From assembly GCF_025753815.1 (NCBI RefSeq), contig NZ_JAOWRF010000370.1, positions 1 through 37,223 on the forward strand: a stretch of 37,223 nt of DNA, read 5' to 3'. A model generated the notes under the pieces. That model made no database searches. It saw only the letters and a program-made list of their open reading frames with translations, and was not told the DNA's origin. Position 1 is the first letter of the stretch, and each line of letters starts with the position of its first letter. Source of the DNA: Plectonema radiosum NIES-515 (GTDB lineage: Bacteria > Cyanobacteriota > Cyanobacteriia > Cyanobacteriales > Nostocaceae). The translations under genes were made by a program, and so were the position numbers. This document shows, one piece after another, positions 1-37,223 of this stretch.

Positions 1-30
1 GAGTGGGGAATGGGGAGTGGGGAGTGGGGA
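1..30. repeat. G-rich short tandem repeat at left edge
   Basis: Repeats of a GGGGAGT/GGGGAAT 7-bp unit run from the window edge to just before the trpA stop codon. It is the same class of heptameric repeat found in several other spacers of this window. No gene is visible in it. Confidence 0.8.
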
Positions 31-42
31 AGCTGGTATAAT

Positions 43-870
43 TTAAACTGAACCTACTTTTTGTAAAGATGCGGTGGGGGTAATTGCTGCTTTCAATTCT
101 TGACAAAGTTTTTCTACAGCTTGGAGTCCTTCGCTGGGACTACCCGTTGCTAATCTTTTGACAAAGGCACTACCGACAATTACGGCATCTGCACCCCATT
201 CCATGACTTGATGTGCTTGTTCTGGGGCAGAAATACCAAAGCCAACACCAATTGGTTTATCGGTGACGCTTCGCAATTCTGTAATCAAATCCTTGACGCG
301 GAGTTGGATTTGAGAGCGGATACCTGTAACGCCTGTTACACTGACGAGGTAGATAAATCCTTGAGATTGACGAGCGATCGCCACAATTCTATCTTGAGAG
401 CTGGTAGGCGCTACAAGCAATATTACCTCAATTCCAAAACTAGCAGCAGTTTGAATTAATTCTTCTGCTTCTTCTAAAGGTAAATCTGGCACCACCAAAC
501 CGCGCACCCCAGCATTCGCAATTTGCGCTAAAAATGACTTAATACCCCGGTATAAAATCGGATTGTAATAAGTAAATAAAATTACTGGCGCTCTCAAGCT
601 GGGACTCAGTGATTGCAACATTTCTAGCACTTGCTCTAATTTTGTTCCTCGTTGCAAAGCACGAGTTGCTGCTGCCTGAATTACCGGACCATCTGCGAGA
701 GGATCGGAGTAAGGAACGCCCAATTCTATAAAGTCTGCACCATTACGATCTAAGATGCGTAAAGCTTCGGCGGTAGTTTCTAAGTTAGGATCGCCAGCTG
801 TAATAAAGGGAATTAAAGCACACTGTTGGCGATTTCTTAAAGTTTGAAAGTGATGAGAAATAGAAGTCAT
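43..870 (-). CDS. trpA: Tryptophan synthase alpha subunit (scytonemin-associated copy)
   Basis: TrpA cleaves indole-3-glycerol phosphate to indole and glyceraldehyde 3-phosphate and works with TrpB in the cytoplasm. From the ATG at 870 the protein is 275 residues, the usual family length. The catalytic motif [16 protein letters not shown] places Glu49 and Asp60 exactly at the family positions, and the phosphate-binding end [10 protein letters not shown] is present. The open frame extends upstream to 933, but those extra 21 residues are encoded by GGGGAATGGGG-type repeats, so the ATG at 870 is preferred. It lies about 100 bp downstream of trpC on the same strand and is the last complete gene before the left edge; trpB is not seen. 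Co-location with scy and ebo genes suggests it supplies tryptophan for scytonemin rather than being the housekeeping copy (inference). Confidence 0.95.
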
Positions 871-871
871 A

Positions 872-973
872 CGGGGAATGGGGAATGGGGAATGGGAAAT
901 GGGGAAAACAACGCTCCAACTATCAATTATCAATTATCAACTACCAACTATCAACTATCAACTAACAACTAAC
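872..973. repeat. Heptameric tandem repeats in trpC-trpA spacer
   Basis: A GGGGAAT run (about 872-904) is followed by AACTATC/AATTATC/AACTAAC 7-bp repeats up to the trpC stop. These heptamers are typical of filamentous cyanobacteria. They fill the entire spacer inside the probable trpE-trpC-trpA operon. Confidence 0.75.
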
Positions 974-1798
974 TTATTCCTTCGCAAACAAATTACGTGT
1001 AGCTTGTTCTACATCGCTTTGTTTAACTAAACATTCTCCCACCAAAACTGCACGTACACCAGCTTCAGCCACTAAGGATAAATCAGCGGGTGTAAATAAT
1101 CCTGATTCGCTGACGACGGTAATATCCAAGGAAAGCAATTCTTGTTGCCGTTGGGCTAAAAGTTGCTGTGTAGTAGCTAAATCAACCGTAAAATTTTCTA
1201 AATTGCGGTTGTTAATTCCTACCAAGCGTGTACCGTCCAGCTTGAGTACGCGATTTAATTCGGCTTCGGTGTGAACTTCTACCAGCGCAGTCATTTCCAA
1301 TTGGTGAATTAGTCGCAAAAAGTCTTGGAGTTCTTCATCACTGAGGATAGCTGCAATTAATAATACAGCATCTGCGCCCGCCGCTCTTGCTGTATAAATT
1401 TGGTAGGGGTCAATGATGAATTCTTTGCAGAGTAGTGGTAATTCTACCTGTGGACGGATGCGACGCAGATTGTCAAAACTGCCTTGAAAGAACTTTTCGT
1501 CTGTGAGGACAGATATACAAGCAGCACCACCGCGTTCGTAAGATTTGGCGATCGCGATCGGGTCAAAGTCTGCTCGAATAATACCACGACTCGGTGATGC
1601 TTTTTTTACCTCGGCAATCAAGCTAGGTTTGTAAGGACTTTGCTGTAAAGCACTGAGGAAATTTCGCACTATTGGTGCATCATTTAACTGATTTTGCACA
1701 GTCGTCAAAGGCATTTCTTGCTGCATTTGAGCAACTTCTTGCTTTTTGTGGCTGACAATTTCTTCGAGAATGTGACGGGGAGGGGCTTGGTTCGTCAT
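974..1798 (-). CDS. trpC: Indole-3-glycerol phosphate synthase (scytonemin-associated copy)
   Basis: TrpC closes the indole ring, converting 1-(2-carboxyphenylamino)-1-deoxyribulose 5-phosphate to indole-3-glycerol phosphate. The 274-residue protein begins [15 protein letters not shown] and carries the TIM-barrel signatures of the family: [10 protein letters not shown] with the catalytic lysine, [30 protein letters not shown] and VVSESG near the C-terminus. The ATG at 1798 opens at the family N-terminus. It sits between trpE and trpA on the same strand, separated from each only by repeat-filled spacers of about 100 bp, so the three are probably one transcription unit. Its immediate product feeds TrpA next door, which fits a dedicated tryptophan branch for scytonemin. 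Confidence 0.95.
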
Positions 1799-1802
1799 GA
1801 TT

Positions 1803-1900
1803 TAGTGGATAGTGGATAGTGGTTAGTGGTTAAGAGTTAGGAGTTAGGAGTTAGGAGTTAGGGCTTTTTCAACCAACAACTAACAACCAACAACCAAGCA
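1803..1900. repeat. Heptameric tandem repeats in trpE-trpC spacer
   Basis: Two repeat blocks fill the spacer: GTGGATA/GTGGTTA then GAGTTAG units (about 1803-1862), and CAACCAA/CAACTAA units (about 1870-1899). The second block is roughly the complement of the first in base character, so the transcript could fold on itself. Confidence 0.75.
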
Positions 1901-1907
1901 CCATCCA

Positions 1908-4109
1908 CTAACTAATAACTACTGATTCTTTCGTTTGCGTGTATTTACGGACGACGTTTTTGATGATGGCTAAACCGATTTCGCCGGTCAAAGTCATGAT
2001 TGACTCTGGGTGAAACTGAACGGCAGCGATCGCAAGTGTTTGATGTTCAATTCCCATAATTACATTGTCTTCGGAAATCGCTGTCACTTTCAATTCTGCT
2101 GGCATTTGTTGCGGTAGAGCAAATAATGAATGATATCTACCCACGACAAAGGATTCCGGTAAGTCTTTGAACATGACAGAATCTGTATCGGTGACGAAAA
2201 CCCGCGAGGATTTACCATGTTGGGGATAGTTGAGAACTCCCAATTCTCCACCAAAAGCTTCTACAATGCCTTGCAGCCCCAGACAAACTCCAAAAATGGG
2301 AATTTGGCGGCGGACACAAGCGGCGACCATCTCCGGCACTCTAAATTTACTTGGTCTACCAGGACCAGGAGAGAAAACAACTAAGTTAGGACGTATTGTA
2401 TCAAAAAGCGATTCATCAAAGCCATGACGGAGTGTGGTGACGCTTGCGCCGGTTTGCCGGATGTAGTTTGCTAGTGTGTGAACAAATGAGTCTTCGTGGT
2501 CAATTAATAAGATGTGCTTACCGGGTTCCACATCGGGAATGCATTTGCTCAATTTTGTAGATGTGCATTCCTCCATTTTCTCGTCTGTTTCTTTGGCTTG
2601 GCGAATTGTTTCAAATAAAACAGCACCTTTGGTGATTGTCTCTTGTTCTTCGGCTTGTGGTATGGAATCGTAAAGAACTGTTGCACCAACTCGCACTTCG
2701 GCAATTGAATCTTTTAAGCGAATTGTTCGCAAAATCAAACCAGTATTCAAATCACCATTAAAGCTGAGATAGCCAACTGCACCACCATACCAACGTCGAG
2801 CGCTACGTTCATGCTGTTCGAGAAATTGCATGGCAGCGCGTTTGGGTGCCCCTGTAACTGTAACTGCCCATGTATGGGAAAGAAATGCATCTAAGGCGTC
2901 AAATTCTTCTCGTAATGTGCCTTCAACGTGATCGACTGTATGAATTAAATGGCTGTACAATTCAATTTGCCGACGCCCAATTACTCTGACGGAACCTGGT
3001 TCACAAATTCGCGATTTGTCGTTGCGATCTACGTCGGTACACATTGTTAACTCAGACTCATCTTTGTGTGAGTTGAGTAACAAAAGAATTTGACCTGCAT
3101 CGTCAATGGCATTTTGTCCCCGCGTAATAGTACCACTAATTGGACAGGTTTCTACGCGCCTACCTTCAACGCGGACAAACATTTCTGGGGATGCACCGAT
3201 GAGATATTCTTCACCCAAATTAAAGACAAATCCGTAGGGACTGGGATTGATTTTTTTTAAGGTTTCAAATAGTTTGCTGGGTGATTGTTCGCAAGATTCA
3301 AAAAAGTTTTGACTGGGAACTACTTCAAATAAATCGCCTCGACGGAAGTAATCGAGTGCTACTTCAACTTGTTTGGCATAATCGCCTCTTTTATGGTCAG
3401 CACTTAATTCTGGTTGAAGACGTTTGCCGCGATAATCTATGGATTCACCTGTGCGAGGAAGATTATTAGTATTTCCATGCGCTGTTTCAAATTCATATTG
3501 AAGACGAAATGCGCGTTGTAGATAGTAGTCAACTACGACTAATTCATCGGGCAAATATAATACTAAATCCCGCTGGTCTTCAGGACGTTCTAAGCGCTGG
3601 GGAATTGGCTCAAATTGAAAAACTAAGTCGTAACCAAATGCACCATAAAGTCCTAAATGCTGGTCTTCTTTACTTGAGAAGGTATGTAGAATTTCTCGGA
3701 CAACTGTAAATGCTGAAGGTTGTTTACTGCGTTCTTCTTCGGCAAATAATTCTTGTGTTTTCTTGACAGTTCCGGTAATATTATCTTGATTTGAAATTAC
3801 TTCTTGAAGTTGTTGTGATTGCGATAAACGCTCTAGCAGTAATGGCAAGAGAATTTTGCCGCGATCGCTTAATGCTTTGATCGTAAAACTATTCTCTCTT
3901 GTAGTTAATTCTAAGGGGGGATTGACAAATCCAATCGCCCATCTTTTATATCTTCCTGGATATTCGTAGCTGCTAGTCAGCAAGCCTCCACGTTGAGAAT
4001 TTAGATAAAATAAAATATCTTCAAGTGCTGTGTCTATGTTGACTTCTGTCATGGAGCGCGAGACACGCACACCCCCAAGTGTTGTATAATTGTGTGAATC
4101 AACAATCAT
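1908..4109 (-). CDS. trpE: Fused anthranilate synthase, TrpE and TrpG domains
   Basis: This enzyme makes anthranilate from chorismate and glutamine, the first step of tryptophan synthesis. The 733-residue protein has an N-terminal chorismate-binding component (about residues 1-500, with PYGFVFNLGEEYLIGASPEMF, CPISGTI, DVDRNDKSR and VTVTGAPKRAA) followed by a glutamine amidotransferase (about 530-725, with FSPGPGRPS, nucleophile Cys609 in GVCLGLQG, and FHPESIMT). The fused TrpEG form is common in cyanobacteria. The ATG at 4109 is chosen because AGAGGA lies 8 bases upstream; an in-frame TTG at 4115 is less likely. It is first of trpE-trpC-trpA and is preceded by a 1-kb spacer, so it may have its own promoter. 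Confidence 0.95.
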   Translation of the reverse strand: MIVDSHNYTTLGGVRVSRSMTEVNIDTALEDILFYLNSQRGGLLTSSYEYPGRYKRWAIGFVNPPLELTTRENSFTIKALSDRGKILLPLLLERLSQSQQLQEVISNQDNITGTVKKTQELFAEEERSKQPSAFTVVREILHTFSSKEDQHLGLYGAFGYDLVFQFEPIPQRLERPEDQRDLVLYLPDELVVVDYYLQRAFRLQYEFETAHGNTNNLPRTGESIDYRGKRLQPELSADHKRGDYAKQVEVALDYFRRGDLFEVVPSQNFFESCEQSPSKLFETLKKINPSPYGFVFNLGEEYLIGASPEMFVRVEGRRVETCPISGTITRGQNAIDDAGQILLLLNSHKDESELTMCTDVDRNDKSRICEPGSVRVIGRRQIELYSHLIHTVDHVEGTLREEFDALDAFLSHTWAVTVTGAPKRAAMQFLEQHERSARRWYGGAVGYLSFNGDLNTGLILRTIRLKDSIAEVRVGATVLYDSIPQAEEQETITKGAVLFETIRQAKETDEKMEECTSTKLSKCIPDVEPGKHILLIDHEDSFVHTLANYIRQTGASVTTLRHGFDESLFDTIRPNLVVFSPGPGRPSKFRVPEMVAACVRRQIPIFGVCLGLQGIVEAFGGELGVLNYPQHGKSSRVFVTDTDSVMFKDLPESFVVGRYHSLFALPQQMPAELKVTAISEDNVIMGIEHQTLAIAAVQFHPESIMTLTGEIGLAIIKNVVRKYTQTKESVVIS

Positions 4110-4384
4110 GAGCAATTCCTCTATAATATTTATTAGTCATTTGTCTCTGGGAAGTTGGGACAAATGACTAATCGATGAAAATGTAATCTAACTTGTCGCC
4201 GAGTTTGTTGCAATTAATGAAGTTTTGTTATTTCTTCTTAATAAATCGTACCAATGTTACGCAATTGAATATATGAAGGATTTATTGCTATAAGTATCAA
4301 TTATTTTGCTTTTTCTATTAATTTATTAAGAGAATTATTGATGAGTAATTTAAAATATTTTACCTCTTCCTCTGGTTATACAGT

Positions 4385-4474
4385 AGACATCTCCAGAAAA
4401 TAATGTAGAGACGCGAAATTTCGCGTCTCTACATTATTTTCTGGTTAACGCATAATTAATTTCCGGAGATGTCT
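4385..4474. repeat. Nested palindromic mini-element with 52-bp perfect palindrome
   Basis: Outer arms AGACATCTCC (4385-4394) and GGAGATGTCT (4465-4474) are exact inverted repeats. Inside them, 4393-4444 is a perfect palindrome of two 26-bp arms centred between 4418 and 4419, containing GTAGAGACG...CGTCTCTAC. It has no coding capacity. The nested layout looks like a non-autonomous mobile or REP-like element. Confidence 0.85.
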
Positions 4475-4477
4475 AAT

Positions 4478-4530
4478 AGACATCTCCGGAAAAGAATGTA
4501 GAGACGATTCTGTGCTACGTCTAATCAAGG
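4478..4530. repeat. Second, degenerate copy of the palindromic element
   Basis: It starts with AGACATCTCCGGAAAAGAATGTAGAGACG three bases after the previous element and continues into an imperfect GCTACGTCTA arm. The right outer arm is not clear, so the end is approximate. Confidence 0.5.
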
Positions 4531-4829
4531 GTTGTGGACAATGCTTAATTTTCAAATAGGTTGTCTAATAAGTTGAGCTAGGTAATAATTGGCAAGAGGG
4601 GTAGGGAAAATGTACCTAAATGCTTGACAAAATGCTTTATTTACCATGTTAACGATAATTTGTGAATTGATAGCGTTTTTAAACGCAGAGGGGCACAGAG
4701 TAAGCGCGGAGGAACGCAGAGTCTTTCTGAATTTATTTCGTTAGGAACTTGTAAAATGGTATTAGTGTAACGACGATAGCTGTGGCTGCTATGGTCGTTA
4801 ATAGTTGCAATAATTGAAAGTGACTATCA

Positions 4830-5067
4830 ATGTATAATGTAGAACTTCCTGCCAACTTGACTGACTTTGCAGAATTGCTTGGTCGAGTTTTGGCAGGAGA
4901 AGAAGTTATTCTTTCCCAAGCTGGTACTCCCGTTGCCCGCATCGTACCCCTAAATCAGCGACCATTACCCCGAATTCCACTCCTTAGACTGTGGTAAGGT
5001 GGTCATTGCCCCCGATTTTAACGAACCCTTACCGGAGGATGTTTTATATCATGTCTCCCCTGATTAA
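4830..5067 (+). pseudogene. Phd/YefM-type antitoxin, frameshifted
   Basis: The first frame runs from the ATG at 4830 to a TAA at 4995-4997 and reads MYNVELPANLTDFAELLGRV, then GEEVILSQAGTPVARIVPL, a typical prevent-host-death antitoxin N-terminus. From about 4987 the next frame continues the expected family C-terminus, DCGKVVIAPDFNEPLPEDVL, ending at 5065-5067. A single extra base near 4985-4987 explains the break. No toxin (PIN or RelE type) follows; eboF comes next on the opposite strand. It may be a decayed orphan antitoxin, although the first 55 residues could still be made and keep most of the DNA-binding region. AT-rich sequence with a TTGACA at 4624 lies upstream. Confidence 0.75.
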
Positions 5068-5098
5068 TTTTAATAAAAACGCCGCAAACGTCGTAGAA

Positions 5099-5125
5099 TA
5101 GAGACGTTCCGGTGGAACGTCTCTA
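5099..5125. repeat. GTAGAGACG-family palindrome
   Basis: Inverted repeat TAGAGACGTTCC / GGAACGTCTCTA with a 3-base loop, between the antitoxin remnant and the eboF stop codon. The two genes converge here, so it could serve as a bidirectional terminator; no T-run follows. Confidence 0.75.
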
Positions 5126-5153
5126 CAATAAATGTAATAAGCCTGTCATGATA

Positions 5154-6554
5154 TTAAATGATTGTAGCGGGGGACGAAGGTGTATCTACAGTTAAATGAC
5201 TGAGGATTAACTGACAAACATCGATCGCTTGTATTGATGAAGAAAGCAGGTGATTTTGTTTGGTAATAAATAATGGACTTTCTGCTATGGAAGGTGGAAT
5301 ACAACCGTGAGAACCTTTTACCAATGAAGCATCTAAGGGAATGACATCCATTAAATAGCGAAACCCAAGTTGTTTTTTCAGCAATTTTGCCGCGATTTTC
5401 AGTTTGGGAAGCTTGATTTGCGGGTCAACAAACAATTCTACGGGGTCGTAACCGGGTTTGCGATGGATGTCTACGGTTCTGGCAAAATCGGGAGCGCGAT
5501 CGCTATCAAGCCAATAATAGTAAGTAAACCATGCATCTGAATTGGCGATCGCTACCAATTCTCCGGATCTGGAATGATCTAAATGGTAAGCTGACTTTTG
5601 GCTATCATCTAAAACCTGAGCTACTCCTGGTGTTTCTTCTAAAAGCGATCGCACTTTGGGAATATAAAAGCGATCGTTAACGTAAACATGAGCAATTTGA
5701 TGATCTGCAACCGCAAATGCTTTACTAGCACCTGGATCTAATAATTCTCGTCCTAATTCTTCCCGCACTGCTAGCAAGCCTTTTTCTCGCAGCATCCGAT
5801 TTAGGTGGATGGGTTGAGATACATCAGTAATTCCATATTCTGACAAAACGATGACTTGAGCGCCGCAATTTTCATAAAACGAAATCAAATCGGCACAAAC
5901 TGCATCAATTTCTTGTAAATCTTTCGCTATTTTGTTGATGTCAGTTCCAAATTTTTGTAAGCAGTAATCGAGATGCGGTAAATAAATCAGTGTCAGCGTT
6001 GGGTTAGAGTGTTCTTCTGACCACTTTGCAGAATTAGCAATCCACTGAGTAGACTTGATCGATGTGTTGGGACCCCAGAAATTGAATAAGGGGAACTGTC
6101 CTAAATCTGTTTGAAGTTGCGATCGCAATTCTGCCGGTTGAGTGTAAATATCCGGAATTTTCCTACCATCAGCAGGATACATCGGTCGAGGAGTAACTGC
6201 GTAATCTACTGACGAGTACATATTGTACCACCAAAACAAATTCGCGCAGGTAAAGTCAGGAAAGAGCGCTTTTGCCATATCCCAGACTTTCGGAGCCTGA
6301 ATTAATTTGTTAGACTGTCGCCAGAACTTAATTTCACACTCATCACGAAAATACCAACCATTCCCAACAATTCCGTGTTCGTTGGGTAATTTCCCTGTAA
6401 GATAAGTAGCCTGTGCTGAACAAGTGACAGCAGGTAACATCGATTCTACCGACGCGATTTTCCCACTAGCCGCCCAACGCGATAAAAAGGGCGTATGCTG
6501 ACATAATAAGCTGGGTGTCAATCCCACCACATTAATAACAACTGTTTTTTGCAT
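5154..6554 (-). CDS. eboF: EboF, alkaline-phosphatase-superfamily (NPP-like) protein
   Basis: A 466-residue protein of the nucleotide pyrophosphatase/phosphodiesterase type, last of the ebo genes here. Ebo proteins are needed in Nostoc punctiforme to get the scytonemin monomer to the periplasm; the chemistry of EboF is unknown. The fold is suggested by the N-terminal strand KTVVINVVGLTP, the nucleophile loop MLPAVTCSAQATYLTG with a candidate Thr/Ser, PNEHGIVGNGWYF, YLPHLDYCLQKFG (a metal-site-like Asp and His), and a late GSHG. Two usual metal ligands look replaced: the first strand lacks the expected Asp, and the usual D-H-G motif reads LSEYGI (about residue 236). There is no signal peptide. 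A 160-bp repeat-bearing spacer separates it from eboE. Confidence 0.88.
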   Translation of the reverse strand: MQKTVVINVVGLTPSLLCQHTPFLSRWAASGKIASVESMLPAVTCSAQATYLTGKLPNEHGIVGNGWYFRDECEIKFWRQSNKLIQAPKVWDMAKALFPDFTCANLFWWYNMYSSVDYAVTPRPMYPADGRKIPDIYTQPAELRSQLQTDLGQFPLFNFWGPNTSIKSTQWIANSAKWSEEHSNPTLTLIYLPHLDYCLQKFGTDINKIAKDLQEIDAVCADLISFYENCGAQVIVLSEYGITDVSQPIHLNRMLREKGLLAVREELGRELLDPGASKAFAVADHQIAHVYVNDRFYIPKVRSLLEETPGVAQVLDDSQKSAYHLDHSRSGELVAIANSDAWFTYYYWLDSDRAPDFARTVDIHRKPGYDPVELFVDPQIKLPKLKIAAKLLKKQLGFRYLMDVIPLDASLVKGSHGCIPPSIAESPLFITKQNHLLSSSIQAIDVCQLILSHLTVDTPSSPATII

Positions 6555-6561
6555 ATATTAT

Positions 6562-6585
6562 GTAGTAAGCACTTCAGTGCTTAAA
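6562..6585. repeat. GTAGTAA...ACTTCAGT hairpin element
   Basis: GTAGTAAGCACTTCAGTGCTTAAA forms an 8-bp stem (TAAGCACT/AGTGCTTA) with a 2-base loop. The same 24 bases recur at 13463-13486 upstream of eboB. Here it lies just upstream of the eboF start. Confidence 0.7.
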
Positions 6586-6642
6586 ATCCTTAAAATAAAC
6601 ATCAAAAAATATCTGAATATCATGCCCCGCAAATTATACATT

Positions 6643-6671
6643 GTAGAGACGTTCCGGCGGAACGTCTCTAC
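6643..6671. repeat. GTAGAGACG-family palindrome
   Basis: Perfect 13-bp arms GTAGAGACGTTCC / GGAACGTCTCTAC around a GGC loop, in the eboE-eboF spacer. Confidence 0.8.
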
Positions 6672-6717
6672 GACGGTTGCGGCATTTTTGTTAATAAACG
6701 CGAACATGATATTATTT

Positions 6718-7938
6718 TTAACCTAACAACGCTCCAGCCAGCATCTTATTTAAAACCCACTCATACTCACGTTGAATCGATGCTGATAAATCTAGTTTCA
6801 TCTCCCCAGGTAATACATCCCATGTATAAGTTTCAATTTCTAAATGATTACAAACCTGATGATTTTGTACCAGTTCCAAAATAGTGGTAATATCGTCTTG
6901 GGTAGATTGCAATAGTTGATAATCGCGGATAAAAATTGGCACATGAAAGTGAATTCGCCATTGAGATGCGGTGGTATTTTCCAAATCTGGTAAAGCGGCT
7001 TCTAAGTCCGAATATTGATTAGAGTTGCTGGTAACTACTTGATGTAAATACGTAGATTCTGCAAAAAGCAGTAACTTTTCTTTGATTTTGCGGCGTTGTT
7101 CGGCATCTTTTGGCACATCTACTTGTAAGGCTGCACTAATCTGAATTTTGCCAATTTGAATTCCTACAGCTTGAAATTGCTTGAAAACTGAAACTGGATT
7201 TTCAAAGGCGATCGCAAAATGGCAAGTATCGTAACATACACGCACGTGCTCTAATAAAAGCGCTTCGGCTGCTTTTTGAGGTATCTCCAATTGTTGTCCT
7301 AAATAAGCACCACCAATAGGTAATAAATGCTTTTGGAAATAATCAATTACCTCGGCAGCATTTTCAATTAATCCATCTGGTTCTGGTTCTAAATTTAAGT
7401 GCAGCAACTTTCCAGTATTAGCGTGGATGCGTACCATTTCCGCTACCACTTCTGCTATGTGCAAAGTAGCGGTGTTGATGACGGATGTTTGGGAATTTTG
7501 ATTTCCTTTAAACCAAGGTTTGTAAGATAACGGTAGTGTAGAAATACTACCTTCCATTTCGGCAGGTAACAATTGGGCGAGAATATTGGTTAGTTGTAAT
7601 GTGTAGTCTAACCGTTCTTGTTTAGACCAATCTGGTGCATAAACTTGGTCTTTTACTACTTGCTGATGAAATCCACCATAAGGAAAGCCATTCAAGGTAA
7701 AGACGTATAAATTATGTTCGACTAACCATGATTTAAACTCTGTTAAGGTGTCTCCTTGTAATAGTTCTTTGGCTGCTATTGCTGCTAAACGCAAGCCAAT
7801 ACCAAAGGGTTTTCTTGGTGCTATTTTTGCTTTTAGTTCTGGAATATATTGCTGTAAGTTACTAAATACTTTGCTCCATTCTTCACCGGGGTGAATGTTG
7901 GTGCAATAGGTTAAGTGAATGTTGTTTTGTATTTTCAT
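6718..7938 (-). CDS. eboE: EboE, sugar-phosphate isomerase/epimerase-like protein
   Basis: A 406-residue TIM-barrel protein of the xylose-isomerase-like superfamily, part of the ebo set linked to export of the scytonemin monomer; its own reaction is unknown. Visible signatures are MKIQNNIHLTYCTNIHPGEE at the N-terminus, FTLNGFPYGGFH, LHLNLEPEPDG with a candidate metal-binding Glu, VCYDTCHFAIAFE with Asp and His, IQISAAL, and WRIHFHVPIF near the C-terminus. These are the strand-end positions that bind metal in this superfamily. The frame opens at 7956, but the ATG at 7938 gives the family N-terminus. It lies between eboD and eboF on the same strand. The 300-bp spacer before eboD is full of hairpins. 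Confidence 0.9.
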   Translation of the reverse strand: MKIQNNIHLTYCTNIHPGEEWSKVFSNLQQYIPELKAKIAPRKPFGIGLRLAAIAAKELLQGDTLTEFKSWLVEHNLYVFTLNGFPYGGFHQQVVKDQVYAPDWSKQERLDYTLQLTNILAQLLPAEMEGSISTLPLSYKPWFKGNQNSQTSVINTATLHIAEVVAEMVRIHANTGKLLHLNLEPEPDGLIENAAEVIDYFQKHLLPIGGAYLGQQLEIPQKAAEALLLEHVRVCYDTCHFAIAFENPVSVFKQFQAVGIQIGKIQISAALQVDVPKDAEQRRKIKEKLLLFAESTYLHQVVTSNSNQYSDLEAALPDLENTTASQWRIHFHVPIFIRDYQLLQSTQDDITTILELVQNHQVCNHLEIETYTWDVLPGEMKLDLSASIQREYEWVLNKMLAGALLG

Positions 7939-7962
7939 GTTGTGTGAGTGTTTCACGCTTCC

Positions 7963-7993
7963 GGAAACGACTGAAGTCGTTACTACGGGTTAA
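7963..7993. repeat. 31-bp direct repeat, copy 1
   Basis: Begins GGAAACGACTGAAGTCGTTA and continues into CTACGGGTTAA; the identical 31 bases recur at 8239-8269. Each copy holds the AACGACT/AGTCGTT stem of the GTAGTAA-type hairpin family, read on the other strand. It lies just upstream of the eboE start. Confidence 0.85.
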
Positions 7994-8015
7994 TACGAAG
8001 TTGGACATTATAACC

Positions 8016-8118
8016 CAATACGGTTCAGTTAAGGATTTTTGGTACTGATTTTTGACCTGTAGAGACGCGAAATTTCGCGTCTCTACACTCGGATTTTAGG
8101 CTTAACTGAACCGTATTG
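8016..8118. repeat. Nested inverted-repeat element in eboD-eboE spacer
   Basis: Outer arms 8016-8033 and 8101-8118 are perfect 18-bp inverted repeats (CAATACGGTTCAGTTAAG). Centred inside is a perfect 30-bp palindrome, 8058-8087, of the GTAGAGACG family with a CGCGAAATTTCGCG core. It has no coding capacity. Confidence 0.85.
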
Positions 8119-8126
8119 CATTATAA

Positions 8127-8192
8127 CCTCACCCCGACAAAGCTGTGCTTTATCTCCCCTCTCCTTATTAAGGAGAGGGGTAGGGGGTGAGG
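8127..8192. repeat. Strong hairpin, possible terminator or processing site
   Basis: CCTCACCCC (8127-8135) pairs with GGGGTGAGG (8184-8192), and within it CCCCTCTCCTT (8156-8166) pairs perfectly with AAGGAGAGGGG (8170-8180) around an ATT loop. It is a widespread cyanobacterial spacer repeat. Because it lies between two co-directional ebo genes, it may attenuate read-through or set mRNA ends (inference). Confidence 0.75.
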
Positions 8193-8238
8193 TGTAAGTC
8201 ATGAAGGCAACTCGGTTGAAGTTAAATTTCACGTTTTT

Positions 8239-8269
8239 GGAAACGACTGAAGTCGTTACTACGGGTTAA
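8239..8269. repeat. 31-bp direct repeat, copy 2, overlapping the eboD stop
   Basis: Identical to 7963-7993. The last bases supply the eboD stop codon (minus-strand TAA at 8268-8266), so the element has landed at, or redefined, the end of eboD. Confidence 0.85.
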
Positions 8270-9528
8270 GTTAAGCTTTCGGATACAGATGAAGTGAGGA
8301 AGGTGGAAATGCTTTTTGTGTGTCTATCTTCTACAACCTCTTGCAATAGGGAGATAGCTCGTTTGTACAAAGATAAATCTGCTTGGTGAACTTCAATTCC
8401 TTGACCAATTCGTTGTAGCAGGGTTAAGGTTAATTCTCCACCCAAATGTTCGCGAAACTCTTGCAAACCGCGAAATAAACTGCGGGAGTGTTCTGGTTGT
8501 GAGAGTTTTTCTGTTAGTTCGGGAACGTATAATACAAAGCCCAATGTAATCAGTGTATTTAGAATGCACTGCCATTCTAACCGGGAAATATTTCCTAACA
8601 AATAGGAGTAAGTTGTATCTAAGGCAATACCGATCGCAACCGCTTCTCCATGACGCAAGTTATAATTTGTCAGTTGTTCTAGTTTGTGCGCTGCCCAATG
8701 TCCGAAATCTAACGGACGAGATGAACCCATTTCAAAGGGATCGCCACTCGTGGCTATATGTTCTAAATGTAACTGAGCGCATCTGTAAATCAACGGTTGC
8801 ATCGCGTCCATGTCTCGGCGACGTAGTGCTTCGCTATTGGTGCGGATGAATTCAAAGAAGTCAGCATCCTTAATTAGGGCGACTTTCACAGCTTCAGCAA
8901 TGCCAGAACGCCAATCGCGATCGCTTAATGTACTCAAAAATGATAAATCATTAACTACTGCGTATGGCGGAGCGAATGTGCCCAGAAAGTTCTTTTTTCC
9001 AAAGGCATTTATTCCGTTTTTCACTCCTACACCAGAATCATTTTGTCCCAAGACTGTCGTAGGAATACGGATAAGTCTAACTCCCCTATGAGCAGTTGCA
9101 GCGGCAAATCCTGCTAAGTCTAACACCGCACCACCGCCAATTGCTATCAGGTAAGAATGCCGACATATCCCCGATGAATCAATCAATTTGTGAATTTGCT
9201 TGACTAAGTTGGGATTGTTTTTAGCAGCTTCTCCACCGGGAACTTTTATCGGTTCGCCTGCGAGGGTTAAGATATCAGCATGATATTTGGTATACAGTGC
9301 TATTTGCCTGAGCAAGCTACGCCGAAATTCTAATAAACCTGCATCTACTACTACTACTATTTTCTTTGGTTTTTGCTCACCATCGCTGGCAATTAATTGA
9401 GCCAGCATCGGGTTTTTTAAGTTAAAAACTTCATCGGTAAAGTGAACGCTATAGTCGAAGCTAACCGAAACATGTTGTTGAATCGGTTGCAAATTTAATG
9501 TAGTTTTTTCTGGGATACTCGCTACCAT
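8266..9528 (-). CDS. eboD: EboD, 3-dehydroquinate synthase-like (sugar phosphate cyclase) protein
   Basis: A 420-residue member of the dehydroquinate synthase superfamily, NAD- and Zn-dependent cyclases of sugar phosphates. In the ebo set its substrate is unproven. The NAD-binding loop IAIGGGAVLDLAGFAAATAHRG and the following RIPTTVLGQNDSGVGVKNG are intact. Glu212 (GIAEAVK), His277 (LDFGHW) and His293 (RHGEAVAIG), counted from the ATG at 9528, align with the three Zn ligands, so it is probably catalytically active. The frame opens further up at a TTG (9567) that overlaps the stop of the broken gene upstream, but the ATG at 9528 is preferred. No separate aroB is visible in the window. The C-terminal stop lies inside a 31-bp repeat. 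Confidence 0.9.
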   Translation of the reverse strand: MVASIPEKTTLNLQPIQQHVSVSFDYSVHFTDEVFNLKNPMLAQLIASDGEQKPKKIVVVVDAGLLEFRRSLLRQIALYTKYHADILTLAGEPIKVPGGEAAKNNPNLVKQIHKLIDSSGICRHSYLIAIGGGAVLDLAGFAAATAHRGVRLIRIPTTVLGQNDSGVGVKNGINAFGKKNFLGTFAPPYAVVNDLSFLSTLSDRDWRSGIAEAVKVALIKDADFFEFIRTNSEALRRRDMDAMQPLIYRCAQLHLEHIATSGDPFEMGSSRPLDFGHWAAHKLEQLTNYNLRHGEAVAIGIALDTTYSYLLGNISRLEWQCILNTLITLGFVLYVPELTEKLSQPEHSRSLFRGLQEFREHLGGELTLTLLQRIGQGIEVHQADLSLYKRAISLLQEVVEDRHTKSISTFLTSSVSESLT

Positions 9529-9563
9529 GTTTTTGGTGATGTTTCTAAAAGTGTTCCGCGATT

Positions 9564-9944
9564 TCAAGCTTGAACAAATACTTCTCTTGAGCGAGAACCG
9601 TCTATGTAAATTGCTTCTACAATATCGGTTTTAATGTTTTCTGGTGCTAATACTAACGAACCGCAGACGCTCAGAGTGGCAGAGAAAGGAAAAAAAGAGA
9701 GTTAGGCTTCTTATACGAGTCTTGATTTGAACGTCTTTCTCTGCGCCTCTGCGCCTCTGCGTGAGAAAAAACTTACAATTGCTGTATAAGCAAGTTGTGC
9801 TTCTCGTAAAGGCAATTCTGATGTTAGTTGCAGCGATAGGCGATCGCGTAATAGGTCGATGACATTTTCATCGGTTTGTTTCAGCTTGTCTGGAATCATA
9901 AATAATCCAAATATACCGAAGTTACAACCGCGAGCAGTCGCCAT
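9564..9944 (-). pseudogene. Split gene remnant between glycosyltransferase and eboD
   Basis: The 5' part (9944 to about 9775) reads MIPDKLKQTDENVIDLLRDR, then SLQLTSELPLREAQLAYTAI. The 3' part (about 9660 to 9564) reads GSLVLAPENIKTDIVEAIYI, then DGSRSREVFVQA and a stop. Both are in the same frame, with in-frame TAA codons and about 115 bp of SRRGAEAQR-type intergenic repeat sequence between them. The simplest reading is a small gene interrupted by a repeat insertion. The LKQTDENVIDLLRDR stretch loosely resembles helix 1 of AroQ-type chorismate mutase, as found at the front of some TyrA proteins, but this is weak and I assign no function. The stop lies immediately upstream of eboD. Confidence 0.5.
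9660..9775. repeat. CGCAGAGGCGCAGAGG-type intergenic repeat
   Basis: On the minus strand it reads TCACGCAGAGGCGCAGAGGC and AGAGAAAG, then after an AT-rich centre CTTTCTCTGCCACTCTGAGC. This is an imperfect inverted repeat of a kind scattered in cyanobacterial genomes; a diverged relative occurs near 4680-4725. It interrupts the remnant described at 9564-9944. Confidence 0.6.
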
Positions 9945-10016
9945 TTCAACTTCATTAAATAAACTTTTTTATTTATAATTGATATGCTTCCTAATTTTTG
10001 CGGATGTTACGCGATA

Positions 10017-11306
10017 TCAAATATCAATAGGTGATTCGCTAGAAGTGAATTTGGGCAAAATATCTAAATCTAATGCTGGGTTGGCGATCGCATCTGCAAA
10101 TAATTGCTCATACTCATCGAGTGCTTGCTCAAAAGAATAGCGCTCTACGGCAAATTCTCTTCCTTTCTTACCTAGCATTTCTGTTTTCACAGGATTGGTA
10201 TATAAATCCATTACCGCTGCTGCCAGTGCTTCAGGTGATTCTGGTTTCACTACTATACCACCACCACTTTTACGGATTGCTTTGGCTGCGGTACCGCTAG
10301 CAGGAACTGAACCAATAATCGCTCTACTACTTGCTAATAATAGTGGTATTTTGGAAGGCATGTTAAAGGAAATTACATTGCTCTTTTGCACAATCAAACC
10401 GATATCGGCTCCTGCTAACATTTCGGGTAGTTGTTCTCTTGGCTGTAAGGGCAGCAGTACTACATTATCTGCCTCACAAGTTTGGCAATATTTCTCCAAT
10501 CTTTCTAAAGCTTGAGATTCACCCGCGATCGCAAAAACAATTTCTGGTATGTGACGCAAGCGAACTGCTGCTTGTACTACTGTTTCTAAACCTTGTGTCA
10601 GCGCAATGTTGCCTGAGTAAAGAACTACAAATTTATCATCTAGTTTATTGGCTTTTTTCCAAGCGTTATTTTCTTTTGGTAAAGGACGGATAAAATTTAC
10701 ATCTACCCAATTAGGAATACACCTAATTTTACTAGGTGAAACTCCCTTTTTTATTAAATTTTCCACAAAACCGTCAGCAATAACACTGATGCTGTGTGCT
10801 GTGCGGTAAGCAAATTTCTCTAGGGTTTCCAAGGCTCGGATCATCCATTTGTTTCTAATCAGCCCAACACGTACAGCAGCTTCTGGTAAAATATCTTGTA
10901 CATTCAACACTACTGGGCAGTCATACAAACAACCCAGCAAAGCTGCCGGCAAGGACACCATCAGCGGCGGGACTGTCAAAAGAATTACATCGGGTCGCCA
11001 CCCATTCAAGGCTTGGGGGATGCTTGTAAAGACAAAGCTTAACTCTAGCAGCAGCCGATCTACAAGGTTGGGTTTAGACTTTATTCGCAGATAGCTACGT
11101 TGGATAGTAACGCCATTTTTTTCTTCTGTCACATACCATTTACCCCGATAACCATCGTAAATCTGCCGCTGAGGATAGTTGGGCATACCTGTGATTACCC
11201 GAACCGAATGACCCCGCTTCACTAGTCCTTCTGCCAGTTCAGTCATTAAAGGAGCAATCCCAATTGGCTCCGGATGATAGTTGTAGGAATAAATCAGAAT
11301 GTGCAT
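10017..11306 (-). CDS. Glycosyltransferase family 4 (WcaI/WbuB-like)
   Basis: A 429-residue GT-B glycosyltransferase. It opens MHILIYSYNYHPEPIGIAPL with the N-terminal acceptor-domain pattern of WcaI/WbuB-type enzymes (TELAEGLVKRGHSVRVITGMPNYP). Mid-protein it has VDVNFIRPL and FVVLYSGNIALTQGLETVV, where the nucleotide-sugar domain begins. The donor-binding region has LLPLQPREQLPEMLAGADIG and SFNMPSKIPLLLASSRAII, with a KSGGG...PESPEALAAAV end. Such enzymes add a sugar to lipid-linked or other acceptors on the cytoplasmic side. It sits between eboC and eboD on the same strand, inside an otherwise standard ebo set, so it may glycosylate scytonemin, its precursor or a carrier; alternatively it is a passenger. 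Spacers of 70-170 bp flank it. Confidence 0.85.
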   Translation of the reverse strand: MHILIYSYNYHPEPIGIAPLMTELAEGLVKRGHSVRVITGMPNYPQRQIYDGYRGKWYVTEEKNGVTIQRSYLRIKSKPNLVDRLLLELSFVFTSIPQALNGWRPDVILLTVPPLMVSLPAALLGCLYDCPVVLNVQDILPEAAVRVGLIRNKWMIRALETLEKFAYRTAHSISVIADGFVENLIKKGVSPSKIRCIPNWVDVNFIRPLPKENNAWKKANKLDDKFVVLYSGNIALTQGLETVVQAAVRLRHIPEIVFAIAGESQALERLEKYCQTCEADNVVLLPLQPREQLPEMLAGADIGLIVQKSNVISFNMPSKIPLLLASSRAIIGSVPASGTAAKAIRKSGGGIVVKPESPEALAAAVMDLYTNPVKTEMLGKKGREFAVERYSFEQALDEYEQLFADAIANPALDLDILPKFTSSESPIDI

Positions 11307-11480
11307 ATCTGTCTTGAAAATAAAGGCACTTGGACTAGGGTAAGAAGAAAGTATATTTTTACTTTTTTTGTTTGATAAATCACCCGTGGGAGGTATGTAG
11401 CAGTTAATTTCTGGCAGTCACCATATAAGTCTCAACCCTGTATTATTCTTATTTATAGTTATTATTGGCAGCTTTATGCT

Positions 11481-12374
11481 TTAAGTTACTGCAAAGATTC
11501 GTGCGATCGCCATTGAAATTGGCAACAAACTTAAAACCAATAATCCGTAACTCCAACTAGCGAACCCCGCTGCTAATGTAGCATCTAATACTATTAATGA
11601 CAACACCCCGGCTTTGACTGCAATTCTTATTTGTTCTGGGGTTGGTTGGCGCACGGCTTTGATAAAAGGCAGTAACACCCGCGTAGCAAAAAGTATAATA
11701 AATGGCAATGCAGTCAAAACTTTATAATTCTTTAATAGCCCTAGTGCCAAAAGTCCGGAAATGACTATAACAATCAGTGATAATGCTACCACTCTAGTAG
11801 TACTTTTGCCGACTTTGACTTCATCTCGACTGAGGGTGGTGATACCAGCGATGTAAGCGATCGCAATCAAAGCCAAATACCAATATTCTCCGACCATCGC
11901 CGGTGCCACACTCACACCTAACAATAAGTTCCCACCCCGACAAACACCCATGTTAATCGGACCCAAAACAGGATGATGCTTCCCCACAGCGTCATAAAGT
12001 AAAGCCATACAAGCAACGATCCCAGCCACAGTCGCACTCTTGGTAGAAACTTGCAAAGCTGCGATGACACCAACGCTCAAAAATATACTTCCCAAGATAG
12101 TTGCACCCCAAACCGATGCTCTACCACTAGGAATCGGTCGTTCCGGTCGCTCTTCAGCATCTAGTTTGGCATCGAATACATCATTAAATACAATTCCGCC
12201 ACCGTACAAACCCGTAGTAGCCAGCAGCAACCACGCCAATGGTGTCAACTCACCAACGTAAAGAGAAGCTGCAAAGCCGGCTAAAACATCTGCCCAAGCA
12301 GTAACAATATTAGCAGGGCGCAACAATTGAAGATATGCCCAGAGAGAATTTCGACTGAAAGTAGCGGTGTTCAT
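11481..12374 (-). CDS. eboC: EboC, UbiA-type prenyltransferase-like membrane protein
   Basis: A 297-residue polytopic inner-membrane protein with about nine hydrophobic segments, of the UbiA aromatic prenyltransferase superfamily. The first Asp-rich motif is NDVFDAKLDAEERPERPIPSGR, the canonical Mg-pyrophosphate site. The second is TLSRDEVKVGKST, shorter in acidic residues than in classical UbiA enzymes, so the substrate is uncertain. As one of the Ebo proteins it is tied to moving the scytonemin monomer out of the cytoplasm; a membrane-embedded prenyl-transfer step is plausible. The ATG at 12374 starts just upstream of the first hydrophobic segment. A repeat-filled spacer of about 135 bp lies upstream and eboB precedes it on the same strand. 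Confidence 0.9.
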   Translation of the reverse strand: MNTATFSRNSLWAYLQLLRPANIVTAWADVLAGFAASLYVGELTPLAWLLLATTGLYGGGIVFNDVFDAKLDAEERPERPIPSGRASVWGATILGSIFLSVGVIAALQVSTKSATVAGIVACMALLYDAVGKHHPVLGPINMGVCRGGNLLLGVSVAPAMVGEYWYLALIAIAYIAGITTLSRDEVKVGKSTTRVVALSLIVIVISGLLALGLLKNYKVLTALPFIILFATRVLLPFIKAVRQPTPEQIRIAVKAGVLSLIVLDATLAAGFASWSYGLLVLSLLPISMAIARIFAVT

Positions 12375-12511
12375 GGGGGAGGTGGGAGAGTGGGGGAAGC
12401 ATGGTGTGGGGGAGGTGGAGCAGAGGGGGAACCGTGGTGTGGGGGAGGTGGAAAAATAACTCCTAACTCCTAACTCCTAACTCCTAACTCCTAACTCCTA
12501 ACTCCTAACTC
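12375..12511. repeat. Tandem repeats in eboB-eboC spacer
   Basis: Two copies of a GGTGTGGGGGAGGTGGA unit (about 12395-12450) are followed by eight or so CTAACTC/TCCTAAC heptamers (about 12461-12515) running into the eboB stop region. On the minus strand the heptamers read GAGTTAG, the same unit as in the trpE-trpC spacer. Confidence 0.75.
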
Positions 12512-13447
12512 TTACTCAATCAATGCATATTCACGCATAGACTCGACAAGCGGTTGTTGTCCGCGCAGAACGGAGTTACCGTTAAATAACTGCCGTTGGT
12601 CGATAGCTGAGGGAGACAGCCAATCAGCAGAGTGCATTTGACCGCTTTGGCTGTAAGCTGCGAGTGCGTTTTCATAACAGACTGCTTTGACATCAGATTC
12701 TCTTATTCCTCTGTCTATCATCAGTTGAGCAGTTTTAGGAACAGCTAGCGGATCGCTAATTCCCCAGTCAGCGCTGCTGTCTACAATGATGCGACGAACG
12801 TTGTCACGTCCCGCTTCGCTTTCGCTTCCATATTGGCGTACAATCTCCACCATGCGAGCATTGCCCATTTTGGTATTCGGATAAATTGTGAAACCTGCCC
12901 AAAAGCCCCGATCCAAAACTTCTTCAACCGTCTCTTCATTGTTATGATCCACAATCACCTTCGATGGATCTAACCCATGTTCAATGCAGACATCCATACT
13001 ACGACTGGTGCCTGCTTTTTTATTCCGATGGGGTGTGTGAATTAACACTACCATGTCAAGTTCTTTTGCCAACTCTAACTGTAGACGGAAGTATTTATCT
13101 TCGGCAGGCGTCATATCGTCGTAGCCAATTTCACCAATAGCGACTACACCCTCTTTGCAAGCAAACAAAGGTAACAATTCCATCACTTGCTCTGCCAAAG
13201 CTTCATTATTAGCTTCTTTAGAATTCAAACCAATCGTGCAATAATGGCGGATACCGAACTGAGCCGCTCGAAAGCGCTCCCATCCCACCAAGCTGCTAAA
13301 ATAATCTTGGAACGAACCAACATTAGTCCGGGGTTGTCCCAACCAAAAAGCTGGCTCAATTACAGCCACAATACCCGATTCCCGCATCATCAGGTAATCA
13401 TAAGTTGTGCGGGCAGTCATGTGAATATGAGGATCAATAAACATCAT
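12512..13447 (-). CDS. eboB: EboB, TatD-family metal-dependent hydrolase
   Basis: A 311-residue amidohydrolase-fold protein of the TatD type. All metal-site positions are visible: His7 and His9 in FIDPHIHMT, Glu in AIGEIGYDD, His in VLIHTPH, His in VIVDHNNEE and Asp in IIVDSSADWG. It should therefore be an active hydrolase, probably cytoplasmic since no signal peptide is present; the substrate is unknown. It is one of the ebo genes required for scytonemin monomer export in Nostoc punctiforme. Two adjacent ATG codons (13447 and 13444) follow a GGAAG. The spacer toward eboA carries a 12-bp tandem repeat. Confidence 0.92.
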   Translation of the reverse strand: MMFIDPHIHMTARTTYDYLMMRESGIVAVIEPAFWLGQPRTNVGSFQDYFSSLVGWERFRAAQFGIRHYCTIGLNSKEANNEALAEQVMELLPLFACKEGVVAIGEIGYDDMTPAEDKYFRLQLELAKELDMVVLIHTPHRNKKAGTSRSMDVCIEHGLDPSKVIVDHNNEETVEEVLDRGFWAGFTIYPNTKMGNARMVEIVRQYGSESEAGRDNVRRIIVDSSADWGISDPLAVPKTAQLMIDRGIRESDVKAVCYENALAAYSQSGQMHSADWLSPSAIDQRQLFNGNSVLRGQQPLVESMREYALIE

Positions 13448-13462
13448 ATTATTTCTTCCTTC

Positions 13463-13530
13463 GTAGTAAGCACTTCAGTGCTTAAATCAGTGCTTAAATC
13501 AGTGCTTAAATCAGTACTTAAATCAGTGCC
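13463..13530. repeat. 12-bp tandem repeat grown from a GTAGTAA hairpin
   Basis: The element GTAGTAAGCACTTCAGTGCTTAAA (13463-13486, identical to 6562-6585) is followed by extra copies of its right half: CAGTGCTTAAAT at 13476, 13488 and 13500, CAGTACTTAAAT at 13512, and a partial copy at 13524. The array looks like local amplification of one arm of the hairpin. Confidence 0.85.
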
Positions 13531-13556
13531 GAAAATAAACCTCAAAACCCCTACCA

Positions 13557-14261
13557 CTACCCCTTAACCAAATCCACCAATTGCCAAATCTCCCGACAAA
13601 CCGATCGCCCAGCAGCTTGACGTTCATTGGCGTAATCAACTAACATTCTTGCTAGTTCTGGATTTGCACGTTGGTTAAGCCCCTGAATTAAACTTACAGG
13701 GCTGCCAACAAAAAAAGCTTTCAGCACCATCTGATTCCAAGCCAAATTGTCAAAATACTGTGCCGGATAAGGATTTGTTAAAGCAACAGCATTAAAAACT
13801 GCCGTCATATTGCTGCGAACTCCTTCAGCAGCACGGTGACGAAGTTTTTCTGGGTAAGGTAAAAGCGGTAAAGCTTGATAAAGTGCAATTAATTCCCCCA
13901 CATCCGCAGTGGTGAAAACTTGCTCCAACGTGTGCAGATATTTATCAGCATCATCATCAGGCAAAGACAGCAGCAATAAAGTCCGAGCAGCTTGATCCAC
14001 ACTCCACTTAGTGGGAACCCAACCTGCTACTATTGCCGAGGCTGCTTTTAACCCATCTTGTGTTAAGTCCAAGTCATTTTTGCCAGTATAACGAGGCACA
14101 GCGCTGAAAGCTGTAAAGAACACTCGCACATTAGCACCGTTGCTTATCTGCTTTCTTTTTTCATCCAGCCAGGTAAGACTTTGTGTATTCAACCGCTCTG
14201 AAAGCCAGCGATGTAATAAATCAGTGACACTAATTAAGTTTAAATTAATTACAGCAGACAT
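13557..14261 (-). CDS. eboA: EboA domain protein
   Basis: A 234-residue protein of the EboA family, first gene of the ebo set here and of unknown biochemical role. No catalytic motif is recognisable. It is mostly helical with repeated two-helix stretches (WSVDQAARTLLLLSLPDDDA, EQVFTTADVGELIALYQALP, AEGVRSNMTAVFNAVALTNP), reminiscent of HEAT-like scaffolds. It has no signal peptide or membrane segment. The ATG at 14261 (MSAVINLNLISVTDLLHRWL) is preferred over the frame opening at 14273. It follows scyF in transcription order across a 265-bp spacer with repeated palindrome arms, so it may share the scy transcript or have its own promoter. ebo mutants of Nostoc punctiforme accumulate scytonemin monomer in the cytoplasm. 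Confidence 0.88.
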   Translation of the reverse strand: MSAVINLNLISVTDLLHRWLSERLNTQSLTWLDEKRKQISNGANVRVFFTAFSAVPRYTGKNDLDLTQDGLKAASAIVAGWVPTKWSVDQAARTLLLLSLPDDDADKYLHTLEQVFTTADVGELIALYQALPLLPYPEKLRHRAAEGVRSNMTAVFNAVALTNPYPAQYFDNLAWNQMVLKAFFVGSPVSLIQGLNQRANPELARMLVDYANERQAAGRSVCREIWQLVDLVKG

Positions 14262-14363
14262 AATTAATAACACTTTTTCAAATACTTGTCTTTTTTCTCT
14301 CTCGTTCCCTGTCTGCGATCAAGTGTCGAGCTAATTAACACTAATAAAAACATCCCAACCCCC

Positions 14364-14444
14364 GTAGAGACGTTCCACAGGAACGTCTCTACATGATATG
14401 CCACAGGAACGTCTCTACATGATATGCCACAGGAACGTCTCTAC
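14364..14444. repeat. GTAGAGACG palindrome with amplified right arm
   Basis: A 29-bp palindrome (14364-14392; 13-bp arms GTAGAGACGTTCC/GGAACGTCTCTAC, loop ACA) is followed by two exact 26-bp copies of ATGATATGCCACAGGAACGTCTCTAC's pattern (14393-14418, 14419-14444) carrying only the right arm. The left arm could pair with any of three right arms. It lies between scyF and eboA. Confidence 0.85.
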
Positions 14445-14525
14445 ATGATACGTAATTAAAGGACATGATATGAGAGGGAATACGTACATGTGGGCTGCTG
14501 CCCTCCTTTGATTGAGGGTACGAAG

Positions 14526-15722
14526 CTAAACTGTAGTCTTTTGCAGTTGCTTCTCTAAAGTGATGATTGTCCTTTGCCGCTTGTCTTTCTTCAATTTGAC
14601 AACAGTAGCTCCTATTCCCAACAAAGCTAGAGCTAATGTTGTGCTTGGTTCAGGCACTCTCGCTCCGTTTTCTACCTTCAACACTTGAACGCGACCTTGG
14701 AAGAAATCGCCTACATACAGCTTACCGTCTCTGTAGCTTGTGCCACCTGTCCAGTTAAACCTGCCCGGAGTTAAATCGAGAGGATTGCCAAAGGGAGGTT
14801 GACCTAGTTGTGGAGGTGGTACAGGATTGCCAGATGCATCAAGGGCAGGTTGTCCATATGCAGTCAGGAACTTACCATTTTTATCGAATACCTGAACGCG
14901 GCTGTTGATAGAATCAGCTACATAGATATTCTCATTTTCATCCACTTCTAAACCGATTGGCTGAAGAAATTGTCCATCTCCCGTGCCTTGTGTGCCAAAT
15001 GCAAACAGAGCTTTACCTTCTGGATCGAGTACTTGAACGCGGTTGTTAAACTGGTCACTCACATAGAAATTTCCGCTGACTGGGGAAATTCTTACACCTG
15101 CTATACCTTGGTACTGCCCAAGTTGACTGCCAGTTGTGCCACCAATGACACCAATTAGCTGTCCGTCCTTTGTGTATTTGTTGATTTTATCACCGCTAAA
15201 ATCACCTATATACACATTGCCAGCTTTGTCGAATGTTACACCGGATGGTCCAAAGAAAGCTCTACCCGGTATCAGACCACCAAATTCACCAAAGGAGTTG
15301 ATAAACTTGCCTTGAGGATCGTAAACGTTAACGCGGTTGTTGAAAACATCACCTACATACAGATTCCCGGTCTGCGGATCGAATTCTAAAGCTGATGGCT
15401 CGTCGAATTGTCCGGGTCCTCTACCACCTTCACCAACTGCCCCAATATAAGTACCTTGAGGGTTGTATATTTCGACCTTGTTACCGATCGCTGGGTTAAA
15501 ACTGCCGTCTGGGTTCAAACCACGACCGTTACTTACGTAGACATTCCCGGTTTTTTCTTGTACGGTTATGCCTTGGGGAACAAAAAGTTGCCCAGGACCG
15601 AAGCCAGGACTACCTATATCACCTTCGTATTTCAAGCTTAATGAAAATGCTTGAGTAGCTGTTGATACAACTGCAAATCCCGCGCCAACTAAGGCAAATG
15701 ATAAATTTTTGACTAATCCCAT
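14526..15722 (-). CDS. scyF: ScyF, NHL-repeat protein with PEP-CTERM anchor
   Basis: A 398-residue secreted beta-propeller, last of scyABCDEF. Residues 1-26 (MGLVKNLSFALVGAGFAVVS, then TATQAFS) form a signal peptide. Six NHL-type blades follow, with recurring patterns such as GNVYVSNGRG, GNLYVGDVFNNRVNVYDPQG, FYVSDQFNNRVQVLDPEG and IYVADSINSRVQVFDKNGKF. The C-terminus has a PEP-CTERM signal: VPEP at 356, a short hydrophobic segment, then KLKKDKRQR. It is therefore periplasmic and possibly membrane-processed. ScyD-F are assigned to late steps of scytonemin maturation; a specific reaction for ScyF is not established. A 135-bp spacer separates it from scyE upstream. Confidence 0.92.
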   Translation of the reverse strand: MGLVKNLSFALVGAGFAVVSTATQAFSLSLKYEGDIGSPGFGPGQLFVPQGITVQEKTGNVYVSNGRGLNPDGSFNPAIGNKVEIYNPQGTYIGAVGEGGRGPGQFDEPSALEFDPQTGNLYVGDVFNNRVNVYDPQGKFINSFGEFGGLIPGRAFFGPSGVTFDKAGNVYIGDFSGDKINKYTKDGQLIGVIGGTTGSQLGQYQGIAGVRISPVSGNFYVSDQFNNRVQVLDPEGKALFAFGTQGTGDGQFLQPIGLEVDENENIYVADSINSRVQVFDKNGKFLTAYGQPALDASGNPVPPPQLGQPPFGNPLDLTPGRFNWTGGTSYRDGKLYVGDFFQGRVQVLKVENGARVPEPSTTLALALLGIGATVVKLKKDKRQRTIITLEKQLQKTTV

Positions 15723-15857
15723 AGTGAAATCTCTGTCGGATGAAGTATACTCTTGGCTGGGTTTTTGTTCCCCTGTCCAATCTGGGAAGCTTCGATTTGA
15801 GCTGCTGGGTTAAACACAGCAGCCTACTTTGTGAGCGATCGCTCACAAAATCAGGAA

Positions 15858-17216
15858 TTAGAGAATTTCTACTTTAGCTAGCAACTCTTCTCTTGGCTTT
15901 TGTTGACGTTTGCGTTTGCCCATTGCAACGGTTGCCCCTAAAGCAGCAACAGCGAATAGACCTGCACCAGCACTCGGTTCGGGTACTCTCGCGGATCTAG
16001 GGTCAATCTTGATGATTTGTCCTGTGCCGGCGAGTCTGGCGCGATTTGAGATATACAAGTTACCATCAGGACCAACAGTAATACCAGAAGCTGCTTCTAA
16101 TCCGTTACCACTCCAGATAGTTGTACGAGTACCATCTTTGGCAATTTTGATTACAGAACCGCTAATATCACCAGTAATTACACCACCCTGTTGAATTTCC
16201 TTCCATTCGGAATTATTGATGTGTTGCAATGCATACAAGCTGCCATCAGCGTCGTATGCCACACCTGTCAACTGTGTAAAGCCATCTAGGATGGTTTTGA
16301 TTGACAAATCATCGCCAACGCTAAAGATGCGTGCTTCTTTCTCTGGATAGGGGAAGTAACTGTATTCGCTGACCGTTAAACTGCCATCAGGAGCAAGTGC
16401 TATACCTGTAGGTACTGATTGGTTAGATACAGGCAGACCATTCACAGCCTTTGTATAACCTGGGGGCAGTGGTGCACCTCCTGTTGGGTCTACTGTCCCC
16501 TCAGGAAGAGTTGGGAATTGGTCTACAGTTAGTTGTATTCTTTTTTGAGGGAACGCGGCTACATTCTTAATACCAGTGCCATCGAGTCCCACTGAGTATA
16601 TAGTGTTTCCACCGCCATCAACAACGTAAGCGTTATCACCCTTAATTGTAAAGGCATAGGGGTTAGAAATTAAATCAGTGCCATCGGGATTATTTAGGGC
16701 TTCATACTGAGCAAAATCGGCAAGAGCTGTCAGCGAACCAGTGCCTAAGTCTACTTTGTATAGTTTACCCAGGTCAGGAGATTTTAATACGGTATCGCGT
16801 TTGGTTGGGTCGCCGGCATAACCTGTCAATAGATAAGCGTTACCTTTGGAATCAAATTTGAAGTCCGCAGGACCTGCTGCTTGTTCCCCAGAAGGTACTA
16901 ATGCTATGGATGTAAGAGTTGAAAATACATCTGTTTTTGTACCGTCCTTAGCAATTTTGATGACGCTACCGTTAGGACCAGCACATAAAGGAATATATTG
17001 GGCACTAGGTGATGGGATACATCTTCCGTCGTTTCCGTCTCCCCCTTTACCGCTGGTTGTCACATAAAGACTACCATCGGGACCAAACGCTGTGTTCCGG
17101 GGGTTATTAAGACCGTCAGCAAGTACCGACAGCGATGCGGCTTCTGCTGCTTGGTTTAGAGCAACAGTGGCAATGCTAACGGTTAAAAGTTTAAGGGCAA
17201 ATGACTTGAGTTTCAT
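15858..17216 (-). CDS. scyE: ScyE, ScyD/ScyE-family secreted protein with PEP-CTERM
   Basis: A 452-residue predicted beta-propeller of the ScyD/ScyE family. It has a signal peptide (MKLKSFALKLLTVSIATVAL, then NQAAEAAS), repeated propeller motifs (VLADGLNNPRNTAFGPDGSL, DFKFDSKGNAYLLTGYAGDP, GVAYDADGSLYALQHINNSE, GITVGPDGNLYISNRARLAG) and a C-terminal PEP-CTERM signal (VPEPSAGAGLFAVAALGATV, then GKRKRQQ, from 411). It should act in the periplasm, where scytonemin monomers are thought to be oxidised and dimerised; its direct role is unproven. It is about 45% similar by eye to ScyD just upstream, pointing to tandem duplication. Order scyD-scyE-scyF matches Nostoc punctiforme. Confidence 0.92.
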   Translation of the reverse strand: MKLKSFALKLLTVSIATVALNQAAEAASLSVLADGLNNPRNTAFGPDGSLYVTTSGKGGDGNDGRCIPSPSAQYIPLCAGPNGSVIKIAKDGTKTDVFSTLTSIALVPSGEQAAGPADFKFDSKGNAYLLTGYAGDPTKRDTVLKSPDLGKLYKVDLGTGSLTALADFAQYEALNNPDGTDLISNPYAFTIKGDNAYVVDGGGNTIYSVGLDGTGIKNVAAFPQKRIQLTVDQFPTLPEGTVDPTGGAPLPPGYTKAVNGLPVSNQSVPTGIALAPDGSLTVSEYSYFPYPEKEARIFSVGDDLSIKTILDGFTQLTGVAYDADGSLYALQHINNSEWKEIQQGGVITGDISGSVIKIAKDGTRTTIWSGNGLEAASGITVGPDGNLYISNRARLAGTGQIIKIDPRSARVPEPSAGAGLFAVAALGATVAMGKRKRQQKPREELLAKVEIL

Positions 17217-17408
17217 AAAGAAAATTGAGAGTTGTTAGTTGTGGAAGGTTTAATAGTTATAAAGACAACGATTCCCAATAACTGGGAAACACAAATCAAG
17301 CATTCCCTGAGACAACCCCTCCAGGTGGAGAGGTGTCGGCTTGAAAATGAGTGGGTGCTGTTGGTCAATCCACCAAAGCTTTTTCCTTGCCTAAAGCAAA
17401 AAGCGGAT

Positions 17409-18533
17409 TCATCGCACAGGTGTATTCTCAATTCTGATTACTTGTCCTTGTCCTGGACGACCGCCTCGATTAATGATATAGAAGGCATTATCTGGACCAA
17501 TTGTAAAGGCTGCGGGTGACTCTAATCCATTACCACTGAGTAAAGTTGTGCGAGTGCCATCGATCGCTATTTTGATCAGAGATCCTTCTGATTTTCCTTT
17601 CCAACCTGAGGCATTCATATGCTGCAATGCATACAAGTTGCCTTTAGTATCGAAAGCTAAGTCAATCAGTTGGGTAAAGCCGTCTGCGTAGACAGTTAGT
17701 CCATCAGCATCAATACGGTATATTTTTGCTTGACCTTCTGGAAAGGGAAAGCCAGTAAATTCGCTGACGTAATAAGCACCATCAGAACCTTTAACAATAT
17801 CTGTAGGTACTGATTGAATTGCTATTTGCGATGGTGGTGCTTGACGATAAGTATTAGCTGGTGGTACATGTCCCCGGTCAAAGTTTTGCGAGTTAGAACC
17901 GGGGAAGATTGGATTAGTTAATATTTGGTTGGGAATTGCAGCAATTACCTTTAGATCGCTACCATCAATATTTCCACTGAGTACGTTGTTTGTCCCTGCA
18001 TCAACTAATACAATTTTATCTGCGTCTATGTAAAAAGACAAGGGGTTACTGACGACTTCACATGAACTTGATATAGAGTTATTAGTAAGTTCATAATTAG
18101 CTATATCGGCAGTGCTAGTCCAAGTATTTGTACTTAAGTCGGCAGTGATAATTTTCCCTAAGTCGGTGTTGCCTAATGCGCGATCGCGTAAGGCTGGATT
18201 CGCAGCATACCCAATCACAACATAAGCCTTACCTTGAGCATCAAATTTGATATCGTGAGGACCAGCAGCTCCAGTCCCATCAGCAAATGCCACAGAAGGT
18301 AAACCTGTCAGTACAGGTTTAACGATGCCATTTTCAATTATTGCGATCGCACCACTCGTGCCATAACATAAATCACCTTGACCGCTGGGTGATGGAACAC
18401 TCTTGCCATCTCCCCCAATTCCCGATAAAGCAATATAAAGACTACCGTCGGGACTAAAGCTTAGACCTTTCGGATTATTAAGACCGTCGGCAAGTACTGC
18501 AAACGATGTAATAGTATGTTCCTTCAGTTTCAT
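17409..18533 (-). CDS. scyD: ScyD, ScyD/ScyE-family protein without visible secretion signals
   Basis: A 374-residue paralogue of ScyE with the same propeller motifs (VLADGLNNPKGLSFSPDGSL, DIKFDAQGKAYVVIGYAANP, DLAFDTKGNLYALQHMNASG, FTIGPDNAFYIINRGGRPGQ). Unlike ScyE it begins MKLKEHTITSF and goes straight into AVLADGLNN: the 20 or so hydrophobic signal-peptide residues present in ScyE are missing, while MKLK and VLADGLNNP are both kept. It also ends GQVIRIENTPVR with no PEP-CTERM segment. As read, it would stay in the cytoplasm, unlike ScyE and ScyF. An upstream in-frame start restoring a leader is not seen. Its role in scytonemin maturation is otherwise assumed from the family. Confidence 0.9.
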   Translation of the reverse strand: MKLKEHTITSFAVLADGLNNPKGLSFSPDGSLYIALSGIGGDGKSVPSPSGQGDLCYGTSGAIAIIENGIVKPVLTGLPSVAFADGTGAAGPHDIKFDAQGKAYVVIGYAANPALRDRALGNTDLGKIITADLSTNTWTSTADIANYELTNNSISSSCEVVSNPLSFYIDADKIVLVDAGTNNVLSGNIDGSDLKVIAAIPNQILTNPIFPGSNSQNFDRGHVPPANTYRQAPPSQIAIQSVPTDIVKGSDGAYYVSEFTGFPFPEGQAKIYRIDADGLTVYADGFTQLIDLAFDTKGNLYALQHMNASGWKGKSEGSLIKIAIDGTRTTLLSGNGLESPAAFTIGPDNAFYIINRGGRPGQGQVIRIENTPVR

Positions 18534-18570
18534 TTTAAAAATTAAGAATTAGAAGAACAGAGTAGGAGTT

Positions 18571-18594
18571 GTAGAGACGCGAAATTTCGCGTCT
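18571..18594. repeat. GTAGAGACG-family palindrome, right end lost
   Basis: GTAGAGACGCGAAATTTCGCGTCT, a 20-bp perfect palindrome core (18575-18594) whose last arm bases (CTAC) are missing. It is in the scyC-scyD spacer and followed by CTAACTC-type heptamers to 18640. Confidence 0.75.
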
Positions 18595-18639
18595 GTTAGG
18601 AATTCTTTATTCCTAACTATCAACTCCTAACTCCTCACT

Positions 18640-19590
18640 TTATTTGCCCTGCGGTGCATAGCTCATACCACGGTCAAACGATTGTAGATTGCCGGCTTTG
18701 GCTTCTGTCAAACGTTTGATGTTCATGTTCTCAGCCCCAAAATCTTCAATTTGAAGTTTGCCGTAAGGCAGTTGTTCATCCTGTTTCCAAAATGTGATTC
18801 GGTGCAAAATAAAACCAGGAGCTTCCGCATCACCGAAAGCATAAGAAGCCGGTATCAACATGCTCGGACAGCGTTGATAAAATCCTTGCTCAGGATAAAA
18901 GAATTCATGCTCTACCAAATACCATTTACTAACAGGTTCTACCCGCAACGAAACTTTAACTTTATGACCATATTCATCGCGATACTCACCCGATGAATCC
19001 GAAATTTCGCCATCTGCTCGCACTAAATGTGCCCAGTCGTTCATATTTTTCAAATCTGACAAATACGCGACTCCTACTTCTATAGGAGCATCAATATAGA
19101 TGGTGTCAGTATCAATAAAATAACGCCCTTTTGCGGCTGATGTCAAACCAGCTTTGCGTTCCAAATTAGCTTTAAGCGAACGACATTCAGAAGTATGTAC
19201 GGTATGAATTCCCTGCATAATCATCTGAGTTTGTCGCTTTGGATCGACAAAACTTAACCAGTGAAAATACACACCTTTTTCCTCTGTCCCTGGTTCAATG
19301 TAATCGCTAGGGAAAAGCAAAACTGGATAAACTTGAAAATATTTCTGATACTCAAGTCCACAATGCCATTCAATACCTTGAAGTTGCGAGTGCTGTAATT
19401 TTTTAACATGATAGTAGAGGTCTCTATGATAACCTGAGGCAGTTCCGCGCCAGGTATCTTCGTCCATTTGCTCTGCCATTCGGCTATAAAGCGTCCACTC
19501 ATCTAAGTTTTTTAGACTGCAAAGGTACTCGTAAGTATTCAAGAGTGAATTCGCAATATAAGCAGATGTAGCAAAGGTATTTTTTTCCAC
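18640..19590 (-). CDS. scyC: ScyC, scytonemin cyclase
   Basis: ScyC closes the beta-ketoacid made by ScyA into the tricyclic indole ketone that is half of scytonemin, in the cytoplasm. The protein is 316 residues and belongs to the ScyC family; it looks like two repeated START/cyclase-like halves (for example GIEWHCGLEYQKYFQVYPVL in the first and VEPVSKWYLVEHEFFYPEQG in the second), with VGVAYLSDLKNMNDWAHLVR marking the start of the second. No signal peptide is present. A GTG at 19590 is used, with AGGAG 7 bases upstream. It follows scyB by about 75 bp of repeat-rich spacer and precedes scyD. The two-half reading is by eye only. Confidence 0.92.
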   Translation of the reverse strand: MEKNTFATSAYIANSLLNTYEYLCSLKNLDEWTLYSRMAEQMDEDTWRGTASGYHRDLYYHVKKLQHSQLQGIEWHCGLEYQKYFQVYPVLLFPSDYIEPGTEEKGVYFHWLSFVDPKRQTQMIMQGIHTVHTSECRSLKANLERKAGLTSAAKGRYFIDTDTIYIDAPIEVGVAYLSDLKNMNDWAHLVRADGEISDSSGEYRDEYGHKVKVSLRVEPVSKWYLVEHEFFYPEQGFYQRCPSMLIPASYAFGDAEAPGFILHRITFWKQDEQLPYGKLQIEDFGAENMNIKRLTEAKAGNLQSFDRGMSYAPQGK

Positions 19591-19664
19591 TGGACACTCC
19601 TATAATATATTGGTGGTTAGTAGTTACTAGTTAATGCTTAATGGTTAAATGTTCCGACTATCAA

Positions 19665-20729
19665 CTAACAACTAACAATTATTTGATTTTTAATTTTTCT
19701 AGCGCTCATAATCCGTTCTTCTGCCAACTGTTTAGCAGCTTCATTAGTGGTAATTTCTTGTTTTTGAGCACGAGCAAAAATTTCAAGTAGTGTGTCGTAA
19801 ATATTATGCAATTGCTTCAAGGCTTTTTCTTCGTTATACCCAATCATTTCGTTGTAAACGTTGATGAGTCCTCCGGCATTAATTACATAATCAGGACAAT
19901 AAAGAATCCCTTTTTCTGTAATCATCTGACCGTGAATTTGTTCTTGAGCTAGCTGATTATTGGCAGCGCCGGCAATAATCGAGGCTGACAAACGATGAAT
20001 GGTCTGGCTGTTGAGAATTCCACCTAATGCACAAGGAGAAAATACATCGACATTGAGAGAGTAAATTTCGTCTGGAGCGACAACCGTTGCACCTAAAGTG
20101 CGTTTTACTTCTTCTGCTTTTTCTTGACTAATATCAGTGACAAAAAGCTCTGCACCGTTTTCGTGTAAAAGTTGGCAAACATTTCTGCCAACGTTGCCCA
20201 AACCTTGAACAGCGACTTTTAGCCCTTCTAAATTTTCGCTTTGCAGGTGAAATTTCACGGCAGCTTTGATGCCTAAAAATACACCTTGGGCTGTGATGGG
20301 AGCAGGTCCACCAGATTTTTCTTCTACCCCAACTACATAATTAGTTTCTTGACTAATTGTTCTGACATTTTCTGGGGTAAGATTCACATCTTGCCCGGTG
20401 ATAAAACGTCCTTGTAGTCTCTCTACAAAACGTCCGTAAGCTCTAAATAATTCTTCAGTTTTATCTGCGGGGTCAGCAATAATCACTGCTTTGCCTCCAC
20501 CAACGGGAATGTTAGCACAAGCTGCTTTATATGTCATACCACGACTCAAACGCAGGGCATCTTTTAAAGCTGCTTCTTCGTTGACATAAGGCAACATTCG
20601 TGTTGCCCCCATTGCGGGTCCTAAGCTAGTGTCATGGATGGCAATTATTGCTTTGATGTGTGGGTCTTTGCCATGACAAAATAACACTTGCTCATGACCC
20701 ATTTCTTCTACTGTGTCAAAAAGGTTCAC
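19665..20729 (-). CDS. scyB: ScyB, tryptophan dehydrogenase (Glu/Leu dehydrogenase family)
   Basis: ScyB oxidatively deaminates L-tryptophan to indole-3-pyruvate with NAD, the committed step toward scytonemin. The 354-residue protein is of the leucine dehydrogenase type. It shows IHDTSLGPAMGATRMLPY, catalytic lysines Lys68 (MTYKAACANIP) and Lys80 (VGGGKAVI), the GQDVN motif, and a Rossmann motif VAVQGLGNVG. I use the GTG at 20729 (reading as MNLFDTVEEMGHEQ), because GGAG lies 6 bases upstream and this matches the family start; the frame opens at another GTG at 20741. It is followed by scyC and preceded by scyA at about 100 bp, all on one strand. Confidence 0.94.
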   Translation of the reverse strand: MNLFDTVEEMGHEQVLFCHGKDPHIKAIIAIHDTSLGPAMGATRMLPYVNEEAALKDALRLSRGMTYKAACANIPVGGGKAVIIADPADKTEELFRAYGRFVERLQGRFITGQDVNLTPENVRTISQETNYVVGVEEKSGGPAPITAQGVFLGIKAAVKFHLQSENLEGLKVAVQGLGNVGRNVCQLLHENGAELFVTDISQEKAEEVKRTLGATVVAPDEIYSLNVDVFSPCALGGILNSQTIHRLSASIIAGAANNQLAQEQIHGQMITEKGILYCPDYVINAGGLINVYNEMIGYNEEKALKQLHNIYDTLLEIFARAQKQEITTNEAAKQLAEERIMSARKIKNQIIVSC

Positions 20730-20826
20730 CCTACACTCCACTTTTGAATTTGAGATTTTGAATTAGAATTAGCAGGTAGTAATTGTCAATAACTCGCAAT
20801 TAACAACTAACTACTAACCACCATCA

Positions 20827-22626
20827 TTAAATATTTGGAAATGAAAGCATTCCAGAATTTTTTGCAGGGGTTGCTTTGACTCCTTGTGCGGCTAAACTTT
20901 GATTGCGACCTTTGGAAGGTGCAGCTCGATTCGGGTCAATGATGACGTCGATGAGGAAGGGAACTTGTGATGCGATCGCTTGTTCTAATGCTGCCTCTAC
21001 ATCAGATTCTTTCAAAACTCTGATTCCTTCTGCTCCCATTCCTTTGGCAATCATCACAAAGTCTGTGGGGGGAATTGATGCATCTGCTCCTGTGAGTCCC
21101 AACAATTTCATCCCTTGATGGCACATGTTATAGCGTGCATCATTCAGCACAATCCAGATTGCGGGAATTTGGTATTTTACGGCGGTGCTGATTTCGTTAT
21201 TCATTAACATTGCTCCATCGCCAACAATGGCTACAGCTTTGCCATTTCGAGCTTGGGCGGCTCCAACAACTCCGGTGACGGCGTGACCCATTGCCCCAAC
21301 TCCGGTGCTGACTCGGTAGCGATTAGTTTCACTAAATCTCAGTAAATGAGTTGACCAGGTAAAGGAGTTACCGCACTCTGCCATGACTACGGCATCGCTA
21401 CCTTCGACGATGACTTTTTGAATTGCTGCCATCAATACTTCTGGTCGCACTGGAGTATCTGGGGCACCGGCTTCAATTGGTTCTTGTTCGGGGTTGGGAA
21501 AGGAAATCGCAGATGCCGTATTCTCTGGCATGTGCTTCAGCAGTGCTTGGACAAAGGTTTTGATGTCTGCCTGCACGGGGTAAGTTTGAGCGGATGCGTA
21601 AGCGACTCCTGGCACTTCTGGGTCAATGTCTACATGGACAAAACCACCAGGGGGAACCATTGCTGGACTCCAGAAACAGGTCGGTTCACCTAAGCGTGTT
21701 CCTAAGACTAGGGTGCGTAAGGGAGTTGCAGATTGCATGTATGTCATGACAGAGCCATGACCACCTAAACCTGTGACTCCGACAAACTGCGGATGATCTT
21801 CAGGAAAGATGCCTTTACCGCGAGGTGAACACATAACTGCTGCACCTGTTTTTTCTGCAAAGGAGCGAATTTCTTCGGCTGCATTCCGGGCACCGAATCC
21901 AACCCAGATGGCAAAGGGTCCTTCGGATAGTAATTCAACACATTTGGCGATCGCTTCAGTTGATGGTGCCACCGATAAACAACCAACTCCTAAATTGGGC
22001 AGGGTTATTTCATCAACTGTGCTTGTTTGTACACCTGTGGGGATACTCAAATGCGCGACAAATCCCCCCGGTTGCGCTAACCCAAGAGCAATTCTCCGAA
22101 AAATCTGGGGAAGTTGAGCGGCAGATTCTATGGTGACAGCATAGTTGAACAGCGCTCCTGAGGTAAATATTCCGCCGATTGGCAATGTGCTGCTGCTGGT
22201 TTCCTGAATTGCCCAGCGTCCCCGATGCGCTGCTGAGGTGCAAGCTGATAACAAAATCACTTTTGCCCCTTCTCCACGAGCCGCAAATAAGCCTGTGAGG
22301 GCATTGGTGATTCCGGGTCCTGCTGTGGTGAAAACTACGCTAGGACTACCAGAAGCAAAATAAGCTTCGGTGGCAGCAAAGGCGGCTCCGGCTTCATGGC
22401 GAAAGTTGAGCACCTGCATGGTACTATTCGATAGAGCACCCCAAAGGCTTGCCATTGCTCCTCCGGCAACACCATAAGCACAGCCTACTCCCAAGTTCTC
22501 TAGCATCTGGGCGATCGCATCCGCAACTGTCAGCGATTTGGAGTTTGCCCCTGATTCTAGATAACCGTTTTGCTTATACGGTTTTGCGGTGATTTGTGTT
22601 GTAGATGCGGTATATTTTTGAGTCAT
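20827..22626 (-). CDS. scyA: ScyA, ThDP-dependent acyloin synthase
   Basis: ScyA joins indole-3-pyruvate and p-hydroxyphenylpyruvate in an acyloin reaction, giving the labile beta-ketoacid cyclised by ScyC. The 599-residue protein is of the acetolactate synthase family. An N-terminal ThDP-activating Glu78 is seen in NFRHEAGAAFAATEAY, the middle domain contains HVDIDPEVPGVAYAS, and the C-terminal ThDP-Mg motif begins GDGAMLMNN at 469 and ends at LNDARYNM. The ATG at 22626 is chosen over an in-frame TTG at 22644; neither has a clear Shine-Dalgarno. It is the first gene of the scy run and faces the divergent two-component genes across a long spacer, where its UV-A-responsive promoter should lie. 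Confidence 0.95.
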   Translation of the reverse strand: MTQKYTASTTQITAKPYKQNGYLESGANSKSLTVADAIAQMLENLGVGCAYGVAGGAMASLWGALSNSTMQVLNFRHEAGAAFAATEAYFASGSPSVVFTTAGPGITNALTGLFAARGEGAKVILLSACTSAAHRGRWAIQETSSSTLPIGGIFTSGALFNYAVTIESAAQLPQIFRRIALGLAQPGGFVAHLSIPTGVQTSTVDEITLPNLGVGCLSVAPSTEAIAKCVELLSEGPFAIWVGFGARNAAEEIRSFAEKTGAAVMCSPRGKGIFPEDHPQFVGVTGLGGHGSVMTYMQSATPLRTLVLGTRLGEPTCFWSPAMVPPGGFVHVDIDPEVPGVAYASAQTYPVQADIKTFVQALLKHMPENTASAISFPNPEQEPIEAGAPDTPVRPEVLMAAIQKVIVEGSDAVVMAECGNSFTWSTHLLRFSETNRYRVSTGVGAMGHAVTGVVGAAQARNGKAVAIVGDGAMLMNNEISTAVKYQIPAIWIVLNDARYNMCHQGMKLLGLTGADASIPPTDFVMIAKGMGAEGIRVLKESDVEAALEQAIASQVPFLIDVIIDPNRAAPSKGRNQSLAAQGVKATPAKNSGMLSFPNI

Positions 22627-23583
22627 TGCTTTTACGTAATTCAAACTAAAATTGCTGGCATAAAAATCCCGGTAACTTTCTCAACCACCCCTAAGACTCA
22701 TTTTTTCCAGAATGCAGAAAACGAAAAACTGAGTTTCTCTTGTAACTTTTGACTAGGCTTGGTTGAGAGTGGTAACACTTAAATATTGCCAAAGTATATA
22801 GTTACTACTAAGCCTTTCTACTGTGCTTCTGGAAACAAGCCTACGGGAGATTAAGAAGTATTTACAATGAATAATCTTTCGATCGCCTTGCCATTTCTTT
22901 TGCTGTTTGGCAATAGCTGCAATGCTCACTAAGCATAGCTTACAAATCTATTCCTTGGGATAGTTGAATGAGATAGCGAGATCCTTATACATTTAAAATG
23001 TAAGTATTAAAAAATACATTTTTTGGTAAGCCAAGTGAACCAAAAATCATTTATTCTTTGCAGTTCTGTTTCTGCCAAATAACTTTTACCTCAGATGTTT
23101 GTGTTGTTGTACACCTCAATATTTAATACCCTGTCTACCTTTTGGTGGATGATAAAAACTTACGTATATCGAACAGTTAAAGTTTGATCTTTTGTGATAA
23201 ATGACACTTGTGTGGCATTAAGGTTAAGATAAATGAAATTTCTGAGTCAAGATTTGCCTCAGCTTTTCACTAAATTAACGATTTTCTTGGCATTTTCAAG
23301 GAAAAAAAGGTATCAGTCAGCGTTAATCAGAGAAATTATTTTATTTTCTCCTTCTCTTGTCTTAAATTAGCCGTTTTTATTTCTTGTTTTCTAGACGTAA
23401 ATGTTGTATTGTGAAGATCGAGTAAAGTTTTATTAAGAATATTATTTTTCTGATAATTTAATAAGTGGGATTAAAAAAATTAATACCTTTAATACCAGAA
23501 TAGAAATTTTTAGTAATTGATGATTACAAGCCCATTTATGAAATTGGTGTGGTGCAGACGGATTGAAAAGGCTTAATAGTTCC
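22627..23583. promoter_or_regulatory. Long divergent spacer between scyA and the sensor kinase
   Basis: About 0.95 kb of AT-rich sequence with no credible gene; it must hold the promoters of both scyA and the histidine kinase. Two inverted repeats stand out: TACATTT-A-AAATGTA (22988-23002) and TTTTTGGT...ACCAAAAA (about 23022-23046). Either could be an operator, but I cannot tie them to a regulator. Palindromic GTAGAGACG elements and heptameric repeats, common in other spacers here, are absent. Confidence 0.5.
22988..23002. promoter_or_regulatory. Inverted repeat, candidate operator
   Basis: TACATTTAAAATGTA, perfect 7-bp arms around one base, about 360 bp upstream of scyA and 580 bp upstream of the kinase gene. 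Function is unproven; AT-rich palindromes also occur by chance. Confidence 0.3.
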
Positions 23584-25563
23584 ATGAATCTTGGCGATTA
23601 CAAGTTAGTTCCATCCAACTCTAAATTGGCATCAATTCCTCAAGAGTTGCAATTGGCTCACTTACTGATAAATCAGGTTGCTTCTTCTGCTTTTTGTCTA
23701 CAAGAGAACTCCGAGTTTCTCTATGTCAACGATGCGATCTGTCGCATTACTGAGTATTCCCGTGAGGAATTACTAGGGATGAGGTTGCAGGATGTCGATG
23801 TAGATTTTTCACCAGAAGTTTGGTTGGAACAATGGTTATTGCTAAAATCACAAGGTTCGCTCTCTTTGAAATCGCGTTACCGCACAAAGAAAGGGCAGAT
23901 GTTTTTGATGGGGATTAACCTCACCTATATAGAACATCAAGGAAAGGGCATTGCTTGTGTAATGGGTAGCGATCGCAGTCAGGAGATAGTAGAATTTTCG
24001 ATGCAGCGGTATGCAGATAAATCCAAGGATGCCAATCAAGAATTGCATCAGAAAGTATCTGCGGAATATCAGCAAAAAGAAGAAGAACTTAAAACATCTG
24101 TTAATTTACTACGTTCGACTCTCGAATCTACTGCTAATGGCATACTTGCGGTAAATTTTGATGGGGAGATTCTTTGCTACAATCAAAAATTCACCGATAT
24201 GTGGCAACTCCCCAAATCGATAACCATATCTAGAAAATGTAAACGAGCTAAAGCTTTTTTTGAAAGCCAAGTTAAAGATCCACAGCTTTTCTCTGATTGC
24301 GTCTGGGAAATGGAGATTCAATGCAATAACGAAAGATACGATTTACTAGAATTGAAAGATGGGAGAACCTTTGCACACTACTCGGAACCGCAGCGACTTG
24401 ATGAGAAAATTATCGGCAGAGTGTGGAGTATTTGGGACGTTACAGAATTCAAACGCACTGAAGCAGCACTCAAGCTGAACGAATCGAGATTTCGCATTTT
24501 GGCAGAAACCACCGATGCAAGTGTTTTCCTGATTCAAAACTCAAAGATTTGCTATGTAAATCAGGTGGCAGAGACACTCACCGGCTACACTAAAGAAGAG
24601 CTGCTGAATAACTTTAATCTTAATCGATTAATCAAAAGCAAAAAGTTGAGGCAAGTCAACAAGCTAGATGATGCAAGTGCGTGTGAATACCAAGAAATGC
24701 AGATTGTCACCAAAAATGGCTTACAGCGTTGGTTAGCTTGTACTGTGGAAATGATGGATGGATTACTTGATTTTTCCGGTAAGGCAGTCGAATTCGTCAC
24801 AGCAATTGATATCACCGATTACAAAAGCGCAGAATCAGAAGTTAGGCAAGCTTTAGAACAAGCAAAAAAACTCAGCGAACTCAGAGAACGCTTTGTATCC
24901 ATGCTGTGTCATCAATTCCGCACACCGCTGAATATTGTCTCGTTTTCTTCTGATTTACTCAAACGTCATCTTACCCAATGGAATGAAGAGAAAATCCGCT
25001 CTTATCTTGATTTAATTCAAGCAGCTGTCCATGAAATTAGCCAACTGTTAGATGAGGTTTTGTTGTTTGGCAAAGCAGAAGCTGCTAAATTAGAATGTAA
25101 CCCCAGACCAGTTGACTTACAACAGTTTTGTCGCGATATTATAGCACAGATGCACTTAGCAAGTGATAAGCAAACATCAATTGATTTTATCAGCCCTGGT
25201 GGCTGTTCAACTGCTTATTTAGATCCTAAACTGTTGCATCATATTTTAACTAATCTACTTTCAAATGCGATTAAGTATTCCCCTGATGGGAGTACGGTTA
25301 TTTTTGAACTTTGCTGTCAAGATGAAGAGGTAATTTTTCAAGTTCAAGATGCAGGTATTGGTATCCCCGTAGTCGATAGACAACAAATATTTGAAGCATT
25401 TTATCGCGGTAGCAATGTCGATAGTATCTCTGGTACTGGTTTGGGGTTATCGATTGTCAAAACTCTTGTAGAGATACATGGAGGTCGAATTGCTGTTGAA
25501 AGTGATGTAGGTGCAGGCACTAAATTTACTGTCGTGTTGCCCAATACAATTGCTGAATATTGA
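23584..25563 (+). CDS. PAS-domain sensor histidine kinase adjacent to scyA
   Basis: A soluble 659-residue sensor kinase. From the N-terminus: PAS domain (about 30-140, NSEFLYVNDAICRITEYSRE), a coiled coil (about 140-175), a second PAS-like domain (about 178-290, NGILAVNFDGEILCYNQKF), a third PAS (about 300-415, NSKICYVNQVAETLTGYTKE), a HisKA domain with phospho-acceptor His443 in SMLCHQFRTPLN, and an ATPase domain with LLSNAIKYSPDG, DAGIGIP and GTGLGLSIV. No membrane segment is visible, so it senses a cytoplasmic signal or partner. The ATG at 23584 is used; a TTG at 23563 is possible. The response regulator follows by about 90 bp. A kinase/regulator pair at this place has been reported necessary for scytonemin induction in Nostoc punctiforme. 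Confidence 0.9.
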   Translation: MNLGDYKLVPSNSKLASIPQELQLAHLLINQVASSAFCLQENSEFLYVNDAICRITEYSREELLGMRLQDVDVDFSPEVWLEQWLLLKSQGSLSLKSRYRTKKGQMFLMGINLTYIEHQGKGIACVMGSDRSQEIVEFSMQRYADKSKDANQELHQKVSAEYQQKEEELKTSVNLLRSTLESTANGILAVNFDGEILCYNQKFTDMWQLPKSITISRKCKRAKAFFESQVKDPQLFSDCVWEMEIQCNNERYDLLELKDGRTFAHYSEPQRLDEKIIGRVWSIWDVTEFKRTEAALKLNESRFRILAETTDASVFLIQNSKICYVNQVAETLTGYTKEELLNNFNLNRLIKSKKLRQVNKLDDASACEYQEMQIVTKNGLQRWLACTVEMMDGLLDFSGKAVEFVTAIDITDYKSAESEVRQALEQAKKLSELRERFVSMLCHQFRTPLNIVSFSSDLLKRHLTQWNEEKIRSYLDLIQAAVHEISQLLDEVLLFGKAEAAKLECNPRPVDLQQFCRDIIAQMHLASDKQTSIDFISPGGCSTAYLDPKLLHHILTNLLSNAIKYSPDGSTVIFELCCQDEEVIFQVQDAGIGIPVVDRQQIFEAFYRGSNVDSISGTGLGLSIVKTLVEIHGGRIAVESDVGAGTKFTVVLPNTIAEY

Positions 25564-25656
25564 GTTTTTATTCCAAACTCAAGATTCAGTAAAAATTAAG
25601 TGCTCGGCATCAAGAGAGAGTGTTTATTTTCTACTAAAAATTGTGGTAATTTAATT

Positions 25657-26487
25657 ATGATGCAAGAAATGTCAAAAAAAATTCTCGTCATAGAAGACAA
25701 TGCAGCCACGCTTAACATATTCTTAGATGGTCTGCAAGCTGAGGGTTTTGATACTATAGGTGCCCAAAACGGTGTTACTGGCATCGAACAAGCACAAGAG
25801 CATTCACCCGATTTGATAATTTGTGATATTATGATGCCGGATATGGATGGTTATGCGGTTCTTGCTGCGCTGCGTCAAGAGCCGATAACAGCGATTATTC
25901 CCTTCATTTTTCTCACTGGCAGCAACACCCCAGAAGATGTCCGCAAAGGGATGGAATTGGGCGCAGATGATTATCTTATCAAACCGTGTACAGTAGAGCA
26001 ATTGCTCAGAGCGATCGCTACCCGATTAGAAAAGCAAACTCAGATTCGCTACTGGTGTGCGATCAATTCTCATAAAATGTCAGCATCATTACCGACACCA
26101 AAGACTTCAATGGAAGAACCTCTTGAGTTCAACTTTCCATCGGTTCCTCAACTCAAAGAAGTTTTTGATTATATCGAAGCTCATTATCAAGAAGGAATTA
26201 CTTTATGTGATGTAGCTCAAGCAGTTGGTTATTCCTCCGCTTACTTAACTAATAGAGTTGCAAAGAAGACGGGAGACACCGTAAACACTTGGATTGTTAA
26301 GCGCAGAATGGCAGCAGCACGTTATTTACTTCAGAATACTGACCACAGTGTCGAGCAAATTGCTACAAGTCTCGGCTATCAGAATGCATGTCATTTTTCC
26401 CGTCAGTTCCGTCAACACAACGAGATACCTCCCCAAAGCTGGCGGAAAAAGCATCAATTTATACTACAAAATGTTGGTTCAGTTTAA
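25657..26487 (+). CDS. Response regulator with AraC-type DNA-binding domain
   Basis: A 276-residue regulator. The receiver domain (about 7-125) has the acidic pair Glu13-Asp14, phospho-acceptor Asp57 in ICDIMMPDMDG, Thr87 and Lys109 in DDYLIKPC. The C-terminal AraC/XylS helix-turn-helix pair (about 170-276) reads GITLCDVAQAVGYSSAYLTN and VEQIATSLGYQNACHFSRQF. It is the likely transcription factor for the scy genes (inference from position). The start is one of the tandem ATGs at 25657/25660; an upstream GTG at 25600 is unlikely. Its stop overlaps by 4 bases the stop of the convergent DUF3082 gene. Confidence 0.92.
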   Translation: MMQEMSKKILVIEDNAATLNIFLDGLQAEGFDTIGAQNGVTGIEQAQEHSPDLIICDIMMPDMDGYAVLAALRQEPITAIIPFIFLTGSNTPEDVRKGMELGADDYLIKPCTVEQLLRAIATRLEKQTQIRYWCAINSHKMSASLPTPKTSMEEPLEFNFPSVPQLKEVFDYIEAHYQEGITLCDVAQAVGYSSAYLTNRVAKKTGDTVNTWIVKRRMAAARYLLQNTDHSVEQIATSLGYQNACHFSRQFRQHNEIPPQSWRKKHQFILQNVGSV

Positions 26488-26798
26488 CTTTTTTGTCTCA
26501 ACTGCTGTAGCAGTAATTGTACTCCTAAAGCGAACAAACCAAGAGCCACGATCGCAAATATCCCTGTTCCTAAGGTGACTACACCTAGAACTAGGGTACG
26601 CACTGCGGAGGCAATTCTGATAGTTAATTGGTTTTGTGAATGGATTGGGTTATTGGCGAAACTGCTAGCGATCGCATTTAATAGGGAGTAAACTGCGATC
26701 GCTAGTCCTCCAGAAATCATTGACCCAGTAAAACAGCGTAATGGAGTCGCTGAATTTTTTTCTGTCTCTGGTTGTTGAATTAAATTTGGGTCACTCAT
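26484..26798 (-). CDS. DUF3082 small membrane protein
   Basis: A 104-residue protein conserved in cyanobacteria as DUF3082, function unknown. It starts MSDPNLIQQPETEKNSATPL and has two hydrophobic segments (MISGGLAIAVYSLLNAIASS and VLGVVTLGTGIFAIVALGLF). The open frame extends to 26873, but those residues (SPLSPLSPL...) are a translation of GGGGGACAA tandem repeats, so the ATG at 26798 is preferred. It is the last gene of a minus-strand run rsmA, ispE, DUF4058, DUF3082, unrelated to the scy genes. Confidence 0.8.
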   Translation of the reverse strand: MSDPNLIQQPETEKNSATPLRCFTGSMISGGLAIAVYSLLNAIASSFANNPIHSQNQLTIRIASAVRTLVLGVVTLGTGIFAIVALGLFALGVQLLLQQLRQKS

Positions 26799-26824
26799 AC
26801 TATTTTGGATTGTGAATTCTGAAT

Positions 26825-26944
26825 TGGAAAGGGATAAGGGGGACAAGGGGGACAAGGGGGATAACGGGGACAAGGGGGACGACTTGGAAAAATTTCTTCC
26901 TTGTCTCCCCCCTCTCCCTTGTCTTTCTTCTCTTCCCCCTCTCC
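26825..26944. repeat. G-rich then C-rich tandem repeats
   Basis: GGGGGACAA-type 9-bp units (about 26837-26881) are followed by CCCCCTCTCCCTTGTCT-type units (about 26905-26944). The two blocks are partly complementary, so the strand could form a long hairpin between the DUF4058 and DUF3082 genes. Confidence 0.7.
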
Positions 26945-27724
26945 CTAATTCCCTAATCCGCGTATAATTGTATCAGCCCATGCTTTATCTTCTGCCTTTA
27001 GTGGTGGTATTGGCTCTCGATTATAATCAATAGTTAAATAATATCTGGCACGGGCATATATTCGATTCAATAAAGGTTGCAAATCTAAAATCACTTTTCT
27101 CTCTTCTGACTGCAAAGGTAACACGAAAGTAGGAATCTTTTCGCGAACGCTAAAGCCGTATAATTTAGCTTGAGGGCGAATTTCACTTTGACTAACAACT
27201 ATGCGATAATCTGTTGCTGGCACTTCTCCTAATAAAGACATTTGCCGACCATTTCTGAGTAAATCAATTTCTACTAAATGCGTCAAACTAGCTAAAACTT
27301 GTTTTCGCTTTCGTTCATAAGCTTTTCTTCCTTCACCTGCTCGTTTGTTTTTAGGAGAGAGAATTTCAATTGTTGTGACAACAAATCCCGTGTCTATCTC
27401 TCGAATTTCTAAGTAACTTTCTGTGACATTTTCTGGCATGGGTATTGTCACCGTTACCCCATCTGTGGTAGATACTTGTGTAGCTGTTGATGAATGCTCT
27501 TTCTGATTTGATTGTTGAGAAAAAATAGTCACATCAGGGATACCTACCAAAATGGAATCCTCTTCATCACTTAAATAAGTACGTTGCTCAATTGCAACTC
27601 GATATTGAGGAGGTATGTTTGGCTCAATTTCGTCGGCTATGACTGCGATTAAGCGATGATGTACTTCTGACCAAAATATGGGATTTTCCAGATAAGGATT
27701 CATCCCTGGAAATGGAGAATTCAT
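26945..27724 (-). CDS. DUF4058 family protein
   Basis: A 259-residue protein of the DUF4058 family, common and multi-copy in filamentous cyanobacteria, function unknown. The family signature opens it: MNSPFPGMNPYLENPIFWSE, followed by VHHRLIAVIADEI, YLEIREI, TTIEILSPKNKRAGEGRKAY and LLRNGRQMSL. The core with conserved Glu and Lys residues (EILSPKNK) resembles PD-(D/E)XK-type folds by pattern, but that is a weak inference. It is complete, and 14 bp separate it from ispE upstream, so the two are probably co-transcribed. Confidence 0.85.
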   Translation of the reverse strand: MNSPFPGMNPYLENPIFWSEVHHRLIAVIADEIEPNIPPQYRVAIEQRTYLSDEEDSILVGIPDVTIFSQQSNQKEHSSTATQVSTTDGVTVTIPMPENVTESYLEIREIDTGFVVTTIEILSPKNKRAGEGRKAYERKRKQVLASLTHLVEIDLLRNGRQMSLLGEVPATDYRIVVSQSEIRPQAKLYGFSVREKIPTFVLPLQSEERKVILDLQPLLNRIYARARYYLTIDYNREPIPPLKAEDKAWADTIIRGLGN

Positions 27725-27738
27725 AGGACTAGGTTCTA

Positions 27739-28683
27739 TTAAAATGCTATCTGAATTCCATGTGCGATCGCTTGAGTTACAAACAATTCTAAATCGTCGT
27801 TCTTCGTCGCACTCCTCACTTGCAGCTTAACTTCTTCTGCATGTTCTTGAGATTCACACAGAGCAAACACACTTGGTCCAGAACCAGACATCATTGTCCC
27901 CAAAACTCCTGCACTAGCAAAAGTTTCTCGCAGCTGCAATACTTGTGGATAAGCTGGTAATACTACCTTCTCTAAATCATTATGCAGCTTTTTGGCAATT
28001 TCTTTGGCATCTTGATGCAAAATAGCTTTGACCATTTCTCCTGAATGTACTGCTGACGCACGAACCGCTAAATTATCGCTATCTCTAACGTAAGAATCAC
28101 CAAACTCCTCTCGATAGCTTTTATAAGCCCAAGGAGTAGAAACTTCTAAGCTTTTATATTTACCCAATACTATATATATATTATTTAAACTTGCCAAGGG
28201 AGAAAGTTGTTCACCTCTACCTGTAGCGATCGCTGTTCCACCGGCAACGCAGAATGGTACATCTGAACCTAAAGTAGCTCCCAGTTCTTCTAATTCTGAC
28301 TGAGTTAGTCCCAGCTTCCACAATAAATTAATCCCTACCAAAACCGCTGCTGCATTCGTCGAACCCCCAGCTAACCCCGCAGCTACAGGAATGCGTTTGG
28401 TGATAGTGATTTCTACACCTCCGTATTTAGCAAAGGTGTTAGGAAATTGCGTTGTCATTAATTCGGCTGCCCGGTATGCCAGATTACTTTGGTCTGTCGG
28501 TACTTGGGGATGGTTGCAGTGGACACGAATCGTGTCAGTGCTGATAGAACCCAACTCGATTTCATCTGCCAAATCGATACTTTGAAGTATCATAGCTAAC
28601 TCGTGGTAATTGTCAGCGCGATCGCCGATGATTTCCAGATATAAGTTAATTTTAGCAGGAGCAATTAAAGTGTAAGAGTGCAT
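27739..28683 (-). CDS. ispE: 4-diphosphocytidyl-2-C-methyl-D-erythritol kinase
   Basis: IspE phosphorylates the 2-hydroxyl of CDP-methylerythritol in the MEP isoprenoid pathway, in the cytoplasm. The 314-residue protein opens with YTLIAPAKINLYLEIIGDRA, has the GHMP ATP-binding loop PVAAGLAGGSTNAAAVL, and a C-terminal GTMMSGSGPSVFALCE. Length and motifs are normal. It is followed closely by the DUF4058 gene and preceded by about 225 bp of heptameric repeats downstream of rsmA, which is the usual cyanobacterial neighbour. Confidence 0.95.
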   Translation of the reverse strand: MHSYTLIAPAKINLYLEIIGDRADNYHELAMILQSIDLADEIELGSISTDTIRVHCNHPQVPTDQSNLAYRAAELMTTQFPNTFAKYGGVEITITKRIPVAAGLAGGSTNAAAVLVGINLLWKLGLTQSELEELGATLGSDVPFCVAGGTAIATGRGEQLSPLASLNNIYIVLGKYKSLEVSTPWAYKSYREEFGDSYVRDSDNLAVRASAVHSGEMVKAILHQDAKEIAKKLHNDLEKVVLPAYPQVLQLRETFASAGVLGTMMSGSGPSVFALCESQEHAEEVKLQVRSATKNDDLELFVTQAIAHGIQIAF

Positions 28684-28689
28684 ATTGAA

Positions 28690-28835
28690 AGTTAGGAGTT
28701 TGGGGTTTGGGGTTAGGGGTTAGGAGTTAGGAGTTTGGGGTTAGGAGTTAGGAGTTAAAAGTTGGGAGTTAGGAGTTTGGAGTTTGGAGTTTGGGGTTTG
28801 GAGTTTGGGGTTTGGAGTTTGGAGTTTGGAGTTGA
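28690..28835. repeat. Long heptameric repeat tract upstream of ispE
   Basis: About 20 units of TTAGGAG / TTGGAGT / TTGGGGT 7-bp repeats, from GTTAGGAG near 28690 to TTTGGAGTTGA near 28834. It lies in the rsmA-ispE spacer next to the repeat that enters rsmA. Confidence 0.85.
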
Positions 28836-28909
28836 TTTGACGCGATCGGTCGGGTCTTTAGAACAGGAGTGGAGTGGGGAGTTTATCTTCATTTTTAATT
28901 CCTCACTCC

Positions 28910-29818
28910 TCACTCCTCACTCTTAACTTTTAACTCCTCACTCTTAACTTTTAACTCCTGACTCTCGACTTTTAACTCCTGACTCTCAAGTTTTAACTCC
29001 TGACTCTCAACTTTTAGTTGATTTGCCAGTGCTACCCATTGAGAGACGCTAAGGTCTTCAGCACGAGCTTGAGGATTTATCTTCAATTGTTCCAGTAATT
29101 GTGTCAGGCTGGTGCGTTCTACAATCGACTGCAAATTATTTCTTAACATTTTGCGCTTTTCCCCAAATCCTAACTTTACCAAAGTTTCCAATCGTCGCGG
29201 GTCATTTGCTGGTGGTTCTATTTGGTAGGGAACTAACCGTACCACTGCTGAATCGACTTTCGGGGGTGGGGAAAATGCAGAGAAGGGGACTGGACAAATT
29301 AACTTACACTCAGCTAAATATTGTACCCGCACGCTTAATGCTCCAAAGGCTTTTGAGCCTGGTTTAGCATATAATCTTTCTCCTACTTCTTTTTGGACTA
29401 ATAGTACTATTGAATCAAATGGTTGAGAATTTGGTTTGGCAATGGTACCAAGTAGCTTTTCTATAATTGGTCCGGTGATGTTGTAGGGAATATTAGCTAC
29501 AACTTTATTTGGGTTTTGAAAAGCTGCAAAAGCTGCAAGATTTGATGGTAAATCTAAAGTGAGAAAATCTCCTTGCAGAAGTAAGAAATTCTCACTTTGA
29601 CCCAGTTGCTTGACTAATAATTTGCATAAGTCGCGGTCAATTTCCACTGCGACTAAAGATTTGACGTTTGGTAATAAACGACGAGTGAGAATGCCAGTAC
29701 CTGGTCCAATTTCCAGAATGCGATCGCTCCCTTGACATTCAGCTGCTTCTACTATTGACTGAAGTGCTTTTTCGCTTTTGAGCCAATGCTGGGCAAAGTT
29801 CTTCCGGGGTCGTATCAT
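28910..29818 (-). CDS. rsmA: 16S rRNA dimethyladenosine transferase with repeat-encoded tail
   Basis: RsmA (KsgA) dimethylates two adjacent adenosines near the 3' end of 16S rRNA during 30S assembly. The 302-residue protein has the N-terminal RPRKNFAQHWL, SAM-binding LEIGPGTGILTR (from 36) and catalytic NIPYNITGPI (about 109), then the C-terminal domain ending QWVALANQ. Beyond it are 35 extra residues, five copies of a seven-residue unit (LKVESQE, LKLESQE, LKVESQE, LKVKSEE, LKVKSEE) coded by a 21-bp tandem repeat. The tail has heptad character and could form a short coiled coil or be tolerated ballast. The ATG at 29818 matches the family start. Confidence 0.95.
   Translation of the reverse strand: MIRPRKNFAQHWLKSEKALQSIVEAAECQGSDRILEIGPGTGILTRRLLPNVKSLVAVEIDRDLCKLLVKQLGQSENFLLLQGDFLTLDLPSNLAAFAAFQNPNKVVANIPYNITGPIIEKLLGTIAKPNSQPFDSIVLLVQKEVGERLYAKPGSKAFGALSVRVQYLAECKLICPVPFSAFSPPPKVDSAVVRLVPYQIEPPANDPRRLETLVKLGFGEKRKMLRNNLQSIVERTSLTQLLEQLKINPQARAEDLSVSQWVALANQLKVESQELKLESQELKVESQELKVKSEELKVKSEE
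28913..29017. repeat. 21-bp tandem repeat inside the rsmA 3' end
   Basis: Five copies of a 21-bp unit (minus strand, CTAAAAGTTGAGAGTCAGGA plus G, with variants). It is the same class as the GAGTTAG spacer repeats, but 21 is three 7-bp units and so keeps the reading frame. Confidence 0.9.
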
Positions 29819-30026
29819 CTATATTGCCTCCTAAATTATATGTTTTAGCCTTGCCTTACTTTTTCATGTTAGATATATTGACTTATGTCATGCAATCTGA
29901 TGTGAAAGATAAAATTATCAGACTTGGTGTCAAAATAAAAGCGATCGCTTAATTATCCACTCTTCCATGCACCTTTGAACTCAAAGCCTCAAACTATAGA
30001 CGAGTCCTCTAAAATTCTTTATTACC

Positions 30027-30185
30027 ATGACAGTCATTATTGTAAACTTCAACTTCATCATTACATTCACAGACGACCAGTTTTATCAACTATGTCGGAA
30101 AAACCCGGATGTTAAATTTGAACGCAATACCAATTTTAGAGACGTTCCACGCTCTACGTCTCTAGCACAGTTAGGGCAATTTTGA
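30027..30185 (+). pseudogene. Truncated Uma2-family protein
   Basis: A 52-codon frame reads MTVIIVNFNFIITFTDDQFY, then QLCRKNPDVKFERNTNF, the characteristic N-terminus of Uma2 (DUF820) nuclease-like proteins, normally about 190 residues. After Phe37 the frame enters a GTAGAGACG-family palindrome (30137-30164), coding RDVPRSTSLAQLGQF and a TGA at 30183. The rest of the Uma2 domain, including its catalytic residues, is absent, and the kinase gene ends next door at 30194. The gene is therefore a remnant with the palindrome at the break point. Confidence 0.7.
30137..30164. repeat. GTAGAGACG-family palindrome at the Uma2 break
   Basis: TAGAGACGTTCCACGCTCTACGTCTCTA: outer arms TAGAGACG/CGTCTCTA pair, the centre is diverged. 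Confidence 0.65.
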
Positions 30186-30193
30186 ATTCTGTC

Positions 30194-32800
30194 CTAGGAG
30201 GTTTTCACCTGAGTAAGAGGAATTTCAATGACAAATTCTGCACCTTGTCCAAGTATTGAGTGACAAGATAATTTACCACCATGTTTATCTACCACAATTT
30301 GATAACTTATAGATAGTCCTAATCCTGTACCTTTACCGACATCTTTCGTAGTAAAAAAAGGGTCAAATAGTTTTGAAAGTATTTCTGGTGGAATGCCTTG
30401 ACCATTATCTGCAATTCTGATTACTATCCAGTTGCAATTAACAACTTCAGTCCGAATGTAAATCTGTTGTTCTTTGTTATTGACAAATGACTCTTCTAAA
30501 GCATCTATAGAATTGGCAAAAATATTCATAAATACCTGATTTAGTTGACCAGGATAGCACTCAACAGTGGGAAGTTTGCCATACTCTTTAATCACCGAGA
30601 TTTCTGGATGTTCTGGTTTAGCTTTCAGACGGTTATGCAGAATCATTAGCGTACTTTCAATTCCCTCATGGATATTTACTTGCTTAAATTCAGCTTCATC
30701 CAGACGAGAAAAATTCCGCAGCGACAAAACGATTTCACGGATGCGCTGAGTTCCTACTCGCATCGACTGAAGAAGTTTGATGAAATCTTCTTTGAGAAAA
30801 TCAAGGTCAATGTCTTCGATTTCGAATTTAATTTCTTCTGGGGGATTGGGGTAGTATTGTTGATAAAGTTTTACTAGTTGCAGCAAACTTTTGGAGTATT
30901 CACAAGCGTGAGTTAGATTAGCATGAATAAAGTTAACCGGATTGTTAATTTCGTGAGCGACACCTGCAACCATATTACCCAAGGAAGACATTTTCTCACT
31001 TTGGATGAGTTGAGTTTGGGTACGTTGCAATTTGTTTAGAGTCTTTTCTAAATACTCAGCCTGTTGTTGCAATTTCATTTCCGCTTCTTTGCGAACAGTA
31101 ATATCAGTTGCCACACCAAGAATTTGTTTGACTTTTCCGTCAGCAGTACGGTTGAATGACGTGTCTCGACTGTAAACCCAGTGCCATTTTCCATCTACAT
31201 CTTTCATCCGGTACTCAAGCTCAAAAATCTTGCCATCAACAGCGGTGGTAAATTTTTGGTAGTGGGTTAGGACTTTTTCCCAATCGTCGGGATGAAGAGT
31301 TTTGGGAAGAAGTTCTGCACCCATTTTTTGAATTTCTTCAATGGAGTAGCCGAGAATTTCAGCTATTTCATGATTTGCGTATATATTGCGCTGTTCTTCT
31401 AAGTCGTAGATATAAATAGTATTAGGAATCGAGTCAGTAATACGTTGAATGAAATGCTGGCTAGCTTGAAGTGCAACTTCCACTTTTTTCCGCTCTGTAA
31501 TATCAAAGGTTGTTCCTACCAGACGATAAATTTTACCTTCGGTGTCAAAGACAGGATTAAATGTAGTTAGTAACCATTTTTCTTCACCGCATAAAGTGAG
31601 GCATTCTTCAAAAAAGATCGCGACACCTGCAACAAGACAAGTGTTACATTTATGATGTATTTCTGCGGCTTTCGTAGCACCAAAAATTTCTGTCAAGTTT
31701 TGACCAACTACCTCAGCGCTACACTTGCCGATTGCTTTTTCTGCATTTAAGTTCCAACCCCCGGAGCGAAATTCGCCATTTTCGAGAACGTCGATGACAA
31801 AAATAGAGCATTCAACTCCATCGTATATAGTGCGTAAAAACTGCTCTTTTTCTTGTAGTCGAGCTTCTGTTTGTTTGCGATCGCGTAGCGCAATTTGCTC
31901 TTCGCTGACATTTCTGACAATCACAATGATGTTATTATTGGCAAAGGGAACGAGACGCCCTTCAAAGTATTCTTCACCATTAGGCATTGATAGGGAATAC
32001 TCAATACTCACCAAAGATGAAGTTTGTTGAACTTGAACAATTGCTTCCTGCATCTTTTCTGCAACCTCCGGAGGAAGAATTTCCACCATCCGTTTTCCTA
32101 AAAATACCTCTGGTGGAACATACAGTTGAGCATCTTGAGAGCTAGCTTTGTAATCTACGATGGTGTTATCCCCAGCCAATCGAAAGAACAAGTCAGGAAA
32201 GGCATTGAGCATAGCCTCTAATTCTGAAGTTTTCTCATGTAAGGCTGCTGTACGTTCTTGGAATTTCACTTCTAACTCTTGATTCAAGAGTTGCATCGCT
32301 ATTTCTGCTTGCTTGCGATCGCTAACATCAATTATGCAGCCATCCCAAATAATTGAGCCATCTGATTGTCGCTCAGGTTTAGAAATTCCTTTTAACCATT
32401 TTTGCTTCCCAGAAGGTGTGATAATTAACCACTCATATTCCCAGTTTTCTAAGGTTTGAGTCGAGATGGCAATTGTTTCGTGTAACCCAGGAAGGTCTTC
32501 AGGATGAACCACTGCAAATAACAACTCTGAATTTTGGTACACTTGTGAAGGTTCTAGCTCATAGATTTCTCGACATCCAGAAGAAACATAAGGAAAGCAT
32601 ACACTACCATCACTCCTAAGCTGAAATTGGTAAATTACCCCTGGTAAATTGTCTGCCAAGCGTGCAAACCAGGCTTCTTTTCTAGATAAAGCTACTTCTG
32701 TCTGCGTCTGCAACCGGGAAACTATCTGACGCAGTTCTACCAATTCTTCTTGAAGGGATTCATAACTACTTTTATCTACGGTGATGGAATTGCAAGCCAT
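30194..32800 (-). CDS. Multi-PAS sensor histidine kinase
   Basis: An 868-residue soluble kinase. A short coiled coil (about 10-45) leads into a PAS domain (about 45-165, LADNLPGVIYQFQLRSDGSV), a second divergent PAS (about 190-310, NAFPDLFFRLAGDNTIVDYK), a third (about 320-445), a fourth PAS/PAC (about 450-570, FELEYRMKDVDGKWHWVYSR), a coiled coil, then a HisKA domain with phospho-acceptor His616 in GVAHEINNPVNFIHANL and an ATPase domain with ANSIDAL, IADNGQGIPPEIL and GTGLGLSISYQI. There are no membrane segments. No response regulator is adjacent, so it is an orphan kinase. It diverges from the GerMN-like lipoprotein gene. No link to scytonemin is evident. Confidence 0.9.
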   Translation of the reverse strand: MACNSITVDKSSYESLQEELVELRQIVSRLQTQTEVALSRKEAWFARLADNLPGVIYQFQLRSDGSVCFPYVSSGCREIYELEPSQVYQNSELLFAVVHPEDLPGLHETIAISTQTLENWEYEWLIITPSGKQKWLKGISKPERQSDGSIIWDGCIIDVSDRKQAEIAMQLLNQELEVKFQERTAALHEKTSELEAMLNAFPDLFFRLAGDNTIVDYKASSQDAQLYVPPEVFLGKRMVEILPPEVAEKMQEAIVQVQQTSSLVSIEYSLSMPNGEEYFEGRLVPFANNNIIVIVRNVSEEQIALRDRKQTEARLQEKEQFLRTIYDGVECSIFVIDVLENGEFRSGGWNLNAEKAIGKCSAEVVGQNLTEIFGATKAAEIHHKCNTCLVAGVAIFFEECLTLCGEEKWLLTTFNPVFDTEGKIYRLVGTTFDITERKKVEVALQASQHFIQRITDSIPNTIYIYDLEEQRNIYANHEIAEILGYSIEEIQKMGAELLPKTLHPDDWEKVLTHYQKFTTAVDGKIFELEYRMKDVDGKWHWVYSRDTSFNRTADGKVKQILGVATDITVRKEAEMKLQQQAEYLEKTLNKLQRTQTQLIQSEKMSSLGNMVAGVAHEINNPVNFIHANLTHACEYSKSLLQLVKLYQQYYPNPPEEIKFEIEDIDLDFLKEDFIKLLQSMRVGTQRIREIVLSLRNFSRLDEAEFKQVNIHEGIESTLMILHNRLKAKPEHPEISVIKEYGKLPTVECYPGQLNQVFMNIFANSIDALEESFVNNKEQQIYIRTEVVNCNWIVIRIADNGQGIPPEILSKLFDPFFTTKDVGKGTGLGLSISYQIVVDKHGGKLSCHSILGQGAEFVIEIPLTQVKTS

Positions 32801-33003
32801 AATCTCGTCGGTTGCTAGCTACGGGTTTGAAGTAGACTTCAGTATGTATGTTTCCCTATTTAGCCTGTGAAAATAACATTGTTGGCATTAGGTGTGCGAT
32901 CGCCTTAATTTCCACCAAAATTAACTTATACTATTTTTCGATAATTAATGCGGATTTTATACTAGCGACACTGAAGTTGATCAAACAACACAGCGACAAA
33001 ATT

Positions 33004-33609
33004 ATGAATACAAATAAAAAATATATTATCCCTTTTATTGTTGTAGCGATCGCCGCCAGCATCAGCAGTTGTAATTCTAGCCAAGCTTCTGGTCATCTCG
33101 ACGAAACCGCTACAGCAGCCACAACAACACCAACCAACATTGCTTCATCCCAAATCCCAACCCAGGCTCAATTAGGAGCTAAATCGAGCCAAGAGGAGCC
33201 TTTCTCTACAGAACTTTTTACTGAAAATACCGCTTTGTCAACTTCTCAAGTTGCTACTGGCAAAACTATTGACATTACCCTATACACAAGTGATAGCGAA
33301 TGTCAAGAACTGATTCCAAACACAGTTTCAGTGCCAGCAGAAGAACCTGCAACGGGTATTGTGAGTAAAATCATAGAGCAACAAGATACAGCTGATTTGA
33401 ATTTATCTGGTTATCGTGTAAGTGTAAAAAATAGAGTTGCCACCGTAGATTTACGAATATCCCCTGATTCCAAACGGCAGTTAGTTTCTCTTTCGCAATG
33501 CGAGCAATTTACTTTATTTGGCAGCCTCTGCAAAAGTCTGACAAGTAATGCTCAATTAAATATAAAAAAGGTTCGCTTCACCGAAAGAGGTAAGAAAATT
33601 ACTCTTTGA
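33004..33609 (+). CDS. GerMN-domain-like lipoprotein
   Basis: A 201-residue predicted lipoprotein. The leader NKKYIIPFIVVAIAASISSC has a lipobox (ISSC) with the modified cysteine at 23. A low-complexity Ser/Thr/Ala/Gln stretch (about 24-95) links to a C-terminal domain (about 95-201: IDITLYTSDSECQELIPNTV, GYRVSVKNRVATVDLRIS, LSQCEQFTLFGSLCKSL, NIKKVRFTERGKKI) that fits the GerMN fold of spore-germination and cyanobacterial lipoproteins. It would sit at a membrane surface; its role is unknown. The ATG at 33004 is chosen because it gives the lipoprotein leader; the frame extends upstream to 32848. Two cysteine residues late in the domain could form a disulfide. Confidence 0.8.
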   Translation: MNTNKKYIIPFIVVAIAASISSCNSSQASGHLDETATAATTTPTNIASSQIPTQAQLGAKSSQEEPFSTELFTENTALSTSQVATGKTIDITLYTSDSECQELIPNTVSVPAEEPATGIVSKIIEQQDTADLNLSGYRVSVKNRVATVDLRISPDSKRQLVSLSQCEQFTLFGSLCKSLTSNAQLNIKKVRFTERGKKITL

Positions 33610-33683
33610 TTGCCAATTAGGAGTCTATATCTGGCAAAAATAGACATCGACCGTTGTTTTATTATACGTTGCCCGAAACCCTT

Positions 33684-33713
33684 GTAGGGACGTAGCATGT
33701 GCTACGTCCCTAC
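33684..33713. repeat. GTAGGGACG-type palindrome
   Basis: GTAGGGACGTAGCA / TGCTACGTCCCTAC arms of 14 bp; a variant in which the outer arm has changed on both sides (GGG/CCC). Followed by AGACATCTCCAGAAA at 33717, the outer motif of the element at 4385. Confidence 0.8.
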
Positions 33714-33748
33714 ATTAGACATCTCCAGAAATGAACTATGCGTTGCCC

Positions 33749-33794
33749 AAAACCCTTGTAGAGACGTTAAATTTAACGTCTCTACAAGGGTTTT
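33749..33794. repeat. 46-bp perfect palindrome
   Basis: Two exact 23-bp arms, AAAACCCTTGTAGAGACGTT plus AAA and its complement, centred between 33771 and 33772. It is in the GERMN lipoprotein to small-protein spacer and has no coding capacity. Confidence 0.9.
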
Positions 33795-34101
33795 CACGAC
33801 GTTTGTCTATTCATTTTCACGACGTTTGTATAATAAAGAAAATAGAAAATTCCTTTAAATATTTATATTTGTTCATAATGCCACAACGGGGGAAACCCTG
33901 GCAACATAGTGGCTCCTCTGTACTGCCAATCTTCAAGATAGATAGACAGGTGAACCAAATAGTTCTACAATCTGACTGATTGTGGTAATCTTACTCATTG
34001 CCCAATCAACCCAAACATAGTAAAAAATTTTGGTGATTCGGCTCAATTGCGCCGATCGCTCTATTAAGATAAAGACGTCTTTAGTAGAGGGCGACAAACA
34101 A
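33795..34101. other. Spacer upstream of the small membrane protein
   Basis: It begins with two copies of TTTTCACGACGTTTGT (33791-33806 and about 33815-33830), the end of the palindromic element. The rest is unassigned; the promoter of the 40-residue gene at 34102 should lie in its right part. I see no RNA gene. Confidence 0.4.
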
Positions 34102-34224
34102 ATGGATGTAAAGTTGATTTTAGTTGGATTAACAGTTATTTTTACCATTTCGTGCCTATTTTTTGGCACGAAAAATGGCTTTTATGATTCAGACAACTAC
34201 CACGGCAATGGTTCGGCACATTAG
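34102..34224 (+). CDS. 40-residue single-pass membrane protein (possible NDH-1 small subunit)
   Basis: MDVKLILVGLTVIFTISCLF opens with a single membrane helix and is followed by a short soluble tail, FGTKNGFYDSDNYHGNGSAH. The ATG is preceded by AGAGGG about 10 bases upstream. The shape, one helix at the very N-terminus with a conserved-looking Gly/Asp/Tyr/His tail, fits small photosynthetic complex subunits, and I suspect NdhP of the cyanobacterial NDH-1 complex from recalled family appearance; this is not certain. FTISC could also be read as a lipobox, but the hydrophobic stretch continues past the Cys, which favours a membrane helix. A palindromic element starts 1 base after the stop region. 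Confidence 0.6.
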   Translation: MDVKLILVGLTVIFTISCLFFGTKNGFYDSDNYHGNGSAH

Positions 34225-34351
34225 ACATCTCCATAAAAGACGTAGAGACGTAGCTAGCTTACGTCTCTACAAGGATTTTGGGCAACGCATAACAACGCTC
34301 TCCCCCGTCTTTAGATACGGGGTTTATCCCGATTAATTTTTGGAAATGTCT
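34223..34351. repeat. Palindromic element downstream of the small protein
   Basis: Starts AGACATCTCC (34223-34232), has the imperfect palindrome GTAGAGACGTAGCT/AGCTTACGTCTCTAC (34242-34270), then AAGGATTTTGGGCAACGCAT, a CCCCGT/ACGGGG hairpin (34303-34322), and ends near GGAAATGTCT. It is the same layout as 4385-4474. The hairpin could terminate the small gene. Confidence 0.7.
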
Positions 34352-34404
34352 ATTAAAAAACGCCCAATTCTGTTAGTTTGATGGGTTGTCATTATCCACG
34401 TTTT

Positions 34405-34426
34405 TCCGAACCAGCGCGGGTTCGGA
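34405..34426. other. Hairpin in the leader of the metallo-hydrolase gene
   Basis: TCCGAACC (34405-34412) pairs perfectly with GGTTCGGA (34419-34426) around a 6-base loop, 140 bp before the ATG. More short complementary stretches follow (CCTCCCC with GGTGGGG; GGTC-ACAA-GACC). It could be a structured leader or a small RNA; unproven. Confidence 0.35.
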
Positions 34427-34563
34427 GGCGTCCTCCCCAATTACCTAATTCGCATTCGGGTGGGGCATTTAGGAACTTACCTCTAGGTCACAAGACCAAA
34501 AACCGCGTAACTATAGGCTTTTGGGAAATGTGCAATGCATATGAGGTTTGAGGGGAAAAGAGC

Positions 34564-36228
34564 ATGAGTGAGGATCTCTCAGCATCCTCTCGCATTGATA
34601 GTGGGGAGGAGACAAATAAATTAGAATGTTTTCCCTATAGTGTCCACCATAAGGATGAAGGTGTCTGTTTATTGGTGCGGATGGGACAACACCGCATTCT
34701 GCTTGACTGTGGCTTAAAAGATATTTCCGAGCTGGTAACGGGGCTAAAAAAGTCGGCAAAACGAGGAAATTCGCCCCAACCAGCAGATTTAGTTATAGTA
34801 AGTCACGCCCACCCAGATCATTCTAGGGGATTGCTGGCACTGCATGAGGCTTTTCCCTTATTACCGATCTACGCTAGCGAGGTGACAAGCAAGTTACTAC
34901 CGCTGAATTGGCAGAATCAAACAAAACCGGAAATTCCCGAATTTTGTCAAGCGTTGCCGCTGCGATCGCCTGTGGAATTTAAAGATGGTTTAGTCGCAGA
35001 ATTATACCCCGCAGGTCATCTACCCGGAGCGGTGGCGATTCTCCTCACCTACACCACCCAGGAACGCTCTTACAAATTACTATATACAGGTGACTTTTTC
35101 TTATCGAACTCACGCTTAGTAGAAGGTTTGCGTTTAGAAGAATTACGCGGATTAGACTTGGATGTGCTAATTATTGAAGGTACTTATGGTACATCGCGTC
35201 ATCCCCATCGTCGCAACCAAGAAAATCAACTAGCAGAACGAATTAATCGGGCGATCGCTGACCGCTCCTCCGTACTACTACTTACAGCAGCATTGGGTCT
35301 AGGTCAAGAATTATTGATGCTGTTACGCAGCCATCACCACTTTACCGGTCGTGACATAGATATCTGGGTTGATGGTAGTGTCGCCACCGGATGCGATGCT
35401 TATTTAGAATTGTTACCTCACCTGCCCCCATCTGTACAAAACTTCGCCCGTCATCAACCGTTGTTTTGGGATGAACGAGTGCGTCCCCGCGTGCGTCGTT
35501 TGCAACCAGAATATCGTCACACTGTTGGCAACACTCCTTGTATTGTCCTCACCGATTCTACAACTGATTTGGATGAATACTGCCAACTAGGTATGAATTC
35601 TTGGCTAATCCTTTCACCAGAAAAAACTCATATAGAACTTAATAAAGCATACCCAGGACAAACTAGTGTCGAAAGTTATCTGCTGGCACAGCATAGCGAT
35701 GGTCCTGGTACCACCCAGCTAATTCATAATTTGCGACCCCAGCACGTTATTTTTGTCCACGGTTCCCCTGGCTATTTGGCAGACCTGACAAGTTTGGAAG
35801 AATTGCAAAATCGCTACCACCTACATTCGCCGGCAGGTGGTACGTTAGTAGAATTGCCAATTGGCGATACATTTTTGCAACCAGCAGCCCCAGAGACTAA
35901 TTATGAGGGTGAACTAACAGAATTAGGAACGGTAATCACAATTACCCTCCCCGATGCCGTTACCGCTGACCCTCGGTGGCAACAATTTGGCGATACTGGC
36001 TTAATTGAAGCGCGTTGGCAGGGAGAAGAATTAGTATTGCGCGGTTTGTCCCAACGAGAATTACTCAATCAAAATAGCGATCGCTTTATTTGGTCTGATG
36101 TCGATTGCTGCTGCACCTGTAAACATCAAAGGGGGCAGCGGTGTTGGAACCCCGCTTCCCCCCTGTATAATTTCAAGGTTACTCTTGAAGGTTACTGTCC
36201 TGCCTTTGAACGGTTAAGCGACGGCTAA
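34564..36228 (+). CDS. Beta-CASP-like metallo-beta-lactamase-fold hydrolase with C-terminal Cys cluster
   Basis: A 554-residue protein of the metallo-beta-lactamase fold related to RNase J/CPSF exonucleases. The metal-binding motif SHAHPDH gives His81, His83, Asp85 and His86; further ligands are in AGHLPGAVA and YTGDFFL, and IIEGTYGTSRHPHR plus a late VHGSPG resemble beta-CASP motifs. It should be a cytoplasmic Zn-dependent nuclease-like hydrolase; the substrate is unknown. The last 45 residues hold six cysteines (C515, C516, C517, C519, C527, C545; VDCCCTCKHQRGQRC), suggesting an extra Zn or Fe-S site. The ATG at 34564 has GAGGGGAAAAG just upstream. Its neighbours on both sides are unrelated. 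Confidence 0.88.
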   Translation: MSEDLSASSRIDSGEETNKLECFPYSVHHKDEGVCLLVRMGQHRILLDCGLKDISELVTGLKKSAKRGNSPQPADLVIVSHAHPDHSRGLLALHEAFPLLPIYASEVTSKLLPLNWQNQTKPEIPEFCQALPLRSPVEFKDGLVAELYPAGHLPGAVAILLTYTTQERSYKLLYTGDFFLSNSRLVEGLRLEELRGLDLDVLIIEGTYGTSRHPHRRNQENQLAERINRAIADRSSVLLLTAALGLGQELLMLLRSHHHFTGRDIDIWVDGSVATGCDAYLELLPHLPPSVQNFARHQPLFWDERVRPRVRRLQPEYRHTVGNTPCIVLTDSTTDLDEYCQLGMNSWLILSPEKTHIELNKAYPGQTSVESYLLAQHSDGPGTTQLIHNLRPQHVIFVHGSPGYLADLTSLEELQNRYHLHSPAGGTLVELPIGDTFLQPAAPETNYEGELTELGTVITITLPDAVTADPRWQQFGDTGLIEARWQGEELVLRGLSQRELLNQNSDRFIWSDVDCCCTCKHQRGQRCWNPASPLYNFKVTLEGYCPAFERLSDG

Positions 36229-36263
36229 TAGCCAGACTGAAGACGGGTTTTCAGAATTAATTC

Positions 36264-36307
36264 CTAGTCCCCAGTCTCCAGTCCCCAGTCCTCAGTCCCC
36301 AGTCTCC
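36264..36307. repeat. CAGTCCC heptameric repeat
   Basis: About six CAGTCCC/CAGTCTC 7-bp units between two convergent genes (metallo-hydrolase and DUF6679), ending at the DUF6679 stop codon. Confidence 0.8.
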
Positions 36308-36619
36308 TTACTCTGGGTTTGAGTCTGTGTAACGATTGCGGATGCGTTCAGCTTCTGGACAATCTTCAGTCATAAGAGGTTCGACATTACCACGAGGCAC
36401 TGAAGCTAATTTTTGCGTTACAGCGCCAATACTTTCAAGGCGAACCATCTCTTCCCAAGAACAAACTTCGTCCTCTTCTTCTGTCTCATAGCGTAGAGTG
36501 ACTAAATCTCCCTCTATGTCGAGGATGCGGGCGCGTTCAATCCAGCGTTGCTGGTCCCGCAAGAATACACATACCTCCCGCCCGTCGCAACACAGTTGAT
36601 AAATCTTGCGGTGTAGCAT
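36308..36619 (-). CDS. DUF6679 family protein
   Basis: A 103-residue cyanobacterial protein recognised as DUF6679, function unknown. It reads MLHRKIYQLCCDGREVCVFL, then RDQQRWIERARILDIEGDLV, with a small beta-rich core that resembles a Tudor/SH3-like barrel by pattern (weak). The C-terminal third is charged and probably disordered (EDCPEAERIRNRYTDSNPE). It is complete and converges on the metallo-hydrolase. The ATG at 36619 is the only suitable start. Confidence 0.75.
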   Translation of the reverse strand: MLHRKIYQLCCDGREVCVFLRDQQRWIERARILDIEGDLVTLRYETEEEDEVCSWEEMVRLESIGAVTQKLASVPRGNVEPLMTEDCPEAERIRNRYTDSNPE

Positions 36620-37150
36620 GTACTGCTTCTGCCTTTTTAAACGACGTAGTTAAATCTGTCAACATCTGGGTTTTATCCCAATATATAGTACCCTGAAAAA
36701 GCTAGTTTCATGGTTGGTGAACAAGTCCATATCTTGATCCAAACCATTATATTGGATGATTGGATCGTATACAGCTTGATGACTGCACCAGTTCAACTCA
36801 ATCTCTTTGGGAGTAAGATTAGAAATGCCTACTAATATAGTAGAGACGAGATTGTGCAACGTCTGTACTTATTTCGGGAGTTGTCCTGACAAGTGTGAGT
36901 ATTTTCTGGTGAATACTTTCTACCATTATGTAATAAATAATACTCCAAAACAAGTGGTAAGTGCGGTTGTTTAAGTTGCCTACTTGTAATCATTGGCATT
37001 TTTGGGAAGTCTTTACCCCTATGTATTTGATCTTAACTCATTCTCCTGTCACCTTAATGGTTTTAAACAACAACACCCCAAAAGTTCTTCACTGTGTCTT
37101 TATGTCTCTGGGTGATACAAAGGAAGGCAGTCACGAAAGAGGACTTTCTT
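36620..37150. other. Region without a convincing gene
   Basis: More than 500 bp with low-quality open frames only. A degenerate GTAGAGACG-family palindrome (TAGTAGAGACGAG...CGTCTGTAC, about 36838-36868) is present. The minus-strand frame 36659-36859 contains protein-like stretches (LTPKEIELNWCSHQAVYDPI) and may be a gene fragment, but I recognise no family. Confidence 0.4.
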
Positions 37151-37223
37151 GACAAGGGGGGGGGGGGAGGACAAAGGGGGACTAAGGGGATTAGGGGGAT
37201 TAGGGGGACTGGGGGGACTAGGG
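37151..37223. repeat. G-rich tandem repeat at right edge with a 12-G run
   Basis: A run of 12 G (37156-37167) followed by GGGGGACTA / GGGGGATTA units to the edge. Multiple G-tracts could form a G-quadruplex. The same class is seen at 26837 and 1-30. Confidence 0.8.

Follow-up and report, generated by a model that had tools for sequence, protein, structure and literature searches.

The small dispersed repeats SDR1–8 of Nostoc punctiforme and its relatives among the heterocystous cyanobacteria, reportedly described by Elhai et al. in 2008, are said to be very short (21–27 nt), highly repeated and hairpin-forming, with compensatory changes, and to occur in minitransposons and heptamer repeats. 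By that description they are the best-fitting known kind for the palindrome family considered here, which may already have been described among them, and together with MITEs they are the closest known kinds overall. Compared by description and not by letters, the likeness lies in a hairpin with compensatory change, which here is found in the inner stem only, and the lengths are 21–27 nt against 28–30 here. We know of no case in that work of a core being replaced in place at orthologous sites. A literature search found GTAGAGACG, the left arm of the palindrome, in the text of no cyanobacterial paper among those searched, and CGTCTCTAC, its right arm, combined with ‘cyanobacteri’ led to one paper, on a CAST structure (PMC9527255); within the limits of the searches made, in-place core replacement in such palindromes was not met in the literature.

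Bacterial MITEs, for example the cyanobacterial Nezha named in the accessible part of PMC3733652, resemble the elements that enclose the palindrome in their size of 90–130 bp, their inverted ends, their target duplications and their lack of coding capacity; unlike ordinary MITEs, those described here share one palindrome between families with unrelated ends, and the blocks of one family are shuffled from copy to copy. The GTAG/CGTC-tagged REPs and the REPINs, in the accessible parts of Di Nocera 2013 (PMC3733652) and Bertels and Rainey 2011 (PMC3116915), are likewise short palindromes, present in hundreds of copies, mostly extragenic and found in Nostocales, whereas here the tag is paired, no association with a transposase was seen and what moves is a MITE, with duplication of its target. 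Rickettsia palindromic elements, as far as the same part of PMC3733652 describes them, are alike in forming in-frame palindromes within protein genes (15 of 327 copies here), but they belong to a different phylum, copies here lie mostly outside genes, and the likeness is one of description, not of sequence. A further parallel is the correction of quasipalindromes by template switching, which in the accessible parts of two papers is reported to yield multibase compensatory changes in RNA genes (PMC8794818) and the homogenisation of arms and inversion of spacers in yeast coding genes (PMC8604942). The changes described below are similar in that both arms change in one event, loops change and coding DNA is affected too; the events in those two sources lie within one inverted repeat, whereas the present family is dispersed and its copies have cores in common as well.

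The window, that is, the whole stretch of 37,223 nucleotides from Plectonema radiosum NIES-515 that was analysed, contains a palindrome of the form GTAGAGACG-core-CGTCTCTAC, 28–30 bp in length, with outer arms of 9 nt and a replaceable centre of 10–12 nt (Table 1). In what follows, G000 is the source genome, G001–G004 are relatives, L-numbers are loci and W is the window. Six exact copies occur in the window (none in 100 shuffles) and, when copies were collected genome-wide as an earlier note on this DNA had proposed, 515 in the 6.59 Mb of G000, the reversed-pattern control giving none. If up to one mismatch per arm is allowed, the window has ten two-armed copies (4405, 5098, 6643, 8059, 14364, 30136, 33684, 33758, 34242 and 36840), none of them inside ORFs of at least 100 aa; the right arm is decayed in two further copies (4498 and 18571), and 14410 and 14436 are right halves alone. 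The ‘at least eleven’ copies of the earlier note is a fair count if decayed copies are included; two-armed copies number ten. Its statement that each core stays self-complementary does not hold: the four innermost pairs match in seven of the ten, and 30136, 34242 and 36840 are not fully paired inside and fold weakly as DNA strands (the three values being −9.1, −7.2 and −4.4 kcal/mol). Folded alone as DNA strands, 4405, 6643 and 33684 give stems of 12–13 bp at about −13 kcal/mol, with shuffle means of about −3. The change of the outer arm on both sides at 33684 (GTAGGGACG/CGTCCCTAC) is exactly as had been noted, while the placing of several copies within AGACATCTCC outer arms is borne out for 4385–4474 and 34223–34351 (one mismatch on the right), but at 4478 and 33717 only the left form is present.

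Table 1. Palindromes, enclosing elements and target duplications in the window
Feature	Position	Strand	Remarks
MITE1 copy, AGACATCTCC...GGAGATGTCT	4385..4474	.	holds palindrome 4405-4432, core CGAAATTTCG; left internal block recurs inverted at right, giving perfect 52-bp palindrome 4393-4444; 3-bp flanks unequal (AGT, AAT); as DNA strand 24-bp stem, −26.9 kcal/mol (shuffle mean −3.2)
Second MITE1-like copy	4478..4574 (right end approximate)	.	palindrome GTAGAGACG ATTCTGTGCTA CGTCTAATC; decayed right arm CGTCTAATC also present in other MITE1 copies
Palindrome ATAGAGACG TTCCGGTGGAA CGTCTCTAC	5098..5126	.	
Element with CATGATA-type ends	6618..6711 (limits approximate, by eye)	.	palindrome 6643-6671, core TTCCGGCGGAA; palindrome common to L117 and L170, not found in L116
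Target-site duplication CATTATAACC	8006..8015	+	second copy 8119-8128
MITE2, ends CAATACGGTTCAGTTAAG/CTTAACTGAACCGTATTG	8016..8118	.	palindrome 8059-8086, core CGAAATTTCG
Palindrome 14364-14392 (core TTCCACAGGAA) and two tandem right halves, 26-bp period	14364..14444	.	
Palindrome, decayed right arm, core CGAAATTTCG	18571..18598	.	
Palindrome, non-self-complementary core TTCCACGCTCTA, end mismatch in both arms	30136..30165	.	
Palindrome, both outer arms altered (GTAGGGACG/CGTCCCTAC), core TAGCATGTGCTA	33684..33713	.	
MITE1-like copy, dissimilar right end	33717..33808 (limits by eye)	.	palindrome 33758-33785, core TTAAATTTAA; AAGGGTTTT inverted on either side
MITE1 copy	34223..34351	.	palindrome 34242-34270, core TAGCTAGCTTA; 3-bp ATT duplication at 34220-34222 and 34352-34354
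Palindrome GTAGAGACG AGATTGTGCAA CGTCTGTAC	36840..36868	.	orthologues in four relatives, core different in two of the four

At least one exact copy is present in 53 of 120 sampled genomes of the order, of at least 90% completeness, representing 37 of 69 genera, and positive genomes have from 1 to 503 copies with cores of 6–14 nt, the control again giving none. The listed places of this survey all come from five genomes of another family (f30), in which the same arms enclose other cores, mainly TTTCATGAAA and TTGCATGCAA. One of the survey genomes, G055, has imperfect inner stems in seven of its 12 listed copies, as if these were decaying; most of those listed for G033, G072 and G106 are not like this. 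Phage records gave no match, and matches among plasmid records were in Nostoc only (2 and 6 records). Of the 327 palindromes at the loci of G000 and G001, the 15 that lie inside ORFs of at least 150 aa are, with one exception, read in one of two frames, giving VET..-type or RD..-type peptides.

Many copies of the palindrome lie inside non-autonomous elements of about 90–130 bp. The terminal inverted repeats of MITE1 are AGACATCTCC/GGAGATGTCT, and 22 of its 28 standard-size copies have an equal 3-bp flank (13 AAT, 8 ATT and 1 ACT); those of MITE2 are CAATACGGTT/AACCGTATTG, with CAATACGGTTCAGTTAAG and its inverse at the ends, and of the four copies found, three have a 10-bp duplication. The element at 34223–34351 is absent from G001, G002, G003 and G004, where its target is single copy, that at 8016–8118 is cleanly missing from L170, which has a single CATTATAACC at the site, and the MITE1 of L058 is missing from G001. 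Because these clean empty sites remove the entire element, the mobile unit in the clean cases is the whole mini-transposon. Elements of about 90–130 bp insert whole at new sites, palindrome included, with target duplications of 3 bp (MITE1, mostly AAT or ATT) or 10 bp (MITE2). With inverted ends, target duplication and empty sites all found, the enclosing elements are MITEs in each of these respects. A full-length insertion sequence with the same ends, which would be their autonomous partner, was looked for in about 2.0 Mb from G000 and G001, and no convincing one was found there. MITEs with unrelated ends are shown to share one palindromic module.

MITE1 elements are heavily shuffled mosaics, since 31 of 32 copies are different combinations of blocks, the subterminal blocks often differing between left and right, and the left and right tips are unassociated. 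Pairing of the two tips was rejected, their assortment being random (3.25 mismatches against a null of 3.07). MITE1 and MITE2 are two well-defined cases among several repeat contexts in which the palindrome occurs. When 622 outward flanks of copies in G000 and G001 were grouped by single-linkage clustering, one large, loosely chained cluster (AAGGGTTT...) resulted, besides 28 smaller ones with three or more members; some of these are palindrome arrays, and each element contributes its two sides as separate counts.

It had been suggested that the arms of the palindrome change together. For the inner stem this stands. Copies whose arms each carry no more than one mismatch were taken from 1.23 Mb of G000 and 0.80 Mb of G001 and de-duplicated; the four innermost pairs are all complementary in 90 of the 177 copies retained for G000 and in 115 of the 135 for G001. 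The excess over the 24.5 and 44.1 that result when these halves are assorted at random is inflated by common descent. It fails for the outer arms, in which changes are mostly one-sided. Identical two-sided changes account for three of 83 non-consensus arm pairs in G000 and four of 93 in G001, and the commonest variant, GTAAAGACG, stands opposite an unchanged GTAGAGACG in 19 of 177 and 46 of 135 copies; the double change at 33684 is therefore an exception. A few core types make up the bulk of the copies, and both orientations of the loop relative to a flank anchor are present, in uneven counts. Inverted extension of the flanks, striking in two window copies, was discarded as a general signature. 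Measured against re-pairing of flanks as the null, extensions of at least 5 nt as inverted copies occur in 2 of 93 cases in G000 (null mean 1.64, p 0.49) and 2 of 43 in G001 (null 0.32, p 0.04, other cut-offs not being significant).

Since common descent was to be avoided, the same site was compared across relatives. At ten sites, in 26 comparisons that all include G000 and are not independent, flanks differ at 341 of 4274 positions (8.0%; 336 of 4179 without the G001 row at L045:5869, which represents a neighbouring palindrome) and arms at 28 of 468 (6.0%; this row included). The cores are separated by an edit distance of at least 3 in 13 of the 26 comparisons, at six of the ten sites, with 0.25 edits per core base overall, whereas at the flank rate only 4–7% of cores of 10–12 nt (about 5%) would be expected to have three or more substitutions. 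At shared sites the centre of 10–12 nt is often replaced as a block, while the extent of change in the 9-nt arms and in the flanks does not exceed that of ordinary DNA. Eight of the sites (L033:8867, L033:10751, L033:12279, L038:19411, L043:7732, L043:15206, W 6643 and W 36840) come from 33 G000 sites with an orthologous interval, to which L071:11091 and L045:5869 are added; for the latter, the correct G001 core, TTCCGGCGGAA, was used for edit distances. Omitted were sites without a palindrome in any relative, those with arrays or unlike flanks (L067:14908, L069:13723, L069:18563, L071:8321, L071:8437, L071:12233, L034:17813, L043:15237 and L043:15309) and L043:19350, a chance pattern in a gene; relatives without the palindrome at a used site are excluded from the 26. 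No block change is seen at L071:11091, W 6643, L033:12279 and L043:15206.

The like arms at L043:7732 enclose a different core in each of four genomes (TTCCGGACCGAA, TTCCGCCGGAA, TAAGGAGTGGAA and TTCCAATGGAA), and in the fifth, G003, the palindrome is absent. One relative's core at this site has a single inner pair and about half of the G000 cores are incompletely paired, so that pairing is not strictly restored. At L033:8867 the cores of G000, G001 and G002 are all different, but the odd arm CGTCTGTAC is retained in each of the three; in G003 nothing but a heptamer-like array is present there. In the smc gene, CGATATATCG is matched by CAATTAATTG in two relatives and by CGATTTATCG in G001, the last being a possible intermediate; CAATTAATTG was found at one other place, in G001 (L241), a genome different from those with this core at smc. 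This gene (ORF 9621–13223 of L033) has two in-frame palindromes, at L033:10751 and L033:12279, recognisable in G001–G004, which flank the hinge, one on each side (aa 377 and aa 886; hinge 551–666). In the hpnB-like gene, TTGCATGCAA corresponds to CGACATGTCG, the change going along with units of the adjoining tandem repeat, and neither core was found elsewhere in the sampled DNA of G000 or G001. The gene (L210:75–1487 and L038:19411) encodes an HpnB-like glycosyltransferase in which an in-frame palindrome precedes an 8-residue tandem repeat of KPDVASLQ type; this repeat is built from the right half of the palindrome and has more units in G001 than in G000. The earlier note had named gene conversion from a few master copies, without any covariation, as the outcome that would tell against its reading, and the data partly show such conversion: where the core was replaced, at six sites, three have cores most of which are present at other places too in the sampled DNA.

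The earlier note had offered selection and a copying mechanism as alternatives. The evidence favours copying, because cores change as blocks while arms and flanks change little, and because the palindrome-bearing elements are insertions with empty sites. We give an even chance to the palindrome being a module of several MITE families, moved by whole elements, the centre of which is renewed by copying at the tip of a hairpin or cruciform. The tip is implicated because block change is confined to the centre and the arms are largely kept. Replacement would start there during replication, and the polymerase would switch strand within the palindrome, so that one arm is copied onto the other and both sides are altered in one step; alternatively, it might use the common arms to copy a core from elsewhere among the several hundred copies. 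Many cores would then stay self-complementary without selection on the hairpin itself, and half-palindrome arrays and hybrid cores could be by-products of the same slippage. Intramolecular template switching could explain paired change without a donor, as for the hpnB-like cores, which occur nowhere else in the G000 and G001 sample and for which ectopic copying is therefore unproven. Copying from other members is suggested at some sites by cores that are frequent elsewhere, such as TTCCGGCGGAA, with 11 occurrences in the G000 sample and 65 in that of G001, both orientations counted. Tandem half-palindromes (window 14364–14444, L038, L043, L071 and L215) fit slippage at the palindrome centre. 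In G000 an array of 26-bp half-palindrome units (TGTAGAGACGTTCCGGCATTTCCACA) lies upstream at L043 ~7570–7732, and is shorter or missing in relatives. Against broad template switching, flanks beyond the arms are not symmetrised above chance in G000. More tentatively, the palindrome centre could be a self-renewing hot spot of exchange, at which strand switching or breakage, triggered by the hairpin, would supply fresh self-complementary cores, the source being either the copy's own arm or any other copy; the symmetry of the family and its common cores would then be due to mutation bias alone, with no selection on structure. Covariation of paired bases is often taken as proof of a selected structure; the block replacement described here makes a mutational alternative testable.

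The palindrome might instead be a very small mobile element in the SDR sense, which inserts alone, also into MITEs, heptamer repeats and older copies, changes of core being re-insertions. We consider this unlikely, although it accommodates several observations: 11 pairings of flank clusters are seen at least three times in one genome, some with a common side, 28 of 171 G000 copies have both 60-bp flanks unique in the 1.23 Mb sampled, the palindrome occurs in frame in ORFs, and L033:8867 has its three cores where G003 has only an array. That site is, however, the sole palindrome-only candidate found, and its array is messy; the clean empty sites remove the whole element and not the palindrome, and the ‘empty arm’ form GTAGAGACG(CG)TCTCTAC was not found in 1.23 Mb. 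Selection for the hairpin, as an RNA or DNA structure or as a protein site, with ordinary compensatory mutation altering both arms, would account for inner-stem pairing above random assortment and for the low number of copies inside ORFs (9 of 184 in G000 and 6 of 143 in G001, where ORFs cover about 70%). It would also suit the five listed f30 genomes, which keep the arms and use other self-complementary cores (such as TTTCATGAAA, TTGCATGCAA and TTGTATACAA), and the resemblance of CGATTTATCG at the smc site of G001 to a one-sided intermediate. We regard it as improbable; core changes are blocks of 3–10 edits, outer-arm changes such as GTAAAGACG opposite GTAGAGACG go uncompensated at the frequencies given above, the inner stems of G055 are imperfect in most of its listed copies, and in the window no match to an Rfam family attains the gathering score (0 matches).

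Descent alone, by which amplification of a small number of master elements, each with its own palindrome, would have been followed by no further event at the palindrome once inserted, fits the predominance of a few core types and the flank types that are common to copies. It is contradicted at six of the ten orthologous sites, where the core differs and arms and flanks are largely kept, including CGTCTGTAC in three species at L033:8867, unless all six are independent insertions at the same base, and we hold it to be very improbable. Least probable of all, to the point of being barely credible, is an identity of the copies with REP sequences mobilised by transposases of the RAYT (Y1 tyrosine) type, a link that had been raised in the earlier note and is not upheld. 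GTAG and CGTC motifs are present, G000 has 18 Y1_Tnp matches, and GTAG-tagged REPs are reported in Anabaena and Nostoc in the accessible part of PMC3733652. In exact copies, however, GTAG pairs with CTAC at both ends, leaving no unpaired tag, and half-sites are not enriched near the Y1 genes, with 12 in the 18 loci (55 kb) against 15.3 expected (0.276 per kb). The insertions described here also carry target duplications, which, to our knowledge, IS200/IS605-type elements do not make. Copying at the tip of the hairpin, within MITEs that move as whole elements, is the reading that we prefer to these.

The window itself is a trp/ebo-type biosynthetic region, encoding TrpA, TrpC, TrpE, EboE and a 3-dehydroquinate-synthase-like protein; the nearest named relatives of EboE are those of Hassallia byssoidea (92% protein identity) and Spirirestis rafaelensis (90%). 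The genes trpA, trpC and trpE adjoin eboE and the 3-dehydroquinate-synthase-like gene at 43–9567, in what looks like a cluster of the scytonemin/ebo type. Another high-copy repeat, a stretch of about 120 bp at 26825–26954, has dozens of similar places in G000 and G002.
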